Shown: positions 1-64,000 of the stretch, piece by piece
Layout: each line of letters begins with the position of its first letter
Numbering within the stretch: the first letter of the stretch is position 1
The notes under the pieces: generated by a model
The model's input: only the letters and a program-made list of their open reading frames with translations
Database searches by the model: none
Told to the model about the DNA's origin: nothing
IMG/VR virus record: IMGVR_UViG_3300023174_000082
Location: 1 to 64,000 of that record
Strand: one strand, 5' to 3'
Source of the DNA: a virus
DNA: 64,000 nt
Translations under genes and position numbers: made by a program

Positions 1-720
1 ACGCACACGGCTGAGATTAGTATTATATCTAGCATAAACACGTGGTCCATCTCCTAGTTCAACAATTCTTTTCATGTAACGCCAATGTTGCTCGTACATC
101 AAGGGCTCGCCACCCACCCAGTAGATTTCTTCTACACGATGTTGTTCAACGGCGGCAGCAAATTCGGCTTCAATTTGACTATCCTGAAATTGGGAGATGC
201 TGTCACGTATATCTGGTTGCATCCAATTGTTTTTTGGATTGCGCCAGTCAACCATGTTGTGAGTCCTTTGCTCAGTTTCCCACGAGCTCGATAACATATC
301 CCCACACATCCTACATTTAAAATTACATAGATTACTAAACCTATAGTCCCATGAGACTGGCTGTAAACTAGTTCGCCCCTCTGCAGTTGTGTTTGATACA
401 ATTTCATCAAATTTATGACCAAAGAGATGCGTGAAATAATCTCTGTATACGCTTGTGTTGAGTAGTTTGTCATTGCATACTTCGCATTCAGGCAGTGTAT
501 GACCAGCCAGCATGCGTCTGCGCACACTTTGCATGTGTTCCGAATTCCAGTGTTCTTCCAAGGTCACGGGAATATAGCGGCCAGTGCCCGACTCAGTGTC
601 TATGTACTGCCGAAAATTCTGTGCAGGCTCGCGACTAGCACAGCACATGCGCCGTTCAGTTTGCGGGCTTAGATAGGTATGCACCCAAGGTGCTAAACAC
701 ATGGTATCGGGTTTATTCAT
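1..720 (-). CDS. Radical SAM protein, twitch/SPASM-like (C-terminus cut by window edge)
   Basis: The first 240 residues are present; the reading frame runs open off the left edge. The iron-sulfur motif C-x3-C-x2-C is C132, C136 and C139 (CNFKCRMC), followed by a GGEPLMYEQH segment typical of the radical SAM barrel. An N-terminal cysteine-bearing part (CLAPWVHTYLS, then CC, then C-x2-C near residue 79) precedes it, the same order as in the neighbouring radical SAM genes. Such enzymes use a 4Fe-4S cluster to cleave S-adenosylmethionine to a 5'-deoxyadenosyl radical. The ATG overlaps the stop of the upstream gene by 8 nt, so it is the latest visible gene in the minus-strand operon. Substrate unknown. 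Fold assignment is firm; function beyond that is not visible. Confidence 0.85.
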   Translation of the reverse strand, partial: MNKPDTMCLAPWVHTYLSPQTERRMCCASREPAQNFRQYIDTESGTGRYIPVTLEEHWNSEHMQSVRRRMLAGHTLPECEVCNDKLLNTSVYRDYFTHLFGHKFDEIVSNTTAEGRTSLQPVSWDYRFSNLCNFKCRMCGDMLSSSWETEQRTHNMVDWRNPKNNWMQPDIRDSISQFQDSQIEAEFAAAVEQHRVEEIYWVGGEPLMYEQHWRYMKRIVELGDGPRVYARYNTNLSRVR

Positions 721-1732
721 TTAAAAATTCTAATATGGGATCCAACACCTGTTGCTGGAGCAACTGCTGTGTTACCGCAGAGTCAAAAATCCTGTGCCGA
801 TTGTGCTGGAGTTTTTGTTGCACCGCCGGCTGGTTTAATTGTGCTGTATCAAACTGTTGCACTTGTTGTATAATGAAGTTTAACCGTTGATCAAAGTCAA
901 CAATTGAATCGTAGCTTTCGTCCCATAACTCTGGAAATGTTTCAAATCCAAAACTCTGTATCTCTGCCAGGGTACCTGGAGTTGCTACCACAATAAATGG
1001 ATGTTGCATGGCCATGGGTTTTAGACTCTTTTCACTCACAAACACACCTGACGGGGCAGTGACTGAAATTTCTCCAGGAAATGCGCCAATTGAACTTTCG
1101 CACACCAAGCTCATTGCAGAAAGATGAAACCAGCGTGGGTTAACCTGCCACAAGTGTCCAGCGCCTGTAACATCGTCGGGCATGCTGATTCCCTGGGACA
1201 AATAGCTACGCATTACATCTGCCCCCAAGGGATTCAATGCTCGCCATACTTGGTCTCGCCAGGGTCTTGTGTAGTTGATCATGCACAATGTTTTATACCG
1301 TGCAGTTGGTGTATATGCAATATTGTGATAGTTTAATTTTTCCCAATAATCCCGACAACGCAACCATATCCAGGCAGGCACAGCTTGCACTCGCAAATTG
1401 TCAATTGCGCCAGGTACAGATCCCAAACTAAACAAAAGATGTTGTTGTGGATATTGCTGTAGTAATTCAACCACCCACCACCCTTCAGACGTAAACCAAT
1501 GTTCACTTTTGTTGTCGTAAATTACTCTATAACCAGCTTGAAGGTGACTTTCAAGATACTGTTTGACCCAGTGTTCGCTGAGATAATGATCATACGCAAA
1601 CACTGTGTTATTGGAATATTTTTTAGCAGGGTCAAAAAATTCATAGTCCACAGGAAAATACGCAGACATATTCCTAGGTGCATGTGCGGCATCAAACATC
1701 ATTACCAAATTACTGGTCATAGTCATAGCCAA
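713..1732 (-). CDS. Putative glycosyltransferase-like protein (EK-x2-KP-x3-HPF family)
   Basis: 339 residues. The C-terminal half has SEKSLKPMAMQHPFIVVATPG followed by FGFETFPELWDESYD. The same block order occurs in the protein at 5909-7006 (TEKIWKPILMAHPF ... GFQTFHNYIDESYD), so the two are paralogues or members of one family. A TEK-x2-KP...PF element is reminiscent of the donor-site region of fucosyltransferase/GT-B-like enzymes, but I cannot confirm the fold. It lies between two radical SAM genes with overlaps of 23 and 8 nt, so it is translated with them. Three in-frame ATGs (residues 1, 3, 5) crowd the start; which is used is unclear. No signal peptide or membrane segment is seen. Confidence 0.6.
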   Translation of the reverse strand: MAMTMTSNLVMMFDAAHAPRNMSAYFPVDYEFFDPAKKYSNNTVFAYDHYLSEHWVKQYLESHLQAGYRVIYDNKSEHWFTSEGWWVVELLQQYPQQHLLFSLGSVPGAIDNLRVQAVPAWIWLRCRDYWEKLNYHNIAYTPTARYKTLCMINYTRPWRDQVWRALNPLGADVMRSYLSQGISMPDDVTGAGHLWQVNPRWFHLSAMSLVCESSIGAFPGEISVTAPSGVFVSEKSLKPMAMQHPFIVVATPGTLAEIQSFGFETFPELWDESYDSIVDFDQRLNFIIQQVQQFDTAQLNQPAVQQKLQHNRHRIFDSAVTQQLLQQQVLDPILEFLNE

Positions 1733-2927
1733 TTATTTCAGCAAATTCAGGAGCAACTGAACGTAGATTTTGTTTTCTCTTGCGGTCTAAATCGCGTACT
1801 TTCATTCGCAACATAAAGCCGTCTGTTGAAGCGCCGCCATTCATAAAGTCTGTGATTCTATCAAATTCCTCACGATACTGTGTGGGCACATCAGCTGAAC
1901 GTAGATGTTTGGTGATTTCAACTTTGGCAGAGTCTGGCAGTGTGGCAATTGAAAAGTACCAGGCATCATGCATCATGTTCCAGTACACAAAGTCAAACCC
2001 TTGCAGTGCTATCCAATGAGCCAGTTGATCAATGTAACGCACATTAAACACATTCACGGTACTACAGCATTGCAAGCGCAGGTTGGGCAGTTGATCTCGC
2101 AGGTATTGAAAACTTGTAATGGTATCCAGCACCACTGCCCAGTCTGCATTGGTGCGTTGATATTCAAAGCGGGCACCCACATCATCTATTGAGAACGCCA
2201 CTTCTACTGTTTTAAAATGGCGCCAAATGTCCGGACCACGAGCAGGCCATTGTGTGCCGTTTGTGTTGTAGTGTATTTCTACCTGATGTGCAATACCACG
2301 ATCCACAATGCCCTGCAACATGTCAAAGTGTTGATCAATCATGAATGGCTCGCCACCTGTAAATTCAATATAGCGTATGTCATTTAAACAGGCGTCAATT
2401 TCTGTCCAAAATGATTCGTTTTCTCTGGGCCAGGCGCCAGCACGTAGCATTTGATAGGGAAATGTCTTTTTCTTATCGTCATCTGGATGCATGTCATTTA
2501 ATTCTTCTGTGGCAAATTGGCTGCTGCTCCATGATCCGCATATACGACATTTTAAATTGCAGATGTTGCCCAGCTTCAAATCCAAGAACATCAGCGGCTT
2601 GGCCGTGGCAGTCCACTCATCACTTATGCCCATGTGCTTCATTCTGTCCAGGGTGTGCATGCGTTTTGATGTGCGCCCAGCACGTTCTTCATTCCAGCAC
2701 TTGCGACAGGTCTGTGGTTTTTCACCTGCTAGAAACTGTTCACGCAGGCGTGTCATTGCACGTGAGTTTTGTATGTCAGCAAAGTTGGCATTCAACAGTG
2801 AAAACTTAGTGCCTGAATCATCTGTCAGTTCATCATCTGCCAGACAGCATGGGCGTACTGTGCCAATAGGAGAGGCTTCTAACGAAACCCAGGGCAATAC
2901 GCAAAATTGATCGTGTGGTATATTCAT
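1710..2927 (-). CDS. Radical SAM protein, twitch/SPASM-like
   Basis: 405 residues. Radical SAM cysteines C123, C127 and C130 (CNLKCRIC) are followed by TGGEPFMIDQHFD. The N-terminus has FCVLPWVSLEASPIGTVRPCC and then C-x2-C (residues 74-77), which look like ligands for a second cluster placed before the barrel rather than after it as in classical SPASM enzymes. This N-terminal pattern is shared with the genes at 1-720 and 2924-4609, so the three are close relatives. The start codon overlaps the previous stop as ATGA, indicating translational coupling. Substrate unknown. Confidence 0.87.
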   Translation of the reverse strand: MNIPHDQFCVLPWVSLEASPIGTVRPCCLADDELTDDSGTKFSLLNANFADIQNSRAMTRLREQFLAGEKPQTCRKCWNEERAGRTSKRMHTLDRMKHMGISDEWTATAKPLMFLDLKLGNICNLKCRICGSWSSSQFATEELNDMHPDDDKKKTFPYQMLRAGAWPRENESFWTEIDACLNDIRYIEFTGGEPFMIDQHFDMLQGIVDRGIAHQVEIHYNTNGTQWPARGPDIWRHFKTVEVAFSIDDVGARFEYQRTNADWAVVLDTITSFQYLRDQLPNLRLQCCSTVNVFNVRYIDQLAHWIALQGFDFVYWNMMHDAWYFSIATLPDSAKVEITKHLRSADVPTQYREEFDRITDFMNGGASTDGFMLRMKVRDLDRKRKQNLRSVAPEFAEIIGYDYDQ

Positions 2928-4609
2928 TTTAGTGCCTGTAATTCTGGAATTGTATCCAATATGCTTTCATTTCGTATGGCATCAAGTTCGTTTGTTTTGC
3001 GCCAAAAAGTATCAATTAAATGAGTGTTGTCTGTGCTCATCATGAATTTGATAGCACTTTCAAATCCCACAGTAGCACGTTTTAAATGATCCAATGGACG
3101 CAACCATTCTAGATGTTGTTCAAGTTTGTGTTTGATTTTTTCTTTATACTCTGCTGGAGCAATGTCAATTCTAAAATAAGTAGGATCTTGCAAGATGTTT
3201 ACATTTAGGTCCTGCGCTTTTAACAGGCCTTTTGCAACCCAGTCACGATGAAAGTCTGGCAAGTGCAGCGCATTCATTATACTCAAGGTAGGGCTAATGT
3301 AAAAATCCACTTCGGGGCATGTGGCCAGCATGTCTTTACGATTTTGTTCTACCACAGCCCAGTCTGTGCCCTTGCGTATGTATTCGCCGTAGCGGCCCTG
3401 CCCATCCAAACTGGCACCCACTGCCACTGACTTGAATTGTTTCCAGTAGTCAAATACTGAACGGCCCTTTAGATCAGTATGTGTGAAATTGGTGTTGTAG
3501 ATCAATCGCACATCAAAGCGTTTGCGACGGACCAGTTCGTCTAGAATACGATAGTGTTCTTCCATCAGGAGAGGTTCACCACCCGCAAAGTAGATTTGTT
3601 CCACATGGTCCAGGTGTGGAACAAGTTGTTCCCACATGTCGGTTTCTGTGCGGCCTGCGTAGTTAAGCACAGTGTTGCGAGCTTTCCAGTCTGGACCAGC
3701 CAATTTGGCTTGATCTTGATACCATTGTGAGCTAAAAATATGCCCACATGAACGGCATTTTAAATTGCATAGGTTACTAAAACGAATATCCCAATAGGTC
3801 ATTTCAAATGGATTTTGTTCTAGCTTTTTTATGTGATGTCCGTGATGTTTATTGGCGCTTTGTCGTCCTGAAAAGAATCCTGACTTTTCTTGTTCGTAAC
3901 AACGGCCGCAAGCAGCATTGGGTGTTTCACTCAGCATGTCCTTGCGCAGTCTTTGCATGGGTGCGCCAGTCCATATTTCCTCTAGGGTGTTTGTTCTACA
4001 GTTGCCCACCTGTCCCACACCCATTTCAGCATGGCAACAAGGGTATGCTTCGCCGGTGGGCCAGGCATGCAGATGCACCCAGGGGTACATGCAAAATGTC
4101 TGGCTTTCAGTCAATAAAAATTGCTGTTGTGCGTCAAGTTCATTCAGCTTGATTTTGATAGGATTGGCTGATCCATATTGATAGTGCTCTTGCTTGCTGT
4201 AAGGATATTGATCCAGGCTGATTCTACGAAACTGTCCTGGCTGTTGTTCAAATCTCACTTGTACTGGGTCAGTGCTGAGTGACTTTATGGTTTGCATTTC
4301 TTCAGCAATGTCAGGATTAGTGCTAGAAATAACACAAAAATAATTGCTGATGTCTGTGGCATTCAGCGCCACTTGCACATTCTTTAAAATAATTCCCACT
4401 GAATCAGAATCTTTTACATAGTAATCATGTGTGTGCAAAAACACAATGCGTTGATTTTCTTTGTACACAGTTTGATATAGTTGTCGACACGATTTGTGCA
4501 ACCATTTCACACTTGTTTCATAATCATCAGTCCATTGGGTAAGATCAATTGTTCCAACAACTTCATACTGTGTGCGCAGTTGTTCTGATATCATAAGCTG
4601 TTGTACCAT
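2924..4609 (-). CDS. Radical SAM protein with extra N-terminal domain
   Basis: 561 residues. About 165 residues of unassigned N-terminal domain precede the same module as in its neighbours: TFCMYPWVHLHAWPTGEAYPCC, then C-x2-C, then CNLKCRSC (C281, C285, C288) and AGGEPLLMEEHY. The N-terminal segment contains a hydrophobic-strand pattern (RIVFLHTHDYYV, SNYFCVISST) suggesting an alpha/beta domain, possibly for recognising a partner. The longest start is at 4609; a second ATG at 4594 forms an ATGA overlap with the upstream stop, the junction style used elsewhere in this operon, and may be the true start. Substrate unknown. Confidence 0.85.
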   Translation of the reverse strand: MVQQLMISEQLRTQYEVVGTIDLTQWTDDYETSVKWLHKSCRQLYQTVYKENQRIVFLHTHDYYVKDSDSVGIILKNVQVALNATDISNYFCVISSTNPDIAEEMQTIKSLSTDPVQVRFEQQPGQFRRISLDQYPYSKQEHYQYGSANPIKIKLNELDAQQQFLLTESQTFCMYPWVHLHAWPTGEAYPCCHAEMGVGQVGNCRTNTLEEIWTGAPMQRLRKDMLSETPNAACGRCYEQEKSGFFSGRQSANKHHGHHIKKLEQNPFEMTYWDIRFSNLCNLKCRSCGHIFSSQWYQDQAKLAGPDWKARNTVLNYAGRTETDMWEQLVPHLDHVEQIYFAGGEPLLMEEHYRILDELVRRKRFDVRLIYNTNFTHTDLKGRSVFDYWKQFKSVAVGASLDGQGRYGEYIRKGTDWAVVEQNRKDMLATCPEVDFYISPTLSIMNALHLPDFHRDWVAKGLLKAQDLNVNILQDPTYFRIDIAPAEYKEKIKHKLEQHLEWLRPLDHLKRATVGFESAIKFMMSTDNTHLIDTFWRKTNELDAIRNESILDTIPELQALK

Positions 4610-5922
4610 TCTTTTAATTGAGGAAATGCTGTGTGAAAATCTTTTGACCTACGTTGATCGTATTGTGTGTAGAATTGACGGAAATCATTCAGTAATTTAG
4701 GACGATCAAATGCATCAGAATGCGGGGTCTTTACCACATCCAAATAGTCTACTAATCGTTGTAAATGATTCCATTCATGCTCGTGCAAGTAAGAATAACC
4801 TTTGTGTCGCACCATGAAGTCAGCCAGCTGATCGCGATACTTTGTACGTATATCATCAGGCAAGACCAAGGGTGATTGAAATGACGGAAAACGCAGAATA
4901 TTTAATGTGAAACTTATGGCATCACGCCCATACTCCAGCTTCCATTTCACTATGCACTCTAGCAATTGATCCAATGAATCCAAGCACAATGCGTTAATAG
5001 TACACATCACATGTATGCTACGGAACTGCTTGGAACTTAACAAGCGGTTGACATTGTGCATCCAGTCCGCCCAGACGAGCCCGTCACGAATGTATTCGGC
5101 TTGCAGTCCAACGGCTTCGTTTGAAGTGTATATGTCAATTGCCATGCCTTTTGTGCTGGCCAGCAAGCGGTCAATGTCTACGTCTGTGCCTAGGTTACTG
5201 TTGATAGCCAGGCGTGTTGAACTCTTGCCTGAATTTGTTCGAAACCAATCAATGAGCTTCCAGGTGTGCCCAGACATGAGGGGCTCACCACCGGTGATAC
5301 GGAGCTCTTGCAAGGTTCGATGTAGATCCGATTCCCACCACTTAAAAAATGCATCAATGTATGGATTGCTTTCTCCATAATCATATAATTGTGCGCTATC
5401 ATGGGTATGAGTAAAATGGTTGCGGCCATCGGATACCAATTGGGTATATGGTCCATTCCGTTTGATATCGCGTACCCAAGTACTGCTAAAAGCTGGATTG
5501 CAATAGCTGCAAGCAAACTGACAAGTGCGATCAAAAGCGATTTCAAGTGTGCGGAGGTTGACGTCTTCAGTATATGGTGTATTTCTAGCTTCATCTAATG
5601 CTTCTATAGGATATATCCGTGATTTATACACACGGTCAGAAATGGCATCGCGGCCCATGTCTTCAATTTTCCAACAATACTCGCAGCCAGGGGGACGCTC
5701 CCCGTTGATCATTTGTTGGCGATCCGCCTTCTTTTGATCAGTATTGTGCAGTAGCCTAGGGTTGATGCTGACTTTATCACTGTCGATCAAATGAGCTGGT
5801 GGGTGATGACAACTTGTGGTCTGTCCACTTCCTAACCAAATGGTTGCGTTATACCATTTTGCCGCACAAAAGCTGGCTGAGAGAGGGTCTAATACTTGCT
5901 GACGGAACTCAAGATCGTTCAT
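4591..5922 (-). CDS. Radical SAM protein (C-x3-C-x2-C, HHPPAH-type N-terminus)
   Basis: 443 residues. The cluster-binding motif is C134, C138 and C141 (CQFACSYC), followed by RITGGEPLMSGHTW. The N-terminus differs from the three genes downstream: FCAAKWYNATIWLGSGQTTSCHHPPAH, then PPGCEYCWKIED. The 649-residue-frame protein at 6990-8915 has the same arrangement (CLAKWKQVSLHLQTGLNNSCYHPPLH, CSYCWNMEAEG), so these two form a second radical SAM subtype in the operon. The start overlaps the previous stop by 14 nt. Substrate unknown. Confidence 0.86.
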   Translation of the reverse strand: MNDLEFRQQVLDPLSASFCAAKWYNATIWLGSGQTTSCHHPPAHLIDSDKVSINPRLLHNTDQKKADRQQMINGERPPGCEYCWKIEDMGRDAISDRVYKSRIYPIEALDEARNTPYTEDVNLRTLEIAFDRTCQFACSYCNPAFSSTWVRDIKRNGPYTQLVSDGRNHFTHTHDSAQLYDYGESNPYIDAFFKWWESDLHRTLQELRITGGEPLMSGHTWKLIDWFRTNSGKSSTRLAINSNLGTDVDIDRLLASTKGMAIDIYTSNEAVGLQAEYIRDGLVWADWMHNVNRLLSSKQFRSIHVMCTINALCLDSLDQLLECIVKWKLEYGRDAISFTLNILRFPSFQSPLVLPDDIRTKYRDQLADFMVRHKGYSYLHEHEWNHLQRLVDYLDVVKTPHSDAFDRPKLLNDFRQFYTQYDQRRSKDFHTAFPQLKEWYNSL

Positions 5923-7006
5923 CTAAATACTTTTCTAAATTGATGGGGAGTTGGGCACGTTCCAATCTATTGTGCTCCACTAGGTGCTGTTGATTATATT
6001 TACAGATATCCTGCGTTGCTGTCCAGAATTCAGCAGCACCGTTCTGACAGATCTCGCCAATTGTTGCTATTATACTATCTATTCGGGTGCTTGGGCAATC
6101 AATTTGGTCGTACGATTCGTCAATGTAGTTGTGAAACGTTTGGAATCCTGCGTTGCGCAAGTCTCGCAAGTAACCCCTGTTGGCAGCTGCCACAAATGGG
6201 TGTGCCATTAATATGGGCTTCCATATCTTTTCTGTTCTAAACGAGTGCGGATAGTCAAATATGGTTTCTGTTACCACTGAGAACCAAGTGTCTGTGTAGC
6301 AACGTGGATTAACAATGGCATCGCCCCAGGTATTGCCAAACAAATGATGCTTGCAAAAACTGTGTGCATACGCTGATTCCATGTTGGGCAGGGCACGTTC
6401 AATTTCATATTCTGGGGGCAACAGCCTAATAGGCTCAAGCTGATTGGTTTGTAGAACAGAAGTAAATGCCATTTCAACAGAACTGCCCAGGTTGGTCCAT
6501 AATGCATGATCCAACAGTTGTGATTCACGCAGGCCGTCTAAGAGTGCTTTGCGGTGTGGGCGCAAGCGACCATTTAAAAAAAGAAATTCATAAGGACGCT
6601 GTTGTTTATATTCCGCTTGTAGCTGTGCTGATTTATTTTCTGTGTATTCTACTATGTTTGAAAAGTAACAATCTGTTTTGCAGTAATTCCAGCCTGCACC
6701 CAAGTCGCCTGACGTTAACAGTCCTATACGTCCATCACTCACTAGTTCTGCAATGCGCAGTCGTTTGAGTTGTAGCAGTATGGTTTCTGATCCTTCGGCA
6801 GGGTTGGAGAACACAATGCGTCCAGGGTACTGAGTGGCCCAGTTTGTAATGGTTGACCAGTTGTCTTTCAATATCACGCGGCCAACAACATACACATTGG
6901 CAGGATCCAAGCTGGGCAACTGCCAGAAACTACTGTCAGCATAGGGCTTGAGCAAGTCCCAGACTTCAGCCCATTCGTCAACAATGAGTTTATGTGTTCC
7001 TAGCAT
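5909..7006 (-). CDS. Putative glycosyltransferase-like protein (EK-x2-KP-x3-HPF family)
   Basis: About 365 residues from an ATG at 7006; a GTG start at 7033 is possible but lacks support. The key segment is SFRTEKIWKPILMAHPFVAAANRGYLRDLRNAGFQTF followed by IDESYDQID (shown here only as landmarks; see the paralogue at 713-1732). Another conserved patch is FLFLNGRLRPHR. The general plan, a variable N-terminal half and a conserved TEK/KP/HPF C-terminal half, fits a GT-B-like sugar transferase, but that is inference. It sits between two radical SAM genes of the same subtype and overlaps both, so the operon alternates radical SAM and this family. Confidence 0.6.
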   Translation of the reverse strand: MLGTHKLIVDEWAEVWDLLKPYADSSFWQLPSLDPANVYVVGRVILKDNWSTITNWATQYPGRIVFSNPAEGSETILLQLKRLRIAELVSDGRIGLLTSGDLGAGWNYCKTDCYFSNIVEYTENKSAQLQAEYKQQRPYEFLFLNGRLRPHRKALLDGLRESQLLDHALWTNLGSSVEMAFTSVLQTNQLEPIRLLPPEYEIERALPNMESAYAHSFCKHHLFGNTWGDAIVNPRCYTDTWFSVVTETIFDYPHSFRTEKIWKPILMAHPFVAAANRGYLRDLRNAGFQTFHNYIDESYDQIDCPSTRIDSIIATIGEICQNGAAEFWTATQDICKYNQQHLVEHNRLERAQLPINLEKYLDERS

Positions 7007-8915
7007 GGTACTCGCACTCTGCCCACCAGGCACGCATTTCTGGAAAGGTCTTTAAAAAATCAGTGCCTCTACGGCGATCGTGTTCTGAAAAGAAACGATA
7101 AAAGTCTGCTCGAGCTGCGACGTGGTCCGTACCCTGCCCTGCTCGCATCCATGCAATGTCTCTGTCCAGTCTAGCAATTTCGTAGTCTTTAAACCCGTGA
7201 AATGGATCTTCAGCAGTTTCTGTCCAACGTATCATCCACGCCCACAAGTACTCTAGTCGTTCAGCATATGATTCGGGTAGAATTTGCAAACTCTGCCAAG
7301 CAGGTTCACGCAGTACAGGTGTATCAAACCACACACGCTGATAGGTTTTGCTGTAGGTTTTGCGCAAGCCCAGGATGCCAGCAAACAAGTTTTCCAAGCT
7401 GGTCACACTCAAGTTGTTCATGGTAACAATGAACGTTAAGCTGTTGTAGCTGGGAACTTCAGTCAGGAATTGATTTACTCGGTCCCACAGCAGGTCAAAG
7501 TCCAGGCCGTGGCGCATGTATTCTGCTTGAGAACCCCATCCGTCTAGGCTCACATACTGCATGAAGTGTTCTAGATTGCCTTCCTGGCACAGGCGTTTTA
7601 CGTAGTCTAGATAACGTTGCCATGACTTCTCATCTACAGAAAAGTTACTGGTCACATTCAAGTGCAAATTGGGTTTGGGGTGTTCTAATACGTAATCAAA
7701 CACTCTGTATGTGTTTTTGTCTAATAGCGGTTCGCCGCCGGTCATGCGAAAATGTTCCAATTCAGGATAAAGATCAGGCCACCATTCCCAGAACGCTTCT
7801 ACATAAGGGTTATGCTCTCTAGCCGCAAGTACCCTGCGATCTCCACTAAAATGCCCAGGATCATTGTGAACACGAGCAGTAGGGTAGCCGCCCGATCGGT
7901 CCACTTCTTGTTGCCAGCTGCTAGAGAATTGCGGACTGCAATAACTGCACATGAGATTACACACATTATTAAAATTGACCTCAACGTAGCTAGGGATAAT
8001 ATCATCTGAGTACTCCGAACTGATAATTTTTCCAAAATCTTTAGCAGCCCAACGTTCGCCACTGCGAAAATGCCTGTCACTGAGTTTGCCTTCTGCTTCC
8101 ATGTTCCAGCAATAACTGCATTCAGCCGGGCGACCACCGTTGAGCATTTCACGACGTTGTTCTTTTTTCCACGGCGTGTTATGCAATGCTGACGGATTGC
8201 GTTGTATGGCTTCTATTGGGATTCGGTGCAGGGGAGGGTGATAGCATGAATTGTTCAAACCAGTCTGCAGGTGCAGACTGACTTGTTTCCATTTGGCAAG
8301 ACACATGCCTGGACCAATTTGATTCAATTGCATGCGCATCTTTTCTGCGTCGTCTAGAAACTTGCTTTTAAAGCCTTCTACAATTTTATCGCCGGGGATG
8401 TCTCTCAACAGCGCCGGACGAAATTCCTCAGCTGCCTGGTCAAACACATCACTTGTACACAGCGCCAATTCATCACGCATCATTGCGGCAAACTCTGTGC
8501 TGTCAGTGTCAATGTTTACCACAACATCAGCACCTGTAACATCCACAGGATACTGTTGATAATACCTGTCATGAAACCCAATGGTGCTTAGAGCATTTTC
8601 TTTGGGGTCAGGCATGTTGTTTTCTCTATGTTGTCCGGCCAGTACCCATTCTCTGCGCAGTCCTGCTAGACGATCACACAGAATAACATGCACCTGGTGC
8701 GTGGGCCATAGTGACTTTAGCAATGGTACATTCATGCAGTGTGTTAAGATCACCGGCATGTCTTTGAGCGTGGAATTGTTTTCAGGATATCTGTATGCAG
8801 AATTTTGAGTTTTTAACAAATGATCATAGGTAGTTGCTGGAGCAAAATCACTGACTCCTTGAAGCATTTGGTAGTACCGATTTCCACCGGCACCTAAATA
8901 AAAAGCAATAATCAT
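6990..8915 (-). CDS. Radical SAM protein fused to an N-terminal P-loop-like domain
   Basis: 641 residues from the ATG at 8915; a TTG start 24 nt upstream is also in frame. The first ~200 residues begin MIIAFYLGAGGNRYYQML, glycine-rich after the first strand and reminiscent of the nucleotide-binding start of sulfotransferase-like folds, and continue with an alpha/beta pattern (VHVILCDRLAGLRREW). The radical SAM module follows: CLAKWKQVSLHLQTGLNNSC, C-x2-C, CNLMCSYC and RMTGGEPLLDKNTY. It is the closest relative of the protein at 4591-5922 but carries the added domain. A TGT-TATAAT promoter lies so that transcription would begin at about the ATG, which favours 8915 as start. Confidence 0.83.
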   Translation of the reverse strand: MIIAFYLGAGGNRYYQMLQGVSDFAPATTYDHLLKTQNSAYRYPENNSTLKDMPVILTHCMNVPLLKSLWPTHQVHVILCDRLAGLRREWVLAGQHRENNMPDPKENALSTIGFHDRYYQQYPVDVTGADVVVNIDTDSTEFAAMMRDELALCTSDVFDQAAEEFRPALLRDIPGDKIVEGFKSKFLDDAEKMRMQLNQIGPGMCLAKWKQVSLHLQTGLNNSCYHPPLHRIPIEAIQRNPSALHNTPWKKEQRREMLNGGRPAECSYCWNMEAEGKLSDRHFRSGERWAAKDFGKIISSEYSDDIIPSYVEVNFNNVCNLMCSYCSPQFSSSWQQEVDRSGGYPTARVHNDPGHFSGDRRVLAAREHNPYVEAFWEWWPDLYPELEHFRMTGGEPLLDKNTYRVFDYVLEHPKPNLHLNVTSNFSVDEKSWQRYLDYVKRLCQEGNLEHFMQYVSLDGWGSQAEYMRHGLDFDLLWDRVNQFLTEVPSYNSLTFIVTMNNLSVTSLENLFAGILGLRKTYSKTYQRVWFDTPVLREPAWQSLQILPESYAERLEYLWAWMIRWTETAEDPFHGFKDYEIARLDRDIAWMRAGQGTDHVAARADFYRFFSEHDRRRGTDFLKTFPEMRAWWAECEYHARNT

Positions 8916-8921
8916 ATTGGT

Positions 8922-8950
8922 ATTATAACACAAACTCAATCAAACTTCAA
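8922..8950 (-). promoter_or_regulatory. Sigma70-type promoter inside the end of the sulfotransferase-like gene
   Basis: On the minus strand TTGAAG (8950-8945), a 17-nt spacer and TATAAT (8927-8922) preceded by TGT (extended -10). The predicted transcription start, about 7 nt beyond the -10 box, coincides with the ATG at 8915. It would give the radical SAM operon host-polymerase transcription early in infection. Box matches and spacing are seen directly; activity is inferred. Confidence 0.55.
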
Positions 8951-10021
8951 GTCTGACATCATAAGTTTAGGTTGAGAGATAGTGGCCGAAAGCGATGGCA
9001 TAGAATTTCCGCGCCAGACTTGATATTCTAACTGGGCAGCATGCTCCATGTTTTGTGGGGTGTATGTTAACCCCTGCTGAGGTTGATTGTGATTGACCCA
9101 ATGATTGTAATGCAACAAACACTGATCAATGTTTTGAATCAAACTGGCCTTTTCGCCCAAGGTATGCAGTTTGATAGGAATACCCGACACCAGTATGCCT
9201 TGGTCTTGCAGATCCTGCAAATGAATTCTAGCAGCACCGTATAAATCAATATGCGTGGTCATGAAGTCATTTTCTTCTGCGCTGAATTGATAATCAAAAC
9301 TCACAAGACTCAGCAAGTAATGCATGCGATTCCAGTCAGCCCAGGAAATGTCAAAACGATCATGCCACTTTAGAGGATTGTTGAATTTTCTAAAGCATCC
9401 AAGGTTTACAATAAAATTTTCAATGTTAGGCAAGTCACGTTCGTATTCAAAATAAGCATTTACTGTGAAGTGTGCATCCACCCAGGCCAAGTAATCTTGG
9501 TAGGCTGTGAGATATCTGTCCATTACATCAGGCTGTATGTTTATGCCTTGTTTTTGCAATTCAGCAAACGTTTGATGTTTTTCTTCAAAACTGTAAACGT
9601 TGAGTTTTTTACTTTCAGCGGATATACACCAACTCATTGCGTGTTCGAACAAGTTTTCTCTGCGGGCAGCAATAATATAAAAGTTTTCATTGAGCCACTG
9701 ATAAAAACTCAATTGATCAGACAAACTGTCTCTTCGTTTTTTTATGTGATAGTGCGCCAATCTACTGACCACATCATGCCCACGCGACGAAAGCATTTGA
9801 GTGATAGTGCTTAAACTTTGATGGTATCCCCAAGCATCAGGCTTTTTGCCCAACATGTTTGTTTTGTAATACTCATTGGGATACTCAACCAACCCATTGG
9901 TCAGCTCGTGTAGATTTACTGTGAGTGGGGTTTGGTTTTCGTTTATATTAGCATACACTGTTATCAAGCGTTGCAATAATGTACTGCCCACACGGTCAGG
10001 TGTAAGTATAAGAACGTTCAT
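8936..10021 (-). CDS. Sulfotransferase-like protein
   Basis: 361 residues from ATG 10021 (an ATG at 10027 adds two residues). It opens MNVLILTPDRVGSTLLQRL: the PxRxGSTxL segment after the first beta strand matches the 5'-phosphosulfate-binding loop of PAPS-dependent sulfotransferases. A second segment, FYIIAARRENLFEHAMSW, has the position and character of the 3'-phosphate-binding region (arginine-rich strand, then helix). The remaining helical C-terminus is unassigned. It is the first gene of the minus-strand modification operon and is divergent from the SGNH hydrolase. A late-type TATAAATA box lies at 10036-10029. Donor and acceptor are unknown; this is a fold-level call. Confidence 0.65.
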   Translation of the reverse strand: MNVLILTPDRVGSTLLQRLITVYANINENQTPLTVNLHELTNGLVEYPNEYYKTNMLGKKPDAWGYHQSLSTITQMLSSRGHDVVSRLAHYHIKKRRDSLSDQLSFYQWLNENFYIIAARRENLFEHAMSWCISAESKKLNVYSFEEKHQTFAELQKQGINIQPDVMDRYLTAYQDYLAWVDAHFTVNAYFEYERDLPNIENFIVNLGCFRKFNNPLKWHDRFDISWADWNRMHYLLSLVSFDYQFSAEENDFMTTHIDLYGAARIHLQDLQDQGILVSGIPIKLHTLGEKASLIQNIDQCLLHYNHWVNHNQPQQGLTYTPQNMEHAAQLEYQVWRGNSMPSLSATISQPKLMMSDLKFD

Positions 10022-10028
10022 TGGCAAA

Positions 10029-10036
10029 TATTTATA
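10029..10036 (-). promoter_or_regulatory. T4-type late promoter box (TATAAATA), nearly leaderless
   Basis: A perfect TATAAATA on the minus strand. If transcription starts 6-7 nt downstream as in T4 late promoters, it begins just past the ATG at 10027 and within 2 nt of the ATG at 10021. No Shine-Dalgarno precedes either ATG. Confidence 0.55.
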
Positions 10037-10044
10037 GATACACC

Positions 10045-10728
10045 ATGCATAAGATTATAATTCCCAGATACGCAAATTTGTCGTGTTCACAATTAGGGCA
10101 CGACAGCCCAACACATGCTGGTCAAAAGTTTTTCATGCATGAGCCAGTACAATATCAATTCAATGCCAACGGTTTTAGAACACACGATTTTTCCCAGCTT
10201 GATTCCAACTGTGTGTTGATTGTTGGCGACAGTTATACACTGGGCATGGGCGAAAATATTAACTGTTGCTACACTACCATAATAGAACAGCAACTGGGTT
10301 GGCCAGTGTTCAATATCAGTTTGAATGGTGCCAGCAATGATTGGATTGCTAGGCGCACAAAAGACATGCTAGACATAGTACAACCACGTGCAATTGTAAT
10401 ACATTACACATTTAGTCATCGTCGTGAATTCCACAACACAGCCTGGCACGATGACGAACGCACCTTGTGCGAACCTGTGCATACATCAGCTGAAAATTTT
10501 GATAACTGGCAACAAAATTTTAATAAAATTATTGCATCAGCTGGATCAACACCGTTGATTCACAGCTTTATCCCAAATTGGCACGATGCACCAGTTGATT
10601 ATGCTGTCATGCCAGGCATGATACTGCCACCCATTGAGTCAGTGGACTGTGCTCGTGATGGGTTTCATTACGGACCACGCACACATCAACTGTTGGCCAA
10701 TCAAATTACCAACCTTCTTGCTGCCTAA
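10045..10728 (+). CDS. SGNH/GDSL-type hydrolase
   Basis: 227 residues from ATG 10045; a TTG at 10021 would add eight residues. Block I is IVGDSYTLGMG (Ser63 as candidate nucleophile in GDSY), block III is NISLNGASND, and the C-terminal catalytic pair is CARDGFHYG (Asp and His spaced D-x2-H). These are the hallmarks of SGNH esterases, which add or remove acyl groups, often from sugars. It is the only plus-strand gene in this region and its 3' end overlaps the convergent glycosyltransferase by 23 nt. Its location between sulfotransferase-like and glycosyltransferase genes suggests a role in tailoring a glycan, by inference. Confidence 0.72.
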   Translation: MHKIIIPRYANLSCSQLGHDSPTHAGQKFFMHEPVQYQFNANGFRTHDFSQLDSNCVLIVGDSYTLGMGENINCCYTTIIEQQLGWPVFNISLNGASNDWIARRTKDMLDIVQPRAIVIHYTFSHRREFHNTAWHDDERTLCEPVHTSAENFDNWQQNFNKIIASAGSTPLIHSFIPNWHDAPVDYAVMPGMILPPIESVDCARDGFHYGPRTHQLLANQITNLLAA

Positions 10729-11629
10729 TAACATCTATTTCACGTGTCATAACACCACGATTGCGCCAGTCAGAACGATAGTGATATTTGAAGAACGCTG
10801 ATTGTTCTGCTTCCAATATGGCCATCGGAAGATCCAATTGTGTGCCCAGTTCAGGACCCAGTTGATTGCTGAGTATGCGAGGGTTTGAATCTTTCACAGT
10901 ATCCCACAGCGCCTCTAGTGCAGCAAAATCTTGTACTTGACGATGATCCCAGTTTGTGAGCATGGTCATGTATGTGCCTTGGCGGCTGCCAGCAATAGCC
11001 CATTCTCCGTGATCAACGTCTGTGCCAATGTTGTGCCAGATAGTCAAGTTGTCAAGATTGCGTAGCACTTGATTTTTAAATTCTTCCACAGTGGGTCGGC
11101 GCCCGCGTTGCAGACACATCTTAACACCTTCACGGAATCCTGCACGCCAGGCATGAAATGGCGATCCATTGGGATAGGTATTTGAGTAGCAGTCGTGCAT
11201 GGGCCAGTATAAAGGATCAAAGCAAAACTCTACTTCAGTTTCTGCACGACCATCCGTGGCTTCGTGAGTTTGCATGTTCTGCACAAAGTCTCGGGTCCAA
11301 CTACTCAGGCCACCGTTGCCATACATCAGTCCGTTGATATGGTTACGTGCCCGCCACCGGAACACAGCACTCTCATATTCTTCATTAGGAAAAACAAGTG
11401 TCTGATTAAAAAACGCCGGGTCGGGGAGATTGTCGCCATCGATGAGAATGAATCTATCCGTACTACTCGCTTGGGCTGCCGCTTTGTGAGCTGCATCGCT
11501 CCCTTTAACGCCATCCACCCGTTGTGCCCAAGGAACCATATTCCTAATCTTGACCCAAAATTCTTCTCGTTGTGGTTCGTCATAACTCAAGTATATGCAA
11601 TCTAAGTCTGCAACGTCAATCTGTTTCAT
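10706..11629 (-). CDS. Glycosyltransferase, GT-A type (DxD)
   Basis: 307 residues. The N-terminus (DCIYLSYDEPQREEFW ... VDGVKGSDAAHKAAAQ) and the motif FILIDGDNLPD (DGD at 64-66) match the nucleotide-sugar and metal-binding part of GT-A enzymes; GNGGLSSWTRDF resembles the acceptor-side GNGG region. The domain transfers a sugar from a nucleotide donor. It ends a four- to five-gene minus operon with two other DxD-bearing genes. Its 3' end runs 23 nt into the convergent SGNH gene. Donor and acceptor unknown. Confidence 0.75.
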   Translation of the reverse strand: MKQIDVADLDCIYLSYDEPQREEFWVKIRNMVPWAQRVDGVKGSDAAHKAAAQASSTDRFILIDGDNLPDPAFFNQTLVFPNEEYESAVFRWRARNHINGLMYGNGGLSSWTRDFVQNMQTHEATDGRAETEVEFCFDPLYWPMHDCYSNTYPNGSPFHAWRAGFREGVKMCLQRGRRPTVEEFKNQVLRNLDNLTIWHNIGTDVDHGEWAIAGSRQGTYMTMLTNWDHRQVQDFAALEALWDTVKDSNPRILSNQLGPELGTQLDLPMAILEAEQSAFFKYHYRSDWRNRGVMTREIDVIRQQEGW

Positions 11630-11945
11630 AAGTTTGTTTGCTCCAATATGTGCCGTGTTCTTTTACCACAATGGTTACATCATCAGGATGACACATTGTG
11701 CCTGAATTTTGTGGTACAAGTTTTTGTGTGGTTTTCCAAGTTGTTTCTACAAGTTTACCATCTCGCACACGCACACGAGTGGAATTTTTAGCAAATGTTT
11801 CTTGATCAATTTCTATGTATGTACCAGGCAGATCTTCCATGCTGTAAAATAAAGGACAGCCCTGGTCATCATGATACAATCTGTACGTTACAGGATCAGG
11901 CCTGGGCATGTGTTCTAGTGCGCCAAAAAATTCCTCAGGTGTCAT
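11616..11945 (-). CDS. Unknown protein
   Basis: 109 residues from the ATG at 11945, chosen because it forms an ATGA overlap with the preceding stop; a longer frame to 12023 would run deep into that gene. Sequence is hydrophilic with no signal or membrane segment: PDPVTYRLYHDDQGCPLFYSMED, then EIDQETFAKNSTRVRVRDGKLV. The beta-strand-rich pattern suggests a small soluble domain. I do not recognise the family. Position between two glycosyltransferases suggests an accessory role. Confidence 0.65.
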   Translation of the reverse strand: MTPEEFFGALEHMPRPDPVTYRLYHDDQGCPLFYSMEDLPGTYIEIDQETFAKNSTRVRVRDGKLVETTWKTTQKLVPQNSGTMCHPDDVTIVVKEHGTYWSKQTYETD

Positions 11946-12712
11946 TTCCAGCCTCGTCCATAGTGAAACGCACCCCACTGTGCCACTGTGTTGATACGCA
12001 AGCGCCAGTCTGAATATTCCCATACCAGTTCACGACCCCAGTATTCAGTTTCAGTTCCAGCGTGGTGCCGTTTCATGTGTACAATTTTTGGATACGAAGC
12101 AAATGGCAAGGTCACACGTTCTGGACCCATGATTTCAGCTGCCATGGCATACACTAGATCAGTGTCTGCTGTTTCGGGTGCAAACTTCAACAGTTGCCTG
12201 AATTGCGGCCAGTTGGCAAATATATCACGCACTAACATAAAGAACTCTTGAGCTGTGAGGCTCAATCGCCAGTAAGTTACGGCATTGTACACATCTGGTA
12301 AGTTGTTCACATCAAACACTGATCTGTAGTTTCTAGCTGGGCTAACTTGGTCTTGCCAGTTTCTGCAACCAGTTGATACCACAACATCACGATGCCTAAA
12401 CAAAGTCCACCAGTGCGATATGTCACTCACAATCAGCATGTCTGCTTCTAGCTTTATGGTTTCCCTAAACGGTGAGTTCTTGAACACCTGCCAGTCATTG
12501 GCCCAAGGGTTTTCACGGTCCACATTGTCAATCACTTGATAGTGATCGTATATGGGATCGTTGCTTTGCTTGGCATCTGTAATCAAACAAACTTTTGCAC
12601 CCGGATCCCAACGTTTGATTGTTTTGGTCAATGTTCTAGCACAATCCAAGTAGTCAACTTTGTCAGAGTTAATGGCCAGTATCACATAACCTTGTTCATC
12701 AATGGGACGCAA
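11942..12712 (-). CDS. Glycosyltransferase-like protein, GT-A type
   Basis: 256 residues. Begins with a beta strand and a serine/aspartate turn (YVILAINSDKVDYLDCARTLTKTI), typical of GT8-like enzymes, and has IKLEADMLIVSDI at about residues 86-98, where EAD takes the place of the metal-binding DxD. The following HWWTLFRHRDVVV and the late PKIVHMK histidine are also GT8-like. Overlaps both neighbours (14 and 4 nt). Likely uses a nucleotide sugar; specificity unknown. Confidence 0.65.
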   Translation of the reverse strand: MRPIDEQGYVILAINSDKVDYLDCARTLTKTIKRWDPGAKVCLITDAKQSNDPIYDHYQVIDNVDRENPWANDWQVFKNSPFRETIKLEADMLIVSDISHWWTLFRHRDVVVSTGCRNWQDQVSPARNYRSVFDVNNLPDVYNAVTYWRLSLTAQEFFMLVRDIFANWPQFRQLLKFAPETADTDLVYAMAAEIMGPERVTLPFASYPKIVHMKRHHAGTETEYWGRELVWEYSDWRLRINTVAQWGAFHYGRGWK

Positions 12713-13496
12713 TTATCATCTCCAAATGACGTTTGCCCATGGCGTGAAAATCCATGCCTGACCAACCTAGTGTTTTGCGCTTTTGATCACTGTCCATGTA
12801 ATTTATTGTGTAGTAGTCTGGGCCATTACTGGTCAACGCAGTGTCGGGCATGGCGGTCATCAAGGGCCAAGGAATTTGGTCTACTAAGCCAGTGTGCCCG
12901 CTCACTATGCCAATAGCAATGGTCAACGCAAAGTCGTTTCTATAAGTTTTTTTATCAATCCCGTACAAGTCTCGGTAGTGTTGCCAGTTGTCACGAATCA
13001 TATTCATGCAATCAAAAATGTACTGTGCAGTGTTTGATTGACGAAACATCATCACAGTGGCCCAATACATGGGAATGTTGTAGCGTCCAAATACATTGAG
13101 TCCTGTTAAGGGATAGCCGCCAGCAAGATTTACAGCAGTTTTGTGACACATGAAATCTGTGTTACATTCCAAAACAGTTTTGAGGTCTGAGCTGGCCACA
13201 ACATAATCTGCATCTAGCACCAGGGTCTGTTCCCACGGGCTCAGTGTATATGCATCTACCCTACCGGCATTGTGCCAGGTCACAGTTTGATTGTAATCTT
13301 CAAAATATCTGGTACCACCACTTTGTGCTCGGGAGTTTATGACATAATCAAAGTCGCCTAGCGGGTTTTCATAATCAGTTACCACAGCCACAGGGATTCC
13401 AAGATGCCGGTGTATGTTTTTGGCAGACCATGCTGCCATAGAAATATAATCAGTTTGCTCGTTATCAAAAGCAAATATCAGTGCGCCAGTGGTCAT
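12699..13496 (-). CDS. Glycosyltransferase-like protein, GT-A type (DxD)
   Basis: 265 residues from the ATG at 13496; a longer frame to 13553 is possible but would overlap the upstream gene by about 60 nt. MTTGALIFAFDNEQTDYISMAAWSA is the first strand-helix unit, and TLVLDADYVVAS (DAD at 95-97) is the metal-binding DxD. Later segments (NVFGRYNIPMYWATVMMF, NDFALTIAIGI) resemble the donor-site half of GT8-like folds. Same operon as the two genes downstream. Target unknown; virion or host-surface glycans are candidates. Confidence 0.7.
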   Translation of the reverse strand: MTTGALIFAFDNEQTDYISMAAWSAKNIHRHLGIPVAVVTDYENPLGDFDYVINSRAQSGGTRYFEDYNQTVTWHNAGRVDAYTLSPWEQTLVLDADYVVASSDLKTVLECNTDFMCHKTAVNLAGGYPLTGLNVFGRYNIPMYWATVMMFRQSNTAQYIFDCMNMIRDNWQHYRDLYGIDKKTYRNDFALTIAIGIVSGHTGLVDQIPWPLMTAMPDTALTSNGPDYYTINYMDSDQKRKTLGWSGMDFHAMGKRHLEMIIASH

Positions 13497-13798
13497 CGCT
13501 GTTTGCTGAGTTCGTTGTGTACTGCAAGCCAAGCATTCATTTGCTCTTGCCAACGTTGCATGGCCAAGCTGCGCAGTTCTTCAGGACGTACTTGTACAGG
13601 ATTTTCATACAAGTCCAATAGCACTGCATTGCCCGGAGGCACAGCAGCCAAGATGTTTATGAGTTCAGGTCCAGCACGCCACATGCCGCCGGCATGTGCA
13701 AATATCATTCGTGCTTCGTACTTTTCTCGAATAACACGTTTAGCGGTGGCGTGGTCAAATCTTGCTCGTGCATGAGCAATTAAGTTTTCAGTATCCAT
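13493..13798 (-). CDS. Small conserved phage protein, unknown function
   Basis: 101 residues, mainly helical: DTENLIAHARARFDHATAKRVIREKYEARM, a middle segment PPGNAVLLDLYENPVQVRPEEL, and a helical tail ending EQMNAWLAVHNELSKQR. No catalytic motif is seen. It opens the operon 13798 to 10706 and is linked to the next gene by an ATGA overlap. Transcription from the sigma70-type promoter at 13804-13832 would start on its ATG. I believe similar proteins occur in other T4-like aquatic phages but cannot name one. Confidence 0.65.
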   Translation of the reverse strand: MDTENLIAHARARFDHATAKRVIREKYEARMIFAHAGGMWRAGPELINILAAVPPGNAVLLDLYENPVQVRPEELRSLAMQRWQEQMNAWLAVHNELSKQR

Positions 13799-13803
13799 GT
13801 TGA

Positions 13804-13832
13804 ATTATAACAGAAAGTGCAAGGGCTGTAAA
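13804..13832 (-). promoter_or_regulatory. Strong sigma70-type promoter, apparently leaderless
   Basis: Minus strand TTTACA (13832-13827; 5 of 6 to consensus), 17-nt spacer, then TATAAT (13809-13804) with an upstream TGT. Only five nucleotides separate the -10 box from the ATG at 13798, so the start of transcription falls at or next to the start codon and no ribosome binding site can be present in the transcript. Drives the glycosyltransferase operon. Confidence 0.65.
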
Positions 13833-13841
13833 CCCTTTTGG

Positions 13842-14792
13842 TTAAGCTGTTGTTGCGGCAACTGAAGGGGTTCCCCAGCTCGCGCTTAGATATGTTGTGC
13901 TGGGTGGATAGTAAGTCACAATGGTACAAGGTGCTGTACCAGGTGTTGCACCTGCGGCAGCCGTACCACCTGAAATTGGGTCGCCGTCTGATGCTGACCA
14001 TAAAGTGGTAATGGTCAGTGCAGTTGATCCTGCATTTTTAGCAAGCGAGTGCTGAATGAAGTTTGCAGTGTAAGGTGCGGTGTCAGCAAATTGTTTGTAA
14101 ACTATCACAGCAGCGCCGCCGGCAACTAGGGCATCCCATCCGTTACCTGTGGTCAATGTATTTGGTGTACCAGTTCCGCCAATTTTGGTTACACCTGTAT
14201 ATGAGGTGCCAGCAATGGTGTGAGCTGATGCCAGTCCAGAAATCCAAATGTCGCCGCACAGGGTTGAGGCCAGGTCATTCCATTCCGGATCGCCTGTTTG
14301 GCCTGTTGCTGATTTGGCGACGTCAATTTTAACCAAACCACCTGCATTGAAAAAATATTGAGCAGCAGCAGATGATGCAAAGGTAACGGTATTAGTAAAA
14401 GTAATGGTCCAGGTGGCACCTGTGGTTGCAGCAGTTTTGGAGTTTGTACCACTCCAACCAGTAAACTGTGAGCCAACAGCCACAGCTTGATATCGATTAT
14501 TATAGGTATTGGTAAGATCAGTGTTTACCGCTGCCAACACACTCACAAGAGTTCCTGTGGTCGGCGCACTTCTAGCGGTAATTGTAGTACCTTGATGGCT
14601 GGCCTGCGAGCTGATGGTGTTTACCAAGCTGGCCCACTGAGTAGCTGTTACTGTTCCTGCGGTACTTACTGTGCTTAGAGCTGTTTGTCCGTATGATGTG
14701 TCCCAGGTGGCGTTAACGTTGGCGCCAGCAGTGGTGCTAACAAAACCGTTGTAATCTGTGGCCTGAATTAAGCCGCCTGCTGAATATGTCAT
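13842..14792 (-). CDS. Virion structural protein, probably tail fibre or adhesin
   Basis: 316 residues rich in Thr, Ala, Gly and Ser, with beta-strand-like alternation throughout. The start MTYSAGGLIQATDYNGF is a common opening of phage tail-fibre-associated proteins, and YFFNAGGLVKID is another recurring piece. It follows the tail fibre at 14805-16586 after 12 nt that hold an AGGATA ribosome binding site. No enzymatic motif. Specific attachment role is inferred from composition and position. Confidence 0.6.
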   Translation of the reverse strand: MTYSAGGLIQATDYNGFVSTTAGANVNATWDTSYGQTALSTVSTAGTVTATQWASLVNTISSQASHQGTTITARSAPTTGTLVSVLAAVNTDLTNTYNNRYQAVAVGSQFTGWSGTNSKTAATTGATWTITFTNTVTFASSAAAQYFFNAGGLVKIDVAKSATGQTGDPEWNDLASTLCGDIWISGLASAHTIAGTSYTGVTKIGGTGTPNTLTTGNGWDALVAGGAAVIVYKQFADTAPYTANFIQHSLAKNAGSTALTITTLWSASDGDPISGGTAAAGATPGTAPCTIVTYYPPSTTYLSASWGTPSVAATTA

Positions 14793-14804
14793 TCTAGTAT
14801 CCTG

Positions 14805-16586
14805 TTATTTTATTGTCACAATAGCTTCAATTGTACCCAATCCAGCGTCTAGTTTGCTACCTAGTGCTCGTCCAATTACATTGAAGGCTGTGGCTTCACC
14901 AGCTTGTGCAGCACGAGCAACACCGTCACCTGCGCTGACCAATCTATCACCTTTGCGTATTACACCGATTACTTGAACTGGTACACGCCCAGTCATTGCA
15001 ACTGGAGGGTGTGTATCGTCTTCACCTGCGCCACCGTTCATGGTGTAAGCTGGTCTAGTACTTATCACACCAAACACATTTTCGCTTAGATCTTGGCGTG
15101 CCCGAGTAATTTCTTTAACTCCACCTAGCTCAACCACAGTACCTGGTTCTAGCAATTCGTCAGCTTCAAAACGTTCTGCAACGTCAGCATACAGAGCTGT
15201 GGTAGCTGTAGCAAACACACGGTTAAAGTAGTTTGAACTTGAGCCAATGTTGCCCACAGCGTTTGTGCCAGACTTGTCAATGCTAGGCACAGTTAAGCCT
15301 GTAAGAATTGCACCAGAAGTTGTGAACACTGCCACGTTGGATGTAGCACCAACTGTGATGTTGGCATTACCACCTGGTGCGCCAATGTTGGCTTCGGTGG
15401 ATCCGTTAACAATCTTGGTCACGCTAACCGCTGCGCTCAAGCCTGTGAGCTGGCTGCCGTTACCAAGGAAGAAAGTACCAGCAATATTACCAGCTGAATC
15501 AATGTTGCCAGTGGCTGACACCAGGCCAGTAGTACGCAAGTTGCCAGCTTGTACGTTTCCGCTGGCACTGACTGTTACACCTTGCACCAAGGTGGTTGCA
15601 ATTACGTTACCGCCTGTTACGTTGCCTGTGGCGCTGACCAAGCCGCCTGTTAATACGTTACCGCCTGTTACGTTACCAGTAACACCAAGTGTGGTGCCAA
15701 CTGTGGCAGCATTGGCCACTGCAAATGTTCCATTGCCTCCTAATGCTCTAGCAACGTTGTAGATAGTTCCGCCTACGTTGGCTTGAATAATCAAATTGCC
15801 GCCTGAAATGTCTCCGCGGATTTGTGCATCATTTGAACTTTGTGTTACGCTGAATGCGTTGGTTGCACCCACAAACAATCCTGAATTGTTTAACACACGC
15901 AAAATACCAGTGGTAGAAGTATTGGTATCACTGCGCATGAATTGTGAACTGGTCAAGCTGTTGAGATAGCTGGCATTGTTTGCAGTACCAGCAAAAATTG
16001 GGCTGTTGGTAGCTGTTAATGTAATACCTGGATAAACTGTGGGGAATGTTGCTTGCAAGCTGGCTTGAGGAACAAAACTTGATGTATCATACACAATACC
16101 CACACGGTTGTTGTTTACATACAAACTGGTAATGTATTTTGTACCACCTACAGAGTCTGTAATGGTTTCAGGAATTGCACCTGATGTTCCCTGGCTGGCG
16201 CTGTATGCCGGGCCAACCACAATAAAAGCAGCGCCAGTCCAAACTTTCAACTGCTGGTTAGTGGTATCATACCACAAGTCGCCAGTGACGTTTGATGCAG
16301 GAGCACTAGAACTGGCAGTGGCAGCACTAATAGTTTTGAATGTAGAACCGTTGTAAACTTTTAGCAAGTTGTTGGTTTTGTCCCACCACAACTGTCCGGT
16401 CAACGGAGCAGCGGGCGCCGAAGTGTTAGATCCATTTTCCAACAATCGAACAAAGTTATTGTCCAAAAATTGACCGTATCCAGCGTAGTTTTTGCCCACT
16501 AATGTCATTGCGCTTGCGGTGTTTGTTGCACCATCAGCAATAGTTGCAAAAACTGTGCCGTCTGTTAGTGTAATTGTATATGCCAT
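14805..16586 (-). CDS. Tail fibre-like protein with repetitive stalk and C-terminal head domain
   Basis: 593 residues. The N-terminus (TDGTVFATIADGATNT, GQLWWDKTNNLLKVYNG, GDLWYDTTNQQLKVW) contains two similar short beta modules common in phage fibre proteins. The middle (about 295-370) is a run of GNVTGGNV / GLVSATGN repeats that suggest a beta-helix stalk. The C-terminus (YADVAERFEADELLEPGTVVELGG ... GVISTRPAYTMN ... GRVPVQVIG) resembles a head domain found at the end of many phage fibres. A perfect late promoter box and AGG-type ribosome site precede the ATG. Likely host recognition. Confidence 0.72.
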   Translation of the reverse strand: MAYTITLTDGTVFATIADGATNTASAMTLVGKNYAGYGQFLDNNFVRLLENGSNTSAPAAPLTGQLWWDKTNNLLKVYNGSTFKTISAATASSSAPASNVTGDLWYDTTNQQLKVWTGAAFIVVGPAYSASQGTSGAIPETITDSVGGTKYITSLYVNNNRVGIVYDTSSFVPQASLQATFPTVYPGITLTATNSPIFAGTANNASYLNSLTSSQFMRSDTNTSTTGILRVLNNSGLFVGATNAFSVTQSSNDAQIRGDISGGNLIIQANVGGTIYNVARALGGNGTFAVANAATVGTTLGVTGNVTGGNVLTGGLVSATGNVTGGNVIATTLVQGVTVSASGNVQAGNLRTTGLVSATGNIDSAGNIAGTFFLGNGSQLTGLSAAVSVTKIVNGSTEANIGAPGGNANITVGATSNVAVFTTSGAILTGLTVPSIDKSGTNAVGNIGSSSNYFNRVFATATTALYADVAERFEADELLEPGTVVELGGVKEITRARQDLSENVFGVISTRPAYTMNGGAGEDDTHPPVAMTGRVPVQVIGVIRKGDRLVSAGDGVARAAQAGEATAFNVIGRALGSKLDAGLGTIEAIVTIK

Positions 16587-16611
16587 GTCAGTTACCTGTT
16601 CCTAGTTCGAA

Positions 16612-16619
16612 TATTTATA
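16612..16619 (-). promoter_or_regulatory. T4-type late promoter box (TATAAATA)
   Basis: Perfect TATAAATA on the minus strand, 25 nt before the ATG of the tail fibre gene at 16586. The predicted leader of about 20 nt includes an AGGTAA-type ribosome site. It overlaps the stop region of the upstream gene at 16615. Confidence 0.65.
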
Positions 16620-17220
16620 CAGCGTTTATGTTGCTCAGCGTCTGTATCCGCAGTGTGTAGTCAATCTGAATTTGACGGTTCAAACTCTTTTGCACAGGGT
16701 GAAAAATCACATGTGTAATCAGTCTTAAATCGTCAGCAGATCCATTCCAGGATTTGAGTCCCAGTTCGTCAAAAACAAATTCACCATTGTAATTGGTAGA
16801 ATTATCAAAAGCCTGTTGTTCTGGTGGTTCGCCGTAGTCCAGCAAACAAGTTACCAAGATATCTGTGTACACGGTGCCCGATGTGTGTAGCACTGTCATT
16901 TTATTATTGGTTGGGTCAGTGTCTGCTGCATCATTATCGTCCACAACTTTGGCGTATGTTTCGTTATAAAGATCGGCGTTTTGCCCTGTGGTATTTGGGG
17001 GCAAGTAAGTGATCACGCCTGTGGGATCCACCGAGCTACCGCCGTTGCCAAATGCCATTTCGTATATTCTACCCAGTCCTCTGTTGCTCAGTGTTTGGGC
17101 CATAGCAATGGATATATTCTCGTAGTGAATTGCGTTCTTTTTATCTAGTAAAATTTCACCCGAAACTGGGTCATGTATTTTTACAAATCCTTCAATTTTG
17201 CACAGTCCTGGTACTATCAT
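16615..17220 (-). CDS. Unknown structural protein
   Basis: 201 residues. Opens MIVPGLCKIEGFVKIHDPVSGEILLDKKNAIHYENISIAMAQ (first part only cited as a landmark) and continues with IYEMAFGNGGSSVDPTG and a beta-rich C-terminus ending in IQIDYTLRIQTLS. No enzyme motif. The start overlaps the stop of the preceding 49-residue gene as ATGA. Position between the giant baseplate protein and the tail fibre suggests a virion component such as a fibre connector. Confidence 0.6.
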   Translation of the reverse strand: MIVPGLCKIEGFVKIHDPVSGEILLDKKNAIHYENISIAMAQTLSNRGLGRIYEMAFGNGGSSVDPTGVITYLPPNTTGQNADLYNETYAKVVDDNDAADTDPTNNKMTVLHTSGTVYTDILVTCLLDYGEPPEQQAFDNSTNYNGEFVFDELGLKSWNGSADDLRLITHVIFHPVQKSLNRQIQIDYTLRIQTLSNINAV

Positions 17221-17366
17221 GCTCTTCCCTCCACATAAGTTTTTTGGGTTTTTGGATCAAAAATCCTCATGTGAGCCTGCACAGAAATAGTGCCCTGCTC
17301 ATTTGGGCGGCGCTGGGCATCAGCGGGTTTGGGACTCTGAGGTTTATTAACTTCGGTATTTGACAT
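17217..17366 (-). CDS. Small protein of 49 residues, unknown
   Basis: MSNTEVNKPQSPKPADAQRR at the N-terminus is Pro- and Lys-rich and probably disordered; the second half (GTISVQAHMRIFDPKTQKTYVEGRA) looks like a short strand pair. Support for a real gene: ATG start, ATGA overlap with the next gene, and a GATAAATA late box 7 nt before the ATG. The VQAHMRIFDPKTQK part echoes the FVKIHDPVSGE start of the downstream protein, so it may be a related fragment or a partner. Function unknown. Confidence 0.55.
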   Translation of the reverse strand: MSNTEVNKPQSPKPADAQRRPNEQGTISVQAHMRIFDPKTQKTYVEGRA

Positions 17367-17373
17367 GGTCTAT

Positions 17374-17381
17374 TATTTATC
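17374..17381 (-). promoter_or_regulatory. Late promoter-like box (GATAAATA), nearly leaderless
   Basis: One mismatch to TATAAATA, overlapping the stop region of the giant gene. Seven nucleotides separate it from the ATG at 17366, and no Shine-Dalgarno is present. Would serve the small protein and the two genes after it. Confidence 0.45.
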
Positions 17382-20300
17382 CTCCGTTCCGCCCGGTCAA
17401 GAACCTTGCCTGCGGTGTGTCAGTTTCTTGCAGTGCCAAGCCATCATTAACTTTGATTCCAGTTCCGTACCAGCCCAAGCCACGGCGTTGTAGTATGGTT
17501 ATTTCCACGCCTGGTGGGGGTGCTAACATAGGATCAATTGGGTTTGAGTCAGTAATAAACTCAATTGCCAACGGCTCAAAATCAGTTACAATCCAACGAT
17601 ATTGTCCTGGCTCAATTGGTACAGAACTGTCGCTGTAGTTATACTGACGAACACCACCAACATATACTTCTATAGTTTCTGTATAGATGCTGCTGGAATC
17701 ACCAAAGTCACTGATATCAATGCTTGGGGCATAGAATATTGTTGTTGAACCATCACCAACACTGGTATCACTTACCACATAGTTTTGATACTGTTCAGCT
17801 AATAAATTGCCTCGACTCATGTCGTACACGTATGCGCCAGTTTCGTGATCAGCTGCGCCAGTTCCTGCTGTGCCACGACGCAGACCTGTCAAGGTATTTG
17901 TGCCTACATTGCGTTCTCTGTACATGATTCGCTCACCATCGATGGTAATCACGCCAAATATACCTTCTGGCAAATTGGGTTCAGCACATGCGTTTGCATC
18001 GGCCACATGAATTGTGTCACCAGCAGCCAACAAAGGTTGTGTTAGAGTTGTGGTGGTTGCTGATGTAATTCTGTAAGTTCCTTGAACTCCGCGCATGTCT
18101 TGGAATATGCGGAACGCACATGCTTCAGGTACTAGACTTTCAGTAAATTCCGTAACAGCTAAAATTTGAGATGTCCCAATTGCACCACTGGCCAAAATTA
18201 TGTAGTCGTCTACCACAGTATAGTCTTGACCTTCAAACAAACGGTACCCATCTAGTGTTACCCATATTCTGCCTGCTTCAATGCCTGGACGAGCTAGGTA
18301 AAATTCATTTTTACTGATAGCGGTACCTGCACTGTAGTCAAACGAGCCAGGAGACCCACTAACTGACCCAGCATCAAAGTCGGTGCTGTCGTAAGGTTCT
18401 GCAATAGTAATACCTTCAACAATTGGTCCCACAAACACCAGTGTGGCAATGCTTTGCTGAGTGGTATCATTAAATGTGGTCACTGATATAATATTATCCA
18501 AAGGTGGTATTGAATTGAGTTGCAATAGTGATCCTGCTAGACTGTAATCAGCTAGGGTACTGACTGAAATCAAAATTGTATCACCAGCAGCCGGCGCAGT
18601 GTTAAACACCACTTGTCGTCCTGGCGTATTAGACCCATCCCAGTTGGTCACAGAATAATCGCCAACAGTTGCACCAAAACTTTGTACTTGTAACTCACTG
18701 TTTTTCCATACTTGTATGTCTGTTATGGCGTTAATTGTTGATTGTAAAAAGCTAGATCCCAATCTTTGTGGCAGTCCAAAACTGGTTGAGCTGTCATCTC
18801 CTTGCCACTCAATGCCAGCTGGGGGAGTCAAGCGCAGTCCATTCACTGTTACAATCATGTTGGCAGGATTTGTTCCTTCGACAGAATTCTCTAATGTAAA
18901 TCCACCAGTGCTGATCACTGTTGCATCAACCACTTGATATTGAACTTGTGGAGTAGACCATGAGTATTGTGTTGGTGTTTGAATTCCAAATGCCACCAAT
19001 GCAATTCCGTCGGCATCGCCAGGTGTGCTGGCCAAAGTAACTTTGGTCAACAATGTAGGAACATACACTTCCCAATAAGTTGTGTCAGTTATATCAGTAC
19101 CTTCTGGTACTGCTTGTATTGACCGATAATAAACATTAGAATCAATGACCACTATGTTGATTGGATAACTTTGCAAAATGTTCCAGGCATCTGCATCGTA
19201 GTATGGTTCCCAAGTTGGAACAGCAGACGATTCGCCGTTGACAAATATAACCACAGTGTAGATTTCTGTATCGTCAACTGGAATTATTACTGAATTTCCA
19301 ATTTCTGCACCAGTATAGTTGTCTCGATACAACTGGTTGCCGCCACCTAATTCATATACTGAAATGTTCACAACATCGCTGGTGTCAAACCCCATACTAG
19401 GAACAATTTCTACAGTTTCATTACCCCAATTGATGTAGTAATCTACGTCCAATGTCATGGTACGTCCCGACGTTTGATTGCTAACTAAAACTTGTACTGG
19501 ATGGTCTACCACCCCACTCCAACTCAAAATGTAAGATGATACTGGATTGTACACATAGTTAATAACACCAATTTGGAATCCGTGGCCGTCCATCTGCCAG
19601 TCAGATCCTGGACGAGTGTAAACTCTTATGTCTAGCGTATCAAACTCTGAACCGTTGACCAGTTCTTCTGGCGCATGTCCTTCGTAGGGTCCAATAAATT
19701 CGCCGCCGTCTACATTGACGTCTGTGTTGCGTAGGCCCAATTCAGTGTCTGTAAATTCACTTTCGTACTGAGCATCAACAATCTCTGTGCCCAAGAAGTA
19801 ATCACCCCACACTTGAACTCCTGGGTAATCAACACCATCAATTAACAAAGGCAATTCAAGTCCTGGAGAATTAACGCCAGACACATAGTAGCCCATGGTA
19901 CGATCTACACCACTTAGTACGCCTGGATCAACTTCTACCCAATCTTCAAGATTAAATGTGGGCCCAACCACAGCTGAACTTCCGTCGCTACTGTCAGCAC
20001 TCCATACACGATCATCATAACGTACTAAAGTTCCATTGAGATAAGTCCCGGTAGAACTCCATGTTTGTACAGACGTTTGATATTGATAGCGGTCGTACTT
20101 GATTACTGTTTTAAATGCTCTCACAGTGGTAAGAGGTATGTTGCTGCTGGTATCAATTTCCCATTGATCAAAATTCACCGCAGGATTAACGTTGTATACT
20201 TGTGCATCAAAGTCAGCTGGATTTCTATTGATCATGTTGGCATAGGCCTGAGCGCCAGAGCCGTTACCACCCGAAAACACTATGGTGGGAGTTGCCTGAT

Positions 20301-23300
20301 ATCCGCTGCCAGGATTGGTTACATTGATTGCTACCACTTGTCCTGCTGAATTAATCAAAGCAGTGGCTTCTGCAGGAGTTGTGGCATCTCCTACAATAGA
20401 AACTTGCGGTGCAGTTGTGTATCCAGTTCCGTTGAATGTAACAACAATTGTTTCCACACTCAACAAATAATTTTCATACCATTGACTGTATGGCCACTCT
20501 GTCCAAATTTGATCAGTCGACTCAGTGTCACTTAACGTATTGCTGATTTGTGCGGCGCTGTGTGCATACGGCAACAAGATAGGACTGGTATATTGAGGTA
20601 CTGGCAATGTAGTGTTGTAAAACGCTGGTACGTCAAAGTCTGTTAAATCTCCTTCGTACAAGTCATTACCAAAGTATGTGAGATTGAACTCACGCACTTG
20701 CACGTGATAGGGTTTTACTTCCTGCAGGTAATCAATTACAAATTCTTGATTGTCACGACTATAATTTTGGAATGGCAGCAATTCTCGAATTCTGTGATCA
20801 ACATCAATCAATGATGTTTTGACTAACCATTCAGGAGCAGAAAACTCGCTGAGTATAAAGTCAAACATCAAAGTCAAGCTGCGATTTCGTTCAATTGCCA
20901 AATCATCCACAAACAATTCTTCATTGATAGCTTGGATAATTTTTCTTGTTTCAATCACAGGTTCTTGGTCAAAGTATTGTGCATCAAACACTTCAACGTC
21001 AAAACCAAATCTTCCAAGAGCATAGTCATATATCTCTGCAGAAATTGCAATGGTTCCGTCTTCAAGTCCCACACGCTCAAATCCAAGATCAGTTTTTAAA
21101 TAAATTTCAAATTTGCCTTGTGCGTTTGCAGTTACTTTTACGCTGGCTCCTGTGGTTACAGATATTGTTGCCAAGCTAGAATAAGTTGGAACTTCTGCCA
21201 CAGGTTTGATGCTAGAATTGTATCCTGGACGATACCAGTCAATGTAACTCCAGTAGTCTGTTGTGCGATAATTTTGAACGCGAGTCAATACCAATTCTGG
21301 ATCGCCAGTGCTTGCATTTTCTTCTACAGTGTAAATTGTCCAAAGGCCTCGATTGTTACTGTCACTGACCACAAGATATTTGTACCCAATAGCATCGCCA
21401 CCAGGTGCTTCAAAATTGTAAGTTAAAATTTCTAAATTAGGTATGCGTTTGTTCCAGTTGATTACTGTTGCTCCATCAATTATCTGTGTAGATGGCAGTT
21501 CAGGCTCGGCGCTGTTTAACAAAGTAAAGCTACGGCTTTCACTTATTGGAAACTGTTTTAACACAGTATTGGCTCGAACAATGTAATTTTTTAGTGCTGC
21601 AAATCTGTCAACAAACATTGACTGACGAGGACGGAATTGTACTCCATAGCGTTCAGCTGGTCCCAAGTTGATGTCTGGCACTTTGTTGCCAGCAGTATCA
21701 ACACCGCAGAATGAATCTTGTAGTTTTCTGTAGAGATTGTCACTCAAAAAGCCATCAGCACGACCTTGAGCTATTAGTTCATACTCTACGTGAACATTAG
21801 CAGTGGTTAGTTCTCTATCAAATTCAACGTTGAGTATAGTATCTTCAGCGTCAATCAATGTTTCACAATTGTACAGTGCAACTGTGCTGGAATTAATTGG
21901 TGCTAGATATGCAATGCCAGTTGAGCGAGGATTTTCAATATACTGAGAAATAGTTGCTGCACTGAGAGTTTTATTTTTCTGTGTGGCCACATCAGTAATA
22001 CCGCGTACCCAGAAAAAGTATTGAGTGGTAAAGTTGCCATCTCGACTTAACACAGTGTTTATAGTATAACTTGATATGCTGTAAGGTGTTCCTGGGCCAG
22101 CATAGTTAGCAGGTGGAACAGAACTCACAATCCATTGATACACATCAATTGAGCTGCCTGGGAACACTTGTCCCCAACGTCGGCTGGCGTAAACAATATC
22201 GTCTTGGTTGGGATCAATAAATCTTACTGTACTGATGTCCCACCAAATTTCCCCCACATGATCTGCACCCCATGTAGTGCCTCGCACACCAACTGGTCCT
22301 ACATTATAACTGCCAGGATCAACTGCGCCAATATAATCAATGTTTTGACGAGCAGCACCCAGTATCTTGCCTTGTAATGGATTAAAGAAGTCTAAAAATT
22401 CTGTTGTGGCCGATGATATTCTGTCATACAAGAATACACTGTTTAACAGCTGCACATCAACAACTGGTTGTTCAACTCTAATTGGAACCCATGCTGGTGA
22501 TCGTGTGGCATTTTGCCACACATGAGCCTGACCGTAATTGCTACTGCTACTGTCTCCAAAGTCTGTGCCCGGAGCGCCCATCCAAAGCGCACCAGATGTG
22601 TAGTCAACCGACACACCTAGTTGATCCAAATAATCAATTGAAGTTATGGCAATTTGATTGCCAAAGATAAACTTGCTTGGATTGGTTATGCTACTGTTAG
22701 CACTGTTCAACAAGTCATATGTGTAAACAGCACCGCTTTGATCTATGTTGGTAAAGAATATTGTTGCACCTGCATCAAACAATTCCAAGTAATCATCAAA
22801 TATTGTGATTAAGTACATGGTGCCACGTGGAGCACCCACTACCAAAGTGGTTGCTATGTCATCAATGCTAATACTGGTTCCAAAACCAGCAAATTGTACT
22901 GGGTATGGGCTTTCGATTGTTTGTGTCCACTCAAAGGTGTTGAATCCAATACTATCAAATGCATTTCCTATACTGCCTGGTGCTACTTGCAGTTTGTCTC
23001 CAACAGGCGCAGCATCAAAATTTGTCACGCTGAGTGTGAGCAGACCGTTAGTCACTGTGGCTGTTACGTTAGGCACAGCAGCGTTGATAGCTGCGGCCAG
23101 ACCAGACACAGTGTTGTTAGATGCCGCAGGTACTGCCACATCTATATTGTTCACACGCAAAGTATTGCCGGCTGTGAGAGTAGGATTAGCATTGAGAGCT
23201 GTAATCACTCCAAATACTCTGCTTTGATTCAAACTGCGTTCAACTACGCCGCCTTTGTAAATTTGAATACTGCTTTGTGGTTCGCCAACATAGAGACTGC

Positions 23301-26300
23301 AATTGTATCTGCAAAGATCAACGCTTTGTCCAAAGTTGCTAAAATCAGCCACAGTATCTTGTGTTACAGTTTGCAAAAGATCAAACTGATTGGTTTCAAT
23401 TTCAACAACGTCACCTGGTTGCAAATTGTTTAAAAGATTCACAGTCACAGTAGATCCGCTGACTGTGAATGTGTTGGCTGCGTCTTTTGTGGTGCAGTTT
23501 TGATTGATCAAAAACTGATTGTTTACAATCACACTCACTGGCGCAACTGGTGTACCTAACACAGTAAAACTTGACGAGCTTGGATCGTTGTTCCAGATAA
23601 ATCTCTGTACATTGCGATCAAACACATACACTATACCTGCTTCGGCTTTTGTGCTAACTGTGGAATATGGTGCGCCAATCATGACTTGACGTCCGTCGGT
23701 GCTACAACTCACGCTATAACCAAATTGCGCACCAGCTTCAAGTCCAGTCACAGTTAATGTATCCACATACAACCAATATCCTTTGGCTCTGGCCAAGATG
23801 CTGGTGCCGCTGCCTGGCGAATTTAAGAATGTGATATCTTTGGTTGACGTATTGAATGTGTAGTCAATGTTTGGTCGTTGCAACACTCCATCAACTTCAA
23901 TTTGAAAACTGTATATGGTGCTGTCTGTCAGCGCAACTTGATAAAAATACTCATTTAATGAAAATACAGTTGCTAATGCCGGAGGTGTATATGATGGTGT
24001 GCTGATGGTAATAATTTCACCACTTATCACACTGCCCACTGTAAATGTAATATTGTTAGCTGGCACTGTGCCGCCACCAAAACTGGTAGCAGGAATGGTC
24101 AATGTATTGCCTACAGTATAACCTGTACCACCGTCTTGAACGCCAACTGTAACAGTTCCTCGGCGTCTAGAAACAGTAAACAACGCTCCTGATCCTGAAC
24201 CGCCGGTGGCTACCACGCTAAAGTAATCATTGCCATCCAGTTGTTGCAATGCAATACGACGGATGATAACATCTGATCCGCTTGCAGGTGCAGATGCAAA
24301 TGTCACTGTGTTCAATGCTGCATTTACTGTGTAATCTGTGTTCAACGTCTGAATTTCACCATCAACTGTGACACGCAATTGTGTGGACGCACTCACAGTG
24401 ATATAATCATTGATCAAATATGCTGTTGTAGTTCCGTTGCCTACAGTTCTAAAGTACTGATCTTCCCAGTCAACTCGACCATAAGCATAAACTTTGTTTA
24501 CATCGGGTGCGCCGACATACATCCAACGTTCGTCTAGGCTCACAGCTACAGAATAGCCAAATTTTCCTTGATCTACGCTGACACTGGTAGGTGATGTCAA
24601 TAACTGCCAGTTAAAATATGGATTGGTGTCGGGCAGATAAGATGCTGTGTCTCGATAAATCACACAGGCATAACCGTTGTTGGTTTGACTGGCAGATCCC
24701 AAACTTAAAGGTGCACCTGCAACCGCCCAATCTTTGTTACCAAATGCAACAGAAGTTCCGTAGGCTCTTGCACCAGTTACATCCAAAGTCAATACTGCGT
24801 CGCCGCTTGATACAGGGCTGGCAGGTTGATAAACATCGCTTGTGCTTCTTACATAAGTGTAAACGCCGCCTTTTGGATTTGCGGACGTTGGGAACCCGTA
24901 TCTTGGACTACCAACTAGAGCTGCAAATCGATTGGTAGCTTGGGCCACGCTTGATCCATATGCTTCTGTAGCATCTAGATACTCTGGAGCAATTGAAGTA
25001 ACTGCGCTGAATATGTCTTGCTTTTCAACCACTTGCCACAAGCCATCACCATTGTCATCAACCCAAACTCTTGCACCAGACAACAAACTGTTGGCATACG
25101 GAAGGGTATCTACATTGCTGGCTTGACTTACTCTCATGGTTTTTAAAGTAAATGCTAGGCCTGTGCCGTTGACCACTGTTCGGTTGCTTAAAAATCTAAA
25201 AGCAATGTTTATTGTGTTTAGATTAACAACAGACAACACATCATACACACCATCAACTTCTGTATCAAAGAATCTGATAATAATTCTGTTGCCAGCAACA
25301 AGTCCATGGTCAGCAGTAAAAATCACACGGCTAGTGTTGTTTAAGTTATCGCATACGTGACTGATTGTGCCAGGCACTGCTTCAGCTCGGTAAATGTTCC
25401 AATCATAGTCATTGACTTTGGCTACCCAAATACTTGTGCCTACGTTAATATTATTAATGTTGGCTTCAAGGCTAGCAGGATCATCAATGTCAAATACTGT
25501 AATGTCAGCATCATCAAGATTTACATAACCAGCTGATGGAAGAGCTGTGTCTGTAGGCAGCTCAGTGGTTGTGGGCAAAATATTTGGAGAAGTAAGTTTA
25601 AAACTTTCTTTCCATACATCTTGTAACAAAATAGCTTGATCGGCTTTACTAGATTCTAACGGCAACACCACTTGAACCAAACTTGGGCTGGCATCTAGTA
25701 GCGCACGATTCAATCGCAGTTCAAAATAACTGCGATTGGCATTGGCTCCGTATACTGCACGTTGTACTGCCCAGTTTTCATAAATGTTATAGTCGCCTGT
25801 TTCTTTTCCTAATGTGGCCTGGCTAAACAATTCTGCGCTGAGAATAGTACCTTTAGAGTCCAAAAACTGTCGATAGATGTTTACTTGACTCACATCATCT
25901 AAATTCAATGCTGCCATGTACTGTCGAGGTCTAAAGCCAATAAGGCCATAGCTCAGTAGATCATTGTCACTTTCTAAGTTGGCAGCATTAATGTCATAAC
26001 TGTTGGCCAACTGATTGGCTTTGTTTGCAAGATTGGGCAACAGTCCCAAGTCAATATGAGTATAATCACTTTGTACCCAATCGTTGTAGTCAAATGTCTC
26101 GCTAGGCTGAACAATTGTTGTGGCGCTCCAATACGTGCCTTTGTATTTGACAATAGTGCCTTTGCTGTAAATTTTATAATTTTGCCATTCTTCTACGTTA
26201 TTTTGGTTGAGGATAAATCCTTGTGCGTCCACGGCACCATTCCACTCAGTAGAGGTAGCAGCTACCAAGTTTAACCGATTTTGTCTTGCGCCAGTCACTG

Positions 26301-29300
26301 GATCGTATATCAAGTCTCCAAACACACTTGCATTGTCCAACACAATCATATGTTCGTAAGATGTATATTTGATGTCAATAAAACTTAGAGTCTCGTCAGC
26401 CAATGGCTCAACACTAAATGTGTTGTCAATACGAACAATGTTTAATTGTCGTGTGGGCAACTCTTTACGATTCTGATCTAGCAGAATGTTTTCGCTAGTT
26501 TGTGCTTGAATTGAGTCAACAACTGCTTGCTCTTTGGTCACATTAAGTCGGAATGCCAATGGGTTCAATGCAATTAGTGCATCATCACTCCAGCCTTGTG
26601 CTGCCCAATACAAAAATTCATTGGCCATTTGATTCCAGTCAAGCACATAACCATTAGCTCTGTTTGTGAAGGTTAGGCCTTGAGTTTCTAAATATTGACC
26701 CAGGCTTAACAAAAATTCAACCACTGCTGTTTTGGTATCAAATATGAATCCATACGGAACTTGTACCACAGTATTGGTGTAAGATGTTGGCACTTGAATT
26801 TTTGTGTCAAGCACAGTTATGGTGCGCAATTGACCTGAGTTTTGACTTTGCAATATGTTAAAATAAGGCTGAGTGGTACTGTAGCCAAATACTGCATAGC
26901 CGCCGGGCACTGTTTGAACCAATACTGAACTGTAGCTGGCTCGATCAAACGGTTGATTTTTGTACAGTAGTAAATTGTAACTTTCGTCAGGAATCAAAAA
27001 GCTAGTGTTGGTACTGGCTGGACTGCTTTTTTCAGTGTAAAGTTTAATGTATTTTTTGTCTGAGAAACTGGCCATGCGATAGCACAATCGCACATCAAGG
27101 TTGGCCAGGTCAGCTGTTAAATCTTCAGTTGAATCTATCCCAGATTGTCTGTTGTAGTCCACAATCCAATCAATGTAGCTGGCTTTGCTCACACCATTAC
27201 CGTATATTTCAATACCATTGGCATCTAATCTATATCGGCCATCATATAGATATTGTCCAAATTTTTCTTGGTAGCGATACAAATCACGATCAGCAAACAA
27301 TGCAAAAAATTTGGCTGGTTGTGTCAAGGCCAACAAGCGCATGACTGCAAACGGATATGAACTTGAATTCCACCACGAAGCTTCAACTGGGCCGCCGTCG
27401 CCAATGCTCCAGCTCTTTTGGAATTGCCCTGCGTCCCAAATTCCTACCACTGAATTAAATGGACTTAGCAATGCTCCTTCGCCGCCTGTGGGAATAACCG
27501 ATGTCAGTCCTGGTCTTGCATATTTTGGAAGATAGTAAGGGGCAACTGGGTCTCTAACATATCCAGCTTCCATGTCGTCCCATAGCACCAAGTTACCTTC
27601 GGTGTAAGGTGCAGGTCCGTAGGTGTCATCCCACCAATCTGGTTTGACACTGAGTCCTAACATTTCCCAAGGTGTATATTCTGGCTGTTGAGTGTCGTAG
27701 AAGTAACGATAGATACCGCGCCAGGCGCCCAGCAAATATTCATTGTTGAGTTTGTTCTGAGCTTCACTGTAGTTCCATGTGAACTCATTGGTGGCACGAT
27801 AGTCTTGTGTTTTGTAGTCAAGTTTGTTCCAGGCCACCCAGCTGAGAAAATCTTGTGCCAAAATGTTATTGACTTCACTATAGGTAAAACCAGTGTCTCT
27901 AAACTGTCCTGGGATAACATCAGCGGCCACCATAGGAACAGGGTTTCCGTCTAATTTTAGATTGTTGAAAATTCTTGTTTCAAATTCCAGTAATACATCA
28001 TCTCTAATGTCATCAAATGTTTTTGTAACTGATCCATCATGTCCAATCAGTACTGTTTGTTCGCCAGTACTGGTTTGTTGAACTGCAATTCTTGGTCTGA
28101 AAGCAGGATACAAACCAAGTTTGGTAGGAGTGTTTGGCACAAAGTTACCATAAGTGGTAGTGTATTCTCTGATGGCAATTTGATCGCCTACTGACAATGT
28201 AACCAAGATAGTTACCCGTGGTCCATCTGTGGCCACAGTATATTCTAAATCACGAGTAAGCAAACGATTATTAAGGTATACATTCAATCCCAGATAATTT
28301 GCAGATGTGTAATTGTATACCTGAACAGTATCAAATACATTGGACGTAATAAAACTTACAGTGTATGTGTTTTCAGTGTACACAGCACCCGATGGCAACA
28401 TGTCTGACCAGTAGAATGGTTGAGTTTCTACTTTGCCGGCATTGATTTCTTCGATGGCAGTGTCTAGAATCTGAGAAGTAGTTTGAAAATTAATTTCTTG
28501 CTGAGTCACATTGTCCAGCATGATATTTTTAAACTTAATATATTCTCTACTGTTGTAGGTCAATGAATTGAAAATGTTGTATTGCTCGCTGCGCAAGAAA
28601 TACCCAGCCAAAGTCAATGGAGCACTTTGTTGTAGGATGGTCAAGCCGTAAGGAATAATATTGCCAAGATCTCTAGTGTTGTTAGCACCAGCAATCGCGC
28701 CTTGAATACCTGGTAAATTTTCGCAAATACTTTCGTAGTTCTGACGAATAGTACCCAATGTAAAGCTGGTGCTGTTGGCATTGAGTGGATTGTTCTGCAA
28801 GTTAGATGGCACTTGATAAAAAGCCGCGGCACTAATTTGATCGCTTAAAACTAAAACTTCAATAATGTCTCCCAACACATAGGTGTTGAGTAACGTGATG
28901 GTAGTATTGTTACCATTTACAGCGTAGGTATATTTGGTAGGATCCTGGAATACACTGCCAACATAAACTTTGACTACTGGTACAGAACTGCTTGTTTGAC
29001 TAATAACTGGAACGTTTAATTTCAATGATCCAGTGTTGTAAGTAAACTTAAATTGTTGATACATCTGAGTGGTAGTGATTGCATTCTGCCACCCAATTAA
29101 TCGTGTGTATATTGTTCTGTCAACATATTCTCTAGCACTACCCGAACTGATAGAAACAGTTACTGATACGTTATCTCTAGTGTATACAAATGTATCTTTG
29201 TAGAGATTGTTATCAAACACAATATCTCCCACATTAGAAATGCTGAGATACTGCAATGGAATTTTTAAAATTTTGTCAAGTATTCCTGTGTCGCCAATTG

Positions 29301-32079
29301 CATAACTGAATAGTTTGCTACCAATAAAGTCTGAACTAGGATACTTTGCCTGATTGCCAAAACTAACTTGGTCAGCATCATATACATCAAACAACGGTGC
29401 TTGTTGAACTCCAGTTTTTTGTTGTGCTTCAATCCAAGCATCACCATCATACCAGAAAGTCAATCCTTGTAAAGTGTCTCCAGACAAGCACAGCACAGAC
29501 TGATCAGTTAATACTTCACCATCAGACGCCAGGGTGAGGTTGATAATAGGTTGTGCAATTAGTGGCGGCACTGTGTCAGGCACAATGAACTCTACTACAT
29601 AAATCTTGTTTCTTACGTCTGGATCTTCGTCAGCTGCAAAAATAACTCTGGAACCATTGACAAAAGTATATCCGTCTACTGCGTAACCAGTTGATCCTTG
29701 AATGTTAGAAAATGCATCTGTTTCTGACTGATCAATTATGTCTACAGGTTGTTTGCCCTGAGTGCCCATGTTGAACAATCTAATGTCTGGTCGGAATTGA
29801 ATAATTGGGCGTTTGCCGCGATAGTTATTGTCCAGCGTAGCTACAGTATTATTATAGGCAGCAGTAGCATTGATTACATCAATATGAAACCAACGATTTG
29901 AACGTGACCAAGGGTTAAGGTCTTGACTGGCGCGGTCAATAGTAAGATAATCTAAATCTTCAGGTATTGGCAAGCTGGAATCATTCTCGTTGATTACGTA
30001 TGTTTCTGGAGTGACAAAATTTGTAACAGGCAACAGTTCAATAGCAGTACCCACACCATCTACATAATACTCACGATAGTTGATAGCAGTAGCATTCATG
30101 TCAGCTGCGGCTGTAGTCAATGTCACAGCACTGCCGCCAACCACACTTGATACAGTAAATTGAAATGAGTTTACAATACTCTGAACGTAATACGATTGTC
30201 CTTCAACTAGTCCCCCAATCACTGTACCAGTAAACACTACACGTTGGCCAACATACAAGTCTTCTGTGGTTGCTGTGCTGATTGTGTTGAATCCAGCAGT
30301 GGTAGATGTGCAAACAAAAGATATAGTTCCGCTACTGTAGCTTGCTGGAATAACATCACCGCGAAACACCACTTTCAATCCGTTGGTGAACGATACACCA
30401 TTAGGACTGGTGTAATTTTTTTGTCCTAAAATGTCATTGATGAATAGCGTAGAACTTTCTGTTTCGTCCAACAGTTTGATTGTACCAAATATTTCTGGAT
30501 CTGTGCCATCTTGATAGTACAAGGTGTTCAGCAAAGCTGTCAACAAAGGAATCTGTCTGAATGTACCTGCGGCATCTTTGTACCAGTTGGTACTGCTGTA
30601 CACAGTACCGTATCTAATAGTCCATTTGTTTAAATTGTCAATGGTAGCTATTCTAGACAATCTAAGATAGGTAATTCCATCACTAACCGCATAACTGATT
30701 TGCCAAAGTTGATATCTATCTTCTGGGGCAATTTCTGCTGTGTAAGAGAATGGCACAGTATCAAAACTGCCAAGCAAGCCATTGTTGGCAGACCCTGCTT
30801 CCAATGGGTCAAAGAAACTGGTCTGAATCCAGCCACCTGCTTCAGCATCAGGATTTGAATTTGTAAAAATCAAAGTTCTGTTGTTAAGGCTGGTTATTCC
30901 ATCAATGCCGCCGTAGGTCTCAATGAACGTGTCCAGCGGTTGATTGTTGATTTGATCAAAACGTAGCTCTGTAAGCAAATCAACATTTTGACTGAACACT
31001 GGCAAATTGTAGTAAAAGCTCTGAGCTGTTTTTGTAGGCACATTAAAAATTACTGTGCCAAGGTCTTCGCCATTGTTGGTCACACCAAACACATCACGTG
31101 AGCTGATGTTAGGTGTAGTAGGAATTTTACCAGACACGCCTGGATCGGTTTGTATCCAAAATCCCGGCCCAGTGCCAGGTGTTCCATCCACAATGTTCAA
31201 CGTACCGCGCATGTTGGTTTGTGTGCTGCTTACATAGTACAATGTATTTGGCGCATTGCGTGGTACAGTAAATGTTACCAAGCCAAAGTTTGATCCATTG
31301 CGACTAACACCATCATTGTAAGGGTTAGCTGATCCTAATGTTTGTTCAGTTTTGATCCAGAAAGGAAAGTCGCCTCTCAAATTCAAATTGAACACATAGG
31401 TGTTTCCACGAGCCAGGGTCAACGTAGGATTGTTTAGGAAGTCAATGGTGTATGCAGAAATACCAGAATTTCCAACACGGTAATTTACAGTTTCTGTGGC
31501 ATTCTGTGCCACCTGGAATGTATAGCTGCCACCACGCACCACTTCAATGGTTGGGTTCTCACCTGGTACTCCAGAAAATGTGTAAACACCATTGGCTCGT
31601 GTGACTTCAAAGTCATCTGTTACTGGCACACCTGTGGCAGCAACTTCCACTGCGTCTGGTCCATTAGGCAACCAGAAATACTGAGAGAAGTTTACAAATG
31701 TATCAAAATTAATAAACGGATCCCAAGTATAGTAATCACTTGAAAACAATCTGTCTGGTCGTTGTGTTGGCGATCCTTGGAACTCTAGCGCATCGAGCAT
31801 ACCTGGATAGGTAATGGTATTTTTAATTGTTGTGGTATCAGCAGGATCTAGGCTAACAACTCCTGGTTCCAGTTGATAATCACTACGTGTTTTTGTTGGC
31901 TCTACCACATACTTGTCATTGGGATTTACACCTGGACCAACTGTACGGCCAATGAAGCCTTGTGTTTTTTTAAATTTAGGTTCTTGAATCAGTTGATCAA
32001 GTGTGGCCGCCAAAAACTGTTTGTTAGTTTCAGTTTGAAAGATTTGCGGAAGAAAGTCTACTGAGCGTACTCGTGCCAT
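17377..32079 (-). CDS. Giant baseplate/tail protein (4900 aa), gp7 position, with FG-GAP-like propeller
   Basis: 4900 residues in one frame. The N-terminus (DFLPQIFQTETNKQFLAATL, YVVEPTKTRSDYQLEPGV, YYTWDPFINFDTFVNFSQYF) is a conserved beginning of large structural proteins in T4-like aquatic phages. It directly follows gp6 with a TAATG overlap, the place of wedge protein gp7 in T4 (about 1030 residues). Visible modules: a beta region at about 170-330 with repeated strand patterns; a SGTV/GG-type beta module at about 583-660; a long unassigned core; seven FG-GAP-like repeats at about 2360-3200 (YGSSVA..LVGSP, YGTSVA..AGAP, FGYSVA..VGAP, FGYSVS..IGAP, FGQSV..VGEP, FGTSIS..VGAP, LGVSV..MGAP) with beta inserts; and a long C-terminal set of DYT-type beta modules. 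Role inferred: wedge component fused to adhesin arms. Confidence 0.75.
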   Translation of the reverse strand: MARVRSVDFLPQIFQTETNKQFLAATLDQLIQEPKFKKTQGFIGRTVGPGVNPNDKYVVEPTKTRSDYQLEPGVVSLDPADTTTIKNTITYPGMLDALEFQGSPTQRPDRLFSSDYYTWDPFINFDTFVNFSQYFWLPNGPDAVEVAATGVPVTDDFEVTRANGVYTFSGVPGENPTIEVVRGGSYTFQVAQNATETVNYRVGNSGISAYTIDFLNNPTLTLARGNTYVFNLNLRGDFPFWIKTEQTLGSANPYNDGVSRNGSNFGLVTFTVPRNAPNTLYYVSSTQTNMRGTLNIVDGTPGTGPGFWIQTDPGVSGKIPTTPNISSRDVFGVTNNGEDLGTVIFNVPTKTAQSFYYNLPVFSQNVDLLTELRFDQINNQPLDTFIETYGGIDGITSLNNRTLIFTNSNPDAEAGGWIQTSFFDPLEAGSANNGLLGSFDTVPFSYTAEIAPEDRYQLWQISYAVSDGITYLRLSRIATIDNLNKWTIRYGTVYSSTNWYKDAAGTFRQIPLLTALLNTLYYQDGTDPEIFGTIKLLDETESSTLFINDILGQKNYTSPNGVSFTNGLKVVFRGDVIPASYSSGTISFVCTSTTAGFNTISTATTEDLYVGQRVVFTGTVIGGLVEGQSYYVQSIVNSFQFTVSSVVGGSAVTLTTAAADMNATAINYREYYVDGVGTAIELLPVTNFVTPETYVINENDSSLPIPEDLDYLTIDRASQDLNPWSRSNRWFHIDVINATAAYNNTVATLDNNYRGKRPIIQFRPDIRLFNMGTQGKQPVDIIDQSETDAFSNIQGSTGYAVDGYTFVNGSRVIFAADEDPDVRNKIYVVEFIVPDTVPPLIAQPIINLTLASDGEVLTDQSVLCLSGDTLQGLTFWYDGDAWIEAQQKTGVQQAPLFDVYDADQVSFGNQAKYPSSDFIGSKLFSYAIGDTGILDKILKIPLQYLSISNVGDIVFDNNLYKDTFVYTRDNVSVTVSISSGSAREYVDRTIYTRLIGWQNAITTTQMYQQFKFTYNTGSLKLNVPVISQTSSSVPVVKVYVGSVFQDPTKYTYAVNGNNTTITLLNTYVLGDIIEVLVLSDQISAAAFYQVPSNLQNNPLNANSTSFTLGTIRQNYESICENLPGIQGAIAGANNTRDLGNIIPYGLTILQQSAPLTLAGYFLRSEQYNIFNSLTYNSREYIKFKNIMLDNVTQQEINFQTTSQILDTAIEEINAGKVETQPFYWSDMLPSGAVYTENTYTVSFITSNVFDTVQVYNYTSANYLGLNVYLNNRLLTRDLEYTVATDGPRVTILVTLSVGDQIAIREYTTTYGNFVPNTPTKLGLYPAFRPRIAVQQTSTGEQTVLIGHDGSVTKTFDDIRDDVLLEFETRIFNNLKLDGNPVPMVAADVIPGQFRDTGFTYSEVNNILAQDFLSWVAWNKLDYKTQDYRATNEFTWNYSEAQNKLNNEYLLGAWRGIYRYFYDTQQPEYTPWEMLGLSVKPDWWDDTYGPAPYTEGNLVLWDDMEAGYVRDPVAPYYLPKYARPGLTSVIPTGGEGALLSPFNSVVGIWDAGQFQKSWSIGDGGPVEASWWNSSSYPFAVMRLLALTQPAKFFALFADRDLYRYQEKFGQYLYDGRYRLDANGIEIYGNGVSKASYIDWIVDYNRQSGIDSTEDLTADLANLDVRLCYRMASFSDKKYIKLYTEKSSPASTNTSFLIPDESYNLLLYKNQPFDRASYSSVLVQTVPGGYAVFGYSTTQPYFNILQSQNSGQLRTITVLDTKIQVPTSYTNTVVQVPYGFIFDTKTAVVEFLLSLGQYLETQGLTFTNRANGYVLDWNQMANEFLYWAAQGWSDDALIALNPLAFRLNVTKEQAVVDSIQAQTSENILLDQNRKELPTRQLNIVRIDNTFSVEPLADETLSFIDIKYTSYEHMIVLDNASVFGDLIYDPVTGARQNRLNLVAATSTEWNGAVDAQGFILNQNNVEEWQNYKIYSKGTIVKYKGTYWSATTIVQPSETFDYNDWVQSDYTHIDLGLLPNLANKANQLANSYDINAANLESDNDLLSYGLIGFRPRQYMAALNLDDVSQVNIYRQFLDSKGTILSAELFSQATLGKETGDYNIYENWAVQRAVYGANANRSYFELRLNRALLDASPSLVQVVLPLESSKADQAILLQDVWKESFKLTSPNILPTTTELPTDTALPSAGYVNLDDADITVFDIDDPASLEANINNINVGTSIWVAKVNDYDWNIYRAEAVPGTISHVCDNLNNTSRVIFTADHGLVAGNRIIIRFFDTEVDGVYDVLSVVNLNTINIAFRFLSNRTVVNGTGLAFTLKTMRVSQASNVDTLPYANSLLSGARVWVDDNGDGLWQVVEKQDIFSAVTSIAPEYLDATEAYGSSVAQATNRFAALVGSPRYGFPTSANPKGGVYTYVRSTSDVYQPASPVSSGDAVLTLDVTGARAYGTSVAFGNKDWAVAGAPLSLGSASQTNNGYACVIYRDTASYLPDTNPYFNWQLLTSPTSVSVDQGKFGYSVAVSLDERWMYVGAPDVNKVYAYGRVDWEDQYFRTVGNGTTTAYLINDYITVSASTQLRVTVDGEIQTLNTDYTVNAALNTVTFASAPASGSDVIIRRIALQQLDGNDYFSVVATGGSGSGALFTVSRRRGTVTVGVQDGGTGYTVGNTLTIPATSFGGGTVPANNITFTVGSVISGEIITISTPSYTPPALATVFSLNEYFYQVALTDSTIYSFQIEVDGVLQRPNIDYTFNTSTKDITFLNSPGSGTSILARAKGYWLYVDTLTVTGLEAGAQFGYSVSCSTDGRQVMIGAPYSTVSTKAEAGIVYVFDRNVQRFIWNNDPSSSSFTVLGTPVAPVSVIVNNQFLINQNCTTKDAANTFTVSGSTVTVNLLNNLQPGDVVEIETNQFDLLQTVTQDTVADFSNFGQSVDLCRYNCSLYVGEPQSSIQIYKGGVVERSLNQSRVFGVITALNANPTLTAGNTLRVNNIDVAVPAASNNTVSGLAAAINAAVPNVTATVTNGLLTLSVTNFDAAPVGDKLQVAPGSIGNAFDSIGFNTFEWTQTIESPYPVQFAGFGTSISIDDIATTLVVGAPRGTMYLITIFDDYLELFDAGATIFFTNIDQSGAVYTYDLLNSANSSITNPSKFIFGNQIAITSIDYLDQLGVSVDYTSGALWMGAPGTDFGDSSSSNYGQAHVWQNATRSPAWVPIRVEQPVVDVQLLNSVFLYDRISSATTEFLDFFNPLQGKILGAARQNIDYIGAVDPGSYNVGPVGVRGTTWGADHVGEIWWDISTVRFIDPNQDDIVYASRRWGQVFPGSSIDVYQWIVSSVPPANYAGPGTPYSISSYTINTVLSRDGNFTTQYFFWVRGITDVATQKNKTLSAATISQYIENPRSTGIAYLAPINSSTVALYNCETLIDAEDTILNVEFDRELTTANVHVEYELIAQGRADGFLSDNLYRKLQDSFCGVDTAGNKVPDINLGPAERYGVQFRPRQSMFVDRFAALKNYIVRANTVLKQFPISESRSFTLLNSAEPELPSTQIIDGATVINWNKRIPNLEILTYNFEAPGGDAIGYKYLVVSDSNNRGLWTIYTVEENASTGDPELVLTRVQNYRTTDYWSYIDWYRPGYNSSIKPVAEVPTYSSLATISVTTGASVKVTANAQGKFEIYLKTDLGFERVGLEDGTIAISAEIYDYALGRFGFDVEVFDAQYFDQEPVIETRKIIQAINEELFVDDLAIERNRSLTLMFDFILSEFSAPEWLVKTSLIDVDHRIRELLPFQNYSRDNQEFVIDYLQEVKPYHVQVREFNLTYFGNDLYEGDLTDFDVPAFYNTTLPVPQYTSPILLPYAHSAAQISNTLSDTESTDQIWTEWPYSQWYENYLLSVETIVVTFNGTGYTTAPQVSIVGDATTPAEATALINSAGQVVAINVTNPGSGYQATPTIVFSGGNGSGAQAYANMINRNPADFDAQVYNVNPAVNFDQWEIDTSSNIPLTTVRAFKTVIKYDRYQYQTSVQTWSSTGTYLNGTLVRYDDRVWSADSSDGSSAVVGPTFNLEDWVEVDPGVLSGVDRTMGYYVSGVNSPGLELPLLIDGVDYPGVQVWGDYFLGTEIVDAQYESEFTDTELGLRNTDVNVDGGEFIGPYEGHAPEELVNGSEFDTLDIRVYTRPGSDWQMDGHGFQIGVINYVYNPVSSYILSWSGVVDHPVQVLVSNQTSGRTMTLDVDYYINWGNETVEIVPSMGFDTSDVVNISVYELGGGNQLYRDNYTGAEIGNSVIIPVDDTEIYTVVIFVNGESSAVPTWEPYYDADAWNILQSYPINIVVIDSNVYYRSIQAVPEGTDITDTTYWEVYVPTLLTKVTLASTPGDADGIALVAFGIQTPTQYSWSTPQVQYQVVDATVISTGGFTLENSVEGTNPANMIVTVNGLRLTPPAGIEWQGDDSSTSFGLPQRLGSSFLQSTINAITDIQVWKNSELQVQSFGATVGDYSVTNWDGSNTPGRQVVFNTAPAAGDTILISVSTLADYSLAGSLLQLNSIPPLDNIISVTTFNDTTQQSIATLVFVGPIVEGITIAEPYDSTDFDAGSVSGSPGSFDYSAGTAISKNEFYLARPGIEAGRIWVTLDGYRLFEGQDYTVVDDYIILASGAIGTSQILAVTEFTESLVPEACAFRIFQDMRGVQGTYRITSATTTTLTQPLLAAGDTIHVADANACAEPNLPEGIFGVITIDGERIMYRERNVGTNTLTGLRRGTAGTGAADHETGAYVYDMSRGNLLAEQYQNYVVSDTSVGDGSTTIFYAPSIDISDFGDSSSIYTETIEVYVGGVRQYNYSDSSVPIEPGQYRWIVTDFEPLAIEFITDSNPIDPMLAPPPGVEITILQRRGLGWYGTGIKVNDGLALQETDTPQARFLTGRNGG

Positions 32080-35000
32080 TAAATTACTCCGCTGCCTGGC
32101 GCTGTGCGCAGGTTAGTACTGGTCAATGCTTCAATCACATCAATGTTATCAATGGTTGCGGCATTGGCAAAAATCTCATTGGGTTGAGACCGAATTTCAT
32201 ACAAATCACCAAAGCTCTTTTGTGGATCCAAAGGAACTAGAACTACAGAACTGATGATTGTACCAAGTTGTCTGTGTAGGTAAGCAGCAAGTTCTGAAAA
32301 ATAGAATGTGTCACCAAAGTTCCATTTGTCAATTGAAAAATAACTGTTCATTTCTGCTAGTACTGAGCTTTTGATTTCAGATGTTGATGCTGTTGAATTT
32401 TGTGCTCTTATCACTTTGATAGTGGCACGCAATGTAGCCGCTGCTTTGTATCCAAACAGTGGTTTAAAAGTTACTGAGTTGACCACAATGTTGTCAGACA
32501 CCATTTTGTAATCTTGTAGTCGTTGATATTCTGTACTTAGATCATCGATAGTTGGCTGTTCAGGTTCAGTGACTGTGCCAGTAGTGTCTTTCAACCAGTT
32601 CTGATAGGCATTATAATAGCTCAAAGTAACCACATACAAATCAATGATGTTGGTGGTACCTGGGTCAATTCTACTGGTTAGTGGACTGTTGTGTCTGTAC
32701 TGATAGTACAAACTTTGTCTGCCTGCTCTTGCAATCCATCCTGTAACTGCATTGAGTTCCAGCACTCCAGTCACTGTCAAACTCAGTTGATAAAATGCAT
32801 CTTCACTGTATGCATAGAATACCTGTCCCGGTGACCACTCAGATTTTATCAATTCAATTTCGTCAAGAGTACCGTAGCTGTAAATTACCACACCTTCATC
32901 TACCAACAGATAACGTTGCAAATTATCAAAGTCCACAGTTTGTTGTAAAAACACATAAGGTCCTGTGGTGCCAACTGGCCCAACAATTTCACTAAAGAAG
33001 TCTGGATTGTCTGGCACACCATCGTTGTCTGAGTCTCTGTATCCTACCAGCACCTGAAAGTCATCCACATAACCGTCGCTCTCCACTGGCTGACCAGTAA
33101 TGGTCATATAAATGTCACCTTCTAGCGGTTCACTAGAATTTGGTTGAGTGTTGACTGCCAGCACATTGATAAAATCTTTGATCACTGTGCCAGTGCGGCT
33201 GTCATAGATTTGCGCACCGTCATAGAAGAAGAATCTTGTTTGCAATACTGATCCAAAGTTATATGCAAGTCCACGGAATGTAATTGTGTAGTTTTGATTT
33301 TGAACCACAAATTGAATCAACCACGAAGAGTCTAAGTTGGCACCGCTAGTATTGCCAGCGTACTGCTGACTCCAGGCTGCGTCTTGATCTAAATTGGTAG
33401 ACTGGATCAAGTACCAAGAATATGGCGTGCCTGTGATTGACCCATCATTGTCATATCCTAGACCAAAATTACGGAATAGTACAATCTGCTCACTCATTGC
33501 TGACTCAATCGACAATGGCAAATCTGTAACAAACAACGGAATAATTGTGTCTACAATAGCACCAGTAGGAATAAAGTTATTGAGTATAACTGGGCCTGAC
33601 CCATTAGTTAGATTACCTAGACCAGAGTTCATACCATCGCCAGTTACTCGTATGGGGCTGGCCCAAATTTCCACACGTTCATCTGCCTTGGTTGGAGTAC
33701 CCAATTGTAGTTTGTTGTTTTTATCAAAAAAGTAACCGGTTGGTGGAACAAACCGCACTAGACTACCAACAATAGCATACAAGAAATTGGTAGTAGATTC
33801 ATCGCCCACTGCAATAGGTGTGCCTGAGCTGTTTTTAAAGTAACCAGTAGTTTCGTTGGCCAAAGTAGTGCTTTGATTCCAGGTGCTTCCGCCTGTACTC
33901 AAAGTGGTAACTGCACTCATTGAGCCTGAAGCCGAGCTTAATGTAACTGCTGATCCAGTAGCTGTAGTGCTTACAGTAAATGTACTATTGACTGAATTTA
34001 TGCTGACCACATAATATGGCAGGTCAGCAGTAATGCCACCAAACACTGTGCCTGAGAATGTGATTGGCATGCCAAGATAGGCATAGTCAAAAAACGCAGA
34101 GGTAGAACAAGTAATTGCATTGGTTGTAATTGTTGTAGCCGTGCAAGTGATATCTAAAGTGTTGATTAACTTTCTTGGAAAATTTCCATAGTAAAACTGC
34201 CGCATGGTAGTTTCAGTCAACTGTGGTTGCACCTGATTGGTAATTACATCAGCAATTTCATTGCGGTTGGTCCAACTAAACAGAATAGTTGGTAAAATAT
34301 TTTGTTCCCATAATCCGCCGTCGCTACCAAAGCTGTTGGTTGATGAGTATTTGCCAGTGTTGTCAACCAAGTCAAGATATCGACTGGTTCCAATTGACGC
34401 ACGATTCAATGCTTTAGATTTGATGATTGAATTGTACTGTGTGTAAGGAAACAAGTTATAGTCTTCGCCATTGACCATTCGATTTTGTGTGTAGTATCTA
34501 GCAGGCGCACGTTGTTTGATTTCTTCAATTGGCTCGCGTGCTTGGGCATTGCTTACTGGCCGAGTAATACCACAAGTAAATGTGATAGTTTGCAAATTGC
34601 CGTTGCGGTCAGTATAGCTAATAGGCAAAACTACATTTTGCATTTCTTCAGGATTGATAATGTACTGCAATCCATTAGAACTGCGCACATAAGCACGGAA
34701 AATTCCTACTGGAATTTCTGAAAATACGCCGTCACCAAACACCATAGTGATTTGATCGTTAGATCTCGAAGTTACAGAGTAAATGGGACGTAGTCCAGTC
34801 AACTGTTCAGTGGCGCCAACATAGATATTTTCTGTGTATTGCCATTCACGACTGATACTTCCCACGTTGTCAAGTTGAAACAACCAACGGTCTTCGTTGT
34901 TCACACCTTCAATGTTGATGTTTACTGTGCGGTTGGCAATACGTTCAGCTAAGTTAAAGTCTTGATTTTGTAATGTACCTTGTTTGAATGCAAAAAAGTA

Positions 35001-35759
35001 TCCAGTGTTAGCAGATTGATATCCCAGTTGGTCATTGCGATACAACACATTGAAACTGGTGTTTGGTTGTGGAGGCGGCTCGTAAATATAGTCGCGGCCA
35101 ACACTAGTTGAAGTTATTGCTTCAAACGGCATTGAAATTCCGTCCACAGTGGCGTTATAAGGAATAACTGGTAAGAATCCTGGCACAAGGTTAACAGCAT
35201 ACTCATCTGTTCGCACGCCTAATATGGTTTGTCTATTGCCTGGTCGACCAATGCGTTGACTATCTACTAGAGCAGCATTAATGATAGCAGTAAATTGTTC
35301 TTGCCAGTCTGGATTTGTTGGATCTGCCCAGTTCACAGTAACGTTGCTCAAGTTAACACCGTTATAGTCAATCACATTTTCAGTTGTGGTGACATTGAAT
35401 ACTTTGAGATACCCTTGAGCCGCAGTATTGCGTTTAGCAGTATAGCTGACCAAATTGGCCAAGCGCACAACTGAATCTCTGCGTTCTGCTGTGTCTAAAT
35501 AGTTTTCTCTGGTGTTTAGGTCCGTGCGAAAGGCCAGGGCTTGCCCCATAAATGCAATTACATCTAGTAAAGCAATGAATTCTGAGCTTTCGATGTAGTC
35601 GTTGAAAGTTTCTGGGTAGTAAAGACGTATGTAATCAATGAAACTTTTGCGTAGAGTTTCAAAGTCATAACTCTGAAAATCAGCTTCACGATAGGTTTGA
35701 TAGATCTGTTTCCAGTCTTCAACACCAAAAATTGCTGTTTGTCTTGTGGTCTTTGCCAT
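32079..35759 (-). CDS. 6: Baseplate wedge protein gp6
   Basis: 1226 residues. The N-terminus (DWKQIYQTYREADFQSYDFETLRKSFIDYIRLYYPETFNDYIESSEFIALLD and on, cited in part) with AFMGQALAFRTDLNTRENYLDTA is the characteristic gp6/J-like beginning of the baseplate wedge. In the T4 baseplate gp6 dimers form the inner iris that triggers sheath contraction. It is about twice the length of T4 gp6 (660 aa). One extra piece is a beta module at about residues 545-625 (TFSGTVFGGI..YYVVSIN..FTVS) that also occurs in the giant neighbour. The C-terminus keeps the gp6-like Y-Q-RLQDYKMVSDNIVVNSV and IDKWNFGDTFYFSEL pieces. A late box precedes it. Confidence 0.9.
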   Translation of the reverse strand: MAKTTRQTAIFGVEDWKQIYQTYREADFQSYDFETLRKSFIDYIRLYYPETFNDYIESSEFIALLDVIAFMGQALAFRTDLNTRENYLDTAERRDSVVRLANLVSYTAKRNTAAQGYLKVFNVTTTENVIDYNGVNLSNVTVNWADPTNPDWQEQFTAIINAALVDSQRIGRPGNRQTILGVRTDEYAVNLVPGFLPVIPYNATVDGISMPFEAITSTSVGRDYIYEPPPQPNTSFNVLYRNDQLGYQSANTGYFFAFKQGTLQNQDFNLAERIANRTVNINIEGVNNEDRWLFQLDNVGSISREWQYTENIYVGATEQLTGLRPIYSVTSRSNDQITMVFGDGVFSEIPVGIFRAYVRSSNGLQYIINPEEMQNVVLPISYTDRNGNLQTITFTCGITRPVSNAQAREPIEEIKQRAPARYYTQNRMVNGEDYNLFPYTQYNSIIKSKALNRASIGTSRYLDLVDNTGKYSSTNSFGSDGGLWEQNILPTILFSWTNRNEIADVITNQVQPQLTETTMRQFYYGNFPRKLINTLDITCTATTITTNAITCSTSAFFDYAYLGMPITFSGTVFGGITADLPYYVVSINSVNSTFTVSTTATGSAVTLSSASGSMSAVTTLSTGGSTWNQSTTLANETTGYFKNSSGTPIAVGDESTTNFLYAIVGSLVRFVPPTGYFFDKNNKLQLGTPTKADERVEIWASPIRVTGDGMNSGLGNLTNGSGPVILNNFIPTGAIVDTIIPLFVTDLPLSIESAMSEQIVLFRNFGLGYDNDGSITGTPYSWYLIQSTNLDQDAAWSQQYAGNTSGANLDSSWLIQFVVQNQNYTITFRGLAYNFGSVLQTRFFFYDGAQIYDSRTGTVIKDFINVLAVNTQPNSSEPLEGDIYMTITGQPVESDGYVDDFQVLVGYRDSDNDGVPDNPDFFSEIVGPVGTTGPYVFLQQTVDFDNLQRYLLVDEGVVIYSYGTLDEIELIKSEWSPGQVFYAYSEDAFYQLSLTVTGVLELNAVTGWIARAGRQSLYYQYRHNSPLTSRIDPGTTNIIDLYVVTLSYYNAYQNWLKDTTGTVTEPEQPTIDDLSTEYQRLQDYKMVSDNIVVNSVTFKPLFGYKAAATLRATIKVIRAQNSTASTSEIKSSVLAEMNSYFSIDKWNFGDTFYFSELAAYLHRQLGTIISSVVLVPLDPQKSFGDLYEIRSQPNEIFANAATIDNIDVIEALTSTNLRTAPGSGVI

Positions 35760-35781
35760 GCCTCTTTGCCTTTAGATCTTG

Positions 35782-35789
35782 TATTTATT
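35782..35789 (-). promoter_or_regulatory. Late promoter-like box (AATAAATA) for gp6
   Basis: One mismatch to TATAAATA on the minus strand, 22 nt before the gp6 ATG at 35759. The predicted leader carries AAAGAGG as ribosome binding site, a conventional arrangement. Confidence 0.5.
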
Positions 35790-35808
35790 ACTAGAAAAAA
35801 CGGCTCAG

Positions 35809-36183
35809 TTATACGTAGCTGGCTCTACGTTGTTGCAAATCAAAGAAAACACTTAAAAATTCAGCATCCGTTCCTGGTAACACTGCTATTTCTAACTGTA
35901 TCAGAAACCCGTTGTCTTGAGGAAACACTGCCATTTGTGTAACTTGTATTCTTGGATCGCCACCGCATACACGTTGAACTTCTGTTTCAATATTGCGTTG
36001 CAATTCAGTGATTTGATTTTCAAACACATAGTCCCACATCACAGTGCCGTACTGTGGTCGGCCTGGCAACTCTCCCTGACGTATGTTAAAGGCATTCAGC
36101 AGATCTCGTTTGATTAACTCAAAATCAACCAAAGTAAATTTTTTATATTGATTTATGGTATTGAAACCGATGAATGTGGTCAT
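35809..36183 (-). CDS. 25: Baseplate wedge protein gp25
   Basis: 124 residues from the ATG at 36183 (the frame extends upstream to 36228 but that would overlap the preceding gene and cross a promoter box). It contains KRDLLNAFNIRQGELPGRPQYGTVMWDYVFE in part: the gp25-like core ELPGRPxYG, followed by the ENQITELQRNIETEVQR helix and PRIQVTQMAVFPQDNGFLI strands. gp25 nucleates sheath assembly at the wedge. Length matches T4 gp25 (132 aa). Sits next to gp6 as in T4. Confidence 0.9.
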   Translation of the reverse strand: MTTFIGFNTINQYKKFTLVDFELIKRDLLNAFNIRQGELPGRPQYGTVMWDYVFENQITELQRNIETEVQRVCGGDPRIQVTQMAVFPQDNGFLIQLEIAVLPGTDAEFLSVFFDLQQRRASYV

Positions 36184-36188
36184 GACAA

Positions 36189-36196
36189 TATTTATC
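36189..36196 (-). promoter_or_regulatory. Late promoter-like box (GATAAATA) 5 nt from the gp25 ATG
   Basis: One mismatch to TATAAATA. Using T4 late promoter spacing, +1 falls on the A of the gp25 ATG at 36183. No Shine-Dalgarno. Helps choose the gp25 start. Confidence 0.5.
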
Positions 36197-36199
36197 GGC

Positions 36200-37705
36200 T
36201 CAAACAAGGTACTGTCTAAGCACTTCAATTGCGCTTTCAGTCACTTTGATTGATTCTGCAATTCTACGTTGTTCTTTTTCAATTTTGGCCACAAGGGCTG
36301 AATCATTTGCTAGTTTGGCCTGGCGAAGGAGTCCTTGCAATCTTCCATCAACAGCGTTATAGTCATTGATGTAGCTTTCAAGGTCTGCAATGTCTTTTCC
36401 GTAACTGTTTAACCTAGCTCGTTTTGCATCACTCTTGCTGAGAGTAATGACTGCTTGATCAAGAATTGCATTGGTCTGCTCAACAGCAATACCAAACTCA
36501 ATTCCTAGCTCGGATGTTGTAACTTTTGGCGGTGTGTTATTGTAGTCTACCGGGGGTATCTTTGGGTTACCAGTTACTCTAACTGCGGCAGCATTTAGTG
36601 TAACTCTGTTCACTGTGTCAAACACTGGCTCTCCTGGAGCCAACTGTTTCATTGCATCGTCAACTTTGGTTGCTGAAAAATCCACAGCAAAACTTGCATT
36701 TCGTGCTGTTTCATTCAGTGCTGTTTTAACATCAGTAGGCAGTGCTTTTCCTTGAGCCCAGTCCATGGTGTTGGTTATACTTTTGGCTGCATTCAATGCT
36801 GTGCCTGCTAGAGCACCGGCGCTGAGTTTGTCTGTAGGAATGCCTAATGCTTTTACTCCAGTCAGCCCATTGCTCATTAATTCTTGCTGTATGGTTTCTT
36901 GTTTTGGCAATGATCCTAACAAATCTTTTAGACTGGTAATGCCAGCCTTGCCTGTAAACACTGTGGGACTTTTTAAAACACTAGTCAATGTGTTGGTGCC
37001 ACTGGATAAAAATTGTGATACTGTGCCTGGTTTAAGAACTCCAGCAGCTTCCAGTTGAGACCCGTCAAACCCAAACTTTCCAACGCCTATAGAATTGCTA
37101 ACTTGACTGGCCACTTGTCCTATTGATCGAGATGCAGATGCCAAACTAGCAGTTACTTGACTTACTGATAAATTGCTAATGCCTGCCAACGCTGGCACTT
37201 GCTTGGCAAAATCTGGTATACCAATAGCAGCCGTTGGAGCTAATGCGCCAGCTGCGGCACTTTGTATGCCGCCAAGTGTTTGTTTGGCTACACTTATTCC
37301 TGAGTTTACTGCGCCAGCAATGCTGCTTGGTAATGCCGAAGCTGCTTGTAGTATTCCTGGTGCGCCAAGACCACCAGTGAGTCTGTTAGCAATACCCGAA
37401 GCAGCGCCATCAATACCACCAGGAATATTTTTTAATGCACCTTGCAATGCTCCTGACACTGTGCCACCAATGCCACTGGCAGCTTGTGACAAACTGGCTG
37501 CTGCCGATGACAATCCTTGTGCTGCCTGTGTGGCTGAACTCAAAGCATCGCCAACTTTTAGACCTGTTAGACTTCCTGTGCTTGCTTGTTTGTCAAAGAT
37601 AGCTTTGGCCTGATCAAACGTCATGCCTGGAGGAGCCTTAACTGTAAACACTTCTCCTATAGTTTTAGAAGAAAGTGCATCTAGGGAAAATTTAAATTCA
37701 CTCAT
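36200..37705 (-). CDS. Ala/Ser-rich virion protein, unknown
   Basis: 501 residues. N-terminus FKFSLDALSSKTIGEVFTVKAPPGMTFDQAKAIFDKQ looks folded. Residues about 50-230 are Ala/Ser/Gly-rich with repeated heptad-like ASLSQAASGI / AGAVNSGISV pieces, resembling a flexible or amphipathic-helical segment. The C-terminal 80 residues form a probable coiled coil (DLESYINDYNAVDGRLQGLL ... VAKIEKEQRRIAESI). The ATG overlaps the stop of the gp5-like gene as ATGA, and gp25 follows, so it is a baseplate operon member. I do not recognise a T4 counterpart. Confidence 0.6.
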   Translation of the reverse strand: MSEFKFSLDALSSKTIGEVFTVKAPPGMTFDQAKAIFDKQASTGSLTGLKVGDALSSATQAAQGLSSAAASLSQAASGIGGTVSGALQGALKNIPGGIDGAASGIANRLTGGLGAPGILQAASALPSSIAGAVNSGISVAKQTLGGIQSAAAGALAPTAAIGIPDFAKQVPALAGISNLSVSQVTASLASASRSIGQVASQVSNSIGVGKFGFDGSQLEAAGVLKPGTVSQFLSSGTNTLTSVLKSPTVFTGKAGITSLKDLLGSLPKQETIQQELMSNGLTGVKALGIPTDKLSAGALAGTALNAAKSITNTMDWAQGKALPTDVKTALNETARNASFAVDFSATKVDDAMKQLAPGEPVFDTVNRVTLNAAAVRVTGNPKIPPVDYNNTPPKVTTSELGIEFGIAVEQTNAILDQAVITLSKSDAKRARLNSYGKDIADLESYINDYNAVDGRLQGLLRQAKLANDSALVAKIEKEQRRIAESIKVTESAIEVLRQYLV

Positions 37706-39210
37706 GCTGTTTTCACAATCTCTACTCCAGCTGGTACCGGTTCGGCGCCTGGTGGAGGATCAGGCTGGCCTTCTTCAAAATCTAATTTAGTTTCAACTCC
37801 GGCATTGTGATAAGGCCAAGGTTCATGTGTGGGTGCTCTGGGCACAATAGTTTCTAACTTGTCTGTTTCAACTTCCCATCCTTTAGAAGTGCTAAATGTA
37901 GTTGAATCTAACAGTATTTTTTCTAATGCTTTTGGTGCATCAACTGCTGGGGCGGCAGGACCGTTGAAGTCAATGCCGCCAGCTGACACAACAAAACTTC
38001 CGCCAGCTGCCCAACTTCCGCCAGCACTTTCTAAGGCTAATGTTCCGTCAGCTTTCACACCAATTGTAGCTTTGCTGTACAACTTTAAATCAGCTTGTGC
38101 AGTAATTGATGCATTTACATCTGCTTCAACTGTGAAGTTGTTTTTGGCTTTGATATTAAAATTTCTCCCAGCGTACATGTTGATGTCTTGATCAGCATGA
38201 ATGTTAACATCGCCTTGACTGCGCACGTTTACTGAGTTTGTGCTGTAGACATCAATTGTACCTTCTTGACCTAGCTCAATCCAAGTTTGTCCGTTGGCAT
38301 GAATAAGATAGATAAAGTTGTTAGAGTCATTCATCATGAACTGATGACCTTTGGCGCTGCGCAGTCGAAACAGTTGATTTCTTCCGTTAATGTCGCCGTC
38401 GTCCATGACAAATGTGTGTCCGCCCATGCGGCCAATCACTTCTAACTCTGCTGGTTTTACTTCACCAGAGTTGAGTTTTTGTCGTATGTCAGCAGGCTTC
38501 AATCCACCTTGGTAAATTGCTGTTCCTGGTGTGGAAATACCAAAAACTGCTGACGGGCTTTCACGTTGACTTGAACTGCGGATAGGACCGCGTTCAGTGT
38601 CCTTGGCTAGTCCTTGTTGGAACAATGCCGCTGCCACTACGCTTTGCACTGGTTTGGCTTGATCAAAAAATCTTCCAGCGTTGTCTAGTTTGTTGTTGTT
38701 GGTGTTGAGTTCTGTTACTGGCAACAGTGGTGATTCGGCAAAATATGATTCTTGATTTGCATTGGTTGTTACATAGTTTGCTTCAGCACCAATAGCTGGT
38801 ATCATGTGTGTGAGTCCATTTTCTGGCAGCACACCAATATAGTAACCTTGTGAACGATCGCCATTGATAAAAACACACATGACTTGCAGGCCAAGATCAG
38901 GGGGAGTGAACCACATGCCATAGCTGTTGGGGTTGCCTGGATAGGTACCTGAATCGTTATCAGCTGTTTTGCCTGGAGGTGTTACTCCGTAAAAAGGTGG
39001 CATATAGCTTACTGTGGTCCATTTGCTTTGATCTTGGTCATCGCTTCCAGCATTGAATGCTTCAATAAACACTTGCAGTCTACCAAGTCGTGCAGGATCA
39101 ATGTTGTTCATTACTCGACCAACATAAGGACCGTACTCAGCAGGAACTCCGCCACGATCTTGTTTGTAGTTTGACGGTCTTCCCCTACTGCGTTCAATTT
39201 CTTCTGCCAT
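37702..39210 (-). CDS. 5: Baseplate hub/spike protein, gp5-like (OB fold plus beta-helix)
   Basis: 502 residues. EYGPYVGRVMNNIDPARLGRLQVFIEAF followed by WTTVSYMPPFYG matches the OB-fold domain of gp5/VgrG-type spikes. The end has beta-helix type repeats (GQTWIELGQEGTIDVYSTNSVNVRSQGDVNIHADQDINMYAGRNFNIKAKNN cited in part), the membrane-piercing needle. The central lysozyme domain of T4 gp5 is not recognisable: no ExxDTT-like lysozyme motif is seen, so cell-wall digestion must be done elsewhere, possibly by the tape measure peptidase. Overlaps the next gene as ATGA. Confidence 0.82.
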   Translation of the reverse strand: MAEEIERSRGRPSNYKQDRGGVPAEYGPYVGRVMNNIDPARLGRLQVFIEAFNAGSDDQDQSKWTTVSYMPPFYGVTPPGKTADNDSGTYPGNPNSYGMWFTPPDLGLQVMCVFINGDRSQGYYIGVLPENGLTHMIPAIGAEANYVTTNANQESYFAESPLLPVTELNTNNNKLDNAGRFFDQAKPVQSVVAAALFQQGLAKDTERGPIRSSSQRESPSAVFGISTPGTAIYQGGLKPADIRQKLNSGEVKPAELEVIGRMGGHTFVMDDGDINGRNQLFRLRSAKGHQFMMNDSNNFIYLIHANGQTWIELGQEGTIDVYSTNSVNVRSQGDVNIHADQDINMYAGRNFNIKAKNNFTVEADVNASITAQADLKLYSKATIGVKADGTLALESAGGSWAAGGSFVVSAGGIDFNGPAAPAVDAPKALEKILLDSTTFSTSKGWEVETDKLETIVPRAPTHEPWPYHNAGVETKLDFEEGQPDPPPGAEPVPAGVEIVKTA

Positions 39211-39218
39211 GTTTCACC

Positions 39219-42035
39219 TTAAGTTTCTCTTGCGCCTCTTTGTGTGCCACGAGGATTGGCATTTCTAAAAACTATAGCCGCACCTTGATTTGTATTAACA
39301 CCAACCACCTGCCCATTGCTAACAATTGGTTCTGCTGGATTCCAAGGGGTAGGTGTGTAGTTACTAAATCTAGCCAGCTCGGCTTGCGCAAATGAATCAC
39401 CTGCCGCAGATGGACCAGCTCTTGAAAATGGAGCATTTCTTGGTCCAGTAGCCGTGGCTTTTTTCACTGTGGCGGCGGCAGTTTTTGCTGCACTAGACCC
39501 GCCAGGGCCAGAACGAGTCAATGCCTGATTGATTGCATCTTGTTCAGCAGTTGACGCACCACCGTAACTTTCATCTCCAGCTGCTGGTGTAGATGCAGTT
39601 GTAGCGGTGTTTGTTTTTTGTGGAATTGGTACAGAATAAATTACAGCGTCAATATCTTGTTCAAATCTTCCTTGATTAAAACTACTTACAATTTCTTTTG
39701 CTCGGTATACAATACTTTGAATGGGCTGTCGATCACCGTAGATTTTTTCAGTACGACTATATGGATCGGCAAGACCTGTGGTTAAGTTGTAGTCTTCTGG
39801 ACGTTGCCACACCAACTCAAACAGCACGTCACGGATATCAAAATTTATTGTGCCATCTCGTGCAAATGGTGAGTATGAAATTTTACTTGCATCCAATGCT
39901 CCAGCAACAGATCCTTGTTGTATCCATGCAGGATCTCCCAAAATTTTTATCTTGGCGCTGGCGTTATCCGATGGGTTGTACAAGTACTCAGCCGCGCTGG
40001 CTCCCAGCTCGTTGGCTTTGCCGCCGGCTCCTTGAGAAGATTCTGTACTGCGACTTTGATAAGAAATAAAAGGAATTTCTCTCATGCTAGTGGCCTGTGT
40101 TTTTCTAATAGTGGCTAAGGCTGAATTTTCTGGGCTGGATCCAGTTAGTGTTTGAATGTACAGTTTATTGAAAGTGGCAGTGTAATTTAACACTGCTGTA
40201 TTTTCACCAGTAAACCACCAAGGGTAACGTTTAACTAAACCAGGAAACTTTACTCCAGGAAAGTAACTGCTTTTCATTTCAGCTGGTGAGTAAGGCACTA
40301 TAATAAATTTTACTCGATAGGCAAAATCGTTGCGTTTTTCATCATACTCCAAAGGAGTGGCCGACATCAATATGTTAAACCATTTGAAGTCTTGTGTTTC
40401 TGATCCTGGTTTAACTTCTGGATCACCACTCTCCTCATTGAGAATCAAGTTTGCTTGATCAGTAATATAGCTAGAATTTCTCACAATCAATTCAATTGCT
40501 TGCAGTACCTGCATGCCGGCTGTGATGCCAAAACTTCTTGTTTTAGTATCCATAGCACCTTTGTCTGGACTGGCTGCAGAAGGATCGCTTGACACTGGGG
40601 CACTTACTGCGGTAGCAGATTTGTTTACAGGCGTTCCAGGTTTTTGTACAGTGGCATCTTGTATTAATTCAGCGCCATTGGCAAATTCCAATTCATATAC
40701 ATCTGCCACGGTGTAAGTTCCAATTGATACCAAACGTTGCTGTTCGCTATTCATAGCTTCAATCAATCCACGCTGTATGGTTTTTTTGTTGTTAGGTGCA
40801 GCAGTTGCTTTGGGTGGGACTCGTGGATCGCTGGCAGCAGATCGGCGTCCGCGACCATCTGTCTGAGTTCGATCTGCTGTGGTTGTTGCGCCAGGGGTAG
40901 CGGCAGCAGGGGGTGCGCCGTATACTGCTTGGCCTTTAAGCATGTCAGACACACTGGCACCAGTGAGTTCAATGTCACCAGGGATAGTACCTCTCTTGGT
41001 ACCTCCAGCAATCAGCTGTCCAATTGGAGCACATTCAAAATCATAGCTGACCAGTTTGCCGGCCACAGACCAATTGATATTTTTGATTCTAAACGGAATG
41101 TATTTTTCTATCAAGGCACTAGGGTCTGACAATCCAGTTACTGGATCTGCCACACCTACTGTTTGTAAATTTCCATTTGCATCGTAGCCAAAAAATCTAA
41201 TTACCATGAGATATATTGCTGCTGCATAATTTACGGCACCTGCGGCACCTTTGGGTGCTACGTCTTGTACTGCTTTGTAAATGTTGTCTATCAAGGTAAT
41301 GTTGGCTGGCTCAATCACTGTGAACTTTAGGTCAGTTACTGAGTGCGCAGCCATGGTATTTTTGCCAAGCAGTTTGTTAGTGACTTTTATTGAATCTATG
41401 TAGTAGTCGTAAGGAAAAAACGGATTGCGTCCAGCTTCAAACGAAGGTGACTGAGGGGCTGCAGGTGTAGAACTACTAGTACCATCGTTTTCAAAAAATG
41501 TTTGTAATGAAGGTGCTGCTGGACCTTGAGGGCCACCAATGTTGTTGGGTGCGCCGCCAGTTTGAAACAGCAAATTATAACCGTTGATTGTTTTTTTCTC
41601 AGACAGTTGATATGCCGAATACTGTGCATTAGACATCAAATATACTGATGCTTGATAGGTATAGCTTGAAAACTTATCTAATACGTTTGGCTGCGGTTTG
41701 ATTGTTTCATTGGCAGGGCTTGCGGCATTTACTGCGGCCTGTGCGTTAACTGTGCTTGGTGCGGGATTGTTGTCATTGGCGCCAACCCCTGGTTCAGTTT
41801 TTAACTCAACACCACCTGCAATTCCTGACGCATCATAACGTTCACCAGTTTCGGGGTTTATTCGTAAGTTTGATAACGCACCGTCTTCTGCTCGAATATT
41901 GAAACCTATTGCTTGACCATCCTGATTTACACCATTAGTAGCTTGTGTCTGAGTTAGTGTTTTTACTGGAGGATCGGTATTTTGATCTCCTCCACCAGCA
42001 TTAGAAACAACTGGAACGTCTGCGGTTGTGGCCAT
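39219..42035 (-). CDS. Large baseplate/hub protein, unknown family
   Basis: 938 residues. A disordered-looking N-terminus (about 1-115, rich in Asn, Pro, Ala, Thr) leads into SSYTYQASVYLMSNAQYSAY and FFPYDYYIDSIKVTNKLL. Later pieces include YVRV-type beta strands (DFAYRVKFIIVPYSPAEM, YPWWFTGENTAVLNYTATF) and a C-terminal Ala/Thr-rich tail. No enzymatic motif. Between gp53 and the gp5-like spike it occupies the slot of hub components such as gp27, but I see no sequence feature that proves it. Ribosome site: none clear in the 3-nt gap to gp53. Confidence 0.6.
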   Translation of the reverse strand: MATTADVPVVSNAGGGDQNTDPPVKTLTQTQATNGVNQDGQAIGFNIRAEDGALSNLRINPETGERYDASGIAGGVELKTEPGVGANDNNPAPSTVNAQAAVNAASPANETIKPQPNVLDKFSSYTYQASVYLMSNAQYSAYQLSEKKTINGYNLLFQTGGAPNNIGGPQGPAAPSLQTFFENDGTSSSTPAAPQSPSFEAGRNPFFPYDYYIDSIKVTNKLLGKNTMAAHSVTDLKFTVIEPANITLIDNIYKAVQDVAPKGAAGAVNYAAAIYLMVIRFFGYDANGNLQTVGVADPVTGLSDPSALIEKYIPFRIKNINWSVAGKLVSYDFECAPIGQLIAGGTKRGTIPGDIELTGASVSDMLKGQAVYGAPPAAATPGATTTADRTQTDGRGRRSAASDPRVPPKATAAPNNKKTIQRGLIEAMNSEQQRLVSIGTYTVADVYELEFANGAELIQDATVQKPGTPVNKSATAVSAPVSSDPSAASPDKGAMDTKTRSFGITAGMQVLQAIELIVRNSSYITDQANLILNEESGDPEVKPGSETQDFKWFNILMSATPLEYDEKRNDFAYRVKFIIVPYSPAEMKSSYFPGVKFPGLVKRYPWWFTGENTAVLNYTATFNKLYIQTLTGSSPENSALATIRKTQATSMREIPFISYQSRSTESSQGAGGKANELGASAAEYLYNPSDNASAKIKILGDPAWIQQGSVAGALDASKISYSPFARDGTINFDIRDVLFELVWQRPEDYNLTTGLADPYSRTEKIYGDRQPIQSIVYRAKEIVSSFNQGRFEQDIDAVIYSVPIPQKTNTATTASTPAAGDESYGGASTAEQDAINQALTRSGPGGSSAAKTAAATVKKATATGPRNAPFSRAGPSAAGDSFAQAELARFSNYTPTPWNPAEPIVSNGQVVGVNTNQGAAIVFRNANPRGTQRGARET

Positions 42036-42038
42036 ATG

Positions 42039-42341
42039 TTAATACCCCAATGTAGATTTTAGTGTTGATTCTTTGGGAAGATAAATTTGTGTTCCTACAG
42101 AAAAATCCAGTGGAGGTTTGATTAATGTGTTTGGATTGCGTTGATAGAACACCCACCAAAGACCTGGCACGCCATACAAGTCATAGGCCAACATGTCAGG
42201 TCTATACTGATAGGTTAAATTTATAGTAAACAAAATATCATCAGTTTCTTTGGGAATAGGTCTGTTGACCATGACATCCAAGAAAAATTGTGAGTACCCA
42301 GTTTGATAGTAAGGACTGGTAGAGTCGTAGTTTGTGGCCAT
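42039..42341 (-). CDS. 53: Baseplate wedge protein gp53
   Basis: 100 residues. SQFFLDVMVNRPIPKETDDI, then YQYRPDMLAYDLYGVPGLWWVFYQRNPN, then DFSVGTQIYLPKES match the gp53 family; the final part is LysM-like. gp53 completes each baseplate wedge and lets six wedges join around the hub. Shorter than T4 gp53 (196 aa), as usual for aquatic relatives. The ATG overlaps the preceding stop as TAATG. Confidence 0.85.
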   Translation of the reverse strand: MATNYDSTSPYYQTGYSQFFLDVMVNRPIPKETDDILFTINLTYQYRPDMLAYDLYGVPGLWWVFYQRNPNTLIKPPLDFSVGTQIYLPKESTLKSTLGY

Positions 42342-43828
42342 TACCAGAATCCTCCTTTGAGCAAGTTACCTTTGGCAAAGTTTTCTAGACTAAATCCCTG
42401 GCTGACTTGTTGTCGAGTTTGTAGTGGGTGCAACACAATTGATATTTCTATCTTGGTAGGAACATAAGTTGTTTGACCCAATCCATTTACTGTATTGCGT
42501 ACCACACCTAAGTCTACTGGTGTTCCTTGAGCACCTTTTGGCAGTAGAGAAGTTTGTAGTCGTCGCAAAACACTTTCAATAGTTGATGCTGGCGAACTTG
42601 AAACCTTAGATGTTCTGTCAGACATGTTTAACCCTTGATTGTTAGGCTTGACTTGTATGTAATCAACGTTATTGGGCAAAGTATAATTGAAACTAGCAAC
42701 CAAACAAGGATGGTTGTTGAATTGATATTCGCCAAATCCAGACAGCTCAACCAATGGTGGTGGCGATCCACGTTGCGGATCCTTGCCATAAAACATTTTT
42801 GTAACTGAACGGAAAAAGTGTATCACTGCCAGCAAATATTCAGCTTCGGCAGTGTCTTGTGCTGTGAATGTTCCAGTAACAGTTATATCGCCAACTTGAC
42901 TGCTTTGATAAAAGTATCCACGATAGTTTGAGTGTGTGAGATTGTAACTGTCGTACTTGGCTGAGTACTGAGTTTGTATCGTTGGTGTGTAGGGAAAAAT
43001 TATTCCATCTGTGGGAACCAATGGGCGCAAAATACCAGGATCTTCTGCTTTGTAAAGATATTTTGCACCCGGAGCCAATCTCAGTCTAACACGCCAATCA
43101 CCTTGTGAGGATGTGTTAAATCGCTGTTGCAGTGTGAATTGATCACGCAGTTGTGATTGTGCGGCTGCCCCGGCTGCCGCAGCAAAATCATAAGGATCAA
43201 GATTGGCAGCCCGCGCAGCTTCTGCATCTACTGCTGCTGCATCATCACGTTCGGACAGCACTGGTGCTGGACCAAAAACTGCAACGCCTTCTTCTGCACG
43301 TATTCTTGCCAGTTCGGCTTCGTTGGCTGCATCTGTTGCTGCTGCATCATCACGTTCGGACTGAGCTGGTGATGGTCCAAAAACTGCAACACCTTCTTCT
43401 GCACGTATTCGTGCTAGTTCAGCTTCGTTGGCTGCATCTATTGCTTCATCGCCCGACGCTGACGCTGGCGCAGGTGCAAAAACTGCAACACCTTCTTCTG
43501 CACGTATTCTTGCCAGTTCAGCTTCATTGGCTGCATCTATTGCTTCATCACCAACTGGTGAAATGGTTCGTGCGGGTGGTATAGCTGCTAATGCTTCATC
43601 ACCATTGGCAGGGACCGGGGTTGGAACTTCGACTTGTGTTGCTGTAGTTGTAAATGATACTGTGTATGTGTTATCAGGATTAATCTTATCAGATGCACTA
43701 GTACGATCAAAACTGATATTTTGTCCTAATGTGGCAAATGCTTCGCTTCGTGCTTGTGCAGTAGCCAAAGACAAAGCTGTATCATAATCGTTAGCAGTTG
43801 CGTCGGCAGAAAATGTTGCTGAAGACAT
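42341..43828 (-). CDS. Virion structural protein with tandem repeats; possible tail-tube cap/junction
   Basis: 495 residues. Residues about 90-215 contain three near-identical EAELARIRAEEGVAVF repeats in an Ala/Glu-rich, probably helical stretch. From residue 240 a folded beta domain begins: VRLRLAPGAKYLYKAEDPGI, FPYTPTIQTQYSAKYDSYN, GDITVTGTFTAQDTAEAEYLLAVIHFFRS, then PCLVASFNYTLPNNVDYI. This domain is widespread in myovirus structural proteins near the tube-baseplate junction; assignment to a gp48/gp54 role is inference from position next to gp53. First gene of the baseplate operon, behind a late box. Confidence 0.6.
   Translation of the reverse strand: MSSATFSADATANDYDTALSLATAQARSEAFATLGQNISFDRTSASDKINPDNTYTVSFTTTATQVEVPTPVPANGDEALAAIPPARTISPVGDEAIDAANEAELARIRAEEGVAVFAPAPASASGDEAIDAANEAELARIRAEEGVAVFGPSPAQSERDDAAATDAANEAELARIRAEEGVAVFGPAPVLSERDDAAAVDAEAARAANLDPYDFAAAAGAAAQSQLRDQFTLQQRFNTSSQGDWRVRLRLAPGAKYLYKAEDPGILRPLVPTDGIIFPYTPTIQTQYSAKYDSYNLTHSNYRGYFYQSSQVGDITVTGTFTAQDTAEAEYLLAVIHFFRSVTKMFYGKDPQRGSPPPLVELSGFGEYQFNNHPCLVASFNYTLPNNVDYIQVKPNNQGLNMSDRTSKVSSSPASTIESVLRRLQTSLLPKGAQGTPVDLGVVRNTVNGLGQTTYVPTKIEISIVLHPLQTRQQVSQGFSLENFAKGNLLKGGFW
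43230..43560 (-). repeat. Imperfect tandem coding repeat (about 99-105 bp unit, 3 copies)
   Basis: Three copies of a 48-bp core, beginning on the plus strand at 43287, 43392 and 43491 (period 105 then 99). They encode EAELARIRAEEGVAVF with variable linkers. Both length steps are multiples of three, so the frame is kept. Copies differ at only a few bases, implying recent duplication or gene conversion. Confidence 0.85.
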
Positions 43829-43845
43829 ATTTTTTTCCTATACCT

Positions 43846-43853
43846 TATTTATT
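43846..43853 (-). promoter_or_regulatory. Late promoter-like box (AATAAATA) of the baseplate operon
   Basis: One mismatch to TATAAATA on the minus strand, 17 nt before the ATG at 43828. The short leader includes an AGGAAA-type ribosome site. Together with the sigma70 promoter at 43885-43912 it forms a divergent early/late promoter region. Confidence 0.5.
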
Positions 43854-43884
43854 GCTGATAAAAACAGCATAGTTTAACAAGAGG

Positions 43885-43912
43885 TTGACAATTGTTGTAA
43901 ATATGCTACAAT
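43885..43912 (+). promoter_or_regulatory. Sigma70-type promoter of the late sigma factor operon
   Basis: TTGACA (43885-43890, perfect), 16-nt spacer, TACAAT (43907-43912, one mismatch) with an upstream TGC (extended -10). Followed by an AAGGAGA ribosome site at 43918-43924 and the gp55 ATG at 43938. Host RNA polymerase could therefore express gp55 and the gp46/47 operon before late transcription begins. Confidence 0.75.
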
Positions 43913-43937
43913 CCTAATAAGGAGACCTTGTCATACT

Positions 43938-44834
43938 ATGACTCTATTACCAAAAGCGGCACCTCGTGTCAATTATCTAAACAACCGTGACATTTTGAAA
44001 GAAATACATTTCAGCAAGAACACCTACTGTTGTTACCGTGATCCAGCAACCGATCATCAATACGACATAATTTTGCCCAGTCTAGACAAAATAAATCAGC
44101 GTACCATTGTTGAAGCTCGAAGAAATCGAGCAGATCGTATCAAACGCGAAACTGGTGAAGTAATTGACCAAAAGAAGATCCCCAACACAGACCTTGTGTT
44201 TAGAATCACCTGCTGGGAACACATACCCATGGCACCCAAAAAAGTTACCAAAGCTGCTGCCAAGAAAAAGAAACTGGAAGATATACTTGATTTGGATGAT
44301 GTGTCAGAGGATCCGTTGGCAGACTTGATAGATGAACCTGTGCTGGACCCCACACATGTGCGTGTGAACTTTCCCCCGTTTTTTCACTACAGACTCGACG
44401 AACAAAAAATACCGTTTTTGGTGGGTAAGAGTCACTGGCGTGGCGATTTGACCACAGGAGAGTTTTCAAAGGATCACGGCACAATGACCAAGAAGCTGGC
44501 CATGATGTTTATGAAACTGTGTGAACGCTATGCCACACGTTCCAACTGGCGCGGCTATACCTACAACGAGGAAATGCGTGGACAAGCTCTACTTCAACTT
44601 AGTCAAATTGGTCTTCAATTTGACGAATCAAAATCGCAAAACCCCTTTGCTTACTATACCGCTGCGATCACTAATAGTTTTACACGGATTCTTAACATCG
44701 AGAAAAAGAACCAGAACATTCGAGATGACATACTTGAAATGAACGGCCTGAACCCGTCATGGACTAGACAGAACTCTGGCAAAGCTGGCATGGCGGCCAT
44801 GAGTGGTCCAGTGACCACTACATATGAAGAATGA
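43938..44834 (+). CDS. 55: Late transcription sigma factor gp55 with N-terminal extension
   Basis: 298 residues. The C-terminal ~200 residues match gp55, a minimal sigma factor that directs RNA polymerase to TATAAATA late promoters: KLAMMFMKLCERYATRSNWRGYTYNEEMRGQALLQL (cited in part), then SQNPFAYYTAAITNSFTRIL and the basic EKKNQNIRDD segment, equivalent to sigma region 2. T4 gp55 is 185 aa. The first ~96 residues (RVNYLNNRDILKEIHFSKNT, YDIILPSLDKINQRTI) form an added domain that I recall as a separate small protein in other T4-like phages. The frame is continuous and the ATG has an AAGGAGA site, so a fusion is likely; an internal ATG at 44226 could also give a T4-length product. Confidence 0.88.
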   Translation: MTLLPKAAPRVNYLNNRDILKEIHFSKNTYCCYRDPATDHQYDIILPSLDKINQRTIVEARRNRADRIKRETGEVIDQKKIPNTDLVFRITCWEHIPMAPKKVTKAAAKKKKLEDILDLDDVSEDPLADLIDEPVLDPTHVRVNFPPFFHYRLDEQKIPFLVGKSHWRGDLTTGEFSKDHGTMTKKLAMMFMKLCERYATRSNWRGYTYNEEMRGQALLQLSQIGLQFDESKSQNPFAYYTAAITNSFTRILNIEKKNQNIRDDILEMNGLNPSWTRQNSGKAGMAAMSGPVTTTYEE

Positions 44835-45688
44835 CTGTTGCCATAGCTTACAGTTCAGGATGCTATGGAACTTATGTTGAGTGGTGCCTAACATCACTCA
44901 CATCCACAGCACCTGTTGTTAGTCCGTTCACTCAGATAGGAAGCAGTCATCGATTTATTGGGCGTCACTTGTATAACCTTGACGGATGGCGTTTATTACT
45001 TGCCCTAAACGACCAGCCGTCTTTTGTTAGATTACACCCAAAACAACATCCAACCATCAGTCTCAGTAAAAATTTAGACTATCTTTGCGAAACCGCCAAG
45101 TCTGTAGTTTATCTTTACCCCGATCGTGAATATCTGTTGTTAGTGTTGAACAACTGGATTACAAAAACTACATTTCATTCTTTTAAAGTATTGTTACATT
45201 CATTAGGGTTGGCTGCAAAAGATACTGAAATTTCAGGTAGTTCACCGCAATGGTTGCAACGCAAATTTCTAAGTGTTCATTTCATATCATGGGTTTTTGA
45301 AATTTTAGAATGGTATCATTTAGATCATTGGTCGCACCCTAATGCTTGTGTGGTAACTGTCAAAGAGTTGTTGTTTGATTTTGAAAATTGCCTTAATAAG
45401 ATACAACAACACTGCAACTTAAAATTTCTTAGATCACCAAATGAGTTGCAATCTTATCATGATCAAAATTTGCAACTACAACAATATCTGCATCAAGACC
45501 AATTGTGCAACAACATTGTTGAATCTGTACTGACTGGTGATAGTTTTTCTTGGCCTGGTTTGCCCTTGATGAGCGAAGCTTGGTTACAATGGCAATTGAG
45601 AAACCTGGGATTCGAAATACAGGGTGATGGGCTTGACAACTTGCCTACAAATAGTTTACAATTGAGAGAACTACTGTATACCGTATGA
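44831..45688 (+). CDS. Unknown protein, possibly sulfotransferase-fold
   Basis: 285 residues, opening MTVAIAYSSGCYGTYVEWCLTSL: a strand, a small-residue loop and a helix, the layout of a P-loop-like start. The protein at 51237-52289 opens similarly (ICVTSKHSLGCTFVDWSIHFL), so the two probably belong to one family. Later parts are helical and Leu-rich (YLYPDREYLLLVLNNWI). No clear PAPS loop, so enzymatic function is unproven. Coupled to gp55 and gp47 by ATGA overlaps on both sides, an unexpected insertion between replication/transcription genes. Confidence 0.55.
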   Translation: MTVAIAYSSGCYGTYVEWCLTSLTSTAPVVSPFTQIGSSHRFIGRHLYNLDGWRLLLALNDQPSFVRLHPKQHPTISLSKNLDYLCETAKSVVYLYPDREYLLLVLNNWITKTTFHSFKVLLHSLGLAAKDTEISGSSPQWLQRKFLSVHFISWVFEILEWYHLDHWSHPNACVVTVKELLFDFENCLNKIQQHCNLKFLRSPNELQSYHDQNLQLQQYLHQDQLCNNIVESVLTGDSFSWPGLPLMSEAWLQWQLRNLGFEIQGDGLDNLPTNSLQLRELLYTV

Positions 45689-46698
45689 ACCTATTTAAAA
45701 AAGCTGCCATTTTTACTGACATACATTTTGGACTCAAAAGCAATTCAACCCTGCACAATGAAGACTGTTTGGCCTTTGTAAAATGGGCCACTGCCAAAGC
45801 CAAAGAAGAAGGCTGTGAAACTGCCATGTTCTTGGGCGATTGGCACAACAATCGAGCCAGCCTCAACATTGTTACACTCAACTACAGCCTTCGATCACTG
45901 GAGCACCTGAATGCTAATTTCGACCGTGTGTATTTTATTCCTGGCAATCACGACCTTTATTATCGTGACAAGCGCGATATACAGTCAGTGGAGTGGGCGC
46001 GACACCTCCCAAATGTTGAAATATGCAATGATTGGTTTTCTAGTGGCAACGTTGTTATCGCCCCTTGGTTGTGCGGAGATGATCATAAGAGGATCTCTAA
46101 ACTGACCGGCAAGTATATGTTTGGGCACTTTGAACTGCCAGGCTACTTGATGAATGCCATGGTAGAAATGCCAGACCATGGCGAAGTGCGTAGAGAAGAC
46201 TTTGAGAATTTCGAACATGTATTCACCGGACACTTTCATAAACGACAGACCAAAAAGAATATTACCTACATCGGTAATGCGTTCCCTCACAATTATGCGG
46301 ATGCTGGTGACGACGAACGAGGACTTACTATACTGGAGTGGGGAGGAACGCCTGCGTTTCATGCTTGGCCTGCTCAACCAACCTATAGGGTTTACGGACT
46401 CGCCAACCTTATTGACAACGCTCCGGCTCTTCTTAAGCCCAAAATGCATGTGCGTGTTGGACTAGACATTGAGATCTCATACGAAGAAGCCAACTTCATC
46501 AAAGAAACTTTTGTGAAAGACTATGACTTACGTGAGATGAGCTTGATTCCAAACAAGAACTCAGATGTGGACACAGACATGGCACCTGGTGAGATTAAAT
46601 TTGAGAGTGTGGATCAAATTGTCACAGACCAACTCACTAACATTGAATCAGAATTCTACGACAACAAACTACTGTTGAAGATTTATCAAAACTTATGA
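45685..46698 (+). CDS. 47: Recombination endonuclease subunit gp47 (SbcD/Mre11-like)
   Basis: 337 residues with the five metallophosphoesterase blocks in order: FTDIHFG (about 11-17), FLGDWHNN (about 48-55), IPGNHDLYY (about 87-95), FGHFELPG, and FTGHFHKRQ. With gp46 it forms the nuclease that resects DNA ends during recombination-dependent replication. Length is the same as T4 gp47 (339 aa). ATGA overlaps with both neighbours, and gp46 follows as in T4. Confidence 0.95.
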   Translation: MNLFKKAAIFTDIHFGLKSNSTLHNEDCLAFVKWATAKAKEEGCETAMFLGDWHNNRASLNIVTLNYSLRSLEHLNANFDRVYFIPGNHDLYYRDKRDIQSVEWARHLPNVEICNDWFSSGNVVIAPWLCGDDHKRISKLTGKYMFGHFELPGYLMNAMVEMPDHGEVRREDFENFEHVFTGHFHKRQTKKNITYIGNAFPHNYADAGDDERGLTILEWGGTPAFHAWPAQPTYRVYGLANLIDNAPALLKPKMHVRVGLDIEISYEEANFIKETFVKDYDLREMSLIPNKNSDVDTDMAPGEIKFESVDQIVTDQLTNIESEFYDNKLLLKIYQNL

Positions 46699-48458
46699 TC
46701 CAAATACGAAATCTCACTGTTAAAAACTTCATGAGTGTGGGTGCCGCCACACAGGCCATTGACTTTGACCGCAATGACCTTACACTGGTGCTGGGCGAAA
46801 ACTTGGACTTGGGTGGCGATGGATCACGCAATGGCACAGGCAAGACCACAATCATCAATGCGCTAAGTTATGCCTTGTACGGTCAAGCACTATCAAACAT
46901 ACGCAAAGACAATTTAGTGAACAAGACCAATGCCAAACACATGTTGGTCAGCCTAGACTTTCACATCAATGGCACAGACTACCGGATCGAACGTGGGCGC
47001 AAACCCAACGTGCTCAAGTTCTATGTGAACAACGAACACAAAGCCGCAGAGGACGAAGCACAAGGAGATTCAAGAGAAACACAAGACGCCATAGAGCGTA
47101 TTATTGGCATGAGCCACGACATGTTCAAACATGTGCTGGCGCTGAACACATATACAGAACCGTTTCTAAGTTTGAAGGCCAATGACCAACGCACTATCAT
47201 TGAGCAGTTGTTGGGCATTACCTTGTTGAGTGAACGTGCTGACCGTATCAAAGAACTCAACCGGCAGACCAAAGATGCCATTCAGTCCGAAGAGTTTAGA
47301 ATTCGTGCTGTGCAAGAAGCCAACAAGCGCATTGAAGAACAAATTACCAGTTTAGAAAAGCGTCGAACCATGTGGTTCAAAAAGCAACAGGAAGATTGTG
47401 CAGGATTTGAAACGGCCATTGGCGACCTTGAACACATTGACATTGATGCCGAAGTACAAGCACACAGAGACTTGGAAGCGTTTCACACTAAGAAAAAAGC
47501 CATTGATGAGGCTAATCGATACATTCGACAAATTGCCGCAGATGATGTCAAGCAACAAAAACTGTTGGACAAACTCCGAACAGAGATTGCAGCCTTGGAC
47601 GATCACAAGTGTCACTCATGTGGACAGGACTTGCATGACAACAAACAAGACGAACTCAAGAAGGCCAAAGAAGAACTGTTAAAAGAAACTGCACTGCAAT
47701 TACTCGCCAACAACACCCAAGAACAAGAACATCGAGCCACGCTGACCAGGCTAGGAGAATTAGGTGTTGCACCCACTGTGTTTTATGACACGCTGGAAGA
47801 TGCACTAAATCATCGCAACACTCTCAGCACATTGCGAACCAGTTTAGACACAAGAAAAACAGAGTCAGATCCATATACGGAACAAATCACAGACATGCAA
47901 GGACAAGCCCTGCAGGTTGTGAGTTACGATCACTTGAACGAACTTACCAGAGTGCAAGACCATCAGGACTTCTTGCTCAAACTGCTAACCTCAAAAGATT
48001 CGTTTGTGCGCAAGAAGATCATTGATCAGAACTTGAGTTATCTCAACAGTCGTCTCACACACTATTTGGACAGAATTGGACTGCCACACACCGTGAAGTT
48101 CATGAACGACTTGAGTGTAAGCATTGAAGAACTGGGTCGCGAATTGGACTTTGACAATCTAAGTCGCGGTGAACGCAATCGATTAATACTCAGCATGAGT
48201 TGGGCATTCCGTGATGTGTGGGAAAGTTTGTACTCGCCTATCAACTTGCTGTTTATTGACGAGATGATTGACAACGGCTTGGACACACAAGGTGTAGAGA
48301 ATGCACTAGGCTTACTGAAGAAGATGAGTCGCGAACGCCACAAATCAATCTGGCTAGTGAGCCATAGAGATGAACTTACCAGCAGGGTAGAAAACATTCT
48401 CAAGGTTATCAAAGAAAACGGCTTTACCAGCTATAACACGGATGTAGAAATTGCGTAA
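46695..48458 (+). CDS. 46: Recombination endonuclease subunit gp46 (SbcC/Rad50-like ATPase)
   Basis: 587 residues. Walker A is the gp46-type GENLDLGGDGSRNGTGKTT (about 34-52), with an insertion before GTGKT. Two coiled-coil arms flank a zinc hook CHSC (about residue 309). The ABC signature is LSRGERNRL (about 490) and Walker B is LLFIDEMIDNGLD (about 517-529), followed by the SHRDE switch histidine region. Slightly longer than T4 gp46 (560 aa). Acts with gp47 in DNA end processing. Confidence 0.95.
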   Translation: MIQIRNLTVKNFMSVGAATQAIDFDRNDLTLVLGENLDLGGDGSRNGTGKTTIINALSYALYGQALSNIRKDNLVNKTNAKHMLVSLDFHINGTDYRIERGRKPNVLKFYVNNEHKAAEDEAQGDSRETQDAIERIIGMSHDMFKHVLALNTYTEPFLSLKANDQRTIIEQLLGITLLSERADRIKELNRQTKDAIQSEEFRIRAVQEANKRIEEQITSLEKRRTMWFKKQQEDCAGFETAIGDLEHIDIDAEVQAHRDLEAFHTKKKAIDEANRYIRQIAADDVKQQKLLDKLRTEIAALDDHKCHSCGQDLHDNKQDELKKAKEELLKETALQLLANNTQEQEHRATLTRLGELGVAPTVFYDTLEDALNHRNTLSTLRTSLDTRKTESDPYTEQITDMQGQALQVVSYDHLNELTRVQDHQDFLLKLLTSKDSFVRKKIIDQNLSYLNSRLTHYLDRIGLPHTVKFMNDLSVSIEELGRELDFDNLSRGERNRLILSMSWAFRDVWESLYSPINLLFIDEMIDNGLDTQGVENALGLLKKMSRERHKSIWLVSHRDELTSRVENILKVIKENGFTSYNTDVEIA

Positions 48459-49302
48459 GATCAAAGTATTACACCTTGAACCCACCGATGTGTGCCAAGC
48501 CGCATGCCCAGCATGTGCTAGAGAGACTGACTCAAAGTTTCGCAAGGATCAAAAACATCATTTATCCATTGGGCACATACAACGACATTTTTCTGATCGC
48601 AGGATCAAGAGCCTAGACAAGGTTTTCATGTGCGGTAACTACGGTGATCCAGCCGCTGGTGCATATACTGGTGACATGTACAAATGGTTTAGACAGCTAA
48701 ACCCCACAATCACACTTGGTATGAATACCAACGGTGCCATACAAAACACTTTCTGGTGGCATGAAATTGGACGCTTGTTCAATCAGCCCCGGGACTATGT
48801 GGTATTCAGCATTGATGGATTGGAAGATACCAATGGCGTGTATAGAAAAGGTGTGAACTGGACCAAGCTCATGCAAAATGCACAAGCATTTATCGAAGCA
48901 GGTGGTTCGGCACACTGGGATATGTTGATTTATCAACACAACGAACATCAAGTAGATGAGTGCGAGCAGCTGGCTCGCGACATGGGTTTTAAGTGGTTCC
49001 GTGCCAAAGTCAGCAAACGACCACTGATTGGTAGACTGGAATGGCCACGCAACTATCAAGCACAAACATTTGAAGGCGCTATAAAGTGTCATGCACAGCA
49101 AGAAAAAAGTGCATACATAGATGCTCGTGGCAATCTTAGTCCTTGCTGCTGGATTGGTGCCACACAAACAGATTTTGTTCGCACTGACTCTGTGGTGGAC
49201 TTTTATCCAAAGAAACACGCAACTTGTGTTGCAACTTGTTCAACAGATCAAGCCAAAACAGCATTTTCAAATCAGTGGCGCAAAGAAATTCAGTTATGTT
49301 AG
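48451..49302 (+). CDS. Radical SAM protein, short form
   Basis: 283 residues from a TTG start that overlaps the gp46 stop by 8 nt. The cluster motif lies very near the N-terminus (C15, C19, C22 in CQAACPACAR), followed by FMCGNYGDPAAG in place of the usual GGEP segment. Near the C-terminus KCHAQQEKSAYIDARGNLSPCCWIG, CVATC supply candidate ligands for an auxiliary cluster, the standard order for SPASM enzymes and opposite to the genes at 1-8915. Related to the next gene. Substrate unknown. Confidence 0.85.
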   Translation: MRKIKVLHLEPTDVCQAACPACARETDSKFRKDQKHHLSIGHIQRHFSDRRIKSLDKVFMCGNYGDPAAGAYTGDMYKWFRQLNPTITLGMNTNGAIQNTFWWHEIGRLFNQPRDYVVFSIDGLEDTNGVYRKGVNWTKLMQNAQAFIEAGGSAHWDMLIYQHNEHQVDECEQLARDMGFKWFRAKVSKRPLIGRLEWPRNYQAQTFEGAIKCHAQQEKSAYIDARGNLSPCCWIGATQTDFVRTDSVVDFYPKKHATCVATCSTDQAKTAFSNQWRKEIQLC

Positions 49303-50306
49303 CAACTTGGCATTTTCACATTGAGATCTCTAGCAAGTGTACCTTGCAGTGTCCTCGATGTGCCCGCCAAGAAGTGCCCAATGGCCTTGTGAACACAGAA
49401 CTAGATTTAGAATTTTTCAAACGTAACTTTACTCCTGAGTTTGTGAAAGCCAATCTAGAGAAAATTACATTCTGTGGCGATGACGGCGATCCTATCTATG
49501 CACATGATTTGATACCTGTAATTAGCTATCTTAAAAGTATAAAACCTGTTGAAATTGTCATTGTTACCAATGGATCACATAAAAAATTAACTTGGTGGAC
49601 TCAATTGGGTACTTTGTTGGATTCGAAAGATAGTGTTCATTTTAGTATAGATGGTTACGATAACGCCAGCAATAACTTGTATCGAGTAAACAGCGATTAT
49701 AACAGCATCATCGACGGTTTACAAACATTGCGTAGCATAAGTGATTGCCAAATTGTGTGGGCTGCTATTGCGTTCAAGTTCAACGAACATCATATAGACA
49801 CAATGAAAAAAGTTGCCCGACAAATTGGCGTAGACAGATTTCAATTGACCAAGAGCACAAAGTTTGGCAGTGTATATCCATCGTATGGCGTTGACGATCC
49901 ACTTGAACCCAGCGTAAAATTTGTTAGCAGTAGCCACAGATTTGAACGCGAAGTGACTGCTTTTTCAGAAGCAGGCAAATGGACCGCAATTCCACTCACA
50001 AACAACCGACTATTCAATCAAACTCAAAGTCGCAACGGTGTAACGCCGTTATGCGAGATAGGCAACAAAGGTTTATACATTGATGCCCGCGGCAGATTAT
50101 TTCCCTGCTGTTGGGTAGCAAACAGATACAATCACAATTCAGACTGGCAGCAACTCTCAAACCGCTTTGATTTAAACACAAGAACTCTAACAGAAGTATT
50201 GGCAGATAAATTTTGGGCTAACGAGTTCCAAACTTTCCAGTGGCAAGAGTGTCAAACCAAATGCTCTAGTGCATTAGTTGACGAAAAATACGCTACTTCT
50301 TGGTAA
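49296..50306 (+). CDS. Radical SAM/SPASM-like protein
   Basis: 336 residues from the ATG at 49296, which overlaps the previous stop by 7 nt; the frame is open to 49224 but that part lies inside the upstream gene. Cluster cysteines C15, C19 and C22 (CTLQCPRCAR), then FCGDDGDPIYAHDL as GGEP equivalent. The C-terminus has LCEIGNKGLYIDARGRLFPCCWV and CQTKC, candidate auxiliary-cluster ligands. Sister of the gene at 48451, likely by duplication. Last radical SAM gene of the gp55-gp46 operon. Confidence 0.86.
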   Translation: MLATWHFHIEISSKCTLQCPRCARQEVPNGLVNTELDLEFFKRNFTPEFVKANLEKITFCGDDGDPIYAHDLIPVISYLKSIKPVEIVIVTNGSHKKLTWWTQLGTLLDSKDSVHFSIDGYDNASNNLYRVNSDYNSIIDGLQTLRSISDCQIVWAAIAFKFNEHHIDTMKKVARQIGVDRFQLTKSTKFGSVYPSYGVDDPLEPSVKFVSSSHRFEREVTAFSEAGKWTAIPLTNNRLFNQTQSRNGVTPLCEIGNKGLYIDARGRLFPCCWVANRYNHNSDWQQLSNRFDLNTRTLTEVLADKFWANEFQTFQWQECQTKCSSALVDEKYATSW

Positions 50307-50340
50307 AAGGACTAACTATAGCACATAATCAAAATCACAC

Positions 50341-50769
50341 ATGACATGGCTTTATCAAGATACCCCAATTGAGACACTGCCCGAAGAATGTGTAGGTTTT
50401 GTTTATCTAATCACAAATAATCTATCTGGACGCAAGTACATAGGCAAAAAATTAGCAAAGTTTAGCAAAACAACATACAAAACAGTCAAACAAAAGAACG
50501 GCACAAAGAAGCGGAAGAAGATACGATCAAAGGTCGACTCAGACTGGAGAGAGTACTATGGGTCAAGCCCAGAATTAACCGCAGATGTAATCAAATTAGG
50601 CACCGAAAACTTTACCAGAGAAATACTTTACTATTGTAAATCAAAATCAGAATGTTCGTACATTGAAGCAAGAGAACAGTTCACAAGAAAAGTATTGGAA
50701 TCAACAGATTATTATAACGGCCATATTCAAGTTCGTGTGCATGGCTCACACATCATAAACAAAATTTAA
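50341..50769 (+). CDS. GIY-YIG-type endonuclease domain protein
   Basis: 142 residues. GFVYLITNNLSGRKYIGKK is a GIY-YIG core (variant G-F-V-Y and Y-I-G), followed by a basic Lys-rich insert and DWREYYGSSPEL, the usual W-x2-Y-x-GSS block; the Glu in CSYIEAREQF is the candidate metal ligand. GIY-YIG nucleases in T4-like phages are often free-standing homing endonucleases, though some have other roles. It lies directly before the structured RNA region, a placement seen with intron- or RNA-associated nucleases, but linkage is inference. Confidence 0.72.
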   Translation: MTWLYQDTPIETLPEECVGFVYLITNNLSGRKYIGKKLAKFSKTTYKTVKQKNGTKKRKKIRSKVDSDWREYYGSSPELTADVIKLGTENFTREILYYCKSKSECSYIEAREQFTRKVLESTDYYNGHIQVRVHGSHIINKI

Positions 50770-51218
50770 AATCAACTAACACCTAAGGTTGGCGGGCCAG
50801 TTTGTAATACCGCTGTGGAAAAACCGGGGAATAACCGGACACGTGACATATTGAGGCACTCCCCTGGGTAAATCCCAGTATCCTGAAAAATGGAAGTGAG
50901 TCTGAGGCTAGAACAATAGGGCCGACGCATTGATATAGTATGAATGTTAGCATACGAGAAACCGTGCTATAAAAACTTAGATACTAGGAACGAGGTCTAA
51001 GACGCTTAACAAGCGAGTCGATGTAGGTTGGGAAAGATCAGAGCCCATTAGCATCACGGTAAAAACACCTACTTCCAATGTCTAGGCTGTGACCACTCAC
51101 ATGAAGACAACAGCGGAACCGAGCAAAACGGTTCCGTCTGACTGAAACAATCTACATGAATACTTAATCGCTTCGCTCTTGAAAATCAATCACATTAACG
51201 AGCGATAGCGAAGTTAAT
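50770..51218 (+). ncRNA. Large structured RNA candidate, class not assigned
   Basis: About 450 nt with no ORF, but dense complementary segments: CCGG 50824-50827 with 50835-50838; CTGGG 50864-50868 with CCCAG 50874-50878; GTATG 50938-50942 with CATAC 50951-50955; CTTAGA 50976-50981 with TCTAAG 50996-51001; CGCTT 51003-51007 with AAGCG 51011-51015; GTAGG 51023-51027 with CCTAC 51068-51072; TGGG 51029-51032 with CCCA 51044-51047; an 8-bp stem 51114-51121 with 51129-51136; and a long-range 7-bp pairing TGGAAGT 50891-50897 with ACTTCCA 51071-51077. A bulged ~15-bp stem (51164-51178 with 51200-51217) closes the 3' side. Loops are A-rich on the plus strand (GAGAAACC, GGGAAAGATC, GGTAAAAACACC), favouring plus-strand transcription. 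Size and style recall ornate phage RNAs such as GOLLD or ROOL; I cannot match it to either. Confidence 0.7.
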
Positions 51219-51237
51219 AGACTTGCGTAGCAAGTCT
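51219..51237. terminator. Hairpin in the convergent junction, possible bidirectional terminator
   Basis: AGACTTGC, a GTA loop, then GCAAGTCT: a perfect 8-bp stem between the RNA region and the stop of the minus-strand gene at 51237. Only a short T run follows on either strand, so intrinsic termination would be weak; it may instead protect 3' ends. Confidence 0.4.
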
Positions 51238-52289
51238 TAAATGTTGTAAATGTTTTCAACTGAATGAATGTTTGGTTCTAACAACTTGTGTAGATCTTGT
51301 GTGTTGTTAGGAAACTTTTCAAGTTGCCAAGTTTTTAAATTGAGACCATGTTGATATATCAAACAGTGTTGTATGATTATTTCTTGATCAAATGTGAGAT
51401 CAATTTCGTAATACAAGTTGTTCACGATGGCGTCAACAATATGTGGTTGATTGTAACAGAAGTCTAAGAGATCTAACTGTTTCTTTTGCCAGGCTTTACA
51501 GATAGGTAACCAAGCATCAAATCTATGTTTGTTAATCTCCAAATCAAGATACACCATTACTTTCCCAATCACAGTTTCAGTTCGAGTCCACAAGTCCAAA
51601 CAGTTGATCCAATAATGCGGATGTTGATAATCAAATTTAAAATCAAAGTGATCAAAGTCAAATGGCCGAATGTTTAACGCAAGCCGTTCGCGTCTGTCCC
51701 AAGTGTTGGTCAACTGCAATTCTTGAAATGTTGTTTGACTTGATTTGTTAAACAAGTTATCTATAAAATTGAATAGATCTTCTTCTGATTCTGGCGGACC
51801 ATTTTTGAAACCCAAATACGTTGATAAGTTTCTTGTGTTTCTAGAATAAAGCACAGATCTAGGTTCATTGGCTACGTAGATAATGTCAGTCTGTGTGTCT
51901 TTGCAAATGTCAAAAATTTTAGCATAATCGTCTGACATGTGTTGTTTTAGTTGATGGTACACATCAGTAGATTCAAGGCTACTGGTGTCAAGATTTAATC
52001 TTTTGGCAATTGTTCCTGGCATCAAGTTGATTGGGTACGTAGAATATATTGCATCCAACGGAAGTGAATCAAATTTTTCTATTTCACGTTTGAACTCGTC
52101 TGCTCCTACTGGGTGATTTTTTAAATGTCCGTGAGCATTTAATTTTGTAATAGGATCGTGAGTCAAGTCAATCCATTGGTCAAGACTTACATTGTAGTAT
52201 TTTGACTGCCCAGATAAAAAATGAATGCTCCAGTCAACAAATGTACAACCTAAAGAATGCTTGCTGGTAACACATATTTTTTTGTTCAT
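51237..52289 (-). CDS. Unknown protein, possibly sulfotransferase-fold
   Basis: 350 residues, beginning KKICVTSKHSLGCTFVDWSIHFLSG, similar in layout to the start of the protein at 44831-45688. Middle segments such as DIIYVANEPRSVLYSRNTRNL resemble the second nucleotide-binding region of sulfotransferase-like proteins (strand, Arg/Ser, helix). The rest is helical and rich in aromatic residues. No confident family. Coupled to the nucleosidase gene by an ATGA overlap and last in the minus operon that begins with the gp26-like gene. Confidence 0.55.
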   Translation of the reverse strand: MNKKICVTSKHSLGCTFVDWSIHFLSGQSKYYNVSLDQWIDLTHDPITKLNAHGHLKNHPVGADEFKREIEKFDSLPLDAIYSTYPINLMPGTIAKRLNLDTSSLESTDVYHQLKQHMSDDYAKIFDICKDTQTDIIYVANEPRSVLYSRNTRNLSTYLGFKNGPPESEEDLFNFIDNLFNKSSQTTFQELQLTNTWDRRERLALNIRPFDFDHFDFKFDYQHPHYWINCLDLWTRTETVIGKVMVYLDLEINKHRFDAWLPICKAWQKKQLDLLDFCYNQPHIVDAIVNNLYYEIDLTFDQEIIIQHCLIYQHGLNLKTWQLEKFPNNTQDLHKLLEPNIHSVENIYNI

Positions 52290-52825
52290 AGATTCAAATC
52301 TTTAAGTTTGTTGATGTAGTAAAGTTGTCCTTGTGCTACTTGCTGTTTCCAATCATTGTGTGCATGTTGATTGGCTTGATCGCTGATGTATTTCCAACAC
52401 ACAAACTCAACACCATGTTTTTCACATGCTTTGGCAATGGCATAGGCTTCCATGTCTACAACGTCTGCTGGTATTTCTAGTACTGGATTCATCACAAAGT
52501 TATCACCAGTACTGCAAGTTAAGCCAGTAGAGTTGCCAATGTGTGTGCTAGTTTCAAATGGTGTTTGTCCTGGCACACATCCCAATGCCTCACAGGTCAT
52601 GTCTCTTTGCACAAACTGAGTGCATTGATAGAATCCTGGTGCGACTGTTATACCACCGGCGGTGCCAAAGTTAATAATACGTCGGGGACGATACTTTGTG
52701 ATGACTTCACTAGCAGTTATGGCAGCATTTACTTTGCCCACCCCAGTATAAAACAAGTTCATCATGTGGCTGAGATCGGGTGCTTCGTCCTGGATGGCAA
52801 TCAACACAATGTCGTTCATGCTCAT
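52286..52825 (-). CDS. 5'-methylthioadenosine/S-adenosylhomocysteine nucleosidase-like protein (MTAN/Pfs family)
   Basis: 179 residues. Family landmarks in order: IAIQDEAPDL (Asp/Glu near residue 13, place of the catalytic Glu12), YTGVGKVNAA (26-35), NFGTAGG (52-58), STGDNFV (105-111), VDMEAYAIAKACEKHGVEF (DMEA 124-127, ribose-binding Glu) and KYISDQAN (Asp149, the catalytic acid). The enzymes hydrolyse MTA, SAH and 5'-deoxyadenosine to adenine plus the thioribose or deoxyribose part. Shorter than the E. coli enzyme (232 aa) because the middle is compact, but key residues appear present. 5'-Deoxyadenosine is made in each radical SAM reaction and inhibits many of these enzymes, so a link to the seven radical SAM genes is a reasonable inference. 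Confidence 0.82.
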   Translation of the reverse strand: MSMNDIVLIAIQDEAPDLSHMMNLFYTGVGKVNAAITASEVITKYRPRRIINFGTAGGITVAPGFYQCTQFVQRDMTCEALGCVPGQTPFETSTHIGNSTGLTCSTGDNFVMNPVLEIPADVVDMEAYAIAKACEKHGVEFVCWKYISDQANQHAHNDWKQQVAQGQLYYINKLKDLNL

Positions 52826-53157
52826 ACAAATGTATCTGGCCAGTCTCTAAATAAAGCATGTTGAATATTGCCTGACACAAATTGATTGAATGACTTGTGC
52901 TTGACTTCAAGTTCGCCTTCGAGTGGCGCCACTCTTTTGAACGCCGAGTCCATTTGGCCCATGTCTCGAAACTCCATGATGATCATCCATTCAGGCATGT
53001 CTGCAATTGAACGAAATCCCATCTTGCATCGTGTGATACGATAGTCTACCATCTTGTCTTCAGAGATCAAATGATCAAAAAAACTTTTCATTCCGTTGAC
53101 CCAGTCAAGGTCTGAGATGTCGCCTTCTTTGTCTGCCCAAATTGTGTATAAATCCAT
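52822..53157 (-). CDS. Small unknown protein, DUF6614-like
   Basis: 111 residues. MDLYTIWADKEGDISDLDWVNGMKSFFDHL, then YRITRCKMGFRSIADMPEWMIIMEFRDMGQMDSAFKRVAPLEGELE (cited in part), ending FRDWPDTFV. The strand-helix-strand pattern and the end motif resemble a family of small bacterial ferredoxin-like-fold proteins that I recall as DUF6614; function unknown. It overlaps the nucleosidase gene by 4 nt (ATGA) and follows the GNAT-like gene after 2 nt, so it belongs to the same operon. Confidence 0.55.
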   Translation of the reverse strand: MDLYTIWADKEGDISDLDWVNGMKSFFDHLISEDKMVDYRITRCKMGFRSIADMPEWMIIMEFRDMGQMDSAFKRVAPLEGELEVKHKSFNQFVSGNIQHALFRDWPDTFV

Positions 53158-53159
53158 AG

Positions 53160-53594
53160 TTACTCCAGTGGTCCTAGTATTTCAAATCCCGCCATGCTGG
53201 ATTTGTATAAGTGTGCTTGCTCAAGATACAGGTATTGGAACCCTCGAGCCTTGTAGATAGCACACTCTGCTTTCATTGTTTCAATTCCTAATCTCAACTT
53301 AGGATTGTTGTAGTTCCATGCAAATTGATCGCACAGTGCGTTATGATCATCATAGCGTTTGATTAACGAGAATGCAACCAATCGGTCATGGTCGTAGTAC
53401 CCAATCACATCAGTCATTGGATCTGTATATCTGCTGTCAAATATGGGCATTACACTTGCAAAATGTTTGTATTTGCAATAGTCTCTATAGATAGAGTTTA
53501 GCTGTTTGATATCAGGGTTAAACAAGTACTCCCACTTTACACTTGGTGTATAGTTGGTTTGGCTAAGATCAATTCGTGCAAACTGATAGCTCAT
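53160..53594 (-). CDS. GNAT-like acyl/aminoacyl transferase
   Basis: 144 residues. DVIGYYDHDRLVAFSLIKRYDDHNAL, then NPKLRLGIETMKAECAIYKARGFQYLYLEQAH: the beta-alpha-beta core of a GNAT fold, in particular the K-x2-G-x2-YLYL segment typical of the arginyl- and leucyl-tRNA-protein transferase branch. The usual acetyl-CoA P-loop (Q-x2-G-x-G/A) is not evident, which also fits the tRNA-dependent branch. Fold call is reasonable; the donor and acceptor are unknown. ATGA overlap with the upstream gene. Confidence 0.55.
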   Translation of the reverse strand: MSYQFARIDLSQTNYTPSVKWEYLFNPDIKQLNSIYRDYCKYKHFASVMPIFDSRYTDPMTDVIGYYDHDRLVAFSLIKRYDDHNALCDQFAWNYNNPKLRLGIETMKAECAIYKARGFQYLYLEQAHLYKSSMAGFEILGPLE

Positions 53595-54091
53595 CGTGGA
53601 TCCCGGCGATGTTGGAACAATCCAGTAAGATATTCTTCTGGCCAGTTGTGATAGAATCCCTTCTCAGCCATTGTTCGGGCCTTGGCATCAAGATCGCTGA
53701 GACTCTGCACCAACGCCAGTGCATATGTTCCTTGGTTCATACACACGCCGTTGATCATTTCTACATCTGAGGGATGGTCTTCTAGTGCAAGAAGATCCTT
53801 GCGTAGTAAAAATTCTTTGTTGGCAATCTTCAAACTGTCACTGAACAATTCATATGGCCATTCTACTGGATTGTATGCATAGATTACAACTTCCCATTTG
53901 CCCATACCCCAGTGTGCTTGATTTTTTAAATCAAAATAAGGATGCACACCCACTCGCACATCGTAGCTTTTTTTCATTCTTGCTGAGCGTGCGTATGGGC
54001 AAGGAGCCCAGCCTCCTAAAGCAGGATGTGGAACTTCCACAAAGTTCACAATCCAGTTTTCAATATCTTGAGTAACTGTTTCTATATCCAT
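53591..54091 (-). CDS. Unknown protein with GWAPCPYA motif
   Basis: 166 residues. PHPALGGWAPCPYARSARM near residue 22-40 is a distinctive conserved-looking motif with a single Cys; VRVGVHPYFDLKN and KWEVVIYAYNPVEWPYELF follow, then a helical C-terminus. No named family recognised. The ATG overlaps the stop of the frameshift extension as TAATG, so it is coupled to the chaperone-like product upstream. Soluble; no signal peptide. Confidence 0.6.
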   Translation of the reverse strand: MDIETVTQDIENWIVNFVEVPHPALGGWAPCPYARSARMKKSYDVRVGVHPYFDLKNQAHWGMGKWEVVIYAYNPVEWPYELFSDSLKIANKEFLLRKDLLALEDHPSDVEMINGVCMNQGTYALALVQSLSDLDAKARTMAEKGFYHNWPEEYLTGLFQHRRDPR

Positions 54092-54324
54092 TAGAAATAC
54101 GGCAATTTTGTTTTGTTGGTCGTTTCCATGTTTTCTTCAGCAATCTTGCTAATCATTTTTCTTTCAGTGAAACTTAGTGCCAGCACCTGATCGTAGGTGA
54201 GTCCGCCGCGCATCAACCAAGCCAATCTTAAACTGTTTGATCTAATTGCGTTGGCCTCCTGATCAAGGCTGTCAATGTACTCGCCAATTTCCTCTACTGG
54301 GAGGATCAGGAGGCGGCTTCGAAA
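54091..54324 (-). CDS. -1 frameshift extension of the gp26-like protein (no start codon of its own)
   Basis: A 77-codon frame in the -1 register, open from 54354 but with no ATG or GTG before residue 38 (an internal ATG in AWLMRGG). It reads EEIGEYIDSLDQEANAIRSN, LRLAWLMRGGLTYDQVLALS, FTERKMISKIAEENMETTNK, then TKLPYF and TAA. The RGG-T-Y-D and ER-x-I motifs are familiar from small proteins next to baseplate genes of T4-like phages. It joins the gp26-like frame at the slippery run 54330-54321 and would give a 353-residue fusion. The arrangement resembles the G/GT tail assembly chaperones. Confidence 0.7.
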   Translation of the reverse strand, partial: FRSRLLILPVEEIGEYIDSLDQEANAIRSNSLRLAWLMRGGLTYDQVLALSFTERKMISKIAEENMETTNKTKLPYF

Positions 54325-55151
54325 AAATTTGTAAGATCCAGATTCAGTGCTTGATCATGTTCGTGATTGCATTCACTGCAGGTGAGATGCACAGGTTTGA
54401 GTTCTGTACGATTGCGCAATTCAACTGCGTGATCTCTAACAGCAACAAAAATTTGACGATCGCAGTTTTGCAAAAATTCATCAATGTGCTCGGACTCTGA
54501 CACAACAGACTGTGGTGTACGAATTGCTGAAATTGAGTACTTGAGAGCTCGCATGGTCAGCTGAGTCAACGTTTTCATCACTTCGGCTAGTTTTTGTAAC
54601 TTGTCGTCTTCACTGAGTTCAGTATCCATGCTAATGTTGCGCATCATGCGTTGATTTTCAAATTGCTCAAGATTGATTTCGTTTTGTTTTTCATAACTCA
54701 TTGGATGAAAATAAATTTCCAAATCTCCATAAGTCACTGTGGCAGAAAAGTCAGGCATGGTCAACTGATCCAGTGCATTGCGCAAGTCTAACGCAAAACT
54801 CTCAATGTGTTTGCAAGCAGGACAAGTGGTTTCAATTTCAAGCTCGTGACCGTAGCTGGCAATACGAATAGCAACCAGGATAGAGTTTAAATCTGCCACA
54901 GGAGCATGCCAGGCATTTTTAATTGACGGCACACAACTGTGTATCACATTGACCACAGCTTGCCCGCTAAACAGTGCATCTGGCGTGCGATAGGTAATTT
55001 CGTCAATGGCTGTCATGGGATAAACAGGCAGCTCACCGTTTTGAGGCACGTCTAAGCTGCCTTCTGGCCAGTATTTGCCCTCGCTGGGCAACCGCAAGTA
55101 AATTGCTGGTTGTCTAAAAAATTGTCTAAGTGGATTGTGATTTTGGTTCAT
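54306..55151 (-). CDS. 26: Baseplate hub protein gp26-like; zero-frame product of a frameshift pair
   Basis: 281 residues. RQPAIYLRLPSEGKYWPEGS, then VYPMTAIDEITYRTPDALFSG and ADLNSILVAIRIASYGHELEIETTCPAC match the T4 baseplate hub family I associate with gp26. Two CxxC pairs (C110/C113 and CSEC near residue 259) probably bind zinc. It is longer than T4 gp26 (208 aa). The zero frame ends FFEAAS, eight codons after a canonical slippery heptamer. It is divergent from the tape measure gene, so the usual chaperone-then-tape measure order is kept in place but not in orientation. Confidence 0.78.
   Translation of the reverse strand: MNQNHNPLRQFFRQPAIYLRLPSEGKYWPEGSLDVPQNGELPVYPMTAIDEITYRTPDALFSGQAVVNVIHSCVPSIKNAWHAPVADLNSILVAIRIASYGHELEIETTCPACKHIESFALDLRNALDQLTMPDFSATVTYGDLEIYFHPMSYEKQNEINLEQFENQRMMRNISMDTELSEDDKLQKLAEVMKTLTQLTMRALKYSISAIRTPQSVVSESEHIDEFLQNCDRQIFVAVRDHAVELRNRTELKPVHLTCSECNHEHDQALNLDLTNFFEAAS
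54321..54330 (-). promoter_or_regulatory. Programmed -1 ribosomal frameshift slippery site
   Basis: On the minus strand the zero frame reads ACA AAT TTT TTC. This contains two overlapping X-XXY-YYZ heptamers, A-AAT-TTT and T-TTT-TTC. A -1 slip enters the open frame that runs to 54091; the zero-frame stop TGA is at 54308-54306. Downstream GC-rich bases (GCCGCCTCC with the GGAGGATC-like segment) may add structure, not proven. Confidence 0.7.
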
Positions 55152-55159
55152 AGTGTACC

Positions 55160-55167
55160 CATAAATA
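55160..55167 (+). promoter_or_regulatory. Late promoter-like box (CATAAATA) of the tape measure gene
   Basis: One mismatch to TATAAATA, 25 nt before the ATG at 55193, with ATAGGTG as ribosome site in the predicted leader. The same 41-nt divergent gap has TATAAGTA on the minus strand (55181-55174), a possible late box for the gp26-like gene. Confidence 0.45.
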
Positions 55168-55192
55168 TACTTCTACTTATAGGTGTTTTTCA

Positions 55193-58100
55193 ATGGCGGA
55201 CGTAAATCAAGCATCACAAGAAATGGCTGAAGTCATAGCACAAGTGTCTGACGACCTTAGACGTTTTGGGCGAGTTACCGAAGATACTCAAGCAGCACTG
55301 GCAGCTGGCAGTTTTCGCCGAGCAAAAGAACTTGACAAAGCCAGTGCGTTAACAGCAGGTGCGTTAGGAAATCTGGCAGGTGCAGGTCTAGCAGCCGGCA
55401 AAGCCATGTATGATGGCCAAAAAGGCGCCGCGGCATTTAACAGTTCACTTGACAGCATGAGCAAAGCAGTTACCGCAGCCGGTGCTGCGTTGACTTTCTT
55501 GGTTCCTGGCGGATTTTTAATCAAAGCTCTAATTGGCCTGGGCACAGCCGCAGTTGGCGCCAGTATTAAGATGACTCAAGCGGCCAACGACATGGCCGAC
55601 AATTTGTTCTCAGCCAATAGCAAAATGGCCAAATCTGGCCTGGCAGCATCAGATGGCATGACTGGCATATTCCGCGACGCCAAGAAGCTTGGCCTGAGCA
55701 TGAAAGAGTTGGGTGTATACACCAATGCAGTAGCAGCCAACAGCGCAGAATTGGCCTTGTTCAAGGGCACAGCATTTGAAGGACGTAAAGCATTTGCTGA
55801 CATTGGTGCGTCAATGAAGCCATTCCGCGCCAGCTTGGAAGGCGCAGGTATCAGTCTTGAAGATCAAATTGCAGGCACTGCTGGCTATTTGAGATTGCAA
55901 ACTCAAATAGGACAAAGTCAAAACAAAAGCACAACAGAACTAGCCAATGGTGCTAGAAAATATCTAGTTGAAATGGATGGACTCAGCAAGCTCACAGGCA
56001 TGCAACGTGAGGAGATGGAAAAACAAATGGAAGCTGCTAGAAGCGAGCAGCGTTTCCGGGCCAAACTAGATGCCATGCGAGCATCTGGAGATGCCCGACA
56101 AATTGCTGCTGCTGATAAGATGGAAAGAGCCAACATTCTTATCAGCAAACAAGCACCAGAGTTAGGACAAGCATTTAGAGATGCCAGTTCAGGTGTGCTC
56201 ACAAGTGATGCAGCAGTTAAAGGGCTGATTGGCACACAAGGCAAGCTGTTACAAGTGACTGATCAATTGGCAAATGGTCAAATTGACGAGTATCAAACGT
56301 TCAAACAGTTGGGTCAGGCTGCTGGACAGTTTGGTAAAGACATGAACTTTACAGCTCAGCTGGGCTTGCTGAATGATTTCAGCATTGATTATGCGCAGGC
56401 AATGAAAATTGGTATTGCCACAACAAAAGACACTTCTGAACTGGCTGCGTTAATTGCAGAAGAACAAAAGAAACAAATGGGCTCGCAGAATGACGCCAAC
56501 ACCAAGGCCATGGCTGATCTCAGAGAAAAACAACGCAATCTCAATGAGATGCTGGAAACTACAATAGCTAACCAGATGGGCACAGCTATATCAATGAGCA
56601 ACGCTCTAGCCAATGCCACAACACCTATTGCCACGGCATTTGACAGACTTGCACCATTGATGGAAAAATTCATAATCCAAATGACAAAACTCACCGACTT
56701 CTTGGCAGAAAAACTGGGATATATTGTTAACAAGAGTATTGATGTAGTAGAAGCCACACAAAAAGACGGCATGGGCGGATTTTACAGATCTGGTGGCAGT
56801 GAATTAGTTGGGTCTGGTGTTGGTGCAGTAGCTGGTGGAGTAAAAGGCGCAGCCATGGGTGCGGCTCTAGGTAGTGTGGTGCCAGTGCTTGGCACAGCTA
56901 TTGGTGCCGCCCTGGGCGGATTGGTTGGTGGTGTGGGTGGTTATTATGGGGGCAAGGTATTGGGTATGGGCGCTGATGCACTAGGTACCGCAGTAACTCC
57001 TCCTGGGCGTGCCGCCGGTGGTCCTGTCAGCAGACGAAATCCCTATATTGTGGGCGAGCGTGGCCCAGAACTCATGGTTCCTGAACAAGCAGGAAAAATT
57101 ATCAACAATGACAAACTAAGCAAGATGTTTGAGTCCATGGCTTCTTCTGTATCTTCAGGACAAGTTAGTGTTGATATGATATCTCAAGTGATGGGCAGCT
57201 CTGTAACTGTTGTAACCACAACCAATAGCGAACTGACTGACAATTTAAAAACTACACAAAACGTTGGCAACACATATCAAGCAATACTGAAATCTGTTGA
57301 CGAGCTAAATGACAAAACCAAAAAAACAACAGAGTCTGCAATTACAGCTCAACGAGAAACTCTAACAGACATACAACGCATTGAACGTTACACTGATCAA
57401 GACATGAAACGCACAAAAGAGTTTGTGGATTTTCATAAAAAATATCTTGACAGTATCACCCAGATATTGGGTGAAAACTTAGAGCTATTGCAAGAACAAT
57501 CAGAACAAAGTGGTTCTGCTGGTGCAGGCGGCGCTCCAGGCATGGGCGGAGGTACAGGACTGAAAATTCCAGCAGCGCCACCAGCCGGAGGCATGGGCGG
57601 AGGTACAGGGGTTAGGGCTGGCGGCGGCCAAGGCGTACAAGTTAAAAATCAAAACGATTTGTTGTCCATGGGTCTTAAATTTGATCCCAAACGTGATGTA
57701 CAAGCAGAAGGTGCGGCAATCAGTCCCAAGTTAATTGAGCTGGCCAAGAACGTTCAAAGTCTCATACCAGGATTTTCAGCATTCACAGGAATGAATGATC
57801 AGTACCACAACGAAAAGCATCCACGAAGCTTGCACGCCAAAGGTCAAGCCATGGACTTTGTGCTAAACAAAAAGCCCACAAAAGAAGAAGGTGAAAGCAT
57901 TGTTAGTTGGCTCAAACAGTCAGGAGCCAGTCTTGCCTTAGATGAATACAACAACGCTAATCAGCACACAACAGGCGGCCACTTCCATGCAGAAATTCCT
58001 GCATTTGGCGACGGAGGCATGGTAGACAAAGCCACACTGGCGTTGATTGGTGAAAAAGGTCCAGAAGCTGTGATTCCCATGGACGGCAAAGAAATTCCAC

Positions 58101-58645
58101 TGAATATATCCAAGCCAATTCCAATCAAGCTGGATCTCAAAGATGTATTTGCCGAAGGAGGCATTGGCCCAACATTTGGCGGCATGAACGAATACACTGG
58201 TTACAACATGGGCCACATGTCAACTGATTTGAGTGCAGTGAAAGAAATTGCTGCCAGCATGGGCGCCTTTGACAAAGCATCACAAACCATCACAGATCCA
58301 GCAACCTGGAAAGAAATTATAAATTCAGGCATTGCTATGAATTACGATCTTGGCATGGCCAAAATTGGTACTCAAATGGGAGACGGTATAGGACAAGAAA
58401 TGGCACAACGTCTGAATGACATTGTGGCTGAAAATGGTGTGAGTCAAAAGGAAGCATTTGATATCATGCGAACAGAGTTTGTAGAAGCCATGAAAACAAT
58501 CACAACAGAAATGTTCCAGAAAATGGCCAAAGAATCAGCCACACCAGAAACAGATGCGCTGATTGCTGGCATTGATGCGCTAATTGCCAAGCAGAGTGAA
58601 GCCAACGACATCAGCAAGAAGATACTCCAGGTGAGTGCAAACTAA
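55193..58645 (+). CDS. Tail tape measure-like protein with M15-type peptidase domain
   Basis: 1150 residues. Long helical stretches (about 1-470) and hydrophobic Ala/Gly segments (ALTFLVPGGFLIKALIGLG, about 95-120; the Gly-rich 530-590) fit a tape measure that sits inside the tail tube and inserts in the membrane. AAGGPVSRRNPYIVGERGPELMVP and GDGGMVDKATLALIGEKGPEAVIP are recurring tape measure motifs. Residues about 860-940 hold SLHAKGQAMDF and GGHFHAEI, the H-x6-D and H-x-H pattern of M15 D,D-carboxypeptidase-like zinc enzymes, so the protein may cut peptidoglycan during DNA entry. T4 gp29 is 590 aa and lacks this domain. Preceded by a late box. Confidence 0.8.
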   Translation: MADVNQASQEMAEVIAQVSDDLRRFGRVTEDTQAALAAGSFRRAKELDKASALTAGALGNLAGAGLAAGKAMYDGQKGAAAFNSSLDSMSKAVTAAGAALTFLVPGGFLIKALIGLGTAAVGASIKMTQAANDMADNLFSANSKMAKSGLAASDGMTGIFRDAKKLGLSMKELGVYTNAVAANSAELALFKGTAFEGRKAFADIGASMKPFRASLEGAGISLEDQIAGTAGYLRLQTQIGQSQNKSTTELANGARKYLVEMDGLSKLTGMQREEMEKQMEAARSEQRFRAKLDAMRASGDARQIAAADKMERANILISKQAPELGQAFRDASSGVLTSDAAVKGLIGTQGKLLQVTDQLANGQIDEYQTFKQLGQAAGQFGKDMNFTAQLGLLNDFSIDYAQAMKIGIATTKDTSELAALIAEEQKKQMGSQNDANTKAMADLREKQRNLNEMLETTIANQMGTAISMSNALANATTPIATAFDRLAPLMEKFIIQMTKLTDFLAEKLGYIVNKSIDVVEATQKDGMGGFYRSGGSELVGSGVGAVAGGVKGAAMGAALGSVVPVLGTAIGAALGGLVGGVGGYYGGKVLGMGADALGTAVTPPGRAAGGPVSRRNPYIVGERGPELMVPEQAGKIINNDKLSKMFESMASSVSSGQVSVDMISQVMGSSVTVVTTTNSELTDNLKTTQNVGNTYQAILKSVDELNDKTKKTTESAITAQRETLTDIQRIERYTDQDMKRTKEFVDFHKKYLDSITQILGENLELLQEQSEQSGSAGAGGAPGMGGGTGLKIPAAPPAGGMGGGTGVRAGGGQGVQVKNQNDLLSMGLKFDPKRDVQAEGAAISPKLIELAKNVQSLIPGFSAFTGMNDQYHNEKHPRSLHAKGQAMDFVLNKKPTKEEGESIVSWLKQSGASLALDEYNNANQHTTGGHFHAEIPAFGDGGMVDKATLALIGEKGPEAVIPMDGKEIPLNISKPIPIKLDLKDVFAEGGIGPTFGGMNEYTGYNMGHMSTDLSAVKEIAASMGAFDKASQTITDPATWKEIINSGIAMNYDLGMAKIGTQMGDGIGQEMAQRLNDIVAENGVSQKEAFDIMRTEFVEAMKTITTEMFQKMAKESATPETDALIAGIDALIAKQSEANDISKKILQVSAN

Positions 58646-58661
58646 CGGTAAATAAACAACC

Positions 58662-60431
58662 ATGGCAGAACCCAAACAACAAGGCTGGCGCAAATATTTC
58701 AAAGTTGCAGACACATCTGGAGTGATGAGTCCAATTTCTGGCAAAAATCAGTATGGACTACCCAACTACGGCAAAAACGACGGCACTGACTCGTTGATCA
58801 ACGATTTTACCTTTAGAAATTATGCCAGTAGACTGCCTGAAGTGTATTCAGGTCACCCCAACAGAGTAGAGCGTTACAACCAGTATGAGAACATGGACAT
58901 GGACTCAGAAATCAACGCCTGCTTGGACATTATTGCTGAGTTCTCCACACAAATTAATCAATCAAACGCCACCCCGTTTGACATTCAATACAACGAAACA
59001 CCCACAGACCACGAAGTTGACATCATTAAAAAACAACTGCAACAGTGGGTCAAGTTGAACAAGTTGGATCAGCGTATATTCAAACTGTTTCGCAACACCA
59101 TCAAGTATGGCGATCAAGTGTTTGTGCGTGACCCAGAAACGTTTGAAATGTACTGGGTTGACATGACCAAAGTTGCTAGAGTTATTGTGAACGAGTCAGA
59201 AGGCAAACGCCCTGAACAGTATGTTATCCGTGACATCAATCCCAACTTCCAGAACATGACTGTGGCAGCAAAAACTACCACAGACTACATGACCAATCCT
59301 GTGACAGGCTCAATATCTGGCGCAGCCAACTACACCATGCCCAATGGTGGCTCTGGTGGCGGTGTAGGCAACAGTCGCTTTATGACTGCCATGAATGAAA
59401 CATGTTTGGATGCCAAACATGTGGTACACATGAGTCTGAACGAAGGTTTAGACGTATTTTGGCCATTTGGGCGCAGTATACTAGAGCAAATTTACAAAGT
59501 ATTCAAGCAGAAAGAACTGCTAGAAGATTCAATTTTAATTTATCGTGTGAGCCGTGCTCCGGAGCGTAGAATCTTTAAAATTGACGTGGGCAACATGCCC
59601 AGCCACTTGGCCATGGCGTTTGTGGAACGTGTTAAAAACGAAATGCATCAACGACGAATCCCTACCATAACAGGTGGCGGAGCCAACATGATGGATTCGT
59701 CTTACAATCCACTTTCGATCAACGAAGACTACTTTTTCCCCCAGGGCCAAGACGGTCGTGGCTCATCAGTTGAGACATTGCCCGGCGGACAAAATCTAGG
59801 CGAAATTGACGATTTAAAGTATTTTAACAACAAAATGGCCCGTGGTTTGCGTGTGCCATCAAGCTATTTGCCCACTGGTCCAGACGACTCAGACCGTGCT
59901 TTTTCAGACGGAAAAGTAGGCACAGCCCTTATACAAGAGTACAGATTCAATCAATATTGCGAGCGTTTGCAAGGGCATATTTCACAAAAACTAGACGATG
60001 AATTCAAGATGTTCCTCAAATGGCGCGGGTTTAACATAGACTCTGGCCTGTTTAGTTTGAAGTTTTCTCCACCTCAAAACTTTGCAAGTTACCGTCAAAG
60101 TGAGTTGGACAACACAAGAATACAAGCATTTACACAGTTAGAACAACTGCCTTACATGAGCAAGCGTTTTATGTTGGAACGTTTCTTGGGATTGACTGAA
60201 GACGAAATCAAAGAAAACGAAGAGCTGTGGCGTGAAGAACGTGATCAGCCCGAAATGCAAAGTTCAGGTGGCGCCGACTTACGTTCTGTGGGTATTACTC
60301 CGGGCGGCATGGAAACTGATATCAACACAGGCGAAGAAATTGGACAAATGCAACAACCTGGCGCAGGTGAAATGGTTGGCCCGGGTGCTGCTCCGGGTGC
60401 TGCCCCAGGCGGAACTCCAGGCGGAGTATAA
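58662..60431 (+). CDS. 20: Portal vertex protein gp20
   Basis: 589 residues. ENMDMDSEINACLDIIAEFSTQ, KYGDQVFVRDPETF, then SILIYRVSRAPERRIFKIDVGNMP and the MARGLRVPSSYLPTGPDDSDRAFSDGKVGTALIQE region (cited in part) are core gp20 sequences. The dodecameric portal is the DNA entry gate and the nucleus for prohead assembly. Length is near that of T4 gp20 (524 aa). The C-terminal tail is Gly/Pro/Ala-rich and disordered. No Shine-Dalgarno; a GTAAATA-like box lies 7 nt before the ATG. First gene of the capsid block. Confidence 0.95.
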   Translation: MAEPKQQGWRKYFKVADTSGVMSPISGKNQYGLPNYGKNDGTDSLINDFTFRNYASRLPEVYSGHPNRVERYNQYENMDMDSEINACLDIIAEFSTQINQSNATPFDIQYNETPTDHEVDIIKKQLQQWVKLNKLDQRIFKLFRNTIKYGDQVFVRDPETFEMYWVDMTKVARVIVNESEGKRPEQYVIRDINPNFQNMTVAAKTTTDYMTNPVTGSISGAANYTMPNGGSGGGVGNSRFMTAMNETCLDAKHVVHMSLNEGLDVFWPFGRSILEQIYKVFKQKELLEDSILIYRVSRAPERRIFKIDVGNMPSHLAMAFVERVKNEMHQRRIPTITGGGANMMDSSYNPLSINEDYFFPQGQDGRGSSVETLPGGQNLGEIDDLKYFNNKMARGLRVPSSYLPTGPDDSDRAFSDGKVGTALIQEYRFNQYCERLQGHISQKLDDEFKMFLKWRGFNIDSGLFSLKFSPPQNFASYRQSELDNTRIQAFTQLEQLPYMSKRFMLERFLGLTEDEIKENEELWREERDQPEMQSSGGADLRSVGITPGGMETDINTGEEIGQMQQPGAGEMVGPGAAPGAAPGGTPGGV

Positions 60432-60434
60432 ATA
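60427..60434 (+). promoter_or_regulatory. T4-type late promoter box (TATAAATA) overlapping the portal stop
   Basis: Perfect TATAAATA that shares bases with the gp20 stop codon. Five nucleotides separate it from the ATG at 60440, so the expected +1 falls on the start codon. No Shine-Dalgarno. Confidence 0.6.
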
Positions 60435-60439
60435 TAAAC

Positions 60440-60658
60440 ATGCTCCTACAAGAATTTTGGAAAAAAGATCCTGAAGCCTATCAAGATCTATCGCAAGACA
60501 ACAGTCAACCGCAACTGGGTGATCTGCGCAAAACTCGCTTGACATTAAGACAGCTTAACAAGTTGAGAAAAATGAATGACGTCCGTGCATTCGAATACAA
60601 AGAAAAACTCAAACTAGTGCGACAACAGTACGCACCGCCTCCAGCCCCTGTGGCTTAA
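60440..60658 (+). CDS. Small prohead core-position protein (gp67 slot)
   Basis: 72 residues, charged and helical: FWKKDPEAYQDLSQ, then RKTRLTLRQLNKLRKMNDVRAFEYKEKLKLVRQQY and a short Pro/Ala tail. In T4 gp67 (80 aa) lies between gp20 and gp68/gp21 and is a minor prohead core protein; length and place agree. It is basic rather than acidic, unlike T4 gp67, so the identity rests on position only. Confidence 0.6.
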   Translation: MLLQEFWKKDPEAYQDLSQDNSQPQLGDLRKTRLTLRQLNKLRKMNDVRAFEYKEKLKLVRQQYAPPPAPVA

Positions 60659-60710
60659 TTGGCATTTATCGCCATTTTGACTCCTTAAACAGCAGAGTTT
60701 TTGGTTGTTA

Positions 60711-60718
60711 TGTAAATA
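60711..60718 (+). promoter_or_regulatory. Late promoter-like box (TGTAAATA) with ribosome site
   Basis: One mismatch to TATAAATA, 32 nt before the ATG at 60751. The predicted leader carries AGGAG at 60738-60741, conventional spacing. Likely drives core protein, gp21, gp22 and gp23. Confidence 0.45.
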
Positions 60719-60750
60719 ACAGCACACTTTACCTATAGGAGTTTTCCCTT

Positions 60751-61608
60751 ATGAACAAATTTGAACAGTTGATCGAATACGTGATCAACGACGAAGACCA
60801 AAAAGCTCGCGAGCTTTTCCATGACATCGTAGTGGCCAAAAGCCGCGAAATCTACGAAAATCTAATGCAAGAAGAGGCTGATGAAGACATCGACGAAGCA
60901 GCAGAAAAAGAAACTGATGACGAAGATCTTGACGAATCAGAAGAAATGGATGAAAGCGCCATGGGCGGCGACGCCAGCGACGACTTGATTGATGAAATTG
61001 AAGCCGACGAAGAACAAGACATGAGCATGGAAGGCGAAGAGTCTGACTCTGAGTTTGACGACGAAGCTGAAGAAGCTGGTGACGATCTTACTCACGACAT
61101 TGAAGACATGCACGACGAAGGCGGCAGCGATGAGCCTGCAACCAAAGATGACGTTATGAATCTAGAAGACAAACTAGATGAGTTGATGGCTGAATTTGAA
61201 GGCTTGATGGGCGGCGACGACATGGGCGACGGCGATGATTTTGGTGGAGACGAAGGCGGTGATGCCATTGAAATGGACGACACTGAAGAAATGATGCCTA
61301 TGGCCGAAGCATTGACATTGAAGGCAGCACCAAAGCCAGTTACCACTGAACAAGGTGACGGCAAAGCAGGTCCTGTAGCATTTAACTCAGGCGCAACTGG
61401 AATGGCCAGCAAGCCAGTACACACTGGTACCAGCATGGGTGGTGTGCATGACAGTTCCGCATATCGCAACACAGTAAAAGAACTTGGCGTAACTCCTACA
61501 CAAGATGCTGGAAAAAAAGCATTTAAATCAGCTGCTCCTGCTCCTGTAAAGAGCCAGGCCAGCGGTGTAAACACCAAGAGCCCACTTCCAAGTGGTCGTA
61601 AAGGTTAA
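60751..61608 (+). CDS. Acidic prohead core protein (gp68 position)
   Basis: 285 residues. N-terminus NKFEQLIEYVINDEDQKARELFHDIVVAKSREIYE is a helix pair typical of prohead core proteins in T4-like phages. Residues about 45-190 are extremely Asp/Glu-rich (EEQDMSMEGEESDSEFDDEAEEAGDD and further), and the last 90 are Pro/Ala/Lys/Thr-rich. Such acidic internal proteins fill the prohead and are cut by gp21. T4 gp68 is 141 aa; the expansion is the acidic tract. Follows a 92-nt gap with a late box. Confidence 0.7.
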   Translation: MNKFEQLIEYVINDEDQKARELFHDIVVAKSREIYENLMQEEADEDIDEAAEKETDDEDLDESEEMDESAMGGDASDDLIDEIEADEEQDMSMEGEESDSEFDDEAEEAGDDLTHDIEDMHDEGGSDEPATKDDVMNLEDKLDELMAEFEGLMGGDDMGDGDDFGGDEGGDAIEMDDTEEMMPMAEALTLKAAPKPVTTEQGDGKAGPVAFNSGATGMASKPVHTGTSMGGVHDSSAYRNTVKELGVTPTQDAGKKAFKSAAPAPVKSQASGVNTKSPLPSGRKG

Positions 61609-61612
61609 TTAG

Positions 61613-62251
61613 ATGTCATCTAGATACCTAAGAGAAGATCTTACTTTTAGCCAAGCCAACATCCAAGTTTTGGAAGAAGCTGATGTTGGTGGCAAAAAGC
61701 ACCTCTATCTCAAAGGCATTTGTATTGAAGGCGACAAGCGCAATGCAAATGAGCGTATCTATCCTCGACACGAAATTATCAAAGCAGTAGAAACCATCAA
61801 CGAGCAGATCCGTAACGGTAACTCCGTTTTAGGTGAAGTGGACCATCCAGACGATCTCAAGATTAACTTGGATCGTGTGTGCCACACAGTTGAAGGCATG
61901 TGGATGGACGGGCATGCTGGTTGCGGCAAATTGAAAATTCTACCAACCCCTATGGGTGAATTGATAAAGACTCTGTTGACATCTGGCGTGAAGCTGGGTG
62001 TTAGCAGTCGTGGTTCAGGAAATGTTGATGACAGAACAGGACATGTAAGTGACTTTGAAATTGTCACTATAGATGTGGTTGCCCAACCCAGTGCTCCTAA
62101 TGCGTATCCTACAGCAATCTATGAAGGTCTCATGAATATGAGAAACGGTCATAAGATCTTAGAGATAGCAAGAGAGTCTGGTCAGGACGACAAAGTGAAG
62201 AAGTATCTCGCAGGTGAGGTTAAACGCCTTATCCGAGAACTCAAAATCTAA
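61613..62251 (+). CDS. 21: Prohead core protease gp21
   Basis: 212 residues, the length of T4 gp21. Catalytic landmarks are His78 in SVLGEVDHP and Ser in KLGVSSRGSGNV (131-135), as in herpesvirus-like assembly proteases. DKRNANERIYPRHEI and ETVDVVAQPSAPNAYP-type segments (here IVTIDVVAQPSAPNAYP) are also typical. gp21 cuts scaffold, core proteins and gp23 during head maturation. Four nt separate it from the core protein gene. Confidence 0.93.
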   Translation: MSSRYLREDLTFSQANIQVLEEADVGGKKHLYLKGICIEGDKRNANERIYPRHEIIKAVETINEQIRNGNSVLGEVDHPDDLKINLDRVCHTVEGMWMDGHAGCGKLKILPTPMGELIKTLLTSGVKLGVSSRGSGNVDDRTGHVSDFEIVTIDVVAQPSAPNAYPTAIYEGLMNMRNGHKILEIARESGQDDKVKKYLAGEVKRLIRELKI

Positions 62252-62263
62252 GGAGAACCAGGC

Positions 62264-63358
62264 ATGTTTGATGCTATTAAACCATTGCTTGACAGCGGCT
62301 TGATCAACGAAGATGTTAGTAAAGAACTCAACGAAGCTTGGGAATCTAAACTGACAGAAGCTCGTGAACTTGTACGTGCAGAACTTCGCGAGGAGTTTGC
62401 ACAACGCTATGAGCATGACAAAACAGTGATGGTAGAAGCCCTAGATAAAATGGTAACAGAAGGTCTTGCAGGAGAATTGGCCAATATTGCTGCTGAAAAG
62501 CAAGCATTGGCTGAAGACCGTGTGAAGTTTCAACACAAGATGAAAGAGTCAGCCACTAAGTTTAACAGCTTCTTGGTTACTAAACTTGCTGAAGAAATTT
62601 CTGAACTGCGTAAAGACCGTAAGATGCACACAGAAGGAGTTGCAAAACTTGAAAACTTCGTGGTGCATGCATTGGCAAAAGAAATTCAAGAATTTGCTGC
62701 TGACAAGCGTGATTTGGTTGAAACCAAAGTTCGCTTGGTAAGTGAAGCACGTAACAAACTTGAAACTTTGAAAGCACGATTTGTTAAAGAAAGTGCCAAC
62801 AAAATGAGCCAAGCTGTTAGCAAACATCTTAAGGCTGAATTGAATCAGTTACAAGAAGACATCAAAGTTGCTCGCGAGAACAATTTTGGTCGTCGTATCT
62901 TTGAAGCATATGCTACCGAATTTGGTGCTACTCACTTGAATGAGAAAGCTGAAGTTCGTAAGTTGCATAACACAATTGCGCACAAAGACAAGAAATTGTC
63001 TGAGGCAATTAAACTCACCATGAAAGCAAAAGTCCTGGTTGAGAATAAAGAGCGCGAACTGCGTATGATTAAAGAATCCAATGAGCGTGACAGCACAATG
63101 GATGAATTGCTACGTCCCTTGAACAAGGAAAAGCAAGAAGTCATGCGTAATTTGCTCGAAAGCGTCCAAACTAACCGTTTGAAAAACGCCTTCGAAAAGT
63201 ATCTACCAGCAGTGTTGGAAGACCGCTCCGTGAAAGCCCACAAAGTGATCACAGAAAACGTCACCGCAGTTACTGGTGATAAAACTGTTCCGAACCAGCA
63301 GTCCGCCCAAGAAGATCACAGCAATGTGATTGCACTCAAGCGCCTGGCAGGGCTTTAA
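62264..63358 (+). CDS. 22: Prohead scaffold protein gp22
   Basis: 364 residues, almost entirely helical and charged, with long heptad stretches (ELVRAELREEFAQRYEHDK, EEISELRKDRKMHTEGVAK, LVENKERELRMIKES). Place between gp21 and gp23, an AAGGAGAA ribosome site and length (T4 gp22, 269 aa) identify the scaffold that shapes the prohead and is then degraded by gp21. The N-terminus FDAIKPLLDSGLINEDVSKELNEAWESKL is typical for gp22-like proteins of aquatic relatives. Confidence 0.9.
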   Translation: MFDAIKPLLDSGLINEDVSKELNEAWESKLTEARELVRAELREEFAQRYEHDKTVMVEALDKMVTEGLAGELANIAAEKQALAEDRVKFQHKMKESATKFNSFLVTKLAEEISELRKDRKMHTEGVAKLENFVVHALAKEIQEFAADKRDLVETKVRLVSEARNKLETLKARFVKESANKMSQAVSKHLKAELNQLQEDIKVARENNFGRRIFEAYATEFGATHLNEKAEVRKLHNTIAHKDKKLSEAIKLTMKAKVLVENKERELRMIKESNERDSTMDELLRPLNKEKQEVMRNLLESVQTNRLKNAFEKYLPAVLEDRSVKAHKVITENVTAVTGDKTVPNQQSAQEDHSNVIALKRLAGL

Positions 63359-63377
63359 AATTTTTTAGGAGACTTAA

Positions 63378-64000
63378 ATGTCACAAGAACTATTAGAAAG
63401 TCGTTGGGATGAGACCAAAGAGGCCCTGTTAGAAGGCCTCCAAGGCACCAAACGCAATAGCATGAAAGTTATTCTTGAGAATACTCGTCGCTATTTGAAA
63501 GAGAATGCTTCTTCTGGAAGTACTGTTTCTGGCAACATTGCCACACTTAACCGTGTGATTCTGCCAGTTATCCGTCGTGTGATGCCAACTGTTATTGCTA
63601 ACGAGTTGGTTGGTGTTCAGCCAATGACTGGCCCTGTTGGTCAAATCCACACCTTGCGTGTGCGATATGCTCAGAGCTTGACTGACAATTCTGCTGCTGC
63701 AACTTCTGTTACAGCCGGCCAAGAAGCATTGAGCCCATTCACAATTGCTACAGCTTACTCTACTGTTCCACAAGGAACATCAACAGCTACAGCCTACACC
63801 GGCGGCTCAACAGCCAGCATGGAAGGTACTGGCGGTAAGCAAATCAGCGTTCAAATCTTGAAACAAGCTGTTGAAGCCAAGACCCGCAAGCTGCAAGCTC
63901 GTTGGACATTTGAATCTGCACAAGACGCACAAGCCATGCATGGTATTGACGTTGAAGCAGAAATCATGGCTGCTCTAGCTCAAGAGATTACCGCTGAAAT
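63378..64000 (+). CDS. 23: Major capsid protein gp23 (N-terminal part; cut by window edge)
   Basis: 207 codons present. After an N-terminal prohead-stage part (SQELLESRWDETKEALLEGL) comes TLNRVILPVIRRVMPTVIANELVGVQPMTGPVGQIHTLRVRY (cited in part), the hallmark of gp23. TKRNSMKVILENTRRYLKEN holds the region cut by gp21 in T4. The ATG has a TAGGAG ribosome site at 63366-63371. Forms the hexagonal capsid lattice. Confidence 0.97.
   Translation, partial: MSQELLESRWDETKEALLEGLQGTKRNSMKVILENTRRYLKENASSGSTVSGNIATLNRVILPVIRRVMPTVIANELVGVQPMTGPVGQIHTLRVRYAQSLTDNSAAATSVTAGQEALSPFTIATAYSTVPQGTSTATAYTGGSTASMEGTGGKQISVQILKQAVEAKTRKLQARWTFESAQDAQAMHGIDVEAEIMAALAQEITAE

Follow-up and report, generated by a model that had tools for sequence, protein, structure and literature searches.

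A large structured non-coding RNA with twin sequence elements in uncultured phages and its relation to the Polynucleobacter-1 motif

The window analysed here is a stretch of 64,000 nucleotides that makes up positions 1–64,000 of a 116,950-base virus record (IMG/VR IMGVR_UViG_3300023174_000082). The phage is T4-like, with genes nearby for an SbcC protein resembling gp46 (phrog_77) and for a baseplate protein of the T4 kind (PF12322). A gap in the coding sequence is bounded by the stop of a GIY-YIG gene (50769) and the end of a convergent gene (51237). The first-pass annotation described nearly 450 nt without an ORF at this place, and indeed no substantial ORF is present between 50769 and 51237; the longest internal ORFs are 52–56 aa long and lie on the minus strand. 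The convergent gene has no match in Pfam or PHROGs. No tRNA or tmRNA was found in the window by ARAGORN. The locus consists of the following features.

50341–50769, plus strand: SegE-like GIY-YIG gene (PF19835, E 4e-33; phrog_447)
50776–50782, plus strand: CTAACAC motif, the 5' boundary of the c1 unit, kept in c1 copies with and without GIY-YIG
50776–51237, plus strand: structured non-coding RNA of architecture c1, defined by homologues and structure, running from a conserved start, CTAACACCTAAGG, as far as the terminal hairpin, with predicted transcript ends
51237–52289, minus strand: convergent gene from the ORF list, family unassigned

The SegE-like GIY-YIG family to which the gene at 50341–50769 belongs is labelled 'NAD synthetase' in many public phage records (phrog_447), a label contradicted by the Pfam match to PF19835. 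Two tandem ORFs that look radical-SAM-like are located 5' of the GIY-YIG gene at 48451–50306. The Pfam and PHROG scan covered the second of these, which has a Radical_SAM match slightly under the Pfam cut-off and a radical SAM match in PHROGs, and the first was judged by its appearance. A phosphorylase-superfamily gene (PNP_UDP_1) occurs at L334:7003–7545 in a related locus, and an ORF resembling it is present near the RNA in the window (52286–52825) and in L277. In some relatives (L105, L106, L117, L118, and L121), the gp46-like match spans 2,076–2,079 nt versus 1,761 nt in the window. The ~318 extra nt appear to be an in-frame insertion, possibly an intein or an extended domain. In a subset of c1 loci, GIY-YIG and the RNA are separated by a small ORF of ~88 aa whose C terminus (CNTCGGKF) resembles a zinc ribbon (L009:4426–4692, similar in L005, L018, and L019).

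The region 50776–51237 almost certainly represents a real class of structured RNA, here ~460 nt long. The GIY-YIG and gp46 proteins, used as queries in IMG/VR, retrieved 159 loci. Nine more full-length relatives align with the window RNA at 83–88% identity, and of 99 distinct loci screened with an iterative profile, 96 contain a related RNA, which occupies the same slot behind the SegE-like GIY-YIG gene. A protein-independent pattern search of IMG/VR recovered 101 stretches with the c1 pattern and at least 120 with the pattern of two other architectures, c2 and c3. The RNA was found in more than 200 related uncultured phage contigs, in at least three versions. Both exact core patterns were absent from 84,980 bacterial and archaeal species genomes, in which diverged copies could escape exact patterns. 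Likewise, blastn of the window RNA against GenBank phages and plasmids, and of c2 and c3 queries against GenBank phages, gave no match.

The first-pass annotation took the gap for a large structured RNA that fits the ornate classes in size and phage setting; it recognised no consensus and saw no obvious group I or II intron core. Many homologues with covarying helices corroborate the first part of this description. The second part agrees with Rfam, where the c1 RNA of the window reaches the gathering score of no family and has no relevant match at E ≤ 5, neither to GOLLD, ROOL, OLE, or HEARO nor to group I or II introns. The folding-energy check that it proposed also came out in favor of an RNA: the plus strand folds at -125.8 kcal/mol versus -109.8 kcal/mol in dinucleotide-preserving shuffles (z -2.39), and 2 of 100 shuffles were equally good. 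The z value of the minus strand was -1.85. Comparative support from covariation is much stronger than the folding-energy support. At the 5' end, CTAACAC lies just ahead of AAGGTTRGCGGG whether a c1 copy has GIY-YIG (L160, L009) or lacks it (L180, L206, L248); in L217, a c1 copy that also lacks GIY-YIG, the motif reads CAGCAC. The structured RNA initially placed at 50770–51218 stands, but its 3' end had to be moved, because the RNA runs on to a hairpin at 51219–51237 that exhibits significant covariation. This last hairpin looks like a terminator, a presumed role, common to the convergent transcripts.

The secondary structure of c1 was tested on 62 distinct aligned sequences. It consists of 80 proposed pairs in 17 helices, including a pseudoknot, and contains the following elements.

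50824–50838, plus strand: hairpin CCGG/CCGG (helix 3), two-sided changes in 4 of 4 pairs
50851–50933, plus strand: junction helix 50851–50857/50927–50933 (helices 4–8)
Inside the junction, plus strand: ACTC 50858–50861/GAGT 50898–50901 and hairpins 50864–50878, 50881–50894, and 50906–50923 (helices 4–8)
50938–50955, plus strand: hairpin GTATG/CATAC (helix 9), two-sided changes in 5 of 5 pairs
50966–51052, plus strand: multi-helix domain closed by 50966–50969/51049–51052 (helices 11–13)
Inside the multi-helix domain, plus strand: helix 50976–50982/50995–51001 (7 of 7 pairs two-sided) and hairpin 51003–51015 (helices 11–13)
51020–51047, plus strand: pseudoknot of GAT 51020–51022/ATC 51037–51039 and TGGG 51029–51032/CCCA 51044–51047 (helices 14 and 16)
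51023–51072, plus strand: long-range helix GTAGG 51023–51027/CCTAC 51068–51072 (helix 15), 100% paired, 2 pairs two-sided
51114–51136, plus strand: hairpin CGGAACCG/CGGTTCCG between the twin elements (helix 17)
51168–51237, plus strand: two 3'-terminal hairpins, with pairs 438–450 to 441–447 in the tree-based null

Standard pairs make up 95.9% of the proposed pairs, a percentage that is biased towards the structure because it was drawn partly from the same 62 sequences. Two-sided changes weigh more, and these occur in 48 of the 80 pairs. The covariation asked for in the first-pass annotation is clear: two-sided cells number 449 versus 114 ± 9 in shuffles, and none of 500 shuffles matched the alignment on any of five measures. 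Sliding the partners by 1–3 columns as a control drops pairing to 29–40%. A home-made tree-based null, in which parsimony changes were redistributed on a FastTree tree and 20 simulations set a rough threshold, gave 10 pairs in c1 that are significant individually, all of them canonical, 8 canonical pairs and 3 others in c2, and 20 canonical pairs and 7 others in c3. It flagged pairs 80–84/90–94 and 124/137 in the junction domain (50851–50933) and pairs 237–254 and 238–253 in the pseudoknot (51020–51047), where helix 14 is 98.9% paired with two-sided changes in 3 of 3 pairs. Helix 2, the closing helix (50815–50819/51151–51155), displays no two-sided change, and its 5' strand was fixed by the search pattern; helix 10 (50962–50965/51056–51059) is poorly supported, with 65% paired on the 62-sequence alignment.

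Two pairings put forward from the single sequence did not survive the comparison. A 7-bp long-range pairing (50891–50897/51071–51077) fails on both strands: GGA 50892–50894 pairs locally with UCC 50881–50883, with compensatory changes, and CCTAC 51068–51072 pairs with GTAGG 51023–51027. An alternative pairing of ATGTAG 51021–51026 with CTACAT, whose true position is 51152–51157, is disrupted in many relatives at both outer positions, and GAT 51020–51022 pairs instead with ATC 51037–51039 within the pseudoknot.

The window RNA (c1), c2, and c3 share the genomic slot and differ in their 5' halves. A stretch of ~200 nt is common to c2 and c3, and c1 shares mainly the last ~100 nt by sequence with them. 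A model of the c2/c3 3' module was built without the terminal hairpins, as a test for more than a common terminator. On 25 c1 sources, each of the 23 strongest matches of this model came from a different source and had the expected location and strand; taken singly, these matches were weak (E 0.005–2.3). The same model, itself a weak detector, found no match in Melnitz-3, V45v66, and C48C1, which are cultured GIY-YIG relatives. At the position of CGGAACCG/CGGTTCCG, the hairpin reads TTCACCG/CGGTGAA in c2 and TTTGCCC/GGGCAAA in c3. The 5' half may function as a swappable scaffold.

The 5' third of c3 matches the Rfam family RF01718, 'Polynucleobacter-1', at 86–120 bits. Since this third corresponds to RF01718, the Polynucleobacter-1 motif is part of a ~430-nt phage RNA, of which Rfam covers 141 nt. 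Polynucleobacter-1 was listed in 2010 from Burkholderiales and from fresh water and estuary (PMC2864571). It carries a 'y' in the cis-regulatory column of the Weinberg 2010 table, i.e., it was scored there as probably cis-regulatory (PMC2864571). The RF01718 model gave no match at E ≤ 10 in the whole record of the window, and the window RNA meets its RF01718-bearing relatives in the shared slot and the shared 3' module. Type c1 of the window matches no Rfam family, and the class is tied to Polynucleobacter-1 through relatives.

The 3' module contains two short elements that are referred to here as twins.

51095–51105, plus strand: twin element 1, ACTCACATGAA, with the 7-mer ACATGAA at 51099–51105
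51150–51160, plus strand: twin element 2, ATCTACATGAA, with the identical 7-mer ACATGAA at 51154–51160

Tabulated directly across the RNAs, the twins read ACUC-7mer and AUCU-7mer. The same 7-mer occurs in both twins in 198 of 204 distinct RNAs (205 were tabulated, one of which was a false regular-expression match). The regular expression fixed +6, +7, and +9 and left +4, +5, +8, and +10 free, and alignment columns taken free of its constraint exhibit near-perfect identity association at +4, +8, and +10. The c3 columns, for example, read GG 51 times and AA 23 times at +8, and TT 39, AA 28, and GG 7 times at +10, with a discordance of 0. Parsimony on trees counts 6 + 19 + 27 changes of the 7-mer, essentially all of them joint, and 7 of 197 tips are discordant. 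Several of the significant non-canonical pairs in c2 and c3 link two same-letter sites ~55 nt apart. No third position in the alignment columns of the RNA tracks the twins comparably. The twin complement is not enriched within 200-nt flanks, and neither the twin sequence nor its complement is enriched in the flanking phage DNA. An 11-nt pattern (the complement plus four extra letters) had two matches in phage record G000, both of which are the RNA itself. The sequences on either side of twin 1 pair with one another more than under permutation in both c2 (z 4.1) and c3 (z 4.8), consistent with display of twin 1 in a hairpin loop, and no such signal surrounds twin 2. Closely related phages differ both in twin alleles and in architectures. 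How do the twins stay identical? Templated gene conversion between direct repeats, or recombinational exchange of the whole 3' block, could contribute, and some joint changes may stem from the latter, although CUC/UCU inside the repeats stays different between the twins and some relatives have joint point changes in both twins with unchanged spacers.

Is the RNA a partner of the gene beside it? Among 214 loci fetched by the RNA pattern alone, GIY-YIG is present within 450 nt in 173 and within 2,000 nt in 12; 15 loci are cut off upstream, and the remainder have no GIY-YIG or have it elsewhere. A guide or cofactor RNA for the adjoining nuclease would account for a gene just upstream in most copies. 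However, c1 copies (L180/L232, L206, L217, L248/L258) and c2 copies (L277, L334) are found in different genomic settings. In L283, a PDDEXK nuclease gene (L283:2614–3126; PF24608; RusA-like in PHROGs) lies directly 5' of the RNA in the usual place of GIY-YIG, and similar proteins are encoded near the RNA in L310 and L325. GIY-YIG relatives are also present in 518 records of the phage collection, and in that collection none of the c1, c2, and c3 queries has a blastn match. A GIY-YIG-guided RNA is weakened by the copies without the gene and is considered very improbable. The RNA is instead treated as a separate unit because copies occur in unrelated contexts without a GIY-YIG gene, and we read it as a self-contained RNA gene rather than a GIY-YIG cofactor because the c1 unit starts with a nearly unchanged motif in such places. 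The 'y' of Polynucleobacter-1 in the Weinberg 2010 table (PMC2864571) and the terminator-like hairpin that closes the element would fit a cis-acting 3'-UTR or a regulatory element for the upstream or downstream gene. Yet the neighbours vary, other ORFs separate GIY-YIG from the RNA in many loci, the RNA also occurs beside unrelated genes, and its size and complexity are unusual for a cis-regulator; a role in cis is very improbable.

Known RNA systems suggest further explanations. A ribozyme or intron relic, which the compact pseudoknotted fold and A-rich loops might indicate, is extremely unlikely, as Rfam matches to group I, group II, and ribozyme families are absent and no gene is interrupted, the RNA being flanked by an intact GIY-YIG ORF on one side and a convergent ORF on the other. 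HEARO/omega RNAs of IscB-TnpB systems are likewise large RNAs beside a nuclease gene, but the window RNA does not match their models, and its nuclease is a SegE-like GIY-YIG that is missing or replaced in several copies. Another possibility, held to be unlikely, is a homo-oligomerising ornate RNA like GOLLD or ROOL, in which the twins form RNA-RNA contacts between copies. Its size class and phage setting agree with this, as does the combination of a conserved 3' part and a variable 5' part, which is also described for GOLLD (PMC12286853). Furthermore, element 2 of c2/c3 holds the (near-)palindrome AUCURGAU, RGAU of element 1 can pair with AUCU of element 2, and most c1 alleles contain the palindrome CAUG. 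However, antiparallel kissing needs complementarity, not identity position by position. The alleles ACAGAAA and ACATAAA are without such a palindrome, and c1 breaks the RGAU:AUCU pairing; palindromic kissing between twins is not general across alleles. The window RNA also differs from GOLLD in that it has no match to the GOLLD model, is about half its size, lies in a window without tRNA, and has no blastn relative in sequenced isolate phages; GOLLD is not known to carry identical twin elements. ROOL and OLE resemble it as covariation-supported ornate RNAs of poorly understood function, but match it in no model and differ in size, sequence, and context. To our knowledge, no function has been established for the large structured RNAs of phages, GOLLD and ROOL among them.

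The preferred reading starts from the twins. The simplest explanation of their identity covariation is that an element recognising a partner in trans is present twice, and the jointly mutating tags suggest that the RNA grips some partner twice. The RNA is the last element behind the recombination-gene cluster of the phage, ahead of a terminator-like hairpin. Its 3' module would display a single recognition element twice, and in c2/c3 one of the copies would sit in a hairpin loop. During infection, both twins would bind the same trans partner, which could be a protein, probably dimeric, or a host RNA. Because close phages differ in alleles, a molecule of the host or a protein that changes fast is a likelier partner than an invariant sequence of the phage; the different alleles and architectures in close phages argue against a slowly evolving phage-encoded partner. 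Conceivable outcomes are that a host or phage factor is sequestered or that an assembly is nucleated. Taken as a whole, including the bivalent step, the proposal of a phage-specific, trans-acting, compact non-coding RNA whose twins bind one partner twice has roughly an even chance of being correct. A broader and more doubtful proposal is that the RNAs form a new superclass of large phage RNAs that act as bivalent adaptors in host takeover or counter-defence. The twins would then recognise a single partner in trans that changes rapidly, for instance a host RNA or protein varying from strain to strain, and there would be at least three swappable architectures, with Polynucleobacter-1 a fragment of one.

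The RNA adds a widespread class of large RNAs in T4-like phages that are uncultured, and a motif from 2010 included in Rfam is a piece of a far larger phage RNA. Twins that keep their identity through dozens of changes (~50 joint) provide an unusual handle on the mechanism and the binding partner of this RNA.
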